Part shown: positions 1 to 64,000 of the stretch, piece by piece
Layout of the letters: every line of letters begins with the position of its first letter
Numbering within the stretch: the first letter of the stretch is position 1
The notes under the pieces: generated by a model
The model's database searches: none
The model's input: only the letters and a program-made list of their open reading frames with translations
Told to the model about the DNA's origin: nothing
Made by a program: the position numbers and the translations under genes
Assembly (NCBI GenBank): GCA_945874755.1
Contig: CAMCHR010000001.1
Span: 23,914-87,913, forward strand
DNA length: 64,000 bases
Direction: 5' to 3'
From: Chitinophaga pinensis
GTDB lineage: Bacteria > Bacteroidota > Bacteroidia > Chitinophagales > Chitinophagaceae

Positions 1-435
1 AATAAACATGAACAATTTATGCGTCAGGCCCTCTTACAAGCAAAGCGGGCATTTGATGAAGATGAAGTACCAGTAGGTGCTGTCATTGTAATGAACGATC
101 AAGTGATTGCCAAAGGTTATAATCAAGTTCAACTTTTAAAAGATGTTACAGCGCACGCCGAAATTCTAGCGCTCTCTAGTGCTTGTGAAAACTTGCAATC
201 TAAATACCTGCCTGAAGCTACGCTCTATGTAACCTTGGAGCCTTGTTTGATGTGCGCGGGTGCATTGTATTGGAACAAGATTGGCCATATTGTATTTGGC
301 GCCTTTGATGAAAAAAATAGCTACCGTCGCGTCACTGAAAAAAATCCATTCCATCCTTCTACTACCCTTACTGGAGGCATCCTGCAAGAAGAATGCGCTG
401 CCTTAATGCAAGCTTTCTTTAAAGCGAAACGTTAG
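1..435 (+). CDS. tadA: tRNA-specific adenosine deaminase TadA (5' end cut by window edge)
   Basis: Frame is open back to base 1 (NKHEQFMRQALLQAK...). HAEI and PCLMCAGAL zinc/deaminase motifs present. Confidence 0.93.
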   Translation, partial: NKHEQFMRQALLQAKRAFDEDEVPVGAVIVMNDQVIAKGYNQVQLLKDVTAHAEILALSSACENLQSKYLPEATLYVTLEPCLMCAGALYWNKIGHIVFGAFDEKNSYRRVTEKNPFHPSTTLTGGILQEECAALMQAFFKAKR

Positions 436-456
436 CTATTCTGTTTATAGCGCTAA

Positions 457-671
457 GTAAAAAATAGCTTTCCTGCGTAATCCGTTTTCTTTATATCGAA
501 AGAAGCTATTTTCATCTATAGAGTGCAGTAAATAAATAGTTTCTGAAGTAACCCGTTTTTAGGATTATAAATGGAAGCTATTTTCATCTATAGAGTGCAG
601 TAAATAAATAGTTTCTGAAGTAATCCGTTTTTAGGATTACGAAGGAAAGCTATTTATTTACTGCAATCCTA
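457..671. repeat. Three tandem ~72-bp palindromic units (intergenic)
   Basis: Units 457-527, 528-599 and 600-671. Units 2 and 3 share gtaaataaatagtttctgaagtaaYccgtttttaggattaY. The unit-3 stem is gcagtaaataaatag...gtaatcc / ggattac...ctatttatttactgc. Confidence 0.85.
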
Positions 672-722
672 CTATTTATTGAAAAAAAGGTCGCAAGTCG
701 CTTAAATCAGCGCAAAGCATTG

Positions 723-730
723 TAATTTTG
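723..730 (+). promoter_or_regulatory. Candidate Bacteroidota -7 box (TAATTTTG) for sodA
   Basis: Exact TAnnTTTG match 34 bp upstream of the sodA ATG. No clear -33 TTG seen. Confidence 0.45.
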
Positions 731-763
731 GCATTCAAACATTCAAAATAAAAATAAAGCAAT

Positions 764-1369
764 ATGTCATTTACATTACCTGCATTACCATATGCACACG
801 AAGCCCTAGAACCGCATTTTGATACATTGACCATGCAAATTCACCATGGCAAACACCATCAAGCTTATGTTGATAATTTAAATAAAGCGGTTGCGGGCAC
901 CCCTAATGAAAGTAAAACAATCGAAGAACTAGTTGCGGTTGCTGGAAGCATTAGTCCTGCTGTAAGAAATAACGGTGGCGGTCATTGGAATCATACTTTC
1001 TTTTGGAATAGTTTAGCCCCAAATGCTGGTGGACATCCAACTGGTGATTTAGCTTCAGCGATTGATGCAAGCTTTGGAAGTTTTGATGCATTCAAAGAAA
1101 AATTTGCCAACGCAGGTATGACTCGTTTTGGAAGCGGATGGGCTTGGTTGATTGTGAAAGACGGTAAATTAGAAGTAAGTTCTACGCCTAATCAAGACAA
1201 CCCTTTAATGGATGTAGCTGAGGTAAAAGGCGCACCAATCTTAGGCGCTGATGTTTGGGAGCATGCCTACTATTTGAAATATCAAAATAGAAGAGCTGAT
1301 TATTTAGCTGCATTTTGGAATGTAGTGAATTGGTCTGTGATTGCAGATCGTTTTGCTGCTGCGAAATAA
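764..1369 (+). CDS. sodA: Superoxide dismutase (Fe/Mn family)
   Basis: [50 protein letters not shown] signatures. Confidence 0.96.
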
Positions 1370-1391
1370 TTAAATACAAAAAAATAATTCT

Positions 1392-1421
1392 CAAAACCGT
1401 CTCCAGAAGGGGCGGTTTTTT
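1392..1421 (+). terminator. Rho-independent terminator after sodA
   Basis: aaaaccgtctccagaaggggcggttttttatt: imperfect GC stem plus T-run. Confidence 0.7.
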
Positions 1422-1444
1422 ATTTGTCGTATTCCTACAACTAA

Positions 1445-1678
1445 TTATGGCACTGGGTCATAGCCATGTCCTCCACCAGGCCTGCATTTGCTAAGTCTTT
1501 TAACGCCCATCATCATCCCTTTAATGGGGCCATATTTTTGGATCGCTTCTGCGGTGTATTGAGAACAGGTAGGTGTGTATCGACACTTGCTTCCTCCTAA
1601 ATAAGGGGATAAGGCGTATTGATAAAATCGGATCAATACGATAAATGGAAAGGCCATGATTTGTTTAAGCTTGTCCAT
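1445..1678 (-). CDS. yidD: Membrane protein insertion efficiency factor YidD
   Basis: [31 protein letters not shown]...[13 protein letters not shown]. Confidence 0.95.
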
Positions 1679-2081
1679 AAATGCGTTTTACCAATTGATT
1701 CAATATCAATTTCATTTTTGCATTGATTTCTATTTGTGGTAACACATTTTCTTCCATGTATAAAATAAAAATGCTTAACCGCTTGCCTTGCAATGGAAGC
1801 GCTGTTTTGAAAGCAGGCAGTTCTAAACGATATGCTTCTCTCAATAATCGTTTTACTCGATTGCGTTGTACTGCCTTTTTAAATTGTTTAGTTGGTGCGC
1901 CTACCCCTGCTTGTATAATAAGCGGTGCTGAATTTATTGGATACTCTTGGGCAATATTTTCTAAAGTATAAATTAATCTGAGCGGCGAATTAGACATGGA
2001 CTTGCCCAAAGCAAACAAATTTTGCATTTGCTTCCTGCTTTTTAATTTATCCTGTTGTTGATATGTAAAAATCTTTGCCAA
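1665..2081 (-). CDS. rnpA: Ribonuclease P protein component
   Basis: [13 protein letters not shown] motif. Lies between rpmH and yidD; overlaps yidD by 14 bp. Confidence 0.93.
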
Positions 2082-2124
2082 TGATGAATGTACTTATTTA
2101 CTATTTTATGGTTGATGCATTAAA

Positions 2125-2152
2125 AAAGTCCACCCGATAACGAGTGGACTTT
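2125..2152 (-). terminator. Hairpin between rpmH and rnpA
   Basis: aaagtccacccgataacgagtggacttt: ~11-bp stem, downstream of rpmH on the minus strand. Confidence 0.65.
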
Positions 2153-2184
2153 AAAATTATAAGTTTCTACGAATAGAGATTAAA

Positions 2185-2340
2185 TTATTTTAATCCTTTC
2201 TCGCTAGATACAGTTAGTTTCTTGCGTCCTTTCTTACGGCGACTTGCTAATACTTTACGACCATTAGCTGATTCCATACGCTTTCGGAAACCATGAACTG
2301 ATTTACGACGACGTTTATGAGGTTGGAATGTACGTTTCAT
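2185..2340 (-). CDS. rpmH: 50S ribosomal protein L34 (51 aa; below the ORF-track length cutoff)
   Basis: Manual translation: [51 protein letters not shown]. Confidence 0.97.
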
Positions 2341-2481
2341 AATATACTTTTTTTTGCGGGTTATTAGGATTATTCCTATCTGCCCTTGAGGTTTAATACT
2401 TTATATTCAAATCCGTTCTTATAGCAGTCACCATACCACTAGCTGTGAAAGGACGGCAAAAATAGGGTTTTTTTTGAATTT

Positions 2482-3303
2482 TTAAGCTAAATCTGTGTGA
2501 TTTGCAGCAATTTTTTGGCCAAAGAACAAACTTCCTTTCTCCTCAAAGCTGGTAGGATTGTCTGTAGTGAAAAACTGTAGTTGCCCATTTTTACTGCATT
2601 TTTGGTCCATTTCTGGGTGATTTTGCAAATAACTAGCTAAACTCTTTGCAACAATATCCCCTTGGGTCACTAATTTGACATTTTCTGGTAAGAAGCTTTG
2701 TATCTTTTTTTCCATCAAAGGATAATGGGTGCAGGCAAGCAATACGGTGTCTATTTGGGCCGATTGAGAAAATAGTTGGTCAATGTATAACTGTACAAAA
2801 TAATCGGCACCTGGGCCATCTTGTTGCCCATTTTCGATCAATGGCACCCACATAGGGCAAGCTTGTTGAAAAATGGATGCTTCTGGTGCAAATTTTGACA
2901 ATTCAATAGGATAGCTTTCGCTCTGAATCGTACCTGTTGTTCCTAAAATACCTAGATGATGCGATGAGGAATAGCTGCCTAAGATTTCCGAACTAGGTCT
3001 GATTACACCTAATACTCTTTTATCTGGTGCAAGATGGGGCAGGTCCAACTGTTGGATATTTCTAAGTGCTTTAGCAGATGCTGTATTACATGCTAAAATA
3101 ACTAAGCTACAACCTTGTTTAAAAAACCATTCTACTGCTTCCAAAGTATATTGGTACACCGTATCAAAAGACCTTGTTCCATAAGGCGCACGGGCATTGT
3201 CTCCCAAATAGAGATAATCATATTGAGGCAGTTGCTGCTTCAATTCTTTTAAGATGGTTAAACCACCATAACCACTATCAAAAACGCCAATGGGTGCTTG
3301 CAT
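2482..3303 (-). CDS. murI: Glutamate racemase
   Basis: PIGVFDSGYGGLTILKEL, LGDNARAPYGTRS, ACNTASA, LLACTHYPL motifs. Confidence 0.96.
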   Translation of the reverse strand: MQAPIGVFDSGYGGLTILKELKQQLPQYDYLYLGDNARAPYGTRSFDTVYQYTLEAVEWFFKQGCSLVILACNTASAKALRNIQQLDLPHLAPDKRVLGVIRPSSEILGSYSSSHHLGILGTTGTIQSESYPIELSKFAPEASIFQQACPMWVPLIENGQQDGPGADYFVQLYIDQLFSQSAQIDTVLLACTHYPLMEKKIQSFLPENVKLVTQGDIVAKSLASYLQNHPEMDQKCSKNGQLQFFTTDNPTSFEEKGSLFFGQKIAANHTDLA

Positions 3304-3333
3304 AAAATAGGTATTACCTGATTTCGTAAAACT

Positions 3334-3366
3334 AATACACCCCGTTGTAAAACAACGAGGTGTATT
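3334..3366 (-). terminator. Terminator hairpin downstream of the ompH genes
   Basis: aatacaccccgttgtaaaacaacgaggtgtatt: near-perfect inverted repeat between the ompH stop and the murI start. Confidence 0.7.
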
Positions 3367-3384
3367 AAACTATTTTTGGAAATA

Positions 3385-3987
3385 TTATCCTTTTTTAGCT
3401 GGAGTCGCTGGTTTAGCAGCGCCACCTGTTGCAGCTTTGAAAGCTTCTTCGATGTCCTTAGGAACTGGAAGCTTTAATCTTAAAGCAACACGGATCGTTA
3501 AGTTATCAGCGATAGAAGGAGGAGCATAAGGAGACAAGGCGTCTACCTTCAATACCAAATTGTATTTTTGCTCAGCAACAATTTCATTTAAAGCTTGCGC
3601 AATTTTTTGTTTGTATGGTAACAATAAACTTTCTTGCTTTTGCTCCATCATCTGTTGTTGGTACTGTTGCCAGTTGATCAACTTGTATTTTAAACGATTT
3701 AAATCGTCGGTAGCCATTTGTAAGGCCTTTGGTCTTTTAGACAAATCAACAGAATCTCTTTTGTAGATACTGTCTTTTACTTGATAATCCTTTAAAGTGT
3801 AGTTGTACTCATCTTGTAAAGAATCTTTAGCATAAGAGTTTAATACAGTATCTAATTTTTCTTGGATACCAGGGAATAAAGCGATTACGCTTTGGTCATC
3901 GAAATAACCAATTTTAGTTTGTGCAATTGCACTGTTACTGAAAGCACATGCCACTAACAAGATGGCTGCAAATAAAACTTTCTTCAT
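3385..3987 (-). CDS. OmpH/Skp family periplasmic chaperone
   Basis: Signal peptide, IGYFDDQSVIALFPG, coiled-coil. Tandem with a second OmpH downstream of bamA. Confidence 0.85.
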   Translation of the reverse strand: MKKVLFAAILLVACAFSNSAIAQTKIGYFDDQSVIALFPGIQEKLDTVLNSYAKDSLQDEYNYTLKDYQVKDSIYKRDSVDLSKRPKALQMATDDLNRLKYKLINWQQYQQQMMEQKQESLLLPYKQKIAQALNEIVAEQKYNLVLKVDALSPYAPPSIADNLTIRVALRLKLPVPKDIEEAFKAATGGAAKPATPAKKG

Positions 3988-4003
3988 GTCTATTGTTGTT
4001 TGT

Positions 4004-4531
4004 TTAATTAATTATTACTCCTAAATCTTTTAAAATATCATCACTTTTATCCAACTTAGGGTCTGCAAATATAATGGTAATTCCTTCACTTTTATCTAAA
4101 ATGAAGTCATATGAACGAGCGCTAGCCATTTTTTGAGCTGCATTATAGACCCTATCTTGTATTGGCTTCACTAATTTTTGACGTTCCTTAAACAAATCCC
4201 CCTCATAACCGAATCGTTTTTTTTGTAAATCACGTAAGGCTTTCTCTTTCATAAACAACTCATCTTCACGCTTTTTTCTCAAATCTTCAGACAACATAAA
4301 CTGTTCTGCTTCATAATTCTTATACATTTTGTCCAAGATCATCTGTTGCTCATCAATTTCTTGTTGCCACTGATCCCCCAAGGCTTTTAATTTCTTATCC
4401 GCTTCCTTGTACTCAGGAATTCTGTCTAAAATATACTTGGTATTGATCACTGCATATTTGGATTGTGCTTGTGCAGTAAAGACTAAACTAAGAAGTAAAA
4501 TACCCAATAAAAACAATTTGGTATATTTCAT
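4004..4531 (-). CDS. OmpH/Skp family periplasmic chaperone
   Basis: Signal peptide, KYAVINTKYILDRIPEY, long charged coiled-coil. Confidence 0.9.
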   Translation of the reverse strand: MKYTKLFLLGILLLSLVFTAQAQSKYAVINTKYILDRIPEYKEADKKLKALGDQWQQEIDEQQMILDKMYKNYEAEQFMLSEDLRKKREDELFMKEKALRDLQKKRFGYEGDLFKERQKLVKPIQDRVYNAAQKMASARSYDFILDKSEGITIIFADPKLDKSDDILKDLGVIIN

Positions 4532-4565
4532 AATGTTTGAGTTTATTAATTATAAAGTAGTTGAA

Positions 4566-7304
4566 TTATTCAGGTTCAAATCCTAACATAAAGGTAAATC
4601 TAGCTGCATCCTTCAATGAATTGGTTCCATTTAAACGATCTAGACCAATACCATAATCAAATCCAAGTAATCCAAACATGGGTAGGAAAAAACGCATACC
4701 CACACCAACTGATCTTCTCAATTTAAATGGATTGTAATCTTTCATACTATACCAGCCATTGGCTGCTTCAAAAAAGGTCAATGCATAAATGGTACTACTT
4801 GCTGCTAAACTTAATGGATACCTAAGCTCTACAGCATATTTATTGAAAATAGTGAACTTTTGTCTTGAAGATTGTTGATCAGGATTGATTTTTGGATTAG
4901 AGTTTTCATATACTGGGTAACCTCTTTGTGCAATGATATCAAACCCTAATAAGGCAAATTGATTGCTTAAACCTGCATCACCCACTTGGAATCGTTCAAA
5001 TGGAGAAATGGTTAAGTCAGAATTGTACCTACCTACAAAGCCATATTTTGCTGAAAACTTCAACACAAATTGTTTGTTACGTTCTTCCCCTGCAGGTTTA
5101 CCTAATGGCACATACCATTCACCATTAAAGCGCCATTTATGGTACTCCAATAATTCATATGGGTTTGATTTTTGCGCAAAATTTGGGTCAAACAGAGAAT
5201 AAGGAGGTGTCAATTGACCACTCAACAAGAAAGTAGAACCTGTTCTTGGAAACAAAGGTTGATCTACAGAAGTTCTTTGTAGCGCAATTCTAAGATTTAA
5301 ATTATTCACAATCCCATTATCAAAATTTGGTAGATTATAAGGATCGATTGCATAGTCTTTTAAAGTATAACGTGTATAATTTAATCCCAAGCTTAAAGAG
5401 AAATAATCATCTGGCCATGCCAATTGACGACCAAAAGAAATGGTTGCACCTGTGGTCGAAATGTACCTTTTATCTGCAGCATTTGGATCAAACATTCCAG
5501 TCACTTGATCAAAAGTTTGTCCAAATTTTGTATTGTAGACACTTACTGTTAATGTATTTCGTTTGATGCCACCAAACCAAGGTTCAGTGAACGAAAAGTT
5601 TGTAGACCTAAATGCTTTACCATTGCTTTGAAAACGGATACTTAATTTTTGGCCATCTCCCATAGGCAATGGATCCCAAGCCGACTTTTTGAAAATATTT
5701 TTTGAAGAAAAATTATTAAACGTCACCCCCAGAGTTCCGGTCAATCCAATAAAACCACCCCACCCAGCACTTAATTCTAATTGATCACTTGACTTTTCTT
5801 CTACCCCATAATTGATATCCACTGTTCCATCTTCAGGATTAGGAACTGGGTCAATTTTTATTTTTTCTTGGTCAAAATAATTTAATTGAGAAATCTCACG
5901 TTGAGAACGTATCAACAATGTACGACTGAATTTATCGCCTGGCACTGTTCTAATTTCCCGACGTACTACAAAATCTTTTGTCTTTTCGTTACCAGCAATA
6001 CGTATGGTTTTTATCGTTGCTTGAGGTCCTTCTTGTATTCTTACTTCGAAATCGATGGTATCATTGTATACAGCAGTCTCAATAGGATTGATATTAAAGA
6101 ACAAATATCCATCATCTTGGTAAATGCCACTAATATCTCCCCCCTCTGCGGTAGGTGTTTTACCTAGTTTATTAAAGAATATTTCTCTGTTATAAATATC
6201 TCCTTTTTTGATATTTAAAATACTTGTCAACACTGAATCAGGAAGTTTAGTATTACCTCTCCAACTGATATTACCAAAGAAATATTTTCGACCTTCTTTG
6301 ATCTGCATGTCAATATTTAAATGCCCTACCGCATTATGATAGATGGTATCTCTTTCAATCACTGCATCTCTAAAACCTAAAGAATTATAGAAGTTCAATA
6401 AATTATCTTTACTCTCATCGTATTTTTTGACGTCATACTTAGAGGACGAGAATCCAATTCTTGCGTAAGGATTTAAGATTTTTTTTGTTTTAGAAAAAGT
6501 AAAATACCCGCGTTCTTTTAAATATTGATCAAAAGAATATGGTGTCGTCTTTACAATGGCAGGCTTGTCATTCACTGGGAATAAGGTTAAGCGAGATTTT
6601 TCATGAATCTCTTTTAAGCTTTTCTTTAATTTAGTTTCTTCAATTAAGTTACCCCCAAAATTGATATTATTAATTCTAACTTTTGGACCTTTGGTTACAA
6701 TAAAATCAAGCACCAATTGATTTTTACGAACTGAGTCTTTAGTTTCTTTGATACGAACAGAAGCGTCTTGAAATCCTTTTTCTGCATAGAATTTTTTTAT
6801 CCCCTCAATTGCAGTGATGCGCATATTATCAGTCACAACCCTATTAGGTGTTAATCCTATTTTTCCAGAAAGTTCTTCTGTTTCAGATTTTTTAACCCCT
6901 GTGAAATTGAAGCGAGCCAATCTTGGTCTTTCAACCACATTTATTTCAACATCTATTTCAGTCCCTTTAACATCGGTTAAATAAATACTTACATCGCTAA
7001 AGTAATTTTGATCCATTAATTTACGAATGGCTTTCGCAAAATTATCCCCCCCTGGCAAGGTTACTTCGTCCCCATCGTTTAACGTGGATAAGGAGAGCAA
7101 TAAGCTTTCATCAAAAAATTGATTACCTACAACTTTGACAGAACGAATCTTATACTTAGAAGGTGTTTTTTGATTTAAGATACCAAGCAGCTTAACATTG
7201 ATCTGGCTAACTGAGTCCTGACCTTTTTGGTCTTGAGCAAAACTAGAGATGGATATAATAAGCAAGGATAATATTCCTATAGTAAACTGGGTCAATTTCT
7301 GCAT
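4566..7304 (-). CDS. bamA: Outer membrane protein assembly factor BamA
   Basis: 912 aa with multiple POTRA repeats (IRIAGNEKTKDFVVRREIRTVPGD) and a C-terminal surface-antigen barrel (GVGMRFFLPMFGLLGFDYGIG). Confidence 0.95.
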   Translation of the reverse strand: MQKLTQFTIGILSLLIISISSFAQDQKGQDSVSQINVKLLGILNQKTPSKYKIRSVKVVGNQFFDESLLLSLSTLNDGDEVTLPGGDNFAKAIRKLMDQNYFSDVSIYLTDVKGTEIDVEINVVERPRLARFNFTGVKKSETEELSGKIGLTPNRVVTDNMRITAIEGIKKFYAEKGFQDASVRIKETKDSVRKNQLVLDFIVTKGPKVRINNINFGGNLIEETKLKKSLKEIHEKSRLTLFPVNDKPAIVKTTPYSFDQYLKERGYFTFSKTKKILNPYARIGFSSSKYDVKKYDESKDNLLNFYNSLGFRDAVIERDTIYHNAVGHLNIDMQIKEGRKYFFGNISWRGNTKLPDSVLTSILNIKKGDIYNREIFFNKLGKTPTAEGGDISGIYQDDGYLFFNINPIETAVYNDTIDFEVRIQEGPQATIKTIRIAGNEKTKDFVVRREIRTVPGDKFSRTLLIRSQREISQLNYFDQEKIKIDPVPNPEDGTVDINYGVEEKSSDQLELSAGWGGFIGLTGTLGVTFNNFSSKNIFKKSAWDPLPMGDGQKLSIRFQSNGKAFRSTNFSFTEPWFGGIKRNTLTVSVYNTKFGQTFDQVTGMFDPNAADKRYISTTGATISFGRQLAWPDDYFSLSLGLNYTRYTLKDYAIDPYNLPNFDNGIVNNLNLRIALQRTSVDQPLFPRTGSTFLLSGQLTPPYSLFDPNFAQKSNPYELLEYHKWRFNGEWYVPLGKPAGEERNKQFVLKFSAKYGFVGRYNSDLTISPFERFQVGDAGLSNQFALLGFDIIAQRGYPVYENSNPKINPDQQSSRQKFTIFNKYAVELRYPLSLAASSTIYALTFFEAANGWYSMKDYNPFKLRRSVGVGMRFFLPMFGLLGFDYGIGLDRLNGTNSLKDAARFTFMLGFEPE

Positions 7305-7403
7305 CTGCTGGTGGGGCTAAATATGTATAATTTATAAGAGGCGCAAATTACTCGGAAAACTTCAAAGTCTTTGTTAAAAAGCCAAAAATACACATTAATA
7401 ATT

Positions 7404-8144
7404 TTATGTATGTAATTTGATTTGAGCGCTAGTTTTACCAAATCGGCGTTCTCTGGATTGATAATCCAATATAGCCTCGATAAATGCATCCTTCCCAAAA
7501 GTTGGCCAACGCGTTTCTGTGAAATAAAGCTCTGCATAAGCCAGCTGAAAGAGTAAAAAATTGCTAATTCGATGTTCCCCACTGGTTCTAATCATAAGCT
7601 CTGGGTCTGGGAAGTCTTTGGTTGATAAGGATTTTACAAAATTGGCTTCATCTATCTGATTTGTATCTAATTCCCCTGACTTAACTCGCTCAGCAAGGGA
7701 CTTTGCTGCCTGGATGATTTCCCATCGACTACTATAGCTTAGAGCAATAACTAATTGTAAACCAGTATTTTGTGCAGTTATACTGGTCGCACTTGCTAAG
7801 GCCTGGCCTGCTTCATCTGGTAAAAGATCTAAGTCCCCAATAAAATGAAGTCGGATGTTATTTTTATGCAAATCCGGCACTTCTTTACTGATTGTATCCA
7901 CAAAAAGAGACATCAAACCTAGGACTTCAGCCTGGGGTCGATCCCAGTTCTCCGTACTAAATGCATATAAAGTTAGGTATTGAATGCCTATTTCAGTTGC
8001 AGCTTCTACTACTTTTCGAACACTGATGACGCCATGATAATGACCATATAAACGATCCTGCCCCTGTTCCTCGGCCCACCTGCCATTTCCATCCATAATG
8101 ATGGCAATATGTTTGGGAAGCCTATTTAAATCCAAATTTTCCAT
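7404..8144 (-). CDS. uppS: Isoprenyl transferase (undecaprenyl diphosphate synthase)
   Basis: PKHIAIIMDGNGRWAEEQG, TLYAFSTENWDRP, PDPELMIRTSGEHRISNFLLFQLAYAELYF. Confidence 0.97.
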   Translation of the reverse strand: MENLDLNRLPKHIAIIMDGNGRWAEEQGQDRLYGHYHGVISVRKVVEAATEIGIQYLTLYAFSTENWDRPQAEVLGLMSLFVDTISKEVPDLHKNNIRLHFIGDLDLLPDEAGQALASATSITAQNTGLQLVIALSYSSRWEIIQAAKSLAERVKSGELDTNQIDEANFVKSLSTKDFPDPELMIRTSGEHRISNFLLFQLAYAELYFTETRWPTFGKDAFIEAILDYQSRERRFGKTSAQIKLHT

Positions 8145-8172
8145 ATGTTGTAAAAATAAGAAAATCAGCAGG

Positions 8173-9048
8173 TTATTTGCGCTTAAATTTAAGTCTGCTA
8201 AAGAATCCAGGCTTAGCTTGACCTGTTTCCTCCCCTTTTAGTCTATTCATCAATGACCTTTTTCCAGGTTTCCATTTTTCTTCCCCATAAATTTTAATCA
8301 AATTATAGGAGATGCCCCCTTTAACAGAGAAAAACTGATCCTTCCCAGAGCGACTCCCCTGGTATTTATAGACATCACTTCCTGTTGCTAATTTTTGAGT
8401 TTGTACCATAAATTGACCATCAGAAAAGAAATCCAACTCATCTGATAAAGCAAATCTATACATCGCTTCTGCAAAGAAATTCCATCGCCTTGTCAAATTA
8501 TATTTAAAACCAATTTGTACAGGCAAATAAACTACCCCTTTACTAGAACCAACTATTGGAAAAATAACAGAGTCGATTTGTAAGGGGCGAAGAATAGTAC
8601 TTAAACTATCCATTCCAAAATTTGAAGCTTTAGTTTCAAAAAGATATCCAACTCCAATACCCAAATATGGGGTGAACCTATAAGATTTATTACCTGGCAA
8701 AAATCTTGTAAAATTAAATTCCCCTAATAAACTGATATCATGAAAGTCTCTTGAAAAAAAGAAATTCCTTTGGATTGCATATGGGTTCATTGATAAGCTA
8801 TCTTCAGAGCCTATTCTAATTTTTTCATAGTTTAATCTTACACCCCCGTAGTCATTAAAATTTTTCTTGTAAAAAGCCCCATAACTGTTATAAAACTTAA
8901 AATTGTCTGGCGCAATATCACCTCTATAACTTGATTGTCCTGCAAATAGTCCAATCTCACCTCTATTCTCCATCAATTGCAGATGCTGCGCTTGAGATAA
9001 ATGAGTCATGCCAATCAAAAAACAAAAAAAGTAAAATTGCTTTAGCAT
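8173..9048 (-). CDS. DUF6089-like outer-membrane beta-barrel protein
   Basis: Signal peptide, GEIGLFAGQSSYRGDIAP, beta-barrel pattern. Located between nadK and uppS, as is common in Bacteroidota. Confidence 0.75.
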   Translation of the reverse strand: MLKQFYFFCFLIGMTHLSQAQHLQLMENRGEIGLFAGQSSYRGDIAPDNFKFYNSYGAFYKKNFNDYGGVRLNYEKIRIGSEDSLSMNPYAIQRNFFFSRDFHDISLLGEFNFTRFLPGNKSYRFTPYLGIGVGYLFETKASNFGMDSLSTILRPLQIDSVIFPIVGSSKGVVYLPVQIGFKYNLTRRWNFFAEAMYRFALSDELDFFSDGQFMVQTQKLATGSDVYKYQGSRSGKDQFFSVKGGISYNLIKIYGEEKWKPGKRSLMNRLKGEETGQAKPGFFSRLKFKRK

Positions 9049-9050
9049 GC

Positions 9051-9932
9051 TTAATTTCTTTTATCTAATCCCCAAGTCAACTTTGTTCTTAATGTAGTTA
9101 AGTAACTGTTTTCATTCAATCTAATAAAGTGTACGCAAAACGCTTCTTTCTTGACTGCAATTTGAATGCCAATAGGCACAATTTCTTTTCTTGCATCTAA
9201 TGCACAAATCAATTCCTCTGTTCGTCCTTCAACTTCAAATGAAATCACCGAACTGTCTGGAACCACTACAGAGCGTACGTTTAAGTTATGTGGTGCTACT
9301 GGTGTAATGACAAAATTAGATGAGTCAGGAAATAGAATTGGGCCATTGCAACTCATATTGTAACCCGTTGAACCAGTAGGTGTGGCAATGATTAGTCCAT
9401 CTGCCCAGTAGGAGTTTAATAATTCTCCATTTAAATAGGTGTGAATCTTGATCATTGGTGAAGTATCACGTTTATGAATCGCAAATTCATTTAATGCAAA
9501 TGGAGCATCCTTAAAAATTGGCAGGTTACTATCAATATGTATTAAAGATCTTTTATCAATGACATAAGAACGATGGACTAAAGCCTCCACCATAATCGCT
9601 AGTTCGTCCTTAGAAATCGTTGCTAAAAAACCAAGACGTCCATAATTAACTCCCAAAATTGGAATCAAGGTATCACCCACTAAAGTAATGGCATCTAAAA
9701 CGGTTCCGTCTCCACCTAAAGAAATTAAACAATCAATATTATTATGTAAATCGGATGAAGTTTCAAATCCAATAAGTGATTTTTTATCTGCAGCAGTCAC
9801 CAAATTAAATTTTTGGATTAACCCAGCATAAATATAAATGGTGAAGTCATGCTTTTGTAATTCAGCAATCAAGTCATTTAAAGACTGTTGCTGATCCAGG
9901 TCGACACCTCTACTATAAATGGCTACATTCAT
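9051..9932 (-). CDS. nadK: NAD kinase
   Basis: LGGDGTVLDAI, GVNYGRLGFLA, ATPTGSTGYNMSCNGPI motifs. Confidence 0.96.
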   Translation of the reverse strand: MNVAIYSRGVDLDQQQSLNDLIAELQKHDFTIYIYAGLIQKFNLVTAADKKSLIGFETSSDLHNNIDCLISLGGDGTVLDAITLVGDTLIPILGVNYGRLGFLATISKDELAIMVEALVHRSYVIDKRSLIHIDSNLPIFKDAPFALNEFAIHKRDTSPMIKIHTYLNGELLNSYWADGLIIATPTGSTGYNMSCNGPILFPDSSNFVITPVAPHNLNVRSVVVPDSSVISFEVEGRTEELICALDARKEIVPIGIQIAVKKEAFCVHFIRLNENSYLTTLRTKLTWGLDKRN

Positions 9933-9941
9933 GAAACAAAG

Positions 9942-11327
9942 TTAAAAATTAATTCCGCTGTGCAAATATAATCCTTTGTCCCCCAATTGATTGATACTAT
10001 ACTCCACATTTAACACTAAATCATAGATACTAATTATATCTACACCTATGCCAGCAGTTCTTAACAAACTATTAGCCAATGGATTCGACTTATTTTTTTC
10101 GGAACTATAAACATATCCTAGTTGACTAAATGCTTTAATCCAAAATGTATATTTAACAGATGGAAGGAACTTTTTAGTGAGCGGATTGATCAAAGTGTAG
10201 CTGCCAATTCTTTGATGGATTGCCGATTTGAATATGGTTGCCGCATTGCCATCCACTACATAATATTCTAAGCCATTCATTTGCATTAATCCATAACCCA
10301 TTAATTTTCGATCACTATAATTAGATTGTTGCATCGTTCTTCCAATCGTTAAAGATTCCGCAAAGATGAATCTATTGGGTGCGATACGATGAGCTACGAT
10401 CTGTCTAAATTGAATCGCGGATAAATTATTTTCTTTTGAAAATCTTTGAGCAAAAGCAATTTCAGTACTTGCTCCCTTGGTAGGATAGGCGTTGTAATCG
10501 AAACGAACTTTTGAATAAGACCAATTAATATCTAAATAAGAAAACGATTTTTTATGATTTGGTAATAAATTGGGTGCAATAGCAAAAGCTGAATCAGAAA
10601 TGGACTCATTGCCAATTCCAACTTGGAATGCATGTCTTTCAAATAAATTAGGACGATAGGTTACATTCACATTGGCTCGATATCCCTTACGAATGATATC
10701 CTCAGTTCTAAAAAACACCTGCTTATTCCCCAATGTTTTATAGTTAATTTCTTTTTGATTGAACTGTGCCAAACCTAAACCCATTCCATATTTCAATTGT
10801 TTATCTATAAAGGGCAATTGATATCGAAGGATTGCTTGATGCATATAGCCTGTAATATAGCCTATGGTTAACTTATCATTGTTTCCTGTGGCATTGGCTT
10901 GTCTGAAATTAATACCATAGTTCACGCGTTCTAAACTTCTGTTACTTTCGTTCCACCATTGATTGAAATTTCGATCTACCCATCTAAAATAAGGTATAGG
11001 AAAAAAATACCAACGTTCTTTTAATTGAATTTTAATTTTTACAGATGTGCTATCTAGTATTTCAGATGAAACATTGGTCTCTAAAAAAAGAGCCGTATTA
11101 AATAACTGCTGTTGCGAAACAATATTGAGTGAATCGAGATCGTCTTTTGACAATAGGTCTCCCACTTTATAAGGCAACTCTCTTTTTACAATATAATCTT
11201 TAGTTTTTTTATTCCCTGTAATTTCAATGGCGCTGATCTTAATTTGAGCATGAACTTGCGTATAACCAATTTGACCAATGAAAATAAAAAAAAGGAATAG
11301 GAATTTAGGGCTGGTAGATTTAAACAT
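9942..11327 (-). CDS. BamA/TamA-family outer membrane protein (single POTRA plus barrel)
   Basis: IKISAIEITGNKKTKDYIVKRELPYKVGDLL POTRA-like segment followed by a beta-barrel. Confidence 0.75.
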   Translation of the reverse strand: MFKSTSPKFLFLFFIFIGQIGYTQVHAQIKISAIEITGNKKTKDYIVKRELPYKVGDLLSKDDLDSLNIVSQQQLFNTALFLETNVSSEILDSTSVKIKIQLKERWYFFPIPYFRWVDRNFNQWWNESNRSLERVNYGINFRQANATGNNDKLTIGYITGYMHQAILRYQLPFIDKQLKYGMGLGLAQFNQKEINYKTLGNKQVFFRTEDIIRKGYRANVNVTYRPNLFERHAFQVGIGNESISDSAFAIAPNLLPNHKKSFSYLDINWSYSKVRFDYNAYPTKGASTEIAFAQRFSKENNLSAIQFRQIVAHRIAPNRFIFAESLTIGRTMQQSNYSDRKLMGYGLMQMNGLEYYVVDGNAATIFKSAIHQRIGSYTLINPLTKKFLPSVKYTFWIKAFSQLGYVYSSEKNKSNPLANSLLRTAGIGVDIISIYDLVLNVEYSINQLGDKGLYLHSGINF

Positions 11328-11979
11328 CTAAATAATTCATTAAATGATGGTAATGCGCTTCGATATCATTGTGCAAAGGTGTTTTACCAAAATATTGTAC
11401 TAGTTGATAATCGTAACGCTGGAAAGTGGCAATGATCGCCTGCGCCTCATCTTTATTGATTTTTAGCGTGATGATCATGGCACCATTTGTTTCGTCAAAA
11501 TAACTATTCAGTTGTAAAATTTGTGCGTTATTGGATTCTACCAATCTTGACATTTCGGCGAGTGAATATTGGTATGGTGCAACAGATAAAACGATAATAG
11601 CACCAGGCGAATCAACTCCTAAAAATTTAGCCAAGGCGTCATTTAAACTTTTTTGAGGAATCATTCCAATGCATTCTAGTTGCTCATTCAATACAGGCAA
11701 AATGCTCAACTGGTGTTTTGAAAATAAGTCTAACGCAGTTAAAAAATGTGCCTTATCTGCAATCATTATTTTTTTAAGCTGATTGGATAGAACCATTAAA
11801 GTAGCAGCTTCATCTGTATCCAATAAGTCTGCTTTTTGAACGAGGCCTAAAAAATAATCCTCTTTCACAACCGCTAATTCTTGCACATCAAAATCCTCCA
11901 TACACTGCAAAGCAAAACTCACCTTATCTTCTAAATGAAGCAGGGGAAACCCTTGTACAGTAGTGGTTGCAGCTAGCAT
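11320..11979 (-). CDS. CBS domain-containing protein
   Basis: Paired CBS-like repeats (LGLVQKADLLD; LSILPVLNEQLECIGMIPQKSL). Confidence 0.8.
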   Translation of the reverse strand: MLAATTTVQGFPLLHLEDKVSFALQCMEDFDVQELAVVKEDYFLGLVQKADLLDTDEAATLMVLSNQLKKIMIADKAHFLTALDLFSKHQLSILPVLNEQLECIGMIPQKSLNDALAKFLGVDSPGAIIVLSVAPYQYSLAEMSRLVESNNAQILQLNSYFDETNGAMIITLKINKDEAQAIIATFQRYDYQLVQYFGKTPLHNDIEAHYHHLMNYLDV

Positions 11980-11987
11980 AAGACTAA

Positions 11988-12746
11988 TTAAGCTTGCGCT
12001 TTTAAGAATTTTTCTAAAATTTCATTGAATGCATTAGGCACTTCCATCATTGGTGCGTGTCCGCATTGATCAATAAAAGCTAGTTCGCTATTGGGAATCA
12101 ATTTATGAAAATCTTCTGCTACAAATGGAGGCGTAACTTTATCATTTTTACCCCAAATTAAAAGTGTAGGCATTTTAATCTGGCCCAATTCTTCGCCTAA
12201 ATTATTACGAATGGCACTTTTTGCTAAAGCAATAATTTTGATCACTTTAATTCTACTATTGGTGATTTCAAAAACCTCGTCTACTAATTCCTTAGTGGCA
12301 ACAGCTGGATCATAAAAAGTTTCAGCAGTCTTTGCTCTTATGTATTCGTAATCTCCTCTTTTAGGATAAGAATCGCCCATGGCATTCTCAAACAAACCGC
12401 TACTTCCTGTTAAGGTCAATGTTTTAATTTTTTCTGGGTGGCTTAAGATATAGACCAACCCAACATGCCCACCTAAAGAATTACCTAATAAATGAATTTG
12501 ATCATAGCCCTTATGGTCAATGAATTGTTGTACATGTTTAGCCAATCCTTTTACAGTGGTATGCAAAAGATCAAGATCATATAATGGTAAAATGGGAACG
12601 ATTACTTTATGTGTATGTCTAAAATGTTCTATGAGGTCAGAGAAATTACTCAATGCGCCAAATAAACCATGCAAAAGCATAAGTGGCTGACCCACTCCTA
12701 CTTCTACATATTCAAATTTGCCCTCTTTGTGTATTTCGTATTCCAT
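11988..12746 (-). CDS. Alpha/beta hydrolase
   Basis: LLHGLFGALSNF oxyanion motif, LLGNSLGGHVGL nucleophile elbow, GHAPMMEVP. Confidence 0.93.
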   Translation of the reverse strand: MEYEIHKEGKFEYVEVGVGQPLMLLHGLFGALSNFSDLIEHFRHTHKVIVPILPLYDLDLLHTTVKGLAKHVQQFIDHKGYDQIHLLGNSLGGHVGLVYILSHPEKIKTLTLTGSSGLFENAMGDSYPKRGDYEYIRAKTAETFYDPAVATKELVDEVFEITNSRIKVIKIIALAKSAIRNNLGEELGQIKMPTLLIWGKNDKVTPPFVAEDFHKLIPNSELAFIDQCGHAPMMEVPNAFNEILEKFLKAQA

Positions 12747-12805
12747 AAAATTTTAACGATTAAGTCGTTGCTATAAAGATACTTATTTAAGATTAAACCA
12801 GCATA

Positions 12806-13333
12806 TTATGCCTTTTGTTGTATTTGATTGGAAAATTGTACCAATGTTTGTTTGATAAAAGGCAGCCATTCACTCAATTTAGCCATAAAATAGGGCCACC
12901 ATTTAGCTAAATAGCTATAACTCATAGACGCCTCCATGGTGGGTTTTTCGACGATCCCTAGTAAAGTCATAAAATAGATGAATGCGCTTAAAATTGTGCC
13001 ATAAATTAAAATATACAGCATCATGCCTAGTAGTTTATTTAACCAGCCTAGCATTAACCAATCAGCAGTTTGTTGCAAGAGCCCAGTCATCCATCTTAAG
13101 AGGAACATGACCCCTAGTAAAACAATCAAGAAAGCAATGAATGGTAGCCAATAAGAAGTGATCTTAGTATATATTTTTAATTGGCTGGCTACAAATCCCG
13201 CAAACTGAAAAGCAAGTACCACGCCAATCATTAAAGAGAAAAACGAAATAATGGCTTTGATCAAACCGTTTCGATATCCTTGTAATAAGGCTAAAATCAG
13301 GATTGTACCTGCTAATAAATCTAACCAGTTCAT
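12806..13333 (-). CDS. CvpA family membrane protein
   Basis: MNWLDLLAGTILILALLQGYRNGLIKAIISFFSLMIG, typical CvpA N-terminus. Confidence 0.9.
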   Translation of the reverse strand: MNWLDLLAGTILILALLQGYRNGLIKAIISFFSLMIGVVLAFQFAGFVASQLKIYTKITSYWLPFIAFLIVLLGVMFLLRWMTGLLQQTADWLMLGWLNKLLGMMLYILIYGTILSAFIYFMTLLGIVEKPTMEASMSYSYLAKWWPYFMAKLSEWLPFIKQTLVQFSNQIQQKA

Positions 13334-13785
13334 TAGTTCGTCAATGCATTTTTAGCAATCGCAGCAATGAGTTTACCATCTGCCTTTCCTGCTAATTGTT
13401 TAGATGCGACACCCATTACCTTTCCTAAATCTTGAGGACCAGCAGCACCCAATTCCTTCATAATAGCCTCTACAGCGACTTTCACAGCTTCCTCAGTCAT
13501 TTGAACTGGAAGAAATTTTTCTATCACTGCAATTTCTTCGGCTTCTTTATCTGCTAGATCAGCTCTATTTTGTTCTTGAAAAATGGTCAATGAGTCTTTA
13601 CGTTGCTTCACTAATTTTTGTAATAATTTCATTTCAGTGTCTTCTGAAATAGCACCGTTGGCACCTGGTTCAGTTTTTGCTTTAATGATTTCTGCTTTAA
13701 TAGCACGTAGCCCTCTTAACAATGCTTCATCTTTATTTTTCATTGCGTCTTTCATTAAAGACATCACTTCTAGTTCTAAACTCAT
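13333..13785 (-). CDS. GatB/YqeY domain-containing protein
   Basis: MKDAMKNKDEALLRGLRAIKAEI, IEKFLPVQMTEEAV, GKVMGVASKQLAGKADGKLI. Confidence 0.95.
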   Translation of the reverse strand: MSLELEVMSLMKDAMKNKDEALLRGLRAIKAEIIKAKTEPGANGAISEDTEMKLLQKLVKQRKDSLTIFQEQNRADLADKEAEEIAVIEKFLPVQMTEEAVKVAVEAIMKELGAAGPQDLGKVMGVASKQLAGKADGKLIAAIAKNALTN

Positions 13786-13815
13786 AAGATTAATATTTAT
13801 ATTTTTGATGCAAGA

Positions 13816-14163
13816 TTATTTTGCACCTTGTTCTATTTGACTTGCTCTAAATTGATTGTAAAATGTTTTTGCAAAAGTTTTAAAGGATGCTGCAAGTTCC
13901 TTGTCTTGTGTAGCTCTTAGGTAAGCGTCCCCCATACCCATCAGATTTTGATAAAAGAAGTCTGCCATCTCGTCTACCATCATGTCCTTTGTCCATAAAT
14001 CTATACGTAAAGCCGTTTTATCGGTTGGATCCCAAAAAGTCAACATCATTGCCCTTGCAGCCTGCGCTTCTTGTGCAGTACTATCGGTTGCTGACCAGTC
14101 TATGGATTGGGGTATTTTTTGTTCGTCTAATTGAATTTTTACCTGAATGGATGATTCGTGCAT
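13816..14163 (-). CDS. gldC: Gliding motility protein GldC-like
   Basis: IQVKIQLDEQKIPQSIDWSATDS...ALRIDLWTKDMMVDEMADFFYQ. Confidence 0.88.
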   Translation of the reverse strand: MHESSIQVKIQLDEQKIPQSIDWSATDSTAQEAQAARAMMLTFWDPTDKTALRIDLWTKDMMVDEMADFFYQNLMGMGDAYLRATQDKELAASFKTFAKTFYNQFRASQIEQGAK

Positions 14164-14180
14164 AACTTAAAATTATGCCA

Positions 14181-14188
14181 CAAAAATA
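14181..14188 (-). promoter_or_regulatory. Candidate -7 box (TATTTTTG) for gldC
   Basis: Exact TAnnTTTG on the minus strand 17 bp upstream of the gldC ATG. Confidence 0.4.
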
Positions 14189-14214
14189 CAATAATATTGG
14201 CGAATAAGACCAGC

Positions 14215-15267
14215 CTAGACCAAGTCCCTTGGCCACACTATGGTTGCTTTTTGTTGAAATTGGCTTATTTCAGTTTGAATGGCCTTTTGTATTTCAATAC
14301 CCTTGGCTGCACGATACATTTCGTCCTTATAATACAGTTTAAAATGATTCGCTAAAATGTCGGGTTGTTTAAAATCAAAATATTCCCCAGCCTCAGCCAT
14401 TTCGGTAGCAATAAAATTGGCAGCTGCTTGATCATGGTGCATTAAAAATGGAATTTGATAGCGCATAGAATAGGTCAAAAATTGAAAACGATGACTATTC
14501 ATGCTACTAAAAATAGTGAGGTAGGCTGCAGCAATCCATTCTAATTTAAATTTGGATACAGTTACCAATTCCACTGCATCTTTATATTTGTATCCTAGCA
14601 ATAGATTAGCAGCTTTGTCTTTCTCCGCATCTGTATCCATTACAAAAACGAGGGACATGGTACTGAGTTGCCATTTTTTAAAAACAGAAAAAGCTTTTAC
14701 AATCGGTAGGATATCTAGACTGCCTACAAATGCAAGCAGGTATTGGTTTCCATCGGTCAATGCGCTTCTCACAGGCGCCAATTGAGACCATTCAAAACTT
14801 GGCAAGGGTGCTTTTTCAATGTATAATCTTTCCACTCCTTGTCTATTTTGTGCATGCCATTCGTCCAATGCCAACACCTTTTTTGCCCTTTGCATTGTTT
14901 GATTAAAACGTTTTTTTTCAAGCCAAGACTGAACCCAACTTAAATGCCCAGTTAGATGTGGAATTGTCAATGGAATAAAATAAGAAGGCAGTTGCTTTGC
15001 CCATAAAGCCACTGGACCAAAATGAACTAGTGCAGATGCACTATGCTCTGCAATCAATTGTTTTGTAGCCTCAGGATGAATCCATTCAACCGTTATTTTT
15101 TCAGTAGGTTTTGGCAGTACTGAAACAAGATAGATCTTATGATGGATCTCTATACTATGCGCTGCTTCGGTCGCAATCATCCCCATTAAATCTAATAGGA
15201 TGGGCTCCAAAATAGGAAGATTCGGAACATAGACATCATCGAGCTGTATAAAAATGCGCATAGGCAA
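14215..15267 (-). CDS. Glycosyltransferase-like protein (GT4/GT-B type suspected)
   Basis: Overall GT-B-like pattern (HFGPVALWAKQLPSYFIPLTIPHLTGH; YLLAFVGSLDILPIVKAFSVFKKW); no strict motif. Confidence 0.5.
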   Translation of the reverse strand: MPMRIFIQLDDVYVPNLPILEPILLDLMGMIATEAAHSIEIHHKIYLVSVLPKPTEKITVEWIHPEATKQLIAEHSASALVHFGPVALWAKQLPSYFIPLTIPHLTGHLSWVQSWLEKKRFNQTMQRAKKVLALDEWHAQNRQGVERLYIEKAPLPSFEWSQLAPVRSALTDGNQYLLAFVGSLDILPIVKAFSVFKKWQLSTMSLVFVMDTDAEKDKAANLLLGYKYKDAVELVTVSKFKLEWIAAAYLTIFSSMNSHRFQFLTYSMRYQIPFLMHHDQAAANFIATEMAEAGEYFDFKQPDILANHFKLYYKDEMYRAAKGIEIQKAIQTEISQFQQKATIVWPRDLV

Positions 15268-15334
15268 AATTAATACATACTTAACAATTTATCCACCAAT
15301 CATTTGCAGTGGTTAGTTGAGCTTAATAGTACCC

Positions 15335-15342
15335 TACCTTTG
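15335..15342 (+). promoter_or_regulatory. Candidate -7 box (TACCTTTG) for the MerR gene
   Basis: Exact TAnnTTTG match; the G is 5 nt from the ATG at 15347. Confidence 0.45.
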
Positions 15343-15346
15343 GTCT

Positions 15347-16006
15347 ATGGCAGAACCGCTACAGCAATTGGATTTATTTGGTATGGAGGCTACAACTCCA
15401 GTGCATATTGCTGCGCCTAAACAAGCCAAAAGCATCAAGCAAAAAAAATCATTGCCGCATTACCGTAAGCCTTTTTACCAAAACGAATCCCTTACCGAAG
15501 TGGCCGTTTCAAATTTGAGTGAGCCTGATGCATCTAGTCTTGTAGCAACTGAGGATGCAGCTTTGCCATCTGTTTCAAGAACACCAATGAATTATGTCAA
15601 CAGAAACGTATTGCATAAAAGAGGTAGAATGGCATTTGCAGATATGGATCAAGCAATTGGTAAAATCCATGTGCCTGATGCAAGTACCTTAGCTAAAAAA
15701 TTATATTACCCTATTGGAGAAGTAGCAGGATGGTTTAATGTAAACACCTCATTGATTCGTTATTGGGAAAAAGAATTCAAACAACTACAGCCTCGAAAAA
15801 CAAGAAAAGGGGACCGTTTATTTCGTGCACAGGATATTGAATTTTTAAAACAGATTTATTATTTACTTAGAGAGAAGAAGTACTCTATAGATGGGGCAAA
15901 AACCTATTTAAAAAATAATAAAGAAAAAGCGAACAAAGACCTATCCTTATTGAATAATCTAAAAGAGATTAAAAATTTCTTACAGTCTTTGAAAGCGAGC
16001 CTATAA
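15347..16006 (+). CDS. MerR family transcriptional regulator
   Basis: YPIGEVAGWFNVNTSLIRYWEKEFKQLQPRKTRKGDRLFRAQDIEFLKQIYYLL. ATG at 15347 preferred over the TTG at 15317. Confidence 0.9.
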   Translation: MAEPLQQLDLFGMEATTPVHIAAPKQAKSIKQKKSLPHYRKPFYQNESLTEVAVSNLSEPDASSLVATEDAALPSVSRTPMNYVNRNVLHKRGRMAFADMDQAIGKIHVPDASTLAKKLYYPIGEVAGWFNVNTSLIRYWEKEFKQLQPRKTRKGDRLFRAQDIEFLKQIYYLLREKKYSIDGAKTYLKNNKEKANKDLSLLNNLKEIKNFLQSLKASL

Positions 16007-16044
16007 TTGCTCAGTGCTACCCTAATAATACTTTATTTAAAAGC

Positions 16045-17106
16045 CTACCCTTTTTCCGAAAAATGAATCTGATGTGTATTCGCATACTCTATGGCAGCAA
16101 GATTTAAACGTTCTCTCAAAATTTGAAATTCATCGATATCCATTTCCATATTCACTAAACATTCTACATGCAATGCATGGTATTGTTTTCCAGATTCAGC
16201 TATAAAAACTTGAAAACTATTCAGGTCTTTTTCAGACTTTAAAAATGTACGCATGTGATTGGCAAAATCAGCCAATGCTTGCGCAGAAGTGGTTACGCTT
16301 AACTGTAAATCCATATCAATTTTACGTTCAGACCTGAGTGAAATATTGTCCACTATAGAATCAACCATTTGTTTATTAGGAACGGAGATATAAGTTTTGT
16401 CTTGTGTACGAATACGCGTACTTCTTAGTCCAATTTTTTCGATCGTCCCTGTAAATCCACTCACTTTAACCAGATCTCCAACAGTGAATGGCTTATCAAA
16501 AAAGATGATAAAAGAGGCAATGATATTTTCTAGGCTTTCTCTGGTAGACAAAGCAATCGCAGCACCCACAATACTTAAGCTCGTAACAAGATTGCCAATA
16601 CTTTCGTTAAACACATACCTCAATACCAATAATATACCAATGATATAAATGATCACTTTAAAGAAATCTCTGAAAAATAAAACCAATTGATCGTCAGATA
16701 AATCTTTGGTTAACCTTGCTTTGTTCTCTAAAATAATAGAAATAAATTCTAGTGTTCTTAGACTCACCCTTATCAAGAGAACGACAAACATGAATTTAAT
16801 GCCTGAATCTAACAACTGCTGCAAACTCAACTTAAATAGCTTCACATCCCATGCTTCGGGGAACTTTAATTCATAGATCGCAATGATGGCAACCAAAAAT
16901 ATTAAGAACTGCTCGATAGGAACGAGTAAACGATGTACATGGTTTTTTCTTAAATCTGAATGATTCTTTTTGTCTACCCAAGTGTAAATCAAGCTTGCAA
17001 AAAAACGAGATACCAATCGCTTAAAAAGCAGTGTAACAAATATGATAGCAGCTACAAACAAATAACTTCGTATAGCATTGCTTAAAATCATTTGATCTAT
17101 ATTCAT
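16045..17106 (-). CDS. MscS-type mechanosensitive ion channel
   Basis: TM helices plus FIIFFDKPFTVGDLVKVSGFTGTIEKIGLRSTRIRTQDKTYISVPNKQM. Confidence 0.94.
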   Translation of the reverse strand: MNIDQMILSNAIRSYLFVAAIIFVTLLFKRLVSRFFASLIYTWVDKKNHSDLRKNHVHRLLVPIEQFLIFLVAIIAIYELKFPEAWDVKLFKLSLQQLLDSGIKFMFVVLLIRVSLRTLEFISIILENKARLTKDLSDDQLVLFFRDFFKVIIYIIGILLVLRYVFNESIGNLVTSLSIVGAAIALSTRESLENIIASFIIFFDKPFTVGDLVKVSGFTGTIEKIGLRSTRIRTQDKTYISVPNKQMVDSIVDNISLRSERKIDMDLQLSVTTSAQALADFANHMRTFLKSEKDLNSFQVFIAESGKQYHALHVECLVNMEMDIDEFQILRERLNLAAIEYANTHQIHFSEKG

Positions 17107-17110
17107 AGCA

Positions 17111-17875
17111 TTATTTTGTTGCTTCCCAGGTTAACAATTGTACATCTTTGCCGTCAAAAACAGCATAGGTGTTTAGTCGAATCCAATCCCCTAAATTAAT
17201 ATACCGACTTTTTTCATTGAGCCTTAAATCAATCGCATAGTGACGATGGCCAAATATAAAATAATCAACTGCCATTGTTTTGGCTTTTTCTTTGGTATAT
17301 AGAATGAGCCATTCTTTATCTTCTCCTAAAAATAATTCGTCTGTATTACCCGTTTTTGCACGGCTCTTTCGACTAAAATAATTCGCTAATTGGATACCTG
17401 CATCTGGATGTAGCCACCTGAACAGCCATTGACAAATAGGATTGGTGAATATTTTTTTTAACCGCTTATACCCATTATCTCCAGGGCCCAATCCATCTCC
17501 ATGTCCAATCAAAAACTGTTTATTTTGGATGGTAAATTGTTGCGGCTCAAAATATAATTTTGCATTCAATTCTTTTGATAAGTAATCCTGCATCCACAAA
17601 TCATGGTTCCCAGTAAAAATATGCAACTGAATCCCTTCGTCCGCCATTTGTGCAAGTGTACCTAAAATTCTAACAAATCCTTTTGGCACCACTGTTTTGT
17701 ATTCAAACCAAAAATCAAAAATATCCCCAACAATAAAAATAACACCCGCATCCTTACGCGCATCTTGTAAAAAGCGAACCAAGCGATCCTCTCTTTTTCT
17801 ACTTTCTACTTCATTAGGTGCGCCTAAATGAAAGTCGGAAAGAAAATAAACTTTTTTGCCTGTTGCTATTTCCAT
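17111..17875 (-). CDS. lpxH: UDP-2,3-diacylglucosamine diphosphatase
   Basis: YFLSDFHLGAP, FIVGDIFDFWFEY, FTGNHDLWM, GHGDGLGPGD, FGHRHYAIDL. Confidence 0.92.
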   Translation of the reverse strand: MEIATGKKVYFLSDFHLGAPNEVESRKREDRLVRFLQDARKDAGVIFIVGDIFDFWFEYKTVVPKGFVRILGTLAQMADEGIQLHIFTGNHDLWMQDYLSKELNAKLYFEPQQFTIQNKQFLIGHGDGLGPGDNGYKRLKKIFTNPICQWLFRWLHPDAGIQLANYFSRKSRAKTGNTDELFLGEDKEWLILYTKEKAKTMAVDYFIFGHRHYAIDLRLNEKSRYINLGDWIRLNTYAVFDGKDVQLLTWEATK

Positions 17876-17895
17876 GGAGTTTGTTTAAATTAAAA

Positions 17896-18540
17896 TTACA
17901 ACTCTAATGGGTTATCAATGAGAAAACAATATACTTCCTTAGGTCCATGCACGCCAACCACCAATGTCTTTTCAATATCGGCAGTTCTACTTGGTCCTGT
18001 AGCAAAACTAATCATAGAAGGGAATCCTTCTAGGTTGTCTTTGAATTTCACCAAGCTATCTGTCATATCATACACCAATTGGTCGGCATAGGCAATGCAA
18101 ATATGAATGGGCGCATACACACTAGCAGTTCTTCCGCTTGACTCTTTACTGCTTAATACGATGGTACCTGTTCTAGCGACTAAATGTGTGCACAATGTAA
18201 TGGCAGCATCACAATCCGCTAAGTCTTCTGTTGTCACGGGATCAAACTGTAAAGCACGCAACGAAGTCAGCCAAGCTGTTTCTTTTGAATAAATTTTATT
18301 CCAACCTTTTGTGATAATCAACGCATTCATTTGTTTGATTAATTCTTGCTCATCGGCACAATACACAAATTTGCCCAAGAGTTCAGTGAACTTTTGAGCA
18401 AATTCAATCGCCATTTCTTTTTCAGTTGGGATAAAAATAGGCGTGTCCGCCACTTGATCTGGAAAAGGAACAGGCACTGGATCTTTCAATGCCTGTTTGA
18501 TCTTTTGTAATATTTTTTGTCTTGCGCCTTGCGATTCCAT
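17896..18540 (-). CDS. LUD domain (LutC/YkgG) protein
   Basis: DAAITLCTHLVARTGTIVLSSKESSGR...ISFATGPSRTADIEKTLVVGVHGPKEVYCFL. Confidence 0.9.
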   Translation of the reverse strand: MESQGARQKILQKIKQALKDPVPVPFPDQVADTPIFIPTEKEMAIEFAQKFTELLGKFVYCADEQELIKQMNALIITKGWNKIYSKETAWLTSLRALQFDPVTTEDLADCDAAITLCTHLVARTGTIVLSSKESSGRTASVYAPIHICIAYADQLVYDMTDSLVKFKDNLEGFPSMISFATGPSRTADIEKTLVVGVHGPKEVYCFLIDNPLEL

Positions 18541-18547
18541 TTACAAC

Positions 18548-20650
18548 TTATTCGTGATTATCAGTTGCGTCTGCTGCATGAATGGTTGCATTTGCATTTT
18601 CAACCACATCATCAGAATCATCTGCAGGCGTTACAACAGTTGTTTCAGTTGGCGCAGATTGATTGTCTGCATCTGCAGTAACCGTAGTTTCCTCAAGGAT
18701 TTTCTTTTCCTCAAATGGACGATCGCCAATCAATTCCTCTACATCAGACTTATGTAATACCTCTCTAGTTAATAATGCTTGAGCTACTTTCTCTACTTCT
18801 TCTTTTTTAGATTGTAATAAATCTAAGGTTCTATGGTAAGCAGCATCAATCATCTTGCGCACTTCTTCGTCAATGATTTTTCCAGTCTCTTCACTAAATG
18901 GCTTTTGGAAAGTGTTTTCTTGTGATGGATCGTAGAAACTTACATTACCAATTTTTTCGTTCATACCATACGTCGTTACCATCGAGTAAGCCATCTTGGT
19001 AATTTGTTGTAAATCATTAGAAGCGCCTGTTGAAATACGACCAAAGAAAATTTGTTCAGCAGCACGACCACCTAAAGTCATACACATTTGATCGGTTAAT
19101 TGTTCAATGGTATATAAGTATTGTTCCTTAGGCGTATATTGGGCGTAACCTAATGCAGCAGTACCTCTTGGCACGATCGTTACTTTTAATAAAGGATATG
19201 CATGCTCTAAGAACCAACCACAAATTGCATGTCCTGCTTCGTGGTAAGCAATGACTTCTTTCTCTTCTTTAGAAATAATTTTATTTTTCTTTTCTAATCC
19301 ACCAATGACTCTGTCAATCGCATCTTGAAAATCTTTCATCTCAACACCCGTCTTTCCTTTACGTGCAGCAATTAACGCTGCTTCGTTACACACATTCGCA
19401 ATATCTGCACCAGCGAATCCTGGAGTTTGTTCTGCTAATTTATGTACGTCTAAACTTTCAGAAACTTTGATTGGACCTAAGTGTACTTTGAATATTTCTT
19501 CACGACCTTTTACATCCGGACGATCAATTGAAATCTGACGATCAAAACGTCCTGGTCTTAACAATGCAGAGTCCAATACATCTGGACGGTTCGTAGCAGC
19601 TAGGATAATAATTCCAGTGTCTCCACCAAATCCATCCATCTCTACCAATAATTGGTTCAATGTATTCTCACGCTCGTCATTGCTCATCATGGCATTTTTA
19701 CCACGTGCACGACCAATCGCATCAATCTCATCTATGAAAATAATACAAGGCGCTTTTTCACGCGCTTGTTTAAATAAATCACGCACTCTACTTGCACCCA
19801 CACCTACAAACATCTCCACAAAATCGGAACCACTTAAACTAAAGAAAGGCACTTGCGCTTCTCCCGCCATGGCTTTTGCCAACAATGTTTTACCTGTTCC
19901 TGGAGGGCCTATTAACAATGCTCCTTTTGGAATTTTACCTCCAAGGGCTGTGTATTTTTTTGGTTGTTTTAAGAAGTCCACAATCTCCATCACTTCTTCT
20001 TTGGCTTCTTCTAATCCAGCAACATCTGCAAAAGTAATATTCACTTTGGTGCCGCCTTTTTCAAATAAAGTCGCTTTTGATTTGCCTACATTAAAGATGC
20101 CACCAGGGCCACCGCTGCCACCTGCTCCACCACCCATTTTGCGCATCATAACCATCCAAATCACTACAATGATGACCATTGTAAATATCGTATTGGCGAT
20201 TGGACCAAACCACTCTCCTTCTTTAATCGTATTCTGTGGTACTTCTTGAATGCCTTTTTGCTCATAGAACTTTTGTAAACGCTCGTTGAAACTATTCCAA
20301 TCCGTTACACTAAATTCAAACAATGGTACCCCTTTTACTTTCGCTTTATCTAATTTCTTCTTAAACTTTTGCACGTAGTAGTCCTTCTGAATGCTATCTA
20401 CCTTAATATAAACACGAACGATTTCTTTGTTTTGAACAAGATCAATACGTTCCACATCACCACGCATCAACATCACTTGCTTGAACTCTTGTTCAGTGGT
20501 GGTAGTTAATTCGGGTGCCATTTGAAAAAATCGAGCCGAGAAAAGAGACAATGCAATTAGTCCATAGATCCAATAGATATTGAACTTGGGCATTTTAGGC
20601 CCCTCTCCCAAAGGCGAATTTTTCTTTTTATTATTTTTTGACTCTGACAT
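18548..20650 (-). CDS. ftsH: ATP-dependent zinc metalloprotease FtsH
   Basis: [21 protein letters not shown], second region of homology, [10 protein letters not shown] zinc site. Confidence 0.98.
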
Positions 20651-20717
20651 AGTATTGTTGCTGTTACTGCTTTTTTATATAAACAAGTAGAAATGAATTT
20701 TGTTGACCTAGGCTCAA

Positions 20718-21163
20718 TTAATCTTCGTGTGTTTTCATATCTGCATCGCTCCATAATTCCTCCAATTTATAAAAACCACGTGCTTCTGGGTGCATCACAT
20801 GAACCACTACATTGATATAATCAATGAGCAACCATTGTCCTCCTTGCTTTCCCTCTGATTTATACGGAAGATCGTCACACTTATGCTTTACCTCATAGTC
20901 GATATAATCGGCAATGGCTTTTAACTGTGTGGTGTTACTTGCTTCACAAATAATGAAAAAATCTGCTGCTGCCTCATGAACTTTTTTCAGGTCAAGGCTA
21001 ATTACATTTTCACCTTTTTTATCCAAAATAGCCTGTATAATGGTTTTGAAAATTTTAGAGCTACGAGTGAGCCTGGTAACCGTGTTTTTTTTACGGTCAT
21101 TTAAAGAAGAAAGGTGTTCCAATGCGCTTATTTTTAATGTGTTAAATCCTGTTTCTAAACTAA
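20718..21163 (-). CDS. rsfS: Ribosomal silencing factor RsfS (start uncertain, drawn from the presumed promoter)
   Basis: IQAILDKKGENVISLDLKKVHEAAADFFIICEASNTTQLKAIADYI...VVHVMHPEARGFYKLEELWSDA. ORF-track start at 21221 overlaps birA and is probably too long. Confidence 0.88.
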
Positions 21164-21168
21164 CTTTA

Positions 21169-21176
21169 CAAAAATA
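21169..21176 (-). promoter_or_regulatory. Candidate -7 box (TATTTTTG) for rsfS
   Basis: Exact TAnnTTTG on the minus strand inside the 5' part of the extended rsfS ORF. Confidence 0.4.
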
Positions 21177-21184
21177 GCAATTCT

Positions 21185-21844
21185 TTGTCACCTGCCACAC
21201 CAAATATCCTATTAGGCGCACCGTTGATAGAACTGTCTACCATAGATAGTACCAATATCTATGCCATGGCCCAAATCAAGGCGGGTTTAGCCAAGTCTGG
21301 CAGTTGTTTTAGGGCAGATTTTCAAACCCAAGGAAAAGGACAACATGGACGTGTTTGGGAGAGTTCCAAGGGGCAAAACATCCTTTGTAGCTATATATTG
21401 GAGTTAGAAAAGCTGGATGCACTCAAAAAATGGGCACCAACGGACCAAATTGGGTTTTCGGCAGCCATTGCATTAGGCGCCAGGGCCTTTTTTGCAGCAT
21501 TTGCAGGGTCCGAAACAAAAATCAAAAAGCCAAACGATATCTATTTTCGTGACAGAAAGGCAGGGGGCATCCTCATAGAAAACCTGGTCAGAGGCAAAGA
21601 ATGGACTTGGACGGTGATAGGCATTGGCATGAATATCAACCAAACTGCTTTTTCATCGGCAGCAGTGAATAGCGTATCCTCAAATCCTATTTCTTTGCAA
21701 GAGATAAGCAATCAAAGTTGGGATGTAAAAAAAATGCAACAGCATTTAAGTGAAGCATTAACGACTGCGATTCAAAATTGGTTAACAGAGGGCGATGAAA
21801 AAACCATTGAAGCATTGAATGCTTTATGTATTGAAATAAAATAA
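21185..21844 (+). CDS. birA: Biotin--[acetyl-CoA-carboxylase] ligase (TTG start)
   Basis: STIDSTNIYAMAQI, QTQGKGQHGRVWESSKGQNI, KKPNDIYFRDRKAGGILIEN. Confidence 0.93.
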   Translation: MSPATPNILLGAPLIELSTIDSTNIYAMAQIKAGLAKSGSCFRADFQTQGKGQHGRVWESSKGQNILCSYILELEKLDALKKWAPTDQIGFSAAIALGARAFFAAFAGSETKIKKPNDIYFRDRKAGGILIENLVRGKEWTWTVIGIGMNINQTAFSSAAVNSVSSNPISLQEISNQSWDVKKMQQHLSEALTTAIQNWLTEGDEKTIEALNALCIEIK

Positions 21845-21856
21845 TAAAAAATAGTC

Positions 21857-22957
21857 GTGAAAATTAGTCACGAAATTAATAGCTACTTAAAAAATAATAA
21901 TGTAAATATGAATATAAAATTAACCGAACATTCTAAAGGAGGAGGCTGTGGTTGTAAAATTTCACCCGCTATTCTTTCTGAAATATTAGCTGCACATAAT
22001 GTAGGTGCAAAAACCAATGTTAAAAATTTACTAGTAGGTAACGATAGTAGAGATGACGCTGCAGTGTATCAGCTAGATGAAAAAATGGCGATGATTAGTA
22101 CGACCGATTTTTTTATGCCGATTGTGGATGATGCATTTGCGTTTGGACAAATTGCTGCAGCGAATGCCATTAGTGATGTGTATGCCATGGGAGGCAAACC
22201 CATTTTTGCATTGGCTGTATTGGGCTGGCCCTTAGCTACACTGCCTGCTAGCGAAGCTGCCAAAGTAATGGAGGGTGCGCGCAAAACATGTACCGAAGCG
22301 GGTATTGTCATTGCAGGCGGACATAGTATAGATAGTCAGGATCCTATTTTTGGATTAGTGGTAAACGGTTTAGTGGATATTGAAAATTTAAAAAGAAATG
22401 ATACCGCCAAGGAAGGAGATGTACTAATCTTAACAAAACCATTAGGAGTGGGGATTATGGCAACTGCACAAAAAAGAGCAGTGCTTACAGAGGAGGATTT
22501 AAATTTTTTAGTGAAACAACTCACAACAATTAATAAAGCAGGTGAAGCATTAGGAAAAATAAAAGAAGTACATGCGATGACGGATGTAACTGGTTTTGGT
22601 TTGCTTGGACATTTAACCGAGATGATGGAAGGCAGTAATTTATCCGCGTCTATTCACTATGATAAGTTACCAATTATACCAGCTGTTAGAAATTATATTG
22701 CACAAAAAACAATACCAGGGGCAACTGCTCGAAATTGGAGTTCAGTTAGTGATGGCGTGGTTTTGGGCCCTGGGGTGGATGAAGCAGAAGCCAAGTTATT
22801 ATTACCTGACCCTCAAACCAATGGAGGCTTGTTAATTGCAGTAGCCCCTAGTGCTTTAAAGGAGGTGCAAACTATTTTACAAGCAATGGGTATTGAATAT
22901 TTTAACCCAATAGGCGAATGCACGGCAGCAAAAGAAAAAAGAATATATATTGATTAA
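21857..22957 (+). CDS. selD: Selenide, water dikinase (start may be 21908)
   Basis: LTEHSKGGGCGCKISP, GNDSRDDAAVYQL, STTDFFMPIVDDAFAFGQIAAANAISDVYAMGGKP. Confidence 0.97.
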   Translation: MKISHEINSYLKNNNVNMNIKLTEHSKGGGCGCKISPAILSEILAAHNVGAKTNVKNLLVGNDSRDDAAVYQLDEKMAMISTTDFFMPIVDDAFAFGQIAAANAISDVYAMGGKPIFALAVLGWPLATLPASEAAKVMEGARKTCTEAGIVIAGGHSIDSQDPIFGLVVNGLVDIENLKRNDTAKEGDVLILTKPLGVGIMATAQKRAVLTEEDLNFLVKQLTTINKAGEALGKIKEVHAMTDVTGFGLLGHLTEMMEGSNLSASIHYDKLPIIPAVRNYIAQKTIPGATARNWSSVSDGVVLGPGVDEAEAKLLLPDPQTNGGLLIAVAPSALKEVQTILQAMGIEYFNPIGECTAAKEKRIYID

Positions 22958-23022
22958 GCTTGTGTAGAAAAAAGATAAAATAAAGTAACAAAAGAAATCT
23001 AAGTGATTGAATTAGCATATGC

Positions 23023-23466
23023 TTATTCAAAAATCAAATGCCCTTTGTTTTTGATTTGATCTGGCGTAAGTTCTGCAACCAATTGCACGCCTTTGATATT
23101 TCTTATCGTGTATAAAATGTCTTTTACTTTTTCATCTTCAATCCATTCACCACGGATCCACCAAATGAAATCCATGTGTTTTAATTCGGGTAATAAATAC
23201 TCGCCATCAAATTGATTGTGGTATACAAAATGACCAATGGTGGTATTGGGTTCATAGCCTTCATACATTGAAAAATAATAAGTTCTATTTTTTCTTTTCA
23301 ATGCAATTTCATGGTTGGGATTGAACCTGAATTCAAAACCCATATACTGATTAAGTAAAATGCAAAACTGGTAATTTTTGATAGGCGCAGTGATGCCCAA
23401 GATTCGAGAGCCCTCAAAATCTTGTTCATTGATTTCTTCTTGGTTTAAAATAATTTTTGCGCTCAC
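23023..23466 (-). CDS. IPExxxVDY-family-like protein of unknown function
   Basis: YLLPELKHMDFIWWIRG segment resembles the family motif; ~147 aa. Confidence 0.6.
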   Translation of the reverse strand: MSAKIILNQEEINEQDFEGSRILGITAPIKNYQFCILLNQYMGFEFRFNPNHEIALKRKNRTYYFSMYEGYEPNTTIGHFVYHNQFDGEYLLPELKHMDFIWWIRGEWIEDEKVKDILYTIRNIKGVQLVAELTPDQIKNKGHLIFE

Positions 23467-23507
23467 AATAATTAAAATATCAGTTGAATAAATTTACGTT
23501 TATATAT

Positions 23508-25178
23508 TTAAAAAATAATCTCCACTTTAATTTCTTCTGTGCCTCGCTTATAAATTAAAAAAGTGCTATCCCCTTTTTTGAACTTAGACAAAGTGGTCAT
23601 ATAGCTCATCACATCTATGAATTTATAGTCACCCATTTGTAATAAAATATCACCCGCTCTTAGACCTAATTTTTCACCTAATTTACCGGCAGAAGCGCCC
23701 TCAATCCTAAGCCCAGTGCCAGTATACGCGTAATCAGGCATCACGCCTAAACTCACTGTAAACTTAGTACTACGGCCCATTGCAGCTTCACGCGTTTTTA
23801 AGAAATCTAACTTACCATAGGGGTTGGTGGTTTGAATAATCCCTTGCACAAAACGTAGGATATCTTTTTGTCCAACATAATTAATTTTATCCCAATCGTC
23901 TGTTGCTTTATGATAATCTGAATGACTGCCTGTGAACATAAATAAGACTGGCATGTCTTTTCTGTAAAAACTTGCATGATCACTTGGACCAGTTCCAGCA
24001 CTATCAATGGTATATAATATAGTCGTTGGTGTCTTAGTAATAATTTCGGACCACTTACTAGAAGTACCATATCCACCTAAGCTCATTTTTTTTGTGGCAT
24101 CATACCTGCCCACCATGTCCATATTCACCATATAGTTAAAGTTGGTTTGAATGGTTGGATGGTCTAACCAATACTTGCTACCAATCAAACCAAGTTCTTC
24201 GGCAGAGAAATGAATAAATAAATAATTGTTTTTATTGTATTCGTTTCCTTGCTTGGATTTCTTATGTAATAATTTAGCCAATTCGATCAAAGCTCCAGTA
24301 CCACTAGCATTGTCGTCGGCGCCATTGCGTACATCATTGTTGATGTCTAGTGCATTTTTGTCTTGGTTATACCCTAAATGATCTAAGTGCGCGCCTAATA
24401 CAACTGTATGTGCTGCATTGTTATTGATATACGCCACTACATTTTTTCCTGTTCTAATTTGCGCCTCTACTACCAAATTTGATTCAATGTCAAAGGTGCC
24501 CAATGCATCATTAAAGTATTTTTTAAAACCCTCTTTAGTGATATACACCACCGGAATAGATAAAGCAGCACTGGTATCAAATTTGTTAAATTGGATATTA
24601 TCAACCAAACTACCGCTATTGTATAAGAACAATGCTTTAGCATTTTTTTGATGCATCTCGGCACTGGTTGTCTTCATCCAATCTTGTACATCAAAATGAG
24701 GATTGCTTTGTTGCTCTTCTAATACTTCTTGCAAATCTTTAAACCAAACCTGACCTGCTTCTTCTAATGCAAGGGTTGACTTTGTCTTTAAATGACCATT
24801 CAATCCAGTGGATAGGGTAAAAAAATCGGCACCAAATTCCAACGCTTGTTGATTCACTTTTAAAAATGCATTTGCACCCCATTTTTTTCCTTCATTGATA
24901 GGAAATGCCTGGACGTATCCTTCTGTCCCCATGGGCTGTAGGCCAGCGCTTTCATATTGTGCAATGATATAATTGACTGCCTTTTGTTCTCCTTCACTAC
25001 CCGCACGACGCCCTTCTAATACATCACTCGCTAAATATTGAACGTGTAATTTTAAATTTTTAATGAGTTGACGATCCCCCTTATTTTGTTTTTGGGCTAG
25101 ACCAAAAAAGGATACAAATAGAAAGAGAATAGTAATGATAGAGCGCATAGATCTTGTTTGAAGCTCAAAATTAAGCAA
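23508..25178 (-). CDS. M28 family aminopeptidase with C-terminal PDZ domain
   Basis: Signal peptide; VVLGAHLDHLGY, GADDNASGTGALIELAK, SAEELGLIGSKYW; C-terminal AGKLGEKLGLRAGDILLQMG PDZ motif. Confidence 0.94.
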   Translation of the reverse strand: MLNFELQTRSMRSIITILFLFVSFFGLAQKQNKGDRQLIKNLKLHVQYLASDVLEGRRAGSEGEQKAVNYIIAQYESAGLQPMGTEGYVQAFPINEGKKWGANAFLKVNQQALEFGADFFTLSTGLNGHLKTKSTLALEEAGQVWFKDLQEVLEEQQSNPHFDVQDWMKTTSAEMHQKNAKALFLYNSGSLVDNIQFNKFDTSAALSIPVVYITKEGFKKYFNDALGTFDIESNLVVEAQIRTGKNVVAYINNNAAHTVVLGAHLDHLGYNQDKNALDINNDVRNGADDNASGTGALIELAKLLHKKSKQGNEYNKNNYLFIHFSAEELGLIGSKYWLDHPTIQTNFNYMVNMDMVGRYDATKKMSLGGYGTSSKWSEIITKTPTTILYTIDSAGTGPSDHASFYRKDMPVLFMFTGSHSDYHKATDDWDKINYVGQKDILRFVQGIIQTTNPYGKLDFLKTREAAMGRSTKFTVSLGVMPDYAYTGTGLRIEGASAGKLGEKLGLRAGDILLQMGDYKFIDVMSYMTTLSKFKKGDSTFLIYKRGTEEIKVEIIF

Positions 25179-25298
25179 AGGGACTTAGTTTGCAGGCCAT
25201 TTCCTTGAAAAACTGCTAAAAGTCATATTTACTCAATTGTTTCAATTTCTAATTTCGTAAGTAGTCCCTATGCTTAATGGCTAGCTTTGCGACCAATC

Positions 25299-27407
25299 GT
25301 GAAAGCAGGTATACATATCGCCTTAGTGGGTAATCCCAACAGTGGAAAAAGTTCGCTTTTTAATGCCCTAACTGGTTTGCAACAAAAAGTAAGCAATTTC
25401 CCTGGGGTCACTGTAGATAAGAAAACAGGGGATCTAAAAATTGGCGTACATGAAAGTACCTTAATTGACCTGCCAGGCACCTACAGTTTTTATCCAAAAA
25501 GAGAAGACGAATGGGTAGCTTACAGAGTGTTAATGGGCGTGGATGAAGAAGTGAAAACAGATGTAATTTTATTAATTGCAGATGCAAGTAATTTAAAAAG
25601 AAATTTACTTTTCTGTAGTCAAATTATAGATTTAAAAATTCCTGTTGTGTTGGCACTCACCATGAATGACCTTGCACAAAAAAAAGGCATTAAAATTGAT
25701 ATCGCTGGACTGCAATCCGATTTAGGTATTCCAGTAGTCGCAGTGGACGCAAGAAAAAATAAAGGCTTGGGGGAATTAAAAAAAGTATTGGGCCAGATTA
25801 TTGAAACACCTCGTTCAAGAAATCAAAAAAGTTTTATTGACAATAAAAACCTTGCTCCTGCTGCCATTGAAGCATTTAAAAAAACATATCCTACACATAG
25901 TGACTATGCTGCTTTGCATTATCTGATGCACCATGAAACTTTTCCTTTGGACCAAGAAATGCAGGAAAATATAGAACAGATTGAACTTGCAACCGATTTT
26001 AACCACACCAAAACACAGGCGCAAGAAATCTTACAACGCTATCAACGCATTCAAGAGCTCATGAAAAAATGGGTGACAGAACCTGATCCAACTGCGAAGA
26101 AAAAAAGAACAGACCGTTTAGACAATATTTTATTGCACCGTGTAGGAGGATATATTATTTTATTAAGCGTTTTATTTTTATTGTTTCAGTCCGTCTTCTG
26201 GATGGCATCCTTCCCAATGGATGGCATTGAATGGATTTTTACCAATATCACAACTTATTTAAATCAAGTGTTACCAGAAGCTTGGTGGCAGGACTTATTG
26301 GTGAATGGATTTGTGGCGGGCATTGGTGGGATTGTGATTTTTGTGCCACAGATTATGATCTTATTTGGGCTCATCACTTTGCTAGAAGACACGGGCTATA
26401 TGGCTAGGATCAGTTTCTTAAGTGACAAACTCATGCGTAAAGTTGGATTGAATGGCAAGAGCGTGATGCCGATGATTAGTGGTTTTGCTTGTGCTGTGCC
26501 TGCTATTATGAGTGCTAGAAATATTGAAAATAAAAAAGAGCGCTTATTGACTATTTTAGTAACACCATTTATGAGTTGTAGTGCAAGGCTACCTGTCTAC
26601 ACTATTTTAATTTCTTTGGTGATAGACAATACCATGTATTTTGGTTTTTTAAGTTTGCAAGGATTGGTCATGATGGCACTTTATTTATTAGGTATTGTCA
26701 TGGCACTTGTAGCAAGCTTTATCCTGAAATTTTTTATTAAGATCAAAGAGAAAAGTTATTTTATTTTAGAACTACCTGTCTACCGCGCTCCACGCTGGGG
26801 TAATGTAGGGATGACGATGATACAAAAAGCAAAAATATTTGTAGTAGATGCAGGTAAAGTGATTATGATGATTAGTTTATTGTTGTGGTTCTTGAGTTCT
26901 TATGGACCAAGTGAAAAAATGGATCAGCTTAATACACAATATACATTGGCAATTAAAAGTAATCCAGCGCAAGAAGCACAATTAAAAAAACAATACAATA
27001 CCGATAAACTCGCTAATTCTTATGCTGGCTTATTGGGTAAAAAAATTGAGCCCATTATAAAGCCACTTGGTTATGATTGGAAGATTGGTATTGCGCTCAT
27101 TACATCCTTTGCAGCAAGAGAGGTATTTGTAGGCACGATGGCTACTTTATATAGTGTGGAGGAGGATAACAATAGTAGCTTAAGAGAAAAATTACGTGCC
27201 TCTGTTTGGCCTGACGGCAAACCCGTTTATAGTTTAGCCACTGCACTTTCCTTGATGGTGTTTTATGTACTTGCGATGCAATGTATGAGTACACTCGCTA
27301 TTGTGAAAAGAGAAACAGGTACTTGGAAATGGCCCACCATTCAATTTGTTATGATGACAGGACTAGCTTATCTATTAAGCTGGCTGACTTATGTGATTGC
27401 GAAGTAA
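25299..27407 (+). CDS. feoB: Ferrous iron transport protein B (GTG start at 25299 or TTG at 25287)
   Basis: GNPNSGKSSLFNALTG G1, DLPGTYSF G3, membrane core GFACAVPAIMSAR. Confidence 0.96.
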   Translation: MKAGIHIALVGNPNSGKSSLFNALTGLQQKVSNFPGVTVDKKTGDLKIGVHESTLIDLPGTYSFYPKREDEWVAYRVLMGVDEEVKTDVILLIADASNLKRNLLFCSQIIDLKIPVVLALTMNDLAQKKGIKIDIAGLQSDLGIPVVAVDARKNKGLGELKKVLGQIIETPRSRNQKSFIDNKNLAPAAIEAFKKTYPTHSDYAALHYLMHHETFPLDQEMQENIEQIELATDFNHTKTQAQEILQRYQRIQELMKKWVTEPDPTAKKKRTDRLDNILLHRVGGYIILLSVLFLLFQSVFWMASFPMDGIEWIFTNITTYLNQVLPEAWWQDLLVNGFVAGIGGIVIFVPQIMILFGLITLLEDTGYMARISFLSDKLMRKVGLNGKSVMPMISGFACAVPAIMSARNIENKKERLLTILVTPFMSCSARLPVYTILISLVIDNTMYFGFLSLQGLVMMALYLLGIVMALVASFILKFFIKIKEKSYFILELPVYRAPRWGNVGMTMIQKAKIFVVDAGKVIMMISLLLWFLSSYGPSEKMDQLNTQYTLAIKSNPAQEAQLKKQYNTDKLANSYAGLLGKKIEPIIKPLGYDWKIGIALITSFAAREVFVGTMATLYSVEEDNNSSLREKLRASVWPDGKPVYSLATALSLMVFYVLAMQCMSTLAIVKRETGTWKWPTIQFVMMTGLAYLLSWLTYVIAK

Positions 27408-27432
27408 AATTGGAACAAGAACCTACCGGAAC

Positions 27433-27897
27433 CTACCAACCAGAAATAGCTAAAATCTCGGCCGTATGGTCTTTTGTATCTGGTTTTTCAATGATATGCT
27501 GCACCATGCCAGCTTCGTCAATCAAAAAAGTGGTTCTTGAAGTGCCCATATAGGTCTTCCCCATGAACTTCTTTTGGCCCCAAAGATTGTATTTGTCTAC
27601 GATTTTCTTGTCTTCGTCTGCGATTAAAGAGAAAGGAAGCTCGTATTTATCGATGAATTTCACGTGAGAAGCCACCGAATCTACGCTGACCCCTAAAATA
27701 GCGATCCCCTTCTTAATCAATTTCTTATAATTATCACGCAAATTGCAAGCCTGGGCTGTACAACCTGGTGTATCGTCCTTTGGATAGAAGTATAAAACCA
27801 ATTTTTGCCCTTTAAAATCGGCGATTGAGACTGTTTTTCCGTGTTGATCGGCGCCTTTGAATGCTGGTGCCTTAGCCCCTTCTTTAATTACTGCCAT
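27433..27897 (-). CDS. bcp: Thioredoxin-dependent thiol peroxidase (Bcp/PrxQ)
   Basis: GQKLVLYFYPKDDTPGCTAQACNLRDNY. Confidence 0.96.
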   Translation of the reverse strand: MAVIKEGAKAPAFKGADQHGKTVSIADFKGQKLVLYFYPKDDTPGCTAQACNLRDNYKKLIKKGIAILGVSVDSVASHVKFIDKYELPFSLIADEDKKIVDKYNLWGQKKFMGKTYMGTSRTTFLIDEAGMVQHIIEKPDTKDHTAEILAISGW

Positions 27898-27981
27898 AAC
27901 ATGTTGTATTGTGGTGAAGATACGAATTAAAAAGGAGAAAATTGTTTCCCTTAAAATGGGTCGAATGCAGCCAAAAATTAA

Positions 27982-27989
27982 TAGATTTG
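27982..27989 (+). promoter_or_regulatory. Candidate -7 box (TAGATTTG) for carB
   Basis: Exact TAnnTTTG 22 bp upstream of the ATG at 28012. Confidence 0.4.
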
Positions 27990-28011
27990 CACAATTTATA
28001 TTTTTGTAGCC

Positions 28012-29658
28012 ATGCCAAGAGATATTACCATCAAATCCATTTTAATTGTAGGTTCTGGACCCATCATTATTGGACAAGCCTGCGAGTTTGACTATTCCGG
28101 ATCACAAGCCGCTCGTTCTTTGAGAGAAGAGGGTATCAAAGTGATTTTGATCAATAGCAATCCAGCTACCATCATGACCGATCCAATGATGGCGGACAAG
28201 GTTTATTTATTGCCGTTGACCATCGAAAGTATAGAGCAAATATTACAAGAAAACCAAATCGACGCAGTCTTACCCACCATGGGAGGACAAACTGCATTGA
28301 ACTTATGTAAGGAAGCGGACGAATTAGGTATCTGGGCGCAATACAATTGCAGAATGATTGGGGTGGATGTTGCTGCAATCAATACAGCAGAAGACAGAGA
28401 ATTATTTAGACAATTGATGGTGAAGATAGGAATTGCAGTAGCACCAAGTAGGGTTGCCAATAGTTTTTTAGAAGGAAAAGAATTTGCGCAAGTGATTGGC
28501 TTTCCTCTAGTAATAAGACCATCTTTTACATTAGGAGGAACAGGTGGCGGATTTGTACATGATGCAAGTGAATTAGACGCCGCATTAGAAAGAGGTTTGA
28601 AAGCATCCCCAATGCACGAAGTATTGGTAGAGAAAGCAGTGTTGGGATGGAAAGAATATGAATTAGAATTATTAAGAGACCAGGCGGATAACGTGGTCAT
28701 TATATGTACTGTAGAGAACTTAGATCCAATGGGTGTGCACACAGGAGATTCTATCACAGTCGCACCTGCAATGACATTGAGTGATACGGCTTTTCAGGAC
28801 ATGCGTAACAAAGCGATGTTGATGATGCGCAGTTTAGGTAATTTCTCTGGTGGATGTAATGTACAGTTTGCACAAAATCCAATCACAGAGGAATTGATTG
28901 CAGTGGAAATTAATCCACGTGTGTCAAGGTCATCTGCATTGGCATCCAAAGCAACAGGCTATCCTATTGCAAAGATTGCAGCAAAATTGGCGATCGGATA
29001 CCATTTAGATGAATTAAAAAATCAAATCACACAAACCACTTCTGCTTATTTTGAGCCAGCATTGGATTATGTGATTGTAAAAGTACCAAGATGGAATTTT
29101 GATAAATTCAAAGGCGCCAACGATACATTAGGATTACAAATGAAGAGTGTGGGAGAAGTGATGGCGATCGGAAGAAGCTTTACAGAAGCGATTCAAAAAG
29201 CATGTCAATCTTTAGAGAACGAAGCAATAGGATTGGGCTATTATGGTAAGAGCTTGATGAAGAACGAAGAATTGATGGAGTATATTAAGACCCCAAAATG
29301 GGATCGTATCTTCAGAATCAAAGATGCGTTGATGGGAGGCTCTACTGTAAGATCGATTGCAGCTGCCACAGGGATAGACAATTGGTTCTTATACCAAATC
29401 AGAATCATCTGTGATATAGAAAAAGAAATTGCAAAGTATGAACTTGCGAGTTTACCAACTGAGACATTGAAGGAAGCAAAGAAGCACGGATTTAGTGATT
29501 TACAAATAGCTAAAGTTTTACAAGGCAATGTATCGGATGACGAAGTGTACGAAAAAAGAAAAGCATTGGGCATTACCAGGGTATACAAAATGGTAGATAC
29601 TTGTGCTGCAGAGTTTGAAGCAAAGACGCCCTACTTCTATTCTACTTTCGAAAACTAG
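28012..29658 (+). CDS. carB: Carbamoyl-phosphate synthase large subunit, N-terminal half only (548 aa)
   Basis: MPRDITIKSILIVGSGPIIIGQACEFDYSGSQAARSLREEG through DTCAAEFEAKTPYFYSTFEN then TAG. Carboxyphosphate and oligomerization regions present; second ATP-grasp half absent. Confidence 0.93.
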   Translation: MPRDITIKSILIVGSGPIIIGQACEFDYSGSQAARSLREEGIKVILINSNPATIMTDPMMADKVYLLPLTIESIEQILQENQIDAVLPTMGGQTALNLCKEADELGIWAQYNCRMIGVDVAAINTAEDRELFRQLMVKIGIAVAPSRVANSFLEGKEFAQVIGFPLVIRPSFTLGGTGGGFVHDASELDAALERGLKASPMHEVLVEKAVLGWKEYELELLRDQADNVVIICTVENLDPMGVHTGDSITVAPAMTLSDTAFQDMRNKAMLMMRSLGNFSGGCNVQFAQNPITEELIAVEINPRVSRSSALASKATGYPIAKIAAKLAIGYHLDELKNQITQTTSAYFEPALDYVIVKVPRWNFDKFKGANDTLGLQMKSVGEVMAIGRSFTEAIQKACQSLENEAIGLGYYGKSLMKNEELMEYIKTPKWDRIFRIKDALMGGSTVRSIAAATGIDNWFLYQIRIICDIEKEIAKYELASLPTETLKEAKKHGFSDLQIAKVLQGNVSDDEVYEKRKALGITRVYKMVDTCAAEFEAKTPYFYSTFEN

Positions 29659-29732
29659 GACAAACCAAATGCATTGGATTTAAAAATTCAATGTGCTAAA
29701 AAATAATTTATTTCAAAGTACAACCTAACAAA

Positions 29733-30701
29733 ATGAACGCAAAAGATATCGTAATTCAAAACGAAAAAGAAACAAGAGCAGGATTTGGAGATGGTATTTT
29801 AGAAATTGCGAGAGAAAATAAAAACGTCGTGGTATTGACAGCAGACTTGGCTGGTTCTTTTAAATTAGGACCATTGATGAAAGAACTACCAGAGCGTTTC
29901 ATTGAAGTAGGCATTGCAGAAGCCAATATGATTGGTATTGCTGCAGGCTTAACCATTGGTGGTAAAATCCCCTATACCACTACTTTTGCTGGATTTAGCA
30001 CAGGACGCGTGTATGATCAAATTAGACAAAGCGTTGCGTACTCAGATAAGAATGTAAAAATTTGTGCATCGCATGCAGGATTGACTTTAGGAGAAGATGG
30101 TGCAACACATCAAATATTAGAAGACATTGGTTTAATGAAAATGTTACCAGGCATGACCGTGATTGTACCATGTGATTATAACCAAACCAAAGCTGCAACA
30201 AAAATGATAGCAGGCTACGAAGGTCCAGTGTACTTAAGATTCGGTCGACCAAAATGGCCCAACTTTACCAAAGAAGATGGATCTGATTTTGTCATTGGTA
30301 AGGCGCAAATTTTAGCAGAAGGAACAGATGTAACGATTGTTGCATGTGGACACCTTGTATGGAAATCGATCGAAGCAGCAAAACAACTAGAAGCAGAAGG
30401 GATTAGTGTAGAAGTCATCAACTTGCATACCATTAAACCATTTGACGAAGCAGCGATTATCAAGAGCTTACAAAAAACAGGTTGCGTGGTGACTGCCGAA
30501 GAGCACAATGTAATTGGCGGTATGGGAGACGTAGTCGCACAAGCAGCAGCTAAACATTATCCAGTACCTGTAGAATTCATTGGCACGCAAGATACTTTTG
30601 GAGAGAGTGGTACACCGAATCAATTATTAACTAAATACGGATTGGATGCAGTGAATATTGTTGCTGCTGCAAAGAAAGTGATCGCGCGACGCAAGGGCTA
30701 A
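29733..30701 (+). CDS. Transketolase C-terminal subunit (Pyr plus C-terminal domains)
   Basis: RFIEVGIAEANMIGIAAGLTIGGKIPYTTTFAGFSTGRVYDQIR, ASHAGLTLGEDGATHQ, RFGRPKWP; no N-terminal TPP domain. Confidence 0.93.
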   Translation: MNAKDIVIQNEKETRAGFGDGILEIARENKNVVVLTADLAGSFKLGPLMKELPERFIEVGIAEANMIGIAAGLTIGGKIPYTTTFAGFSTGRVYDQIRQSVAYSDKNVKICASHAGLTLGEDGATHQILEDIGLMKMLPGMTVIVPCDYNQTKAATKMIAGYEGPVYLRFGRPKWPNFTKEDGSDFVIGKAQILAEGTDVTIVACGHLVWKSIEAAKQLEAEGISVEVINLHTIKPFDEAAIIKSLQKTGCVVTAEEHNVIGGMGDVVAQAAAKHYPVPVEFIGTQDTFGESGTPNQLLTKYGLDAVNIVAAAKKVIARRKG

Positions 30702-31342
30702 GGCGCTAGTCTAACTTTCACCCAATGTCCATTATCGTGCAGGCTGTATTGTAGGCGATCGTGTAAACGAGAGCTACGTCCCTGCCAAAATTCTATTTCA
30801 GTAGGATGAATAATATACCCACCCCAATCTGGAGGTAATGGTATAATGCCTTCTTTAAATTTTTCTGTATTTTCTGCAACAAGGTCTTCTAAGAATGCCC
30901 TGTCAGGAATGATTCTACTTTGTGGAGAGGACCATGCGCCCAATTGACTTCCAATGGGTCTAGAATGAAAATAGGTTTCACTTTCTTCTTTGCTAATTTT
31001 TTTGATGGTCCCTGTGATACGCACTTGACGCTCTAATTCTTTCCAGAAAAAGTTCATCGCTACATGAGGATGCGCTTCTACTTGCAATCCCTTTGCAGAA
31101 TCATAATTAGTGAAAAATATAAAACCTTCTGGGGTGTAGCCCTTTAATAACACCACACGAGATGCAGGTGCACCATTGGCTTTGATAGTGGACAATACAA
31201 AAGCGTTCACTTCGTCAATATTGCTTTCAATAGCATCGTTCCACCAAATGGTGAATTGATCCATTGGATGTTCCATGCTCGTAGCTTCATCCAAAGAAGC
31301 TAATTGGTAATCGCGACGGATATCAGCAATGTCTCTATTCAT
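30698..31342 (-). CDS. pdxH: Pyridoxamine 5'-phosphate oxidase
   Basis: APASRVVLLKGYTPEGFIFFTNYDSAKG, FFWKELERQVRITG, FWQGRSSRLHDRLQY. Confidence 0.97.
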   Translation of the reverse strand: MNRDIADIRRDYQLASLDEATSMEHPMDQFTIWWNDAIESNIDEVNAFVLSTIKANGAPASRVVLLKGYTPEGFIFFTNYDSAKGLQVEAHPHVAMNFFWKELERQVRITGTIKKISKEESETYFHSRPIGSQLGAWSSPQSRIIPDRAFLEDLVAENTEKFKEGIIPLPPDWGGYIIHPTEIEFWQGRSSRLHDRLQYSLHDNGHWVKVRLAP

Positions 31343-31370
31343 AAAGATATATTTAAAATAAAATTAAACA

Positions 31371-32465
31371 TTATTGCGCAGTATCCCTTACAGACTTCGT
31401 CGCATAAAGGATATTCACCACTGAAAGTAATAATAACATACCCACTAGTTGATGCAATTGAGCCATCCACTCAAAATTTCCCCAAGTTCCAGGAATAATA
31501 TGTTTACTTGTCAATACAGAGAACACGCCAAGTAATACTTGCAACAATACAAAGTACAAAGGCAACCTATTGACATTACTCCAAAATAAATTTCCCTGAA
31601 TTTTACGCATTTGTACCACCCAATAAATAATGATTGCCAATAAAATATAGGCCAAGCCACGATGCACAAAATGAATCCAAGTGGTATTATCAATTGCATT
31701 TAAGAAGAAACTTTCCTTGCCCATTAAATGCGTGGGGATCCACTCCCCATTGATAGTTGGCCATGTGCTTGCTACATTTGCAGCTTTATGTCCTGCCATT
31801 AAAGCGCCATAGATTAATTGTAAAAACAAGCCTCCAAGTACGACCCAAGCCCAAACACGAAAGCCTTTAAAACTTTGTTGTGCTTCTGCACTTAAATATG
31901 CTTTTTCAACAGGTTTTACTTTTAAAGAAAGCGCAAACCAATAGGTATAAGATAGTAAGCCCAATGCAAAAATAAAATGTAAGGCTAAGCGGGTAGGTTT
32001 TACATACACCGCATCCCCTTCTAAGCCACTTGCAACCATGATCCAACCAATCCCACCTTGCAAAGCACCTAATAAAAATAAAACCACCAAGGGACGAATC
32101 ATGGCAGGTTGGAAATATTTTTTGACTATAAAATAAATAAATCCAAAAGCAAATACCAAACCAATGGTACGTGCCCATAAACGGTGGAACCATTCCCAAA
32201 AAAAGATGAACTTAAAATTATCAATCGTAAAATCAAAATTCAATAATTGAAATTGCGGCGTCGTTTTATATTTTTCAAATAAGGCCTGCCATGCCGCTTG
32301 ATTCATTGGAGGCAAAGTGCCAGTGACTACATCCCATTCTGTAATAGACAAGCCGCTCCCAGTTAAACGTGTAATCCCACCAAGGGCTATTTGTACAATG
32401 GTCATGGCTACTCCAAGGATCAGCCAATTGGCAACAGCGCGAGATTTCTTGTCTTGTAATTCCAT
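31371..32465 (-). CDS. COX15/CtaA family heme A synthase
   Basis: GGITRLTGSGLSITEWDVVTGTLPPMNQ, FIFFWEWFHRLWAR, VHRGLAYILL. Confidence 0.95.
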   Translation of the reverse strand: MELQDKKSRAVANWLILGVAMTIVQIALGGITRLTGSGLSITEWDVVTGTLPPMNQAAWQALFEKYKTTPQFQLLNFDFTIDNFKFIFFWEWFHRLWARTIGLVFAFGFIYFIVKKYFQPAMIRPLVVLFLLGALQGGIGWIMVASGLEGDAVYVKPTRLALHFIFALGLLSYTYWFALSLKVKPVEKAYLSAEAQQSFKGFRVWAWVVLGGLFLQLIYGALMAGHKAANVASTWPTINGEWIPTHLMGKESFFLNAIDNTTWIHFVHRGLAYILLAIIIYWVVQMRKIQGNLFWSNVNRLPLYFVLLQVLLGVFSVLTSKHIIPGTWGNFEWMAQLHQLVGMLLLLSVVNILYATKSVRDTAQ

Positions 32466-32714
32466 AGATAAATTTACTTCTAACTAGTTCAATATGATAT
32501 GGGACCTAAGCCCTTAAATGACATACACAAAGTTACTAAGTAAATCTACAAGGACGTCGAATTCAAAGCAATAATCACCATCATAATGTAGATTGATTTT
32601 ACTTTGTGAAAAAGAATAAAGGGATCTACTTAAGAACTTGAACAAAATTGATCAAGTATCCATACTTCAGTATCAACTGACTTTGATATATTTGAACTTA
32701 ATAAATAAATAGAT

Positions 32715-33293
32715 TTGCCCAAACTCCTTAATTACTATCAAGCCGACAAACTGGAGGCCGGCTGCGACGAAGCGGGAAGGGGTTGTTATGCAGGGCCAGT
32801 CTTTGCCGCAGCAGTGATTTTGCCAAAGGATTTTTACCATCCTTTAATCAATGATAGCAAGAAATTAAGTGAAAAGCAAAGAGCAATATTGGCTCCCATT
32901 ATTAAAAAAGCAGCCATCGCATGGGCCATTGGCAGTCAGACCCCCGTTCAAATTGATGAGATCAATATTTTAAAAGCGAGCATAAAGAGTATGCACCTTG
33001 CCCTGGATCAATTAAAGAAACGTCCACAATTTATTGCAGTAGATGGGAACAGATTTTACCCGTATAAAAAAATACCGCACCAAACCATCATTAAGGGCGA
33101 TGGGCTATATGCCCATATAGCCGCTGCCAGTATCCTTGCAAAAACTGCACGTGATGCCTATATGATTGAGTTGCACAAAAAGTACCCACAGTATGGATGG
33201 GACCAGAATAAAGGATACGGCACCGCTGCGCATCGCGCAGCCATCGCCCTTCATGGCCTTTGTGATGCACACCGAAAAAGTTTCAAGATTTAA
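32715..33293 (+). CDS. rnhB: Ribonuclease HII (TTG start)
   Basis: LEAGCDEAGRGCYAGPVFAAAVIL, INDSKKLSEKQR, YPQYGWDQNKGYGTAAHRAAI. Confidence 0.95.
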   Translation: MPKLLNYYQADKLEAGCDEAGRGCYAGPVFAAAVILPKDFYHPLINDSKKLSEKQRAILAPIIKKAAIAWAIGSQTPVQIDEINILKASIKSMHLALDQLKKRPQFIAVDGNRFYPYKKIPHQTIIKGDGLYAHIAAASILAKTARDAYMIELHKKYPQYGWDQNKGYGTAAHRAAIALHGLCDAHRKSFKI

Positions 33294-33338
33294 TTTACTT
33301 AATTGAATCCTCCAAAGGATCAACTTTACTAATTAGGA

Positions 33339-33947
33339 CTAAAAGTCCCAAACCCCAGCGCCTTGGCGAATCACTTGGTAAGCATCGGTCGTGCAATCCA
33401 CCACGGTCGAAGGTGTGACACCTCCTATTCCACCATCCACCACCATATCAATTTGATTACCCCAGTTTTCATAAATAATTTCAGGATCAGTATACTCTTC
33501 TACTTCCTCCCCCGGAAAACTCGTCGATAAAATTGGATGCCCCAATGTTTTGATAATAGAAACTGCAATTAAATTATCTGGGATTCGAAGCCCAATATTT
33601 TTTTTCTTAGACTGTAAAATTTTAGGCACTTCTTTACTAGCAGGTAAAATAAAAGTGAATGGTCCAGGCAATGCTTTTTTTAAAATGCGGAACAAACTAT
33701 TGTCAATACTCTTTGCATATAAACTTAAGTCACTTAAATCGGCACAAATAAAACTAAGGTTTGCTTTCTCAGGATCCACTTTTTTTATGGCACAAATTTT
33801 CTCAATCGCATCCTTATTTAAGATAGAACAGCCCAATCCATAAATCGTATCTGTGGGATAAGCAATGATACCCCCAGATTGCAGACAATCCGCTACCATA
33901 GCTAGTTGTCTAGGTTGAGGATGTGTGGGATGAATTTGTATTAGCAT
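33339..33947 (-). CDS. L-threonylcarbamoyladenylate synthase (Sua5/YciO/YrdC family)
   Basis: GGIIAYPTDTIYGLGCSI, PGPFTFILPAS, GLRIPDN. Confidence 0.93.
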   Translation of the reverse strand: MLIQIHPTHPQPRQLAMVADCLQSGGIIAYPTDTIYGLGCSILNKDAIEKICAIKKVDPEKANLSFICADLSDLSLYAKSIDNSLFRILKKALPGPFTFILPASKEVPKILQSKKKNIGLRIPDNLIAVSIIKTLGHPILSTSFPGEEVEEYTDPEIIYENWGNQIDMVVDGGIGGVTPSTVVDCTTDAYQVIRQGAGVWDF

Positions 33948-34014
33948 AAAGTTGAAAGGTATAAATACCCATTTAATTGCCTTAAAAATAGCCTTAATTT
34001 GGTAAAAGAAAATA

Positions 34015-34662
34015 ATGTTTCCAATCGTCTACTTAGAAGAGAAAATTTTGACCCGAAACGCGGTGACAGCTTCTATCGAACAACAGGAAGACTGTAAAGT
34101 GATCTACCAAACTGGCTCTATTGAAGCAATGCAGGCGTATATCAACAACACAAAGGAAAAAATTGCACTCTGCATTTTATCCGATGATTATGGACACCAA
34201 AGCTTGCTTAACCTCATTCAAGTCATTCGTGCATGCAATAGTTACACCTATATCTTATTAAAGTCCAACGAAAAGCAAATCAACTCCATTTGTTATCTAA
34301 TGAAGCATGGTCTTAATGGCATCTTTTTTACAGATGAACCCATGATTGATTTAAAACAATGTGTACAAAGAAAAACTAAGTTTAATTTATCTGCAGACAA
34401 ATGCAAGCTCATTACAAAAAATGTATTGCAAGGCATTGATATTAAAGCCTTAAACTATAATAAAAATCCTTTAACGGAGAATGAGGTAAAATTTATTCAA
34501 GCCTGCACCAAGGATTATAGTTATGAGCAGATTGCGGCATATTTACAAAAAAGTGTCTATACCATTTACGGTTATAGAGATCGAATTTTTAAAAAGTTAG
34601 CAGTAAAACAAAGGACCGCCATGGTGATGACAGCCCTCAAAAGAAATTATATCGATTTATGA
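34015..34662 (+). CDS. LuxR/NarL-type response-regulator-like protein with atypical receiver
   Basis: C-terminal HTH: PLTENEVKFIQACTKDYSYEQIAAYLQKSVYTIYGYRDRIFKKLAVKQRTAMVMTAL. Confidence 0.8.
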   Translation: MFPIVYLEEKILTRNAVTASIEQQEDCKVIYQTGSIEAMQAYINNTKEKIALCILSDDYGHQSLLNLIQVIRACNSYTYILLKSNEKQINSICYLMKHGLNGIFFTDEPMIDLKQCVQRKTKFNLSADKCKLITKNVLQGIDIKALNYNKNPLTENEVKFIQACTKDYSYEQIAAYLQKSVYTIYGYRDRIFKKLAVKQRTAMVMTALKRNYIDL

Positions 34663-34698
34663 AATTGAAAAAGAATTGAACTTAAATTTTTATACTAC

Positions 34699-35748
34699 TT
34701 ATAGAATCTCCCAAGTCTCTTTACCACGAATTAATTTATCTAAATCCCCCATTCCTTTGCTGGTCATGGCTTCCTCTACTTGCAATGCCATCATGTCTTC
34801 GTAACAAGGACGATCAGCGGTATAGAATACACCAAAAGGACGAGGAAAATAAGCAGCAACTTCGCTAGGGTTATCAAACAAGCGCACTAAAACTTGTGCT
34901 TTATAAAAATCTTTTTCATCGTGGATCCATAAATCATCTGCACTGTACTTTTCACCAATCGTTACAACTTCTGGACGCAATCCATCAAAGCGAATACCCA
35001 TTTCATTGTTCGCACCAAAAGTCAATGGCTTGCCTTGCTCTACAAATAAAGCGTGTAAAGGCTTAGATGCTTTCTCGGTGAAAATTTCAAAAGCACCATC
35101 ATTGAAAATATTACAGTTCTGATAAATCTCTAAGAACGAAGATCCCTTATGTTGTTGTGCACGTGTGATCATCGTTTGTAAATGCTTAGGATCACGATCC
35201 ATGCTACGCCCAATAAAACTTGCATCCGCACCCAATGCCAATGCAGCAGGATTAAATGGATGATCAATGCTACCCATTGGAGTACTCTTAGTGATTTTAT
35301 TTAATTCAGAAGTGGGTGAGTACTGACCTTTGGTTAAACCATAGATCTGATTATTGAACACTAAAAAATTCACATCAAAATTTCTTCTCAACATATGAAT
35401 GGTATGGTTACCACCAATACTTAATGCGTCCCCATCACCAGCAACAATCCAAACACTTAATTCTGGACGAGAAGCTTTTAATCCACTTGCAATCGCAGTG
35501 GCACGACCATGAATAGAGTGCATCCCAAAAGTATTCATATAATAAGGGAAACGGCTACTACAACCAATCCCACTAATGATCACAATATTCTCCTTAGGGA
35601 CGCCAATGGTCGGCATCACTTTTTGTACCTGTGCTAAAATAGAATAGTCCCCACAGCCCGGGCACCAACGTACTTCTTGATCGGTCGCAAAATCTTTTGC
35701 GGTTAATGTAGCTGCTTGTGGAAGTATAGTTTCAGTAGGCATAATCAA
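34699..35748 (-). CDS. korB: 2-oxoacid:ferredoxin oxidoreductase subunit beta
   Basis: VRWCPGCGDYSILAQVQ, GIGCSSRFPYYMNTFGMHSIHGRATAIASGLK, GDGDALSIGGNHTIHMLRRN. Confidence 0.95.
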   Translation of the reverse strand: MIMPTETILPQAATLTAKDFATDQEVRWCPGCGDYSILAQVQKVMPTIGVPKENIVIISGIGCSSRFPYYMNTFGMHSIHGRATAIASGLKASRPELSVWIVAGDGDALSIGGNHTIHMLRRNFDVNFLVFNNQIYGLTKGQYSPTSELNKITKSTPMGSIDHPFNPAALALGADASFIGRSMDRDPKHLQTMITRAQQHKGSSFLEIYQNCNIFNDGAFEIFTEKASKPLHALFVEQGKPLTFGANNEMGIRFDGLRPEVVTIGEKYSADDLWIHDEKDFYKAQVLVRLFDNPSEVAAYFPRPFGVFYTADRPCYEDMMALQVEEAMTSKGMGDLDKLIRGKETWEIL

Positions 35749-35799
35749 ATATTAGGGGCAAAATTACTAAAAATAGCTCGTTTCTTATGTAAAAGCAGC

Positions 35800-36948
35800 T
35801 TATTTCACCATTCTGCCCTTCCAGGAATAGGTTTTAAGCTGCCCAAATAGGCCTGCTGCAATATTGTAGACAATATGGATGGGTTGATAGAAAACAAAAT
35901 ACTTTAGTTCCGGCTGCATCTTAAAAAATTTAGCCACCGGATCCAAGAAGAACAATTCAAAAAAGGTTTTAAAAGCCAGCGCAATTATAAGGGAACTCCA
36001 GCTACCCAACAATGCTAAACATATAAAACTCAAATTAAAAAAATACACCAGTGTTAAAACCATGGTAATGGAACGATCATCATAGTATCTTGCTTTGCTT
36101 GCCCAACGAATTCTTTGCATGATAAACCCTTTCCAAGTATCCATTGCAGCCGTCAATACAATGGCATCGGGATGAAATAAATAGCCCACTGGTTTGTGCA
36201 AAGTCTGTTTCATTTTATGCATTAAAAACATATCATCTCCACTTGCAATATGGTCTACACCTTGGTATCCACCCACTGCAATAAAAGCCGTTTTTTCAAA
36301 ACCTAAATTTGCGCCATTGCTCATAGAGTGTTTGCCAGCGCCTACCGCAGCGGCCGTGATACCTTGTAATACTAAAAAATCCAATAACTGGAATTGATTT
36401 AAAATACCTGCAGTTTTAATGAACATGACAGGCGCAGCTACAAAACAAGGTTGGTGTTGATGGATATACGCGTTGTATAAAAGCAACCATTTTTTTGGAA
36501 CGATACAATCTGCATCAGTAGTCATGATCCAATCCCCTTTCGCCACAGCCACTGCAATCTCAATGGCCTTCTTTTTATACGCTAGGGTCTCTCCTTCTTT
36601 ACAATGATCTGCTAATTTCAATAAACGCACTTGAGGATATTGCTGGCTCAATGCTTGCACAATAAAGGCCGTATCATCTTCAGAAAAATCATCAATCACA
36701 ATAATCTCAAAAGCAGCACTAGGATAATCCTGATTCAAAATACTATCCACGCATGCTTTGATATTAGCAGCTTCGTTTCGGGCTGGAATAATAACAGTGA
36801 ATTGGGTGGATGACTGGTTGGGGCTAAGCGCTTCTATTTGGTTTGAATGGAATAACTGCATTTTGCCAAACCAAAAGCGGTAAGCCATTAAGATAACGGC
36901 ATACATCATAGTTAAGATAGCTACAACCCAATCCAATAGATACTCCAT
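35800..36948 (-). CDS. Glycosyltransferase family 2 membrane protein
   Basis: FTVIIPARNEAANIKACVDSILNQDYP, DWIMTTDADC, QRIRWASKAR (Q/RxxRW). Confidence 0.93.
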   Translation of the reverse strand: MEYLLDWVVAILTMMYAVILMAYRFWFGKMQLFHSNQIEALSPNQSSTQFTVIIPARNEAANIKACVDSILNQDYPSAAFEIIVIDDFSEDDTAFIVQALSQQYPQVRLLKLADHCKEGETLAYKKKAIEIAVAVAKGDWIMTTDADCIVPKKWLLLYNAYIHQHQPCFVAAPVMFIKTAGILNQFQLLDFLVLQGITAAAVGAGKHSMSNGANLGFEKTAFIAVGGYQGVDHIASGDDMFLMHKMKQTLHKPVGYLFHPDAIVLTAAMDTWKGFIMQRIRWASKARYYDDRSITMVLTLVYFFNLSFICLALLGSWSSLIIALAFKTFFELFFLDPVAKFFKMQPELKYFVFYQPIHIVYNIAAGLFGQLKTYSWKGRMVK

Positions 36949-36996
36949 GTGGCAAAGTTAAAGGGTAAATATTTGGTAGAATCCTTAAAATCGTTG

Positions 36997-37004
36997 TACT
37001 TTTA
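36997..37004 (+). promoter_or_regulatory. Candidate -7 box (TACTTTTA) with upstream TTTG (36972-36975) for the marR gene
   Basis: TTTG N21 TACTTTTA, one mismatch to TAnnTTTG, ~30 bp before the ATG at 37027. Confidence 0.4.
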
Positions 37005-37007
37005 TAA

Positions 37008-37021
37008 TAGTTGCATAACTA
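37008..37021 (+). promoter_or_regulatory. Candidate MarR operator palindrome TAGTTgcatAACTA
   Basis: Inverted repeat just downstream of the putative -7 box and upstream of the marR ATG. Confidence 0.35.
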
Positions 37022-37026
37022 ACTAT

Positions 37027-37467
37027 ATGTCAAACAACCAATTTAAAAGAGGGGAATTATACAGCGTCATCAATGGCGTTGCCTCTACCTCTGTTGCAAG
37101 AAGATTGCAAAAGAATTTCCGCAATGCAGGATTAGAAATTACCATTGAACAATGGTCCATCTTATACCATTTATGGAAAGAGGATGGCTTGAGCCAACAA
37201 GAATTATGTACCCGAACATTTAGAGATAAAGCAAGTATCACTAGACTGATAGACAATATCGAAAAATTAGGATTGGTTGAAAGAATTGCATCTAAAGATG
37301 ACAGAAGAGTCAATTTGGTGTATTTAACAGATGCCGCGAAACCCTTACAGGAAGCGACTTACAACATAGCCAATCAAACTATGAACGAGGCGTTACAAGG
37401 CATTAGTAAAGAAGAAATAGAAATAGTAAAAAGTGTTTTTCAACGCGTATACGAGAATAGTAAATAA
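37027..37467 (+). CDS. MarR family winged-helix transcriptional regulator
   Basis: EQWSILYHLWKEDGLSQQELCTRTFRDKASITRLIDNIEKLGLVERIASKDDRRVNLVYLT. ATG at 37027 preferred over 36949. Confidence 0.93.
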   Translation: MSNNQFKRGELYSVINGVASTSVARRLQKNFRNAGLEITIEQWSILYHLWKEDGLSQQELCTRTFRDKASITRLIDNIEKLGLVERIASKDDRRVNLVYLTDAAKPLQEATYNIANQTMNEALQGISKEEIEIVKSVFQRVYENSK

Positions 37468-37481
37468 TTAAATTATATTTT

Positions 37482-39257
37482 ATGGCAGCAACAATCCAAG
37501 GTGGAGAATGGATCATTAAAGAAGTAAAATCCGAAGATGTTTTCATTCCAGAAGAATTCAATGAGGAACAATTGATGGTACGTGATATGTGTACCCAGTT
37601 TTTAGAAACCGAAGTGTTACCTGTCGTAGAAAGAATGGATAAATTAGAGCCAGGTTTAATGCCAGGCCTACTAGCAAAAGCAGGTGAACAGGGCTTATTA
37701 GGGGTTTCCGTGCCAGAACAATATGGCGGGATGGGGAAAGATTTTATTACTTCAACCATTGTTGCAGAATACCTTGGAGGCGGCTATTCTTTCTCTGTTG
37801 CCAACGCTGCACATACGGGTATTGGCACCCTACCGATTTTATATTTTGGTACCGAAGCACAAAGAGCAAAGTATGTTCCCAAATTAGCAAGCGGAGAATT
37901 TAAAGGTTCTTATGGATTAACAGAACCAAATAGCGGATCAGATGCATTGAGTGCAAAGACCACTGCAAAATTATCTGCGGATGGTAAACATTATTTATTG
38001 AATGGACAAAAATGTTGGATCACCAATGGTGGATTCGCAGATATCTATACTGTGTTTGCAAAAATAGATGGCGAGCAATTTACAGCATTCATTGTAGAGC
38101 GCGGCATGGAAGGATTCACACTTGGACCTGAAGAACATAAAATGGGTATCAAAGGATCTTCTACCGTGCAATTGTATTTTCAGGATTGTAAAGTTCCAGT
38201 AGAAAATGTGTTAGGAGAAATTGGAAGAGGGCATATCATCGCATTCAATATTTTAAATATTGGAAGATTAAAATTAGGTGCAGCTACCATTGGTGGTGCA
38301 AGAAGAGCATTGAGCACTACGGTAAAATATGCCAAAGCAAGAGAGCAATTTAAATTGCCGATTGTGAAGTTTGGTGCCATCAGACATAAGTTAGCCGAAA
38401 TGGCCATACGTTTATGGGTAGGCGAAGCGGCATTGTATAGAGTAGCAAAGAATATTGACGAAAAAGAACATGAATTATTGGTAGCAGGGAAAGATTTATC
38501 AACTGCATTATTAGGTGGCGCAGAAGAGTATGCCATTGAATGTGCCATCTTAAAAGTTTTTGGATCCGAAGTATTAGATTTTGTAGTTGACGAAGGCGTT
38601 CAAATACACGGAGGCAATGGTTACAGTGATGAGTATGAAATTTCAAGAGCTTATCGTGATAGTAGAATCAATAGAATCTACGAAGGTACCAATGAAATCA
38701 ACCGTTTACTGACAGTGGATATGGTATTGAAAAGAGCCATGAAGGGACAATTAGATTTAATGGGACCAGCAATGAACGTTCAAAAAGAATTAATGAGTAT
38801 CCCAGATTTTGGTGACCAAGATGATGCCCCATTTGCAAAAGAGCATCAAGCGATTGATAATTTTAAGAAATGTATTTTGATGGTAGCTGGGGCTGCGGTA
38901 CAAAAATTAATGATGACCTTAAGTAAGGAACAAGAGATCTTAATGAATATTGCGGATATGTCTATTGTGACTTACCATGCTGAATCTGCCTTATTGAGAT
39001 TAGAGAAATTAAGTAAAACAAAATCAGAAGCAGAACTAGCAGTTCAGACTGCCATTGTTAAAACATATATCTATGATGCTGCTGACGCTATCAACAAAGC
39101 AGGTAAAGATGCATTGAATAGTTTTGCAGATGGAGATGAATTACGCATGATGCACATTGGTTTAAAGCGATTCACAAAAGTGGATCCATTCAATACCAAG
39201 GAAGCAAGAAGAACCATCTGCGCGCAATTGGTAGCCGACGACGGATATAAGTTATAA
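37482..39257 (+). CDS. Acyl-CoA dehydrogenase family protein
   Basis: YGLTEPNSGSDALSAKTTA, MGIKGSSTVQLYFQDCKVP, IYEGTNEINRLL. Confidence 0.95.
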   Translation: MAATIQGGEWIIKEVKSEDVFIPEEFNEEQLMVRDMCTQFLETEVLPVVERMDKLEPGLMPGLLAKAGEQGLLGVSVPEQYGGMGKDFITSTIVAEYLGGGYSFSVANAAHTGIGTLPILYFGTEAQRAKYVPKLASGEFKGSYGLTEPNSGSDALSAKTTAKLSADGKHYLLNGQKCWITNGGFADIYTVFAKIDGEQFTAFIVERGMEGFTLGPEEHKMGIKGSSTVQLYFQDCKVPVENVLGEIGRGHIIAFNILNIGRLKLGAATIGGARRALSTTVKYAKAREQFKLPIVKFGAIRHKLAEMAIRLWVGEAALYRVAKNIDEKEHELLVAGKDLSTALLGGAEEYAIECAILKVFGSEVLDFVVDEGVQIHGGNGYSDEYEISRAYRDSRINRIYEGTNEINRLLTVDMVLKRAMKGQLDLMGPAMNVQKELMSIPDFGDQDDAPFAKEHQAIDNFKKCILMVAGAAVQKLMMTLSKEQEILMNIADMSIVTYHAESALLRLEKLSKTKSEAELAVQTAIVKTYIYDAADAINKAGKDALNSFADGDELRMMHIGLKRFTKVDPFNTKEARRTICAQLVADDGYKL

Positions 39258-39280
39258 GTAAGTATTGATTTGGAATTGTA

Positions 39281-39313
39281 AAAAAGGCCGCTCAAATTTG
39301 AGCGGCCTTTTTT
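39281..39313. terminator. Bidirectional terminator between convergent genes
   Basis: aaaaaggccgctcaaatttgagcggccttttttt: perfect stem flanked by A- and T-runs. Confidence 0.88.
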
Positions 39314-39801
39314 TAAACGATCCTTACATTTCTTGAAAAACTTTCTTCTAATGAAATGAAAGTTTCTGTACGCTCAATTCCTTTTATTTTTTGTAGTTCG
39401 TCATGCAAGACATAACGTAATTGCTGAATGTCTTTACAAACAATTTCAGCGAACATGCTGTAGTTGCCCGTCGTATAATTTAGGCGAACAATCTGTGGAA
39501 TATTTTTCAATGCAAGTGCAACGGCATCATACATCGAACTCTTCTCTAAATACACACCAATAAATGCAATGACATCATAGCCTAAGGCTTTAAGGTCCAC
39601 GGCCAATCTTTTACCTTGCACAATACCCAACTCTTCTAATTTTTTAATACGCACATGAATGGTACCACCTGAAACAAAAAGTTGCTTCCCTATGTCAGCA
39701 TAAGAAATCTCTCCATCTAGCATCATGATTTGAATAATTTGCAAATCAAGCTGATCTATGCTTTTGTCAATATTCATTTTTGGGTTGTTTTTTGCTTCCA
39801 T
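39313..39801 (-). CDS. Lrp/AsnC family transcriptional regulator
   Basis: LDLQIIQIMMLDGEISYADIGKQLFVSGGTIHVRIKKLEELGIVQG plus RAM-domain-like C-terminus. Confidence 0.94.
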   Translation of the reverse strand: MEAKNNPKMNIDKSIDQLDLQIIQIMMLDGEISYADIGKQLFVSGGTIHVRIKKLEELGIVQGKRLAVDLKALGYDVIAFIGVYLEKSSMYDAVALALKNIPQIVRLNYTTGNYSMFAEIVCKDIQQLRYVLHDELQKIKGIERTETFISLEESFSRNVRIV

Positions 39802-40033
39802 TTTTAACTATTTATAAATTTAAATGCAAAATATTAGATATTTTATACATTTTAAAATATTTGTTTAAATTATTTACAATATATAGGCTAATACATTAGT
39901 TATGTTTTATCATATATGCATTGAAGCCTTATTGAATAAAGCTGCTAAAATGAAGGCTCTTAAAAATGATGAGTTGATCAAATCTTGGCATATATACCTC
40001 ATGGAAGTTCGCCCCTTCCCCCTACAGCAAAAA

Positions 40034-40072
40034 AAAGAAACAACTACGGTATTAAACCATCGTTGTTTCTTT
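40034..40072 (-). terminator. Terminator of the PUL-like operon
   Basis: aaagaaacaac...gttgtttcttt stem; on the minus strand followed by a T-run (rc of caaaaaaaaa). Confidence 0.7.
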
Positions 40073-40096
40073 AGTGCTTAAAAAACTGTTCTAGCT

Positions 40097-42748
40097 CTAT
40101 TTTGATTTGATAGTCAAATTTGCCTTATCCATTTTGTTTTGTAAATAAGGAATACCAAACATATGGGTCCATCCAAAAATTCTTAGGCCATTGGTGATTT
40201 TCCAGATCGCTTCTCTTCTAAAACTTTCTTTATCATCAGGTAAGTGACTTACTTTCTCTAAAGCGTCAGCTAAATCTTTTTGGTTTTTATACGCATTAAA
40301 ATTGAGTGGTAATTTATCTGTAATCAAATTTTGCGCACGCTTTATACCTTCTTTTAAGAAACTAGGATCTTTAGTAAATTCATAGCCAATAGACAAGCCA
40401 TGTAATGTTGCCAATAAAGATTCCATTTGGTGATTAATAGAAGGATTATCTCTCTGCCATTTTGCATGGGTAATTAATGCTTTTTTAATTTTATCATCCC
40501 CAGTCATTTGATAATACTTATATAAACCATGCGAAACATAAATCTGAGAATAGCCATATCTGTCAATCACTAAACTTCCACCTTGGTCAGATGATTTTTG
40601 TAGGTCTAACATTATTTTTACACGATCATTCAATTCAGTGAAATATTTTTCTTTCTTATTTACATCATAAATTTCTGATAAATTCCAAACGGATAAATAC
40701 AATCGTCTTCCTCGTAAATCATGGTCTCCAAAAATTCTTCTTAAATATAAATCTCCTGTTTGTTCTGCCACATCTAGTGCTCTGTGATTACCAGTTAATA
40801 AATAAGAAGCAATCCAGCCCTGCACCCATACATGCGCAGATAATAAGGAAGTATAATGTTGATTTGCATGCCTTCTACCCATTCCTAGATAAGGGCTTGC
40901 ACCAATACTTCCTTTTTCTTGATTGTCAAAAAAGTCGATTGAATTATTGGTATCTCCAAGGTATCTTTTTGGTGCTGGCCAGTGGATATTATCTACATCC
41001 ATAGCGTGTGCAGAATTTGATTGAGCAGTCAAGTAATAATCTCTATTACCTGTTCTCATAAATTCCATCCACCACATGAAATCATTCGCTGGTTCGTTAT
41101 TGGTCCAAGTGTTCCATTTGTTCTTAATGTAATAGGTCTGGAAGTCACCATAATTTAGCATCCCATACCAAGGTTCCCATTTTTGGTTGAATTTCATCCA
41201 TTCAAACTTATAATCAAGACTACGTTCAAGTTCAGGATTCTTTTCAGATCGAACCGAGAAATCTCCGTACACGTTACTTTTTGAATACCATTCAGCGTTT
41301 GCATGTGATACAGGTGGATCTATAAAATAATTAAGTTGTTTAACAATCTCTGTATGCGGTGTTTTAGCATCATAAAAATCATACACAAATTCAGTCGTCT
41401 TGGCCAATCCTTGTGCAAAATTGCCTAGCATCTCGCTATCTGGCATCCCTGTGGCTCTTGCAAAAGCCATTGGAGTCACACTTGGAGACCATATATAAGC
41501 ATATAAGAAATTACTATCCCCTTGAATTGCAATTTCCTTAGGGTACTCTTCAAAAAAGTTACGAATACCAAGTCCGATACCCCATTTACTATCTGAAACG
41601 GTGATCCATCCAGCAGCTTTCTCTTTTTTAAAGACTTCCTTCTGATTTAATTTCAAACTAGCATCAAAACCTTTTGTTTGAACTGTCGGTGTGGTCATAT
41701 TTAAAGCTGGTAAGCTATTTAAATTAGGACCAGTTTGAACAAGTGAAATAGATTCATTCTTAAGATTATTTAATTCAATTGTTTTTTCAACGCCTGGCGC
41801 TGTCCAAGTACCATCAAAGTGACCTGTTTTGAATTGCTTATCACCATTCAAAAAATATTTTATCTGAAAACCAGCTGAACTAATTTGGTCATTGGGAATC
41901 ATCCATCCTGGATCATTCTTTAAAGCATTCTCATCTACAATACTTTTATTTTGTGTCGCAATAGAGGCATACTGCCCCTCTGCTTTTTTATGCATATCTG
42001 GATCTCCTGTATAGACGATACTATGCAATACTTTAATATAAGATTTACCAGCATATGCGTGGATGCGCATTACAAATGGTGAGCTATTATTATCTTTTTT
42101 ATTATATAAATAATCTCCTTCGATTCTAATGATCGCATGCAAAGGACCAGAACCTTTTTCTTGAACACTATGATTAATTTTTACTCTAGATGTATCAATA
42201 CCAGACTGATCTAATATATTTAAAAAAGTACCCTTTGTTTTACTTGACTCCGCAATTAAGTCTTTATCATCAAAACCATTACGATCTAGGTCTAATTCTA
42301 CTTTATCTAGGAATCCACCTCCGAGTCTATTAATAGTAAATTGTAAAGGGCCTGTATTCACACGCACTCTACCATAAGGTCTTTGGTTGTTTTCTACAAT
42401 TAAACGATCTCCCGTAAACTCTTTACGAACCACATCTGCACCAAATTCAACACTATAATTACTTTGTGCATCAGAAAAGAAGAAGACCCATATCCATTTT
42501 ACACTTGTAGAAACTGGCTCCCAAGTATTTACAATGGTAATTTGAGAAGGGATCTCTTGTCCCAAAGCATTCAATACCCTTACATGATCACTTGATTGTA
42601 GTTTGTCTTTTGGAAAAGGAATACCCAATAATTGTGGCGCACCTGGAACATTCTTTTCAATCACTAATGGGATTTTCTCAGAAGCTACTATACTATTAAT
42701 CAAAATAAATTGAAAAATAATGAGTAGTAAAACGTTGTTTTTTTTCAT
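40097..42748 (-). CDS. Large secreted PcRGLX/YetA-like protein (putative exo-rhamnogalacturonan-lyase-type enzyme)
   Basis: Signal peptide; N-terminal GAPQLLGIPFPKDKLQSSDHVRVLNALGQEIPSQ...SVKWIWVFF resembles a RIFT barrel; C-terminal alpha/alpha-toroid-like repeats (HANQHYTSLLSAHVWVQGWIASYLLTGNHRALDVAEQTGDLY). Confidence 0.55.
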   Translation of the reverse strand: MKKNNVLLLIIFQFILINSIVASEKIPLVIEKNVPGAPQLLGIPFPKDKLQSSDHVRVLNALGQEIPSQITIVNTWEPVSTSVKWIWVFFFSDAQSNYSVEFGADVVRKEFTGDRLIVENNQRPYGRVRVNTGPLQFTINRLGGGFLDKVELDLDRNGFDDKDLIAESSKTKGTFLNILDQSGIDTSRVKINHSVQEKGSGPLHAIIRIEGDYLYNKKDNNSSPFVMRIHAYAGKSYIKVLHSIVYTGDPDMHKKAEGQYASIATQNKSIVDENALKNDPGWMIPNDQISSAGFQIKYFLNGDKQFKTGHFDGTWTAPGVEKTIELNNLKNESISLVQTGPNLNSLPALNMTTPTVQTKGFDASLKLNQKEVFKKEKAAGWITVSDSKWGIGLGIRNFFEEYPKEIAIQGDSNFLYAYIWSPSVTPMAFARATGMPDSEMLGNFAQGLAKTTEFVYDFYDAKTPHTEIVKQLNYFIDPPVSHANAEWYSKSNVYGDFSVRSEKNPELERSLDYKFEWMKFNQKWEPWYGMLNYGDFQTYYIKNKWNTWTNNEPANDFMWWMEFMRTGNRDYYLTAQSNSAHAMDVDNIHWPAPKRYLGDTNNSIDFFDNQEKGSIGASPYLGMGRRHANQHYTSLLSAHVWVQGWIASYLLTGNHRALDVAEQTGDLYLRRIFGDHDLRGRRLYLSVWNLSEIYDVNKKEKYFTELNDRVKIMLDLQKSSDQGGSLVIDRYGYSQIYVSHGLYKYYQMTGDDKIKKALITHAKWQRDNPSINHQMESLLATLHGLSIGYEFTKDPSFLKEGIKRAQNLITDKLPLNFNAYKNQKDLADALEKVSHLPDDKESFRREAIWKITNGLRIFGWTHMFGIPYLQNKMDKANLTIKSK

Positions 42749-42785
42749 TGTAGAATTTTAAAATGAACCTATTAAGGGGTATAAA

Positions 42786-44012
42786 TTAGTTAATTTTACT
42801 GTTATTAATTAAAGGCTTGGCCCATATTCCTATAGAAAGTATAAAGCCAAAAGTGATATATAAAAAGAGCATACCATATTTAAGTGTAAAATGATCTCCT
42901 AGCACCCCTACGATCAATGGTATAATTGCTCCTCCACAAATACCTGTCATTAAAATGCCTGCAAAAGAACCATGGTGTTTAGGAACAGAATTTAGACCTA
43001 GGGAAATGATGATTGGATACATCACTGCAATAAAAAAACCAACTGCAGGGAATGCATATAATGTAATGCCAGCTCCTCCAAATAATGCAATTGACAAAGA
43101 AAAAATTGCCAATGCGGTAAATAAAATTAAAATATTTCTTGTGTCAAATAATTTGACCAATATCAAACCAACAAATGTACCAGCTGTCATCATCCCCCAA
43201 AACCAAGAAACTACTTGAGCGCCTACCGTTTGAGGGTCATATGCATGGTATGTAAATAAAAATTGTGAAATCCAATTAGCGACACCTTGTTCAGAACCAA
43301 CGTAACAGAATATGCCTAAAAAATAGAGTAGTACTGTTTTATTTTTAAGTAGCTCCATATGCACTTTAAATGCCCCCGCTTTTTCATCTTCTTTTAATTC
43401 AATTTTTGGAAATTTAAACGCTGCAATCACCAATAGCATGATTAAAGAAATAAAAGCAAATACCCAATAAAAAGAAACCCATGTTAAATTTACAGGTACC
43501 ACCTTCTTCAGCAGATAAAATAAGGTGTTATTACTCGTACTCATGTTTTGAGATAAATAAGTATACACGAGTGGGCTAAGAAAAGAAGCTAGCCCAAAAA
43601 ACAGTTGCCCCATTAAGGAATAAAAAGAAAACTCGGCTTCACCCCCAGCGCTTCTTAATAGTGGATTAATGACCACCTGAAGCATCGCCATACCAGACCC
43701 AATTAAAAATAAAGAAATAATGGCCATATTGAATCTTGGGAATAATCCAAAAAGCAATGCGCCTATCAATGCGATACCAAAAGCAAAAAGCATCACAAAT
43801 TTTCCTCCAAATTTTTCGGTCATAACACCAGCCGGTATGGACATAAAGCCATAAGCAATGAAAAATGCAAAAGGAAGAAAGGAGACTAAAGTTAAGCTTA
43901 AGCTAAAAGAATTGATAATCTCTGGAATGAGTGGACCAATGATATTTGTCAAAAAAGAGATGACAAAAAAAGTCAACAAAACAAGTCCTACTATGAAGTA
44001 ATTCTTTTTCAC
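42786..44012 (-). CDS. Sugar MFS transporter (FucP-like)
   Basis: 12-TM pattern; NIIGPLIPEIINSFSLSLTLVSFLPFAFFIAYGFMSIPAGVMTEKFGGK; GMAMLQVVINPLLRSAGGE. Confidence 0.88.
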   Translation of the reverse strand: MKKNYFIVGLVLLTFFVISFLTNIIGPLIPEIINSFSLSLTLVSFLPFAFFIAYGFMSIPAGVMTEKFGGKFVMLFAFGIALIGALLFGLFPRFNMAIISLFLIGSGMAMLQVVINPLLRSAGGEAEFSFYSLMGQLFFGLASFLSPLVYTYLSQNMSTSNNTLFYLLKKVVPVNLTWVSFYWVFAFISLIMLLVIAAFKFPKIELKEDEKAGAFKVHMELLKNKTVLLYFLGIFCYVGSEQGVANWISQFLFTYHAYDPQTVGAQVVSWFWGMMTAGTFVGLILVKLFDTRNILILFTALAIFSLSIALFGGAGITLYAFPAVGFFIAVMYPIIISLGLNSVPKHHGSFAGILMTGICGGAIIPLIVGVLGDHFTLKYGMLFLYITFGFILSIGIWAKPLINNSKIN

Positions 44013-44024
44013 ATTGAATATTTA

Positions 44025-44059
44025 AATTCCTAGTCTTAAATGAATTAAGACTAGGAATT
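44025..44059. repeat. Perfect 15-bp inverted repeat (hairpin) inside the PUL-like operon
   Basis: aattcctagtcttaa atgaa ttaagactaggaatt. Confidence 0.92.
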
Positions 44060-44075
44060 GATATAAATTAACTTA

Positions 44076-44978
44076 TTAATTTTTCAACATAGGAAACAGT
44101 CTTCTAATATCTGCTTCTGTTGGCTGAGCTCCGTATTCCGTGATCTCAAATGACTCAGCAAATTTAAAACTAGCTGCTTTTTCAGGAGAATACCATTTAG
44201 ATAAACCAGCTCTTTGAGCTGGGTTCATGTTTCTTCCCATCCAACGACTTTTTAACCAAGCTTTTCTTTCAGCTGGATCTTTTGGTACTTTAGGATCTAT
44301 TTCACCACCGTTTCCTATCCAAGGCAACCACTCATACATTTGAGAAGTATGTTCATTTAAACCATCTACCTTTTGATCTAATACTTCATCGATACCAATT
44401 ACAATATCATGGCTAAATGGATTAGGCTTTTTAAAATTATCCTGCATGTATAAAAAAACTGGATTCTTTTTTAAAGCAGGTACATCTGCAGCTACATTAG
44501 GAACAGCAACCATATAAGAGGCATCTTCTACTAACTTACCTGCGTTTCTATGATCAGGATGATAATCGTTAGGACGTAAGCCTAAAACCACATCAGCGTT
44601 CCATTTTCTAATTTCACGAATTACTTGTAATCTAACATTCAAGTCTGGTAATAATTCACCATCATGATTATTTAAAACAACATACTCATCTATGCCATAT
44701 TTTTTTGCAGCACGTTGTGCTTCTTCTCTTCTTCTTTGTCCTAATACCCCACCCCCTTCTGCATAGTGACCAGCATCACCATTGGTTAATGCAACAAATT
44801 TTACAGAAACACCCATTTTTGCTAAAAGAGCAGCTGTGCCGCCCATTTTAGAATCTGCGTCATCTGGGTGTGCAAAAATTGCCACAACTCTAATTCTTTT
44901 ATCTGGAGTTGTTTGTGCATTTGAATTCAAATTGAAAACAAAGGCAAATAATACTGTAGCGAGAAATACTTTTTTCAT
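44076..44978 (-). CDS. Secreted PIG-L/LmbE family deacetylase
   Basis: Signal peptide; VVAIFAHPDDADSKMGGTAALLAK, LTNGDAGHY, LRPNDYHPDHRNAGKLVEDA. Confidence 0.93.
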   Translation of the reverse strand: MKKVFLATVLFAFVFNLNSNAQTTPDKRIRVVAIFAHPDDADSKMGGTAALLAKMGVSVKFVALTNGDAGHYAEGGGVLGQRRREEAQRAAKKYGIDEYVVLNNHDGELLPDLNVRLQVIREIRKWNADVVLGLRPNDYHPDHRNAGKLVEDASYMVAVPNVAADVPALKKNPVFLYMQDNFKKPNPFSHDIVIGIDEVLDQKVDGLNEHTSQMYEWLPWIGNGGEIDPKVPKDPAERKAWLKSRWMGRNMNPAQRAGLSKWYSPEKAASFKFAESFEITEYGAQPTEADIRRLFPMLKN

Positions 44979-45000
44979 TATAGAGATTTTATTTTATGAA

Positions 45001-46395
45001 TTATAACCCTGGATTTTGAACTAATTTTCCGTTTGATACATCAATTTCCTTTTGAGGAATCGCAAATAATAGTCGAATCTCCGCTTCAGTAACAGCTAGT
45101 TGCTTTGCCATTGTAGATTTAGCTACACCAAATCTCAATAGATCTTGCCAACGGTGATTCTCGAATGCAAATTCTATTCTACGCTCGTCTAATAATTGCT
45201 TTGCAAAAGTACTAGGAGTAGTTGCAGCAATTGCAGCTAAACCGGCTCTTGCTCTAACTTGATTGATATACACATAAGCTTGAGTAGACTCCCCTAAGGC
45301 TTCTGCTAACATCAATAATACATCTGCATACCTTGAAACATACCAATTATTATCCCCATCAAATGTCGTCGTTTGAGTAGAAATGTATTTTAAAGAATAA
45401 GTAGTATCAGGTGTTTTGTTATTTGCATATATAGATTTAGCATAGCGTAAATCACCTATTTTATAGGCAGCTAATAAATCAGGCGTAATTGTCATTGGCG
45501 TATTGCCTCCTCCTACACCACCAGCTCTACCTAGTATAGAAGCAAAATATTCAAAATAACCACTTCCTTCACCTTGACCTCCTGTTTTAAATTGTACCTC
45601 GAAAATTGATTCTGGTCCATTTTCATTTGCTGCACCCCATAATTTTGCATAATCAGTTGCCAAACTATAATTTTTAGAATCTACTACTTTATTCAAAGCA
45701 GTAACAGCAGATGTTTTTTCTCCATTGGTTAAATAAACTTTACCCAATAATGCATTCACAGCGCCACTCGTGGCACGTCCAATATCAGCACCAGTATATT
45801 TAGCTGGTAATAGTGGCTCTGCTGCAATTAAATCAGTAATGATTTGTTTATAAATTTCCGTTGCAGGATATTGTTTTAAATTTACATCTGCAGGAGAGGC
45901 CACATCGGTTAACTGTAATGGCACATTACCAAAAATTACAGCTAAGTTAAAATACAATAAAGATCTTATATATAATGCTTCCCCTTTATATCTTTTCTTT
46001 AAAGCATCAGGCACAACCGAGGCGTCAATTTTATCTAAAATAATATTACAACGAGCTATGCCTTTATAAGAATCAGACCAAGCAGAAGATAATTCATTCG
46101 CTGTTGTGACTTCTTTAAATAATTCAACATCGCAAAGTGATTGCGCGATACCATTACAACCTCCACCGTTCGATGTATTATCAGACCTCATTTCATTCAA
46201 TAATAAATATGTTTTACCATATGTACCATTTAATTGAAGTGCATCATAAAGACCATTGATTGCCACTGCAAAATCTGCTTCAGTCTTATATGCAGACTGT
46301 ATATTTCTTTCAGAAATAGGAGATAACTCTGTAAATTCTTTAGTACATGATGAACTTACAAGAATTAATAAAGTGTATAGAATATATTTTTTCAT
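45001..46395 (-). CDS. RagB/SusD family nutrient uptake outer membrane lipoprotein
   Basis: Lipobox-like SSSCTKEF; C-terminal YADVLLMLAEAL, LLDERRIEFAFENHRWQDLLRFG, LFAIPQKEIDVSNGKLVQNPGL. Confidence 0.96.
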   Translation of the reverse strand: MKKYILYTLLILVSSSCTKEFTELSPISERNIQSAYKTEADFAVAINGLYDALQLNGTYGKTYLLLNEMRSDNTSNGGGCNGIAQSLCDVELFKEVTTANELSSAWSDSYKGIARCNIILDKIDASVVPDALKKRYKGEALYIRSLLYFNLAVIFGNVPLQLTDVASPADVNLKQYPATEIYKQIITDLIAAEPLLPAKYTGADIGRATSGAVNALLGKVYLTNGEKTSAVTALNKVVDSKNYSLATDYAKLWGAANENGPESIFEVQFKTGGQGEGSGYFEYFASILGRAGGVGGGNTPMTITPDLLAAYKIGDLRYAKSIYANNKTPDTTYSLKYISTQTTTFDGDNNWYVSRYADVLLMLAEALGESTQAYVYINQVRARAGLAAIAATTPSTFAKQLLDERRIEFAFENHRWQDLLRFGVAKSTMAKQLAVTEAEIRLLFAIPQKEIDVSNGKLVQNPGL

Positions 46396-46417
46396 AATAG
46401 TTTATTTATTCTTTTAA

Positions 46418-49400
46418 TTAAAATGTAAGGTTAAATCCAACTAAAAAAGTTTTAGAAATTGGATATGCTCCATAATCTTCTCCAGGAACAAGGTTATTTG
46501 TAGCTTGTTGTTGAACTTCTGGATTAAACCCTAAATAATTTGAAAATATGAATAAATTGGTACCAGTAACATACAACCTAGCTTTTTTAGATAATCCTTT
46601 GACAGGGAATTCATAACCTAGCGTCACATTTCGTAATCTAACATAAGACCCATCTTCCACCTGGAAAGAGGATGGTCGCATATTAAAACCATGCAAACTA
46701 GAGTTACTATCTCCTCTTGGAATCTTACCATTTCCTGGTTGTTCTGGAGACACCCATCTATTTTTAAACTCAGCATAAGAGTTAAAATTAGCTTCTCCAT
46801 TTAAAAGGTGTCTTTGAGTTAAATTCAAAATCTCTCTACCCTCTACGCCTTGAATGAAGACGCTTAAATCAAAATTGGCATATCTAAATTTATTCGTAAT
46901 ACCATAAGTAAAATCAGGCATATAGTTGCCAAGTGTCGTTCTATCTAATGTAGTAATAAAGCCATCCCCATTTACATCTTTAAACTGTAAATCACCAGGT
47001 CTTGCACCACCTATACCGACTAACATATCTTTTGGTGCAGCTTTAATTTGATCCATTGTTTGATAAACTCCAACCACTTGATAGCCGAAATAACTTCCTA
47101 CCGGATCCCCAATTCTAGTGATATGTCTTATATCTCCAGCACTACCAACGCTCAAAATAGGATCTCCAGTTCGTCCAAGTTTTAAGACTTTATTTCTGTT
47201 AGCACTAATATTAAAATCTGTTGACCATTGGAACTTACCTACTGTATTTCTTGTATTTAAAGTGAACTCAAGACCTTTATTTTCTACTTCACCCACATTT
47301 GAAAGCGCTGTGGTAAATCCAGCAGAAGATGCAATATTTACATTCAATAATAAGTCAGCAGTAACACTATGATAATAATCAAATCCACCATAAATACGAT
47401 CATTAAATAAACCAAAGTCTAATCCAATATCGAATTGTTTTTTAGATTCCCAACTTAATTTATCATTGTTTAATGTAGATCTGCCTATGCCATTCACCAA
47501 AGCATTACCAAGCACATAATTTGCATTATTTAATAAACCAATCGCGCCATAATTAGGGATCTGGAAGTTACCAGTAAGACCATAACTTGCTCTTAGTTTC
47601 AGTTCATTCACAAATTTTACATTGGTCATAAAGGATTCTTGGTCTATTCTCCAACCAGCAGAAACGGATGGGAATACCCCAGTCTGATTGCCGGTTCCAA
47701 ATCTTGAAGATTTATCAGATCTAATCAATGCAGACATTAAATACTTGTCTTTATACGAATAGTTGGCTCTTGCTAATGCAGAAACTAAAGTCCATTGTTC
47801 TTTAACAGCAGATCCACCAGTTACAATACCGCCACTAATTGTTGTTACTTGATCGTCTGGGAAACTATTTGCTTGAATAAACTGTAAGTCATTGTTTTGT
47901 TTTTGTGCAGTATAACCTCCAAGCAATGTCAATGTATGATCATTCAATGTTTTAGAATAATCCAATGTGTTTTCCCAAATCCAATTTAAACCTTGTGAAG
48001 TACTAGATTTTGCAAATGGATCAGGTTTAGTTGCACCTCTATATAATAAGGTAACCCCTTTATAATAAGACTGTTGATAATTATCTAGATCAACACCAAT
48101 ATAAGTCTTGAATGATAAATCAGGTAAGATATTATACTTAAGATACGCATTTCCAAATATCCTAAGGTTACGAATATTTTCTTTAATTGCTTTCATTGTT
48201 GCCAATGGATTGTTAGCAGTTGTCATATAAGCCCCCAATTGATTTTGGTTATCAGACTGGTTGATACTTCCATCAGGTAAATAAGGCTTAACCACTGGAG
48301 AGTGCACCATTGCATCATAGATAATCCCTGGAGGTAAAGCAAAATAAGGCCCATTGGCTGGTAAACGATTATTGTCTGTATAAGCAATATTAACACTAGA
48401 ACCAATTTGAAGTTTAGAAGAAAAATCATCTACCACATTAGCTCTAAAAGTATAGCGATCAAATTTAGAACCTTTAATAGTACCCTCTTCTGTATAGTAT
48501 CCAGCTGAAGTATAATAGGTCATATTATCTTTTCCACCACTTACTGATAAATTATAATTTGAAACCATCCCTTTTGAAAGTACCAAGCCTAACCAATCTG
48601 TATTAGTGCCATCCCAGTTCACATATTTTTCTGGAATTAAAAAATTGGCTTGCGTTCCTCTTCCTGCATTTGTATTAGGATTATATAATGGATTGTATGT
48701 TTTACTAGCAGGATTTGTTGGATCGTTTGTTTGTAAATAGTTATTATTTCTAGTGTCTTTCGTATACTGAATCAAGTCCTCAGCATTCATTAATTGAGGC
48801 AAGTTTGTTGCTTCGTTCACTCCAGTATAAGCATTAAAGGAAATTTGTTTCCTATTTTTCAAACCTTTTTTAGTGGTCACCATAATCACACCATTCGAAC
48901 CTCTTGATCCGTAAATACCAGCTGCAGAAGCGTCTTTTAATACTTCAATAGACTGTATATCATTTGGATTGATTGTTGTAAATGGATTAATTTTTGGAAC
49001 AGTATAAGCTTCTGTTCTTTGTCCAATGTTTTGCTGTAAACCTATATTGCTTGAAATAGGTAAACCATCAATTACATATAAAGGATCATTACCTGCCGAA
49101 ATAGAAGCAGAACCTCTAATTCTAATCACTGGAGCCGAACCAGGTTCTCCAGAAGGTACTGACACTTCTAAACCTGCTACTCGACCTTGAATGGCATTCT
49201 CAAAACTACTCACTGCAATCTCCTTAAGTTGAGATTCATTGATACTAGCAATCGCTCCAGTAACTTCTTTTCTTCTTTGTTTACCATAACCTACCACAAC
49301 AACTTCATCTAAAGCCTTTGAACTCGCTTTCAACTCTACATTTAAATCGTTAGACTTACTTGCAGACACTTCTTTATTTGCATAACCAACATAAGTAAAA

Positions 49401-49942
49401 ACGAGTGTACTATTTACAGACGCTAATTTTATTTTATACCTGCCATTATCATCTGTTGTTGTCTTATTCGTAGTGCCTTTGACTGCCACATTCACTCCTT
49501 TAAGTAGCTGGCCGTCTTCAGAAGCTATAACAACGCCAGAAACAACAGTGTCAGCTATTGCATTAGATGCAGCTGGAAAAGTGTTGTTTGTTTTATTAGA
49601 GATGACAATGTTTTTGTCATCAATGAATTTCCATGTAACTGGAAGCCCATCTAATATTTTATTCAAGATCACTTCGACATAAGCATCTTTGAATTGTGCT
49701 GTAACTTCTTTGTTTGCAGGCAATACATCATTGCTGTAAAAAAAGCGATAAGTTGACTGTTTTTCAATCATTTTAAAAACAGTTTGTATATCAGTTCTTT
49801 CCGAATCCAACGAAATTTTTTGCTGTGCAAAGTTTTTTGCTGAAAGCTGAATTGAAATGATAATTAATAAAAATCCAATTTTAATTCCTCTTGTGACAGA
49901 GAAAAGAAGATTTTTAATTGGAAAAGATTCTTTTTTTTCCAT
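46418..49942 (-). CDS. SusC/RagA family TonB-linked outer membrane protein with N-terminal STN domain
   Basis: STN-like TDIQTVFKMIEKQSTYRFFYSNDVL; CarboxypepD_reg-like; DEVVVVGYGKQRRKEVTGAI; NPNDIQSIEVLKDASAAGIYGSRGSNGVIMVTTKKG. ATG at 49942 preferred over 50008. Confidence 0.96.
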   Translation of the reverse strand: MEKKESFPIKNLLFSVTRGIKIGFLLIIISIQLSAKNFAQQKISLDSERTDIQTVFKMIEKQSTYRFFYSNDVLPANKEVTAQFKDAYVEVILNKILDGLPVTWKFIDDKNIVISNKTNNTFPAASNAIADTVVSGVVIASEDGQLLKGVNVAVKGTTNKTTTDDNGRYKIKLASVNSTLVFTYVGYANKEVSASKSNDLNVELKASSKALDEVVVVGYGKQRRKEVTGAIASINESQLKEIAVSSFENAIQGRVAGLEVSVPSGEPGSAPVIRIRGSASISAGNDPLYVIDGLPISSNIGLQQNIGQRTEAYTVPKINPFTTINPNDIQSIEVLKDASAAGIYGSRGSNGVIMVTTKKGLKNRKQISFNAYTGVNEATNLPQLMNAEDLIQYTKDTRNNNYLQTNDPTNPASKTYNPLYNPNTNAGRGTQANFLIPEKYVNWDGTNTDWLGLVLSKGMVSNYNLSVSGGKDNMTYYTSAGYYTEEGTIKGSKFDRYTFRANVVDDFSSKLQIGSSVNIAYTDNNRLPANGPYFALPPGIIYDAMVHSPVVKPYLPDGSINQSDNQNQLGAYMTTANNPLATMKAIKENIRNLRIFGNAYLKYNILPDLSFKTYIGVDLDNYQQSYYKGVTLLYRGATKPDPFAKSSTSQGLNWIWENTLDYSKTLNDHTLTLLGGYTAQKQNNDLQFIQANSFPDDQVTTISGGIVTGGSAVKEQWTLVSALARANYSYKDKYLMSALIRSDKSSRFGTGNQTGVFPSVSAGWRIDQESFMTNVKFVNELKLRASYGLTGNFQIPNYGAIGLLNNANYVLGNALVNGIGRSTLNNDKLSWESKKQFDIGLDFGLFNDRIYGGFDYYHSVTADLLLNVNIASSAGFTTALSNVGEVENKGLEFTLNTRNTVGKFQWSTDFNISANRNKVLKLGRTGDPILSVGSAGDIRHITRIGDPVGSYFGYQVVGVYQTMDQIKAAPKDMLVGIGGARPGDLQFKDVNGDGFITTLDRTTLGNYMPDFTYGITNKFRYANFDLSVFIQGVEGREILNLTQRHLLNGEANFNSYAEFKNRWVSPEQPGNGKIPRGDSNSSLHGFNMRPSSFQVEDGSYVRLRNVTLGYEFPVKGLSKKARLYVTGTNLFIFSNYLGFNPEVQQQATNNLVPGEDYGAYPISKTFLVGFNLTF

Positions 49943-50047
49943 AGGTTTTCTTTTATTGGTTATTAAAAAGCTAATTAAGTCCATTGTTAAAAAAATTATT
50001 ACCGTCAACTTTGTAATCTTATAAGAATTTATAGGAAGTATAAATCC

Positions 50048-51145
50048 TTATTCAATCACAATATTTTTATCATCTATTTTATAGTTAATATTTTTAGAAT
50101 ACTTGATTAATTGAAATACTTTTTCTAAACTAACATTTTCAAATACGCCCGTATACCTATATTTTTTCACTTTTTCTTCTTTAAAAGTAATGTTAATGGC
50201 ATATTTTCTTTCTAATTCAATTGCTATTTTTTCGAGTGGTTGATTCACAAATACCAATTTGTCATTTAACCAAGATGTTTCAGCGACCAAGCTATCGTGT
50301 CTTAAATAGGTAATTGAAGTCAATACTACTTTATTGTCATTACTAATTTTAACTTTTGTTGCCGTATTTAATTCATCTTGTTCTTTCGCAATAATTAATT
50401 TTTCAGTTGGCTTTAATATGATGATATCCTCGGGTCTTGATTTTAGCGAAACTTCAATCTTGCCTTTAATTAAGGAGGTCTCCGACTCTTTATCTTGTGG
50501 ATAATTTCGTACATTAAATGAAGTACCAAGTACTTTAATGTTGATCTTTCCAGTGTGTATGATAAATGGCCTTGAGCTATCGTGTGCCACATCAAAATAG
50601 GCTTCACCCACAAGCGTAACTTCTCTAGTCTTGCCTGCAGCAAAATTGAGGTAAGTTAATCTACTATCAGTATTTAAGCGGACGATGGTACCGTCCGGTA
50701 ATTTTATAGAAGACTTTGACCCCCTCTTTGTAACGACTTCATTTACAAAAGCATTATTATTTTGTTTGATCACACTTTTATCCAAGCGAAGTGAGTAGTT
50801 GATAAAGAAGATTGTAAATACACAAGCTGCAATCCCTATCAAAGCAAATTTTCTTTTTGAAAAACTAGGCGATTTATCCAACTCAGGTTCAAAAATATTA
50901 TCATTGATGGATTCAAACTTACCCGCCAATTGCATTTTTACATAATGAGTCGCATATGCTTGGTCTGCTTTAGAGGCAGCCTCTTTGTCACAATAAACAG
51001 GCTCAATCATTTGATCATATAAAAACTGTAAAGAAGGGTTAACTTTCAACATTGCAGAAATTTCTGCCAACTGAGATTCAGTGGCATCACCTGATAACTT
51101 AAGGCTCATCAGGTCAAAAAAGTATTGTTCTGTTTGTTTATTCAT
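50048..51145 (-). CDS. FecR family anti-sigma regulator
   Basis: TKRGSKSSIKLPDGTIVRLNTDSRLTY...REVTLVGEAYFDVAHDSSRPFIIHTGKINIKVLGTSFNVRNY. Confidence 0.95.
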   Translation of the reverse strand: MNKQTEQYFFDLMSLKLSGDATESQLAEISAMLKVNPSLQFLYDQMIEPVYCDKEAASKADQAYATHYVKMQLAGKFESINDNIFEPELDKSPSFSKRKFALIGIAACVFTIFFINYSLRLDKSVIKQNNNAFVNEVVTKRGSKSSIKLPDGTIVRLNTDSRLTYLNFAAGKTREVTLVGEAYFDVAHDSSRPFIIHTGKINIKVLGTSFNVRNYPQDKESETSLIKGKIEVSLKSRPEDIIILKPTEKLIIAKEQDELNTATKVKISNDNKVVLTSITYLRHDSLVAETSWLNDKLVFVNQPLEKIAIELERKYAINITFKEEKVKKYRYTGVFENVSLEKVFQLIKYSKNINYKIDDKNIVIE

Positions 51146-51226
51146 GGTTATACAATACAAAGACTAGATTATTGAGCCTTCCCGTGAAGACAAACCCAAT
51201 TATTTATTAAATAGGATGATATAGAC

Positions 51227-51790
51227 CTATTTTAAAAAATGCTGAAGGTCCATTCGGATTTTCCTTAAAGCAATCCGCATATGTGTTTCAATGGTATTTT
51301 GAGAGATTTCAAGCACTTTAGAGACTTCTTTATAGCTTAACCCCTCTTCCTTAATCAACCTAAATACCAATTGACACTTCATAGGCAAAGATGCAATCAC
51401 TAAGTTGACTCTTTGAGTCACTTCTGAATAGATAAAAAGTTGTTCTGGATTATCCCCATTACTGCTAATAATATCCTCATTATCAATTGATTCGTTTAAG
51501 GATTGTAGGTGTTTTTTAGAAGACAAATAGGTAAAACATGCATTTTTAACGGATGTAATTAGAAATATTTTCAAATGTTGAATTTGGGAAAGCTTGTTGC
51601 CCATCTCCCAGACTTTTAACATCATATCTGAAACTATTTCTTCACTAACAGACTTATTATTTAGAATATTGAATGAAAATCTGAACAAAATAGGATGAAA
51701 ATAAAGAAATAGATGCTTATAGGACTGCTCATTCCTATAATAGGCCACTTTACTTTGGTGATACAGCAATTCTTGTGAGGATAATTTCAA
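51227..51790 (-). CDS. ECF-type RNA polymerase sigma-70 factor
   Basis: Sigma region 2 (SEEIVSDMMLKVWE) and region 4 (LPMKCQLVFRLIKEEGLSYKEVSKVLEISQNTIETHMRIALRKIR). Confidence 0.94.
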   Translation of the reverse strand: MKLSSQELLYHQSKVAYYRNEQSYKHLFLYFHPILFRFSFNILNNKSVSEEIVSDMMLKVWEMGNKLSQIQHLKIFLITSVKNACFTYLSSKKHLQSLNESIDNEDIISSNGDNPEQLFIYSEVTQRVNLVIASLPMKCQLVFRLIKEEGLSYKEVSKVLEISQNTIETHMRIALRKIRMDLQHFLK

Positions 51791-51807
51791 AATCTTACTA
51801 ATTTAAA

Positions 51808-53046
51808 TTAAACACCTACTACTTTCTTAAATGTATCCATATCTATCGCCTTTTCATGTTTTGAAATAACCACGGTAGCCACTGCGTTCCCAATAAAATT
51901 AGTGACCGATCTTGCTTCACTCATAAAACGATCTACTCCAATAAGTAGGGCAAGTCCTTCCAGAGGGATCACTTTAATTGCTGTTAAAGTGGAAGCTAAA
52001 ACGATAAAGCCACTTCCCGTGACACCAGCAGCGCCTTTACTTGTAATCAATAAAATACCAAATATGGTTAATTGTTGTGAAATAGAAAATTCAATATCAA
52101 ACACTTGTGCTAAAAAAATAATGGCCATACTTAGATAAATAGAAGTGCCGTCTAAATTAAAACTATATCCAGTTGGAATAATTAAACCTACAACAGATTT
52201 TTCACAACCAGCCTGTTCTAGTTTTTCCATCACAGAAGGCAAAACGGCTTCACTACTACTTGCGCCAATGACAATAAAAATTTCTTCTTTTAGATACTTC
52301 AATAATTTAATTAAACTAAATCCATAGTAACGCATAATACCATTTAGAATCAAAAAGATGAAAATCAAAACAGTGATATAAAAAGTAAGCATGAATTTTC
52401 CTAAGACCAATAAACTTCCTATTCCAAATTTTCCCATGGTATAGGCCATGCCGCCAAAAGCACCAATAGGGCTAAGTTTCATGACAATATGTAAAATATT
52501 AAATAGCGCTTTATTGATGACGCCAAAGGTATTGATAATGCCCTCATTGCCCTTTTTAATCATCATTAAACCAATAGCGAAAAAAATACTGAAAAATAAA
52601 ATTTGAATGATATCTCCTTTTGCAAAAGCACCAATGATATTATCAGGAACGATATGTGTAAAGAAATCTATCCAATTCATTTCTTTTCCTTGATCTACAT
52701 AGGCAGCTACTTTTTCTTTATTTGTAGTTGCTAAAACAACCCCTTTGCCCGGCTTAATAAATGTACCCACCGTTAAACCAATCAATAAAGCAATGGTAGA
52801 AACAATCTCAAAGTATAGGATTCCTTTTCCTCCAACTCTTCCTACTTTCTTCATGTTACCAGCTCCAGTAATGCCTAAAACAACTGTGAAAAATATAATG
52901 GGGGCAATCACCATTTTTATTAGACTAATAAAAACATCACTAATAATTTTTCCAGTTTGAAAAAAGCCAGGAAATAATAAGCCAACAATGATACCTAGAA
53001 TGATACCAATTAAAACCTGTACATATAATATCTTAAAATATTTCAT
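51808..53046 (-). CDS. Dicarboxylate/amino acid:cation symporter (DctA/GltP family)
   Basis: SSSEAVLPSVMEKLEQAGCEKSVVGLIIPTGYSFNLDGTSIYLS; TSKGAAGVTGSGFIVLASTL; VDRFMSEARSVTNFIGNAVATVVISK. Confidence 0.95.
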   Translation of the reverse strand: MKYFKILYVQVLIGIILGIIVGLLFPGFFQTGKIISDVFISLIKMVIAPIIFFTVVLGITGAGNMKKVGRVGGKGILYFEIVSTIALLIGLTVGTFIKPGKGVVLATTNKEKVAAYVDQGKEMNWIDFFTHIVPDNIIGAFAKGDIIQILFFSIFFAIGLMMIKKGNEGIINTFGVINKALFNILHIVMKLSPIGAFGGMAYTMGKFGIGSLLVLGKFMLTFYITVLIFIFLILNGIMRYYGFSLIKLLKYLKEEIFIVIGASSSEAVLPSVMEKLEQAGCEKSVVGLIIPTGYSFNLDGTSIYLSMAIIFLAQVFDIEFSISQQLTIFGILLITSKGAAGVTGSGFIVLASTLTAIKVIPLEGLALLIGVDRFMSEARSVTNFIGNAVATVVISKHEKAIDMDTFKKVVGV

Positions 53047-53173
53047 GCAATAAACTTACAAGTAAAATGCTCAAAAAAAGAAATAAAATAGATGAATATC
53101 CATTTAGTGGATTATTTCTTTATATAAAGTGCATAAAAAACCCTTGTTCTGCTTCACGGTAAAATTAATACCA

Positions 53174-55432
53174 TTACACTTTCCCCTTAAACCCCAGTTT
53201 AGCAGGCGTAATGGGTAAATCTCTGACTCTTTTCCCTGTGGCATTGTAGACGGCATTGGTAACTGCAGCTGCAAAACCAATCAAAGCAATTTCACCAATC
53301 CCTTTTGCACCAATTGAATTCATATTTACATCTGGCTTATTGACAAACCAAACATCAGTTGGCGGAATTTGAGAATGCAATGGCACATGATAAGCGCCAA
53401 AACTTGCATTGATAATTTGTCCAGACACATGATCCATTTCCAATTGCTCTGTCAATGCCATCCCAATACCTCCTACTACTCCACCAATCATTTGGCTTCT
53501 TGCAGTTTTAGGACTAATAATTTTTCCAGCATCTCCCGTGGTCACTACTTGTAAAATTTTAATAGTGCCATCTTTAGGGTTCACCGCTAATTTTACATAA
53601 TGTGAAGAAAAGGAATTACTTGTGAACTTTAATTGCTCAGCAGTTTTACCTGTAGATGCGATGGTTAAATCAATTTGTTTATCAGGACTTAGTTGTAATA
53701 AATCTACAATAGTGATTTTGATATTTGGGTCAGCAATAGCAAGCACCATTTCATTTTTAACTTCTACGGCTTCTGATTTTAAAATAGCAAAAGCAGGAAC
53801 TAGTTTAATGGCCAAGTCTTTTAAATTTTGTTTTAAAGTCGTGCAAGCCAAGTCCACTGCTGATCCTACCGTAGAGGTTGTTCCTGATCCGCCTTGTGAA
53901 GGGCCTGGAGGTAAATCAGAATCGCCTAATTTGAATTTAATTTTTTCAATAGGCATCTGCATTGCAGCAGCTGCTATGATTGTCATGGAGGTGGTGGTGC
54001 CTGGCCCCATATCACTCACTGCACACTCTAAAGTCAATTTGCCTTCCTTATTTAACAATGCACGCACAGATGCACTTCCTTTACCTGCACCAAATACACC
54101 ATTGGCCATACCATATCCAATCAGCCATCCGTTTTCTTTTAATGTACCAGGCGTTGTAGGACGATTTTTCCAGCCAATTTTTTCTTTCCCATAAGCATAG
54201 CAATCTTTTAAATTATTATCAGAGAAAGGCAATTTATTTTCAGGATTTACAGAGGTAAAGTTTTTTAATCTTAAATCTATTGGATCCATTTTTAATTGAT
54301 AGGATAACTCGTCTATCGCAGACTCTAAACCATAAGAACCAGTGGCTTCTCCAGGACCGCGCATCCAAACTGGGGTGCTCATATCGAGTGGTAACAAACT
54401 GTATTTTGTATCTACATTATCACAAGCATATAAAAATTTAGACACGTTCACAATCCCTTCTCTAAAATCTTCGTAACGAGATGTGCCGCTAATAGCTTCG
54501 TGTGAGATACCAATAAATCGCCCTGAAGCATCTGCGCCAATACCAATTTTTTGCCAAGACTGTGGACGATAACCCACTAAAGAAAACATTTGAGGACGCG
54601 TCAATACTATTTTTACAGGACGGTTTAATTTTTTAGCAGCAATCAAAGCAGCAGGCACATTGGCCCAACTTCTTAAACCACTACCAAAACCACCACCTAC
54701 ATTTTCTGCAATCACTCGCACATTTTTATCTAATAAACCAAAAGTGCGCGCCACCGTGGTTTGTGTGCTTTTAGGTCCTTGTGTTTTATCATATAGTGTG
54801 ACTTTGTCTTCTCCTTCCCAAAATGCAATGGTAGCATGCATCTCCATTGGAAGGTGCACTTCTGCAGGAATAGCATATTCCGCTTCAATAAAAGCAGACG
54901 CTGTTTTAAATGCATTTTCTGTACCTCTTTTATAGGCCACTGTTCCTTTTAATTTAGAAGCATCTTTTCTTACAAGATCAAAATTTGTTTCAAAAGCTTG
55001 TGACTCATATTCGGCGCGCACTAAACGAATAGCAGCGTTTGCATTCTCTAAACTATCTGCCACAATCAATGCAATGGGTTGACCAAAAAACCGTACTTGA
55101 TTATCGTATAATACTTTATGTCCACGCCACTCAGAAACATTTTTAGGACGCTCTGCAGCATTGGTTAAATAACCAGGTACTTTTGGACAGTTCGCATAAT
55201 AAATCACATCTAATACCCCAGGTGATGCCAAAGCTTTTGCGGTATCCATATTTTTTATGGTGCCTTTTGCAATGCTGCTTGTAACGAATACTCCATATGC
55301 CATATTTGGCAAATTGTATTCTGCAGTGTATATTGCTTTGCCTGTTACTTTATCTGCTCCATCCACGCGTTCGTCTTCGAAGTTAATTTTATAACTATTT
55401 GTATTGTGCTTATGTAAATCAATATTGTTCAT
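53174..55432 (-). CDS. Xanthine dehydrogenase/aldehyde oxidase family molybdopterin-binding subunit
   Basis: DKVTGKAIYTAEYNLPNMAYGVFV; GGGFGSGLRSW; VWMRGPGEATGSYGLESAIDELS; IGAKGIGEIALIGFAAAVTNAVYNATGKRVRDLPITP. Confidence 0.95.
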   Translation of the reverse strand: MNNIDLHKHNTNSYKINFEDERVDGADKVTGKAIYTAEYNLPNMAYGVFVTSSIAKGTIKNMDTAKALASPGVLDVIYYANCPKVPGYLTNAAERPKNVSEWRGHKVLYDNQVRFFGQPIALIVADSLENANAAIRLVRAEYESQAFETNFDLVRKDASKLKGTVAYKRGTENAFKTASAFIEAEYAIPAEVHLPMEMHATIAFWEGEDKVTLYDKTQGPKSTQTTVARTFGLLDKNVRVIAENVGGGFGSGLRSWANVPAALIAAKKLNRPVKIVLTRPQMFSLVGYRPQSWQKIGIGADASGRFIGISHEAISGTSRYEDFREGIVNVSKFLYACDNVDTKYSLLPLDMSTPVWMRGPGEATGSYGLESAIDELSYQLKMDPIDLRLKNFTSVNPENKLPFSDNNLKDCYAYGKEKIGWKNRPTTPGTLKENGWLIGYGMANGVFGAGKGSASVRALLNKEGKLTLECAVSDMGPGTTTSMTIIAAAAMQMPIEKIKFKLGDSDLPPGPSQGGSGTTSTVGSAVDLACTTLKQNLKDLAIKLVPAFAILKSEAVEVKNEMVLAIADPNIKITIVDLLQLSPDKQIDLTIASTGKTAEQLKFTSNSFSSHYVKLAVNPKDGTIKILQVVTTGDAGKIISPKTARSQMIGGVVGGIGMALTEQLEMDHVSGQIINASFGAYHVPLHSQIPPTDVWFVNKPDVNMNSIGAKGIGEIALIGFAAAVTNAVYNATGKRVRDLPITPAKLGFKGKV

Positions 55433-55450
55433 AAAAGAAAATTAAAAGGA

Positions 55451-56101
55451 TTAAATTTTAGCGCCAGATTTTGCGACTTCAACAATTGCGTCCACAATAT
55501 TTTGATAGGCCCCGCATCTACAAATATTGGTGTCCATATACCCTTGTATACTTGCTCTACTTGTCGCTTTTCCTTCTCTAACGCAAGTCACTGCGGACAT
55601 GATTTGTCCCGAAGTACAATAGCCACATTGGAAAGCGTCATTTTTTAAAAATGCAGCCTGCATTGGGTGCAACTGATCTCCTTTCGCTAGACCTTCAATC
55701 GTTGTGATTTGATTGTTCTGATGATTCAATGCCAATTGAGTACATGATTTTAAACGTTTGCCATTTACATGTATAGTACAAGCCCCACATTGCCCCATCT
55801 CACACCCTTTCTTAGTACCAGTATAACCAATCTGTTCTCTTAATAAATTGAGCATGGTTGTTCTTGCATCAATTTCAAGTGATACAGGTTTACCATTCAG
55901 CATAAACTTTAATTTTTCTTTTGCAATAGGCAACGGCACAATCGCATCAGCAGCAAAAGTCTTCACTAAAACAGAAGGCGTAAAATAAAGTGCTGCAACC
56001 GAAGCTGATTTTTTTAAAAAGCCCCTTCTTGCATCGCTAAATAGACATGGATTCATATACATCGATTTGATGTAATTTACCAAAAAAGACTGCGTCTTCA
56101 A
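55451..56101 (-). CDS. (2Fe-2S)-binding subunit with Tat-like signal
   Basis: RRGFLKKSASVAA; GCEMGQCGACTIHVNG; CGYCTSGQIMSA...NICRCGAYQNIVDAI. Confidence 0.95.
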   Translation of the reverse strand: MKTQSFLVNYIKSMYMNPCLFSDARRGFLKKSASVAALYFTPSVLVKTFAADAIVPLPIAKEKLKFMLNGKPVSLEIDARTTMLNLLREQIGYTGTKKGCEMGQCGACTIHVNGKRLKSCTQLALNHQNNQITTIEGLAKGDQLHPMQAAFLKNDAFQCGYCTSGQIMSAVTCVREGKATSRASIQGYMDTNICRCGAYQNIVDAIVEVAKSGAKI

Positions 56102-56142
56102 AATAAAGATAGTATTTGGCTGCGGCGAATAAGATCCTACAG

Positions 56143-56778
56143 TTATAATTGCTCAGCTGCCTTATCCGGTTTAGCATACGCATATCGGTCAATCAGGGTA
56201 GTGTGATAATAAGCGTCTAAGCCATTGCTACAAATGCTACCCGCTTGGTCTAAATGTAAAAAACCATCTGTAGTTGGCTGGAATGATGGATCCATCAACA
56301 CCTGCTCTAACTGACCAATCACTAAAAAAGTGGCATTCAATGTAATAGGTACAATTTCTTTTAGGGAAAGCAAATATTTAATAGGGCTCTCTTTCACAAA
56401 AGGCACATATATCCCATCTAAGTATTCCTCTGTCAGCCCTACTTCTGTAAACTCATTCACTTCGTCGGGATATTTGGCACTTGTTTGATGCGCTTGACTT
56501 AAAAAAGAAGCCTGAATATGGTTGACCGTGTACAAACCACCTGCTTTGATATTGGCTAAGGTATGCGGAGCAGCAGCAAGAGGTCGGTTGATATAGCCAA
56601 TTAATGCTGGATCAGACCCAATATGGACCATGCTGCTAAATAGGCCTAAATTAGGCACACCCTGCGCATTGATGGTGCCAATTAAACTAGCCGATTTAAA
56701 CCCCGTTAAGCTATTGATAAAATTTGCTCTATAAAATCTTTCCCAAGACTGCCATTCGGCAGGCGTAAAATGTTGCAT
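56143..56778 (-). CDS. Flavin reductase-like FMN-binding protein
   Basis: RANFINSLTGFKSASLIGTINAQGVPNLGLFSSMVHIGSDPALIGYINRP split-barrel pattern. Confidence 0.85.
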   Translation of the reverse strand: MQHFTPAEWQSWERFYRANFINSLTGFKSASLIGTINAQGVPNLGLFSSMVHIGSDPALIGYINRPLAAAPHTLANIKAGGLYTVNHIQASFLSQAHQTSAKYPDEVNEFTEVGLTEEYLDGIYVPFVKESPIKYLLSLKEIVPITLNATFLVIGQLEQVLMDPSFQPTTDGFLHLDQAGSICSNGLDAYYHTTLIDRYAYAKPDKAAEQL

Positions 56779-56859
56779 ATAGGTTTAACAAATGAAAGCT
56801 GAATAAGTTGATGTAGAATTTATAAAAATCAGATTATATTTTACTAACCTCAACTAAAT

Positions 56860-57555
56860 TTATTTTAGTTGCTGAATCAATTGAATCATATCATCCTCCT
56901 TCTTTAAATTTAATTTATTGGCATTCGTCAATGCATCTATTTGAGCAGCATAATTTGGTAACATATTTTTTAGCGCTTTCAAAGAAAGTGTACCTCCCAA
57001 TGGAAGCATTTTTTTATCTGCTTTATCATAGATATAAAATAAATCTTCTAAGATATATTCCTTTATTGGAGGGCCGCTAAACACAGTTGATTCTTTAATA
57101 AGTTTACTTGTATATTTTAAAAGCTGAAATACATTACCATTTGAGCGCATTTCATAAAAAGTAGTAGTTGTATTGTTGTCGATACTCGGATATAAAGACA
57201 TAAATTCTTTTGAAACTTTATTATCATCCTTATCTATACCATTTAAGACAAATGATTTTAGTTGGTAATTAACTAAATACAATTGATTCCCTTTTGTGAA
57301 GTAAAGATTATGATCGAAGTAAGAATAATTGAAACTTGGTTCCTCAAATTCAACACCATTGATAAATGTGCCTTTGCCCAATCCAAATTGATCAAACACA
57401 TAGGGCGTGCCTGATACACCAGCGCCACTTGCAGGTATGAGTCTTCCAAAGCCATCGGTAAGATTTAAGCTCGGAAGGGCATAGCTAGAAGTTGTCTGTG
57501 AAAACAAGGGTTGCATTAAAAAAGAAAAAAAGACGAGAAAAAAATATTTATACAT
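56860..57555 (-). CDS. Hypothetical secreted protein
   Basis: Signal peptide (MYKYFFLVFFSFLMQPLFSQ); no recognised family. Confidence 0.6.
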   Translation of the reverse strand: MYKYFFLVFFSFLMQPLFSQTTSSYALPSLNLTDGFGRLIPASGAGVSGTPYVFDQFGLGKGTFINGVEFEEPSFNYSYFDHNLYFTKGNQLYLVNYQLKSFVLNGIDKDDNKVSKEFMSLYPSIDNNTTTTFYEMRSNGNVFQLLKYTSKLIKESTVFSGPPIKEYILEDLFYIYDKADKKMLPLGGTLSLKALKNMLPNYAAQIDALTNANKLNLKKEDDMIQLIQQLK

Positions 57556-57747
57556 ACGTAGAATTGAATGATTTTACAAGCAAGATAAGAAAATGGAGCA
57601 AAATCAACATAAATTATGCTGTTTATTAAAATGTATCAGTTCAATCAAAAAAGGATAAATATAATATAAATTTAAATATAAGGTCGTATAATCCTACATT
57701 AACTTAGTATTAATTCTTGCCTTTTGGGCGTTTCAGGACATCAATAA

Positions 57748-57837
57748 TTATTGATTCGGTTTAGTTTTGCGGATGCATTTTAACAAGATATTGGCAAATC
57801 CAATGACTGCTACAATGCAACCAATTAAAGTAAGCAT
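57748..57837 (-). CDS. Possible 29-aa single-TM peptide
   Basis: Manual translation: MLTLIGCIVAVIGFANILLKCIRKTKPNQ*. Hydrophobic core with basic C-terminus. Confidence 0.35.
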   Translation of the reverse strand: MLTLIGCIVAVIGFANILLKCIRKTKPNQ

Positions 57838-57858
57838 TTCGAAATCAAATCAAAACAA

Positions 57859-60800
57859 ATGAAAAAAACAATCTTGTTTTTAACAAGCTGCATGATGAGC
57901 ATCATCAGTTTCGCTCAAATTACCACTTCATCTATTTCTGGTGTTGTTGTAAATGAGAAGAAGGAAGTAATGGTAGGTGCATCCGTTGTTGCAACACACG
58001 TGCCAACAGGCACAACCTACAAAACAGTAACTAACAAAACAGGTGCCTACGTGTTCCCAGCAGTAAGAGTTGGCGGACCTTTTACCGTAGCTGCAAGTTA
58101 TGTAGGTTATAAAAACAATCAAGTAGCTGATTTAAGCACCAACTTAGGTGTGGCGAGCAATATTGATTTTGTTTTATTAGCGACTGGTTCAAACTTAGCA
58201 GAGGTGGTTGTTTCTAGCAATAGAAGTGGCTTATTCTCTAAAGAAAGAACTGGTGCTTCTCAACAATTCACTAGAAGAGACTTGCAAAATATTCCAATTA
58301 CTGGAGCAAGAACGATCGATGGTATCACAAAGTACAATGCCAACGGAAACGGAAATTCATTTGGTGCACAAGATTCACGTTTGAACAACTTTACAATTGA
58401 CGGTTCTCAGTTCAACAACAGTTTTGGTTTAGGTTCTTCTGCACAAGCAGGTGGTAGAACAGGTGCATCAGCCATTTCATTGGATGCATTAGAGCAATTA
58501 CAAGTGAACATTGCACCTTACGATATTCGTCAAAGCGGTTTTACTGGTGCTGGTATCAATGCAGTAACTAGATCTGGTACAAATGATATCGAAGGTTCTT
58601 ACTATCAAACACAAAGAGACAATAGCTCAAGATACGTGGGTAATAAAGCTGCTGGTGTTCCAGTAGTGGCTTCTAAGTTTGATGAGAAAGTAAGTGGCTT
58701 CCGTCTTGGAGCACCTATTTTCAAAAACAAATTATTCATCTTTGGTAACTATGAAACATTAGAGCGTACAGAACCAGGTACTACTTGGTTTTCTACAGGT
58801 TCTCCTAATGCGACAGGTACACAAATCAGTAGACCAACCTATACCGATATGGAAACTTTGTCTAATTTCATGAAAGAGAAATTTGATTATAACACAGGTG
58901 CTTGGGAAGGTTATTCTAATACCAACAAGAGTAAGAAATTCTTAGTAAGATTAGATTGGAATATCAACGACAAACATAAATTAACTGCTCGTTACGTTCA
59001 ACACGATTCTGAAGCAGAAATCAATGTTTCTAACTCTAACTCAGCAGGTAATGGTAACAGAACAACTCAGCAATTATCTATGGCATTTGCTAATAGCGGT
59101 TATATCATTATGGACAATACCCGTTCTTATGTATTGGAATTAAACAGTAAGCTATCAAACACTTTACACAACTCTTTGATTGTGGGTTATGATATGCAAA
59201 TTGAAGATAGAAAATATAGAAGTTCATTGTTCCCAACAATTGATATCTTAAGTGGTACATCTACTTACGCTTCTGTAGGTTTTGATCCATTCACTCCAGG
59301 TAACAAATTAGATTACAATACTTTTCATATTACCGATAACATTACAAAATATGCTGGTAAGCATACTTTAACAGCTGGTGTAAATTTTGAAAAATACCAA
59401 TCTAACAACTTATTTTTCCCTGCATCTAATGGGGTGTATATTTTTAGTTCATTAACAAGCTTCTACGCTGCAGCGAACGAAAGTATTGCAAATGGTGGAA
59501 AGCCATCTGTAACAAACTTACCAACTCGTTTTCAATATAGATACTCTGCATTACCAGGTGCCGTTGATCCAATGCAAGTATTAAAAACAACACGTTTAGA
59601 TATATACGGTCAGGATGAATACCAATTTAGAAAAAATATTAAATTAACTTTTGGTCTAAGAGCAGCCATCATTGATATTGAACCAACTTCTTTAGAAAAT
59701 CCAGCTGTTACAGCAATGACATTTGCTAAAGGAGAGAAATTGAATACAGCAGTGATGCCAACAACCCAAATTTTATGGGAGCCGAGATTTGGATTTAACG
59801 TAGATGTATTTGGTAATAAGAAAACGCAATTAAGAGGTGGTACTGGTGTATTCACAGGTCGTCCTCCATATGTATTTATCTCAAACCAAGTGGGTAATAA
59901 TGGTGTGTTAACAGGTTATATTGACAGCGATAACAGTAAAACACCTAAGTATGGTTTTACCCCGAATCCTGCTCAACATTATATCCCATCTACACCAACT
60001 TTGCCTTCTACATTTGACTTAGCATTTACCGATGCTAATTATAAGTTCCCTCAAGTATGGAAAACGAATATTGCGATAGATCAAAAATTACCTTTAGGAT
60101 TCATTGGTACGATTGAAGGTATTTACAACAATAATTTAAACGCAGTTCATTACTATAACGCCAACTTAGATTTACCAACTGGAAACTTTGCAGGCGTTGA
60201 TACAAGAAGTCAATTTGCAAGAACGGATGCTGGTGTAAGAGTAAATGATAACGTTTCAAACGGTATCGTTTTAACAAACAAAGATGGTTCTTACTTTAAG
60301 TCTTTGACTTTGAAATTAGAATTACCTTATAACAAAGGCTTATTTGGATCATTTGCTTGGACTACATCTAATGCAAAAGACTTTATGAGTGCAGGTTCAA
60401 TTGCATCAGGTAGCTGGACTTCTGCTAGAGCAGTCAATGGTAACAATGATTTATCTTTATCTACTTCTGACTTTGTTTCACCAAACCGTTTAGTGGGTAT
60501 GTTTGGATACAGATTAGAGTATGGTAAAAAAGCAGGTGGTGCAACTTCAATCTCAATTGGATATGTTGGTAACCAAGGTAGCCCATTCACATACACTATG
60601 AGTGGTGATATGAATGGAGACAGAGTAAGCAACAACGAATTGATTTTTGTACCTAAGGATTTCCAAGATATCAAGTTTATTCCTTTAGTAGTAGGTACAA
60701 GAACTTATTCTGAAGTAGAGCAACAAGCCGCTTTCTGGAATTATATCAACCAAGACGATTATTTAAAAACACGTCGTGGTCAATATGCCGAAAGAAATGC

Positions 60801-61134
60801 ATCATTTATTCCAATGTTACACCGTTTTGACTTATCAATTGTTCAAGACATTTTTGTAAATGTAAAAGGCAAGCGCAATACGATTCAAATTAGAGCGGAT
60901 ATCTTGAACTTTGGAAATATGTTGAACGATAATTGGGGTGTATCTCAAAGAGCAACTAATTCACAAATCTTAGCATTCCAATCTGTTGTAAATAATCAAC
61001 CAACTTACAAATTAGCGACTCAGAAATTTGCAGATGGCACAACTGATTTAATCAAAAATACTTACAGCAAGAACGCATCTGTATTTGAAGTATGGTCAGC
61101 TCAATTAGGTATTCGTTATATCTTTGGAAAATAA
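57859..61134 (+). CDS. TonB-dependent receptor with carboxypeptidase-regulatory-like domain (Oar-like)
   Basis: SSISGVVVNEKKEVMVGASVVATHVPTGTTYKTVTNKTGAYVFPAVRVGGPF; large barrel ending SAQLGIRYIFGK. Confidence 0.92.
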   Translation: MKKTILFLTSCMMSIISFAQITTSSISGVVVNEKKEVMVGASVVATHVPTGTTYKTVTNKTGAYVFPAVRVGGPFTVAASYVGYKNNQVADLSTNLGVASNIDFVLLATGSNLAEVVVSSNRSGLFSKERTGASQQFTRRDLQNIPITGARTIDGITKYNANGNGNSFGAQDSRLNNFTIDGSQFNNSFGLGSSAQAGGRTGASAISLDALEQLQVNIAPYDIRQSGFTGAGINAVTRSGTNDIEGSYYQTQRDNSSRYVGNKAAGVPVVASKFDEKVSGFRLGAPIFKNKLFIFGNYETLERTEPGTTWFSTGSPNATGTQISRPTYTDMETLSNFMKEKFDYNTGAWEGYSNTNKSKKFLVRLDWNINDKHKLTARYVQHDSEAEINVSNSNSAGNGNRTTQQLSMAFANSGYIIMDNTRSYVLELNSKLSNTLHNSLIVGYDMQIEDRKYRSSLFPTIDILSGTSTYASVGFDPFTPGNKLDYNTFHITDNITKYAGKHTLTAGVNFEKYQSNNLFFPASNGVYIFSSLTSFYAAANESIANGGKPSVTNLPTRFQYRYSALPGAVDPMQVLKTTRLDIYGQDEYQFRKNIKLTFGLRAAIIDIEPTSLENPAVTAMTFAKGEKLNTAVMPTTQILWEPRFGFNVDVFGNKKTQLRGGTGVFTGRPPYVFISNQVGNNGVLTGYIDSDNSKTPKYGFTPNPAQHYIPSTPTLPSTFDLAFTDANYKFPQVWKTNIAIDQKLPLGFIGTIEGIYNNNLNAVHYYNANLDLPTGNFAGVDTRSQFARTDAGVRVNDNVSNGIVLTNKDGSYFKSLTLKLELPYNKGLFGSFAWTTSNAKDFMSAGSIASGSWTSARAVNGNNDLSLSTSDFVSPNRLVGMFGYRLEYGKKAGGATSISIGYVGNQGSPFTYTMSGDMNGDRVSNNELIFVPKDFQDIKFIPLVVGTRTYSEVEQQAAFWNYINQDDYLKTRRGQYAERNASFIPMLHRFDLSIVQDIFVNVKGKRNTIQIRADILNFGNMLNDNWGVSQRATNSQILAFQSVVNNQPTYKLATQKFADGTTDLIKNTYSKNASVFEVWSAQLGIRYIFGK

Positions 61135-61210
61135 GATGATTATTCATCATTAAAGTCTAGTATTATACTTCAATGATGAACTTGAACTAATGCTTAAAAA
61201 TAAGTTCTTT

Positions 61211-61234
61211 AAACCGCCCCAATTGGGGCGGTTT
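61211..61234 (+). terminator. Rho-independent terminator after the TonB receptor gene
   Basis: aaaccgccccaattggggcggttttttt: perfect 10-bp stem plus T-run. Confidence 0.92.
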
Positions 61235-61354
61235 TTTTATACCTAAACAACATATTTAAGTATTTAAATGAATTTTTTAAGATTAATGAAATTGAGAAAG
61301 TTGTTTATTGATAAAAATATAGGACCTTAGAGGAATATACCTAATTTCAAAATT

Positions 61355-62581
61355 ATGGCCATATCAGTATGGGAACAATCCACCTATTTTGCACCCAAGG
61401 ACTTGGTGATTGTAGGTTGTGGCTTTGTAGGATTATGGACAGCCTATGAAGCCATCCATCAAAATCCGAAGTTGCAAATTACGATCTTAGAACGTGGCAC
61501 TATTCCTTCTGGCGCAAGCACACGCAATGCAGGCTTCTCATGTTTTGGAAGTGTCTCTGAACTCATATCAGATGTTCAATTGATGGGTGAAGCAGCCATG
61601 TTAGAGACAGTGAAGATGCGCTATGATGGATTACAAAGAATTCAAAAAGTTTTTAAAGCCAAGGAGATTGACTACAATCAATGGGGTGGCTATGAATTAT
61701 TTGAAGGAAAAAAGACAGAGCAGGATACAAAAGTAAAAGTGAGTAAGGCAAATAAAGGGATAAATAGTGAACTGAGTGAGCTGTATGATATTTCAAAATT
61801 AGAAAATGATATTGCTTATTTAAATAAAATATTGGCGCCCGCATTAAAGACGCCAAAAAAGAATGGGAAATACTTGCCTATTTATACCAATGCAAGTAAG
61901 AATATTAAAAAACTAGGTTTCCAAGGTATCAAGGCTTTGGCATTCAATCAAATGGAAGGACAATTAAATTCTGCAAAATTGGTATTGGCTTTGCAACAAG
62001 CAGTGCAGGCGAAAGGGGTTCAAATTTTATTTAGTACCGAAGTCAAAAAGTTCAAATCTCATAAAAAAGGCGTGACCATCACCACCAATTTAGACGCGCC
62101 TTTAGAAGCAAAACAATTTTTAATTTGTACCAATGGATTTGCAAAACAACTCATCCCTGGTTTAGATGTGGTGCCAGCAAGAGGACAAGTATTTATCACG
62201 GAATCTATCAAAAATTTAAAGTTTAAAGGGTGCTTCCATTTTGATGAAGGCTATTATTATTTCCGCAACCTAGGTAATCGTTTATTATTAGGTGGTGCAA
62301 GAAATGCAGATTTTAAAAACGAAAAAACCTATTCATTAGAGACTTCAGCTACGATACAAAAAGTATTAGAGGATTTTATGATGAAGCGCATCCTACCTCA
62401 GGGATCTAAAAAACCAAAAATAGAGCTTAGATGGAGTGGCACGATGGGCATAGGTAAAATTAAGAAGCCTATCATTGAACAATTACAGCCCAATGTATAC
62501 TGCGCAGTGCGCATGAGTGGGATGGGTGTAGCGATTGCGCCTATTGTTGCACAAAGAGCATTGAAATTAATGAAGGTGTAA
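61355..62581 (+). CDS. FAD-dependent oxidoreductase (DAO family)
   Basis: DLVIVGCGFVGLWTAYEAIHQNPKLQITILERGTIPSGASTRNAGFSCFG. Confidence 0.92.
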   Translation: MAISVWEQSTYFAPKDLVIVGCGFVGLWTAYEAIHQNPKLQITILERGTIPSGASTRNAGFSCFGSVSELISDVQLMGEAAMLETVKMRYDGLQRIQKVFKAKEIDYNQWGGYELFEGKKTEQDTKVKVSKANKGINSELSELYDISKLENDIAYLNKILAPALKTPKKNGKYLPIYTNASKNIKKLGFQGIKALAFNQMEGQLNSAKLVLALQQAVQAKGVQILFSTEVKKFKSHKKGVTITTNLDAPLEAKQFLICTNGFAKQLIPGLDVVPARGQVFITESIKNLKFKGCFHFDEGYYYFRNLGNRLLLGGARNADFKNEKTYSLETSATIQKVLEDFMMKRILPQGSKKPKIELRWSGTMGIGKIKKPIIEQLQPNVYCAVRMSGMGVAIAPIVAQRALKLMKV

Positions 62582-62583
62582 GT

Positions 62584-63006
62584 TTATTGACTACAAATCC
62601 GAAGTGCTTGATCGACATCAAAAACAGGAATAGTACTTTTTTTAAACCCTTTTTTATCTCGGCTTACAATCAAATCTATTTTTTTATTAGACAACGCAGC
62701 ATAATACTGCAGTGCGTCTTCGAAATCAGAAAATTCAGAATGTATAGATTGATTTATGATATTACTATTAACCTCTAATAGTTCTGTTATATCATATAAA
62801 GTAGTCAAATGTGAAATGACAATTTTAGGGGATTTAATCAGCTTGTTTAATAAATAGTACACATTCGTGTAAGAATTTGCAGAAATAAAAGGTTTTTTAT
62901 TGTTATGAGCGTATAAATCAAAAAGCTCAGTAGCTGCATTCGAAAAACTTGCTCTATTTCCAAGAAAGTCTATGATCACATCCGTATCTATAAAAATATT
63001 TTTCAT
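62584..63006 (-). CDS. PIN domain protein (VapC-like toxin)
   Basis: NIFIDTDVIIDFLGNR; FSDFEDALQYYAALSNKKIDLIVSRDKKGFKKSTIPVFD. Confidence 0.9.
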   Translation of the reverse strand: MKNIFIDTDVIIDFLGNRASFSNAATELFDLYAHNNKKPFISANSYTNVYYLLNKLIKSPKIVISHLTTLYDITELLEVNSNIINQSIHSEFSDFEDALQYYAALSNKKIDLIVSRDKKGFKKSTIPVFDVDQALRICSQ

Positions 63007-63269
63007 TTTAATTTATTATATCGTTCAAGTAATATTTTTCCAAGTTCTTTTTTATAATTAAAATTCTTAGGAAGATTGATTACCCCTTTTAATTTAGCAA
63101 TCGAAGGATGTAACTTTTTAGTTTTATTTTTTTCAACTTTTCCATTAACTGCAATTGCTTTTAAATAGTTTTCTACCAAAGAAGAAAGACTCTCCTCTTT
63201 TTTCTTAGCATAAATTTTTGCGTTAGAGATCACTTCATCTTCCACCACAAGGGTCAATTTCGTTTTCAT
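63003..63269 (-). CDS. DUF6364-family-like antitoxin
   Basis: MKTKLTLVVEDEVISNAKIYAKKKEESLSSLVENYLKAI ribbon-helix-helix-like; overlaps the PIN gene by 4 bp. Confidence 0.82.
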   Translation of the reverse strand: MKTKLTLVVEDEVISNAKIYAKKKEESLSSLVENYLKAIAVNGKVEKNKTKKLHPSIAKLKGVINLPKNFNYKKELGKILLERYNKLK

Positions 63270-63373
63270 TGCACGTGTGTTTTAAAGTATAAATATACGT
63301 GTAATTATGTATTTGATAAAAAATAAATAAAACAATATTTCAATTAGAAGCCTTTCTAATACTATCTTTGGCC

Positions 63374-64000
63374 ATGGGTCAGAAAAAACTAATCAAGTTT
63401 GCAGCTATTAAGAAATATAATAATGTCTTGGAATTTCCGCAAGGCATGCCTGGGAGATGGGCTGCTTTTTTTGACGCATTAAAAAATGGGACGACTGCAA
63501 TTGATATTTCAAGCTTATCTATTAAAGAAAGTCATGTTGCGTCAAGTGTTTCTCTTCAAAATAATAATGACAACGCATCTACAAAACTTACACTAGAATT
63601 GGCTTGTGGCCGAGGAGAGTATGCAGTTGGACTAGGCCGTATGTTTCCAGAACAACATTTTATTGGAATCGATTTAAAAGGCAATCGCATATGGAAAGGC
63701 GCAAGTATTGCCAATAAAGACGGATTAAAAAATGTGGCATTTGTACGTTCTCAAATAGAATTGACCTCTAACTATTTTACCAAGGACGAGGTGGATGAAA
63801 TATGGATCACATTCCCCGATCCTCAACTAAGATGGTCTAAGGCAAAAAAGCGTTTGACCCATCCCAAATTTTTAAGACTGTATCAACAGTTTCTAAAAAA
63901 AGAGGGCATTGTACACTTAAAAACAGACAGCCCCCTGCTCTATAATTTCACCTTAAAAGTGATTGAGCTGTATGGTTTAGATCTAATCTACAAAACAAAT
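63374..64000 (+). CDS. trmB: tRNA (guanine-N7)-methyltransferase, 3' end cut by window edge
   Basis: Open to the window end: MGQKKLIKFAAIKKYNNVLEFP...LELACGRGEYAVGLGRMFPEQHFIGIDLKGNRIWKGA...IWITFPDPQLRWSKAKKRLTHPKFL. Confidence 0.94.
   Translation, partial: MGQKKLIKFAAIKKYNNVLEFPQGMPGRWAAFFDALKNGTTAIDISSLSIKESHVASSVSLQNNNDNASTKLTLELACGRGEYAVGLGRMFPEQHFIGIDLKGNRIWKGASIANKDGLKNVAFVRSQIELTSNYFTKDEVDEIWITFPDPQLRWSKAKKRLTHPKFLRLYQQFLKKEGIVHLKTDSPLLYNFTLKVIELYGLDLIYKTN

What the first reader, a model, noticed from the sequence alone, without database searches (positions are those of the whole stretch)
457..671. Three tandem ~72-bp palindromic units between tadA and sodA
Sequence shows three head-to-tail units, units 2 and 3 nearly identical. 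Each core can fold as aatagYtt...gtaaYcc-loop-ggattaY...aagctatt. Unit 3 extends to a ~30-bp stem (598-626 with 634-664). No coding potential or transposase nearby. Could be a REP/MITE-type element, a structured RNA or a DNA-binding array.
Basis: partly seen in the sequence, partly recalled or inferred. Interest (0 to 1): 0.6.

Follow-up and report, generated by a model that had tools for sequence, protein, structure and literature searches.

The report
Conserved hairpin element upstream of sodA
Between two housekeeping genes of a freshwater Sediminibacterium there is a tandem, partly inverted array of a 62-base DNA hairpin that recurs at the same few genome positions in related species, changing its paired bases together; it resembles known bacterial palindromic repeats but matches no named family, and its job is unknown.

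Summary
Window 457-671 carries a tandem array (72-bp period, about 2.6 copies). Units 2 and 3 are 94% identical; unit 3 is a near-perfect hairpin at 596-665. Unit 1 is a chimeric remnant that begins with an inverted half-copy.

The genome belongs to Sediminibacterium. The element is not a high-copy repeat: this genome has it at two loci, and the genus at three orthologous intergenic sites (tadA-sodA; TonB receptor/SAM hydrolase; next to an ABC permease). It was not found convincingly elsewhere in Chitinophagaceae, phages or plasmids, and Rfam has no match.

Across the three loci the hairpin shows strong two-sided covariation with almost no G-U. At tadA-sodA it is 92.5% identical on average while flanking fourfold sites are 48% identical. 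It is often lost, duplicated or inverted.

It lacks the GTAG/CGTC tag of REPs, and no Y1 transposase was found in this 83%-complete genome. No intrinsic terminator, attC boxes or internal promoter were found. Best reading: a genus-restricted, low-copy foldback element, mostly vertically inherited, shaped by replication template switching and probably under selection for an unidentified hairpin-binding factor. New variant of a known kind; function unproven.

The parts
457..527 (.). Unit 1: chimeric remnant; 457-483 is an inverted half-copy of the element, then a degenerate right half (GAAAGAAGCTATT) and spacer
528..588 (+). Unit 2: complete but partly decayed hairpin element
   Evidence: 74.2 bits with model R1
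596..665 (+). Unit 3: near-perfect hairpin; 62-nt core 600-661, inner stem 620-626/634-640, loop 627-633
   Evidence: (89.6 bits, but the sequence was in the model)
459..658 (.). Segment bounded by 25-nt inverted repeats (459-483 / 634-658, 92%); the corresponding segment is inverted between relatives G093 and G001
723..730 (+). TAATTTTG, match to the Bacteroidota -7 promoter consensus TAnnTTTG, probable sodA promoter, downstream of the array (consensus from general knowledge)

Best explanation
The array is a local expansion of a genus-restricted, low-copy foldback (palindromic) DNA element of Sediminibacterium. Shown: one hairpin architecture occurs at three orthologous intergenic sites; its stems co-vary; its loop (C-GTTTKTA-G) and the TAG/bulge/CTA joint are kept; it is lost, duplicated and inverted among species. 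Inferred: at tadA-sodA it is old and mostly vertically inherited. Replication through the hairpin (template switching between arms or copies) makes tandem copies, inverted copies such as unit 1 and compensatory stem changes. Sequence-specific recognition of the folded hairpin, probably as DNA, by an unidentified host or mobile-element factor keeps the loop and joint conserved.
For: Three sites in the genus and two in this genome. Covariation: 93.5% of cells paired against 78.3% shuffled; score 0.381 against 0.115 shuffled and at most 0.124 slid; 47 double-sided against 2 single-sided changes. Core 92.5% identical where fourfold sites are 48%; unpaired bases 88% between clades. Right-flank similarity between clades i and ii, p 0.0006-0.014, absent against locus-2 flanks. 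Clean inversion G093/G001, 200/211 identical only when inverted. Relatives with empty spacers. Template switching is reported to homogenise arms and invert spacers (PMC8604942) and to create and repair stems (PMC8794818).
Against: No recognising factor is identified, and no expression or binding data exist. Flank evidence for common descent is weak for G024 and the G020 group, so repeated insertion or lateral spread is possible. Presence needs at least five changes on the gene tree, unusual for a strongly constrained element. Covariation cells count sequences, not independent events. The DNA-over-RNA preference is indirect.
Confidence: 0.5

Rival explanations
1. Conserved structured RNA (3'-UTR or leader hairpin) that stabilises or regulates the tadA or sodA transcript; the fold is selected as RNA.
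For: Strong structure conservation and covariation, conserved 7-nt loop and internal loops, sequence constraint despite near-saturated synonymous sites, and a constant orientation in the single-copy tadA-sodA loci.
Against: Both orientations occur at locus 1 and locus 2; G-U changes are almost absent (2 against 47 double changes); at loci 2 and 3 the element lies beyond intrinsic-terminator-like hairpins of the neighbouring gene; no Rfam match.
Confidence: 0.22
2. A recently mobile REP/MITE-type element spread by a trans-acting transposase, inserting repeatedly at preferred intergenic sites.
For: Patchy distribution, high identity across diverged species, a 21-22 bp direct repeat flanking the copy in G006, and several other palindrome families in the same spacer.
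Against: Only three sites in the genus; flank homology between clades; no Y1_Tnp in this genome or in 35 of 41 genus genomes; direct repeats not evident at the other sites (by eye).
Confidence: 0.18
3. A neutral local hairpin kept palindromic only by mutational arm-correction, without function.
For: Arm homogenisation and double substitutions are expected from template switching (PMC8794818, PMC8604942); rearrangement and loss are frequent.
Against: Template switching does not preserve loop and internal-loop bases, yet these are 88% identical between clades while fourfold sites are near saturation.
Confidence: 0.1

Closest known systems
REP elements / BIMEs (GTAG- and CGTC-tagged palindromes, RAYT-associated; PMC3733652)
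   Same: Intergenic palindromes, sometimes clustered in opposite orientation, folding as hairpins
   Different: No GTAG/CGTC tag, about 62 nt rather than 20-40, one or two loci per genome rather than high copy, no Y1 transposase detected
MITEs / foldback elements
   Same: Short, non-coding, terminal arms complementary, filled and empty sites in relatives
   Different: No parent transposon found, no consistent target-site duplication, tied to three orthologous sites
Quasipalindromes shaped by template switching (PMC8794818, PMC8604942)
   Same: Double-sided stem changes, inverted copies, segment inversion
   Different: Here loop and bulge sequence are also conserved, which that process does not explain
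Integron attC sites
   Same: Folded hairpin with an extrahelical base and a variable stem (comparison from general knowledge)
   Different: No R-box consensus in 436-763, no cassette array seen

Membership tests
REP (GTAG/CGTC) elements | Unpaired GTAG or CGTC tag at one end | tested here: not met
   No GTAG, CGTC or GACG in 436-763; a single CTAC at 669, outside the hairpin
REP (GTAG/CGTC) elements | High copy number | tested here: not met
   Two loci in this genome, three sites in the genus; first-look filters may miss diverged copies
REP (GTAG/CGTC) elements | RAYT (Y1 transposase) in the genome, for GTAG REPs | tested here: inconclusive
   No PF01797 hit in the own genome, 6 of 41 genus genomes have one; the own assembly is 83% complete
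MITE | Terminal inverted repeats | tested here: met
   Arms pair over the whole element
MITE | Target-site duplication | tested here: inconclusive
   21-22 bp direct repeat in G006 only; others show none by eye
MITE | Related autonomous transposon | not tested
   No systematic transposase search beyond PF01797
Structured regulatory RNA | Covarying fold | tested here: met
   with the caveat that arm-correction can mimic it
Structured regulatory RNA | Transcription and constant strand | not testable with these tools
   No RNA data; both orientations occur among genomes
Intrinsic terminator | GC-rich stem followed by a T run | tested here: not met
   No terminator-like site in 400-760; the two found lie at 1331 and 1393
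Integron attC | RYYYAAC / GTTRRRY boxes | tested here: not met
   None in 436-763
Promoter inverton | Promoter within an inverted-repeat-bounded invertible segment | tested here: not met
   Only TAnnTTTG match is at 723-730, outside 459-658; inversion between species is shown, within-population inversion not testable

The most novel reading that the evidence does not exclude
Sediminibacterium carries a superfamily of foldback elements with one shared plan: variable, co-varying AT-rich outer stem, a single bulged base near its inner end, and a conserved core. A dedicated, still unknown hairpin-recognising factor would act on them, and the tadA-sodA spacer would be a preferred site where such an element modulates sodA.
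Probability: 0.2. Interest if true: 0.6.

Novelty: new variant of a known kind. Interest (0 to 1): 0.38.

Why it matters
It is a compact natural case for separating three causes of stem covariation: selection on RNA, selection on a DNA hairpin, and mutational arm-correction. Double-sided changes outnumber single-sided ones by more than twenty to one, while unpaired bases stay largely fixed across near-saturated synonymous divergence. It also shows that a low-copy palindromic element can persist at orthologous sites, invert and expand without an obvious transposase.

Tried and rejected
High-copy REP family: own-genome searches and the genus-wide model search give only three sites, and a relaxed pattern was not enriched over its control. 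Caveat: genome searches score only the best first-look candidates, so diverged copies may be missed. Virus or plasmid origin: the 11 viral-contig matches to the inner stem lack the outer stem; the two contigs read carry phage structural genes and the match looks like coding sequence. The second pattern gave no viral match. S. aureus plasmid matches cover 37 bp and look like chance; no phage match. Rfam microRNA names are far below their gathering scores. Intrinsic terminator, attC and promoter inverton: see the membership table. I tested whether outer stems of the neighbouring families are copied from the target at insertion: stems fall into subfamilies that recur at different sites, and the window's spacer, which lacks that family, lacks the stem sequence, so the elements seem to bring their stems along. 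A related core was not found in other sampled genera of the family.

Full report
OBSERVATION. The spacer between tadA (ends 435) and sodA (starts 764) contains the array as described. TRF reports a 72-bp period with 2.6 copies; units 2 and 3 are 94% identical. Unit 3 is a hairpin at 596-665, the strongest 80-nt fold in the 64-kb window (-36.7 kcal/mol). The region folds far better than dinucleotide shuffles on both strands (z -5.85 and -4.85). Unit 1 is not a plain third copy: it joins an inverted half (457-483) to a direct right half. No ORF of 60 aa or more and no Rfam family above its gathering score lies there.

WHERE ELSE. Named relatives of sodA place the genome in Sediminibacterium. In the own genome, searches find the units here plus a second locus on another contig (G000:C4, about 52.7 kb) between a TonB receptor and a SAM-hydrolase-like gene (gene names from sequence, not from a family search). 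A covariance model built from 11 copies gave hits at E<=1 in 27 of 121 genus genomes. The strong hits are at tadA-sodA (about 17 genomes) and in the TonB/SAM-hydrolase spacer (7 genomes). Weaker hits in four genomes form a third site beside an ABC permease; two further weak hits (L161, L162) look like chance. Family-wide there was one weak hit outside the own genome. A relaxed pattern was not enriched over its control. So the element is low-copy and tied to particular sites.

STRUCTURE. Eighteen distinct sequences from the three loci were aligned in one orientation. The proposed fold pairs 93.5% of cells against 78.3% in shuffles (0 of 500 reach it); the covariation score is 0.381 against 0.115 shuffled and at most 0.124 when partners are slid. 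Nine pairs change on both sides; the pair at columns 11/42 is C-G, A-U or G-C in different copies. Double-sided changes number 47 and single-sided ones 2. Conserved across loci are most of the loop GTTTKTA, closed by C-G, and the joint TAG / one unpaired base / CTA, whose bulged base itself varies (G, T, A). Cells count sequences, not independent events, and shuffles ignore relatedness, so the slid controls are the fairer comparison; the structure was also derived from these sequences.

CONSERVATION AND DESCENT. At tadA-sodA, in 16 genomes, the core is on average 92.5% identical while fourfold-degenerate sites of the flanking genes are 48% identical (120 of 120 pairs in the same direction). 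Unpaired bases alone are 88% identical between clades. Template switching could maintain pairing but not these bases. Presence maps to three clades with a minimum of five changes on the tadA+sodA tree, so losses or gains are frequent; relatives with short, empty spacers are common. The 25-nt right flank is similar between clades i and ii (p 0.0006-0.014) but not to flanks at locus 2, which favours descent at the locus over repeated insertion. That evidence is weak for G024 and the G020 group, so lateral spread remains possible.

REARRANGEMENT. The elements at tadA-sodA without a second inverted copy nearby read in the direction opposite to the window's units 2 and 3; the window orientation occurs where extra inverted copies exist. 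G093 and G001 differ by an inversion of about 210 bp: 200/211 identical when inverted, 139/236 when not. The corresponding segment in this window has no TAnnTTTG promoter element; the only one, at 723-730, lies between the array and sodA. Tandem triplication also occurs at locus 2 in G075. Inverted copies, spacer inversion and double-sided stem changes are what replication template switching is reported to produce (PMC8794818, PMC8604942).

WHAT IT IS NOT. REP elements are 20-40 bp, high-copy and mostly carry a GTAG or CGTC tag, and GTAG REPs are linked to RAYT transposases (PMC3733652). Here there is no such tag in the hairpin, copy number is low, and there is no Y1_Tnp hit in this genome or in 35 of 41 genus genomes. 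The assembly is 83% complete, so an enzyme could be missed. There is no intrinsic terminator, no attC box, no Rfam match, no phage match and no credible virus or plasmid match.

WIDER SETTING. The same spacer holds other palindromes in relatives. They share a plan with the window element: variable outer stem, one bulged base, conserved core. By eye tadA-sodA looks like a hotspot; the excess over other spacers was not tested formally.

MECHANISM. Shown: fold, covariation, site-restricted distribution, inversion, duplication, loss. Inferred: recognition of the folded hairpin by a trans factor, DNA rather than RNA as the recognised form, and template switching as the source of copies and double changes. 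The effect on sodA or tadA is unknown. I put 0.50 on a vertically maintained foldback DNA element, 0.22 on a structured RNA, 0.18 on a recently mobile REP/MITE and 0.10 on a purely neutral hairpin.

Noticed in passing
L029, L030, L031, L138, L171, L172, L281-L286; own genome G000:C34:16681-16758: A second palindromic family (core ACCCCTCACCCTCATGCGGAAGGAACCGAAATCGGTTTCGGGGT) with subfamily-specific, complementary outer stems (ACATAG, AGATAG, ATATAG); one copy in this genome.
   Followed up: partly
L033, L034, L173, L175, L287-L294: A third palindromic family (core TTTCTCGTCTCGCTCTACGCANGCTCGAAAGCTCGTCTCGAAA) dispersed in several Sediminibacterium genomes, outer stems differing between sites yet complementary.
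   Followed up: partly
L243, L245, L246, L250, L251, L260, L265: A fourth family (core CTAGGCCTCCGCAGCAAGAACTGAAGTCGGCTAC) in the tadA-sodA spacer of other species, all in the same orientation; its core resembles that of the second family.
   Followed up: partly
L037 (G006), around 3030-3140: The locus-2 copy in G006 is flanked by a 21-22 bp perfect direct repeat (GTACGAGTATTTAAAATAAAA), possibly a target duplication or a tandem-duplication scar.
   Followed up: partly
L268 (G042) and L264 (G108): The family-A element is truncated and joined to a third-family palindrome, evidence that the spacer loses and replaces such elements.
   Followed up: partly
L220 7238-7294 and 7371-7427; L230 3561-3650 (own genome): Further palindromes in this genome with other cores, one present twice about 130 bp apart.
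   Followed up: no
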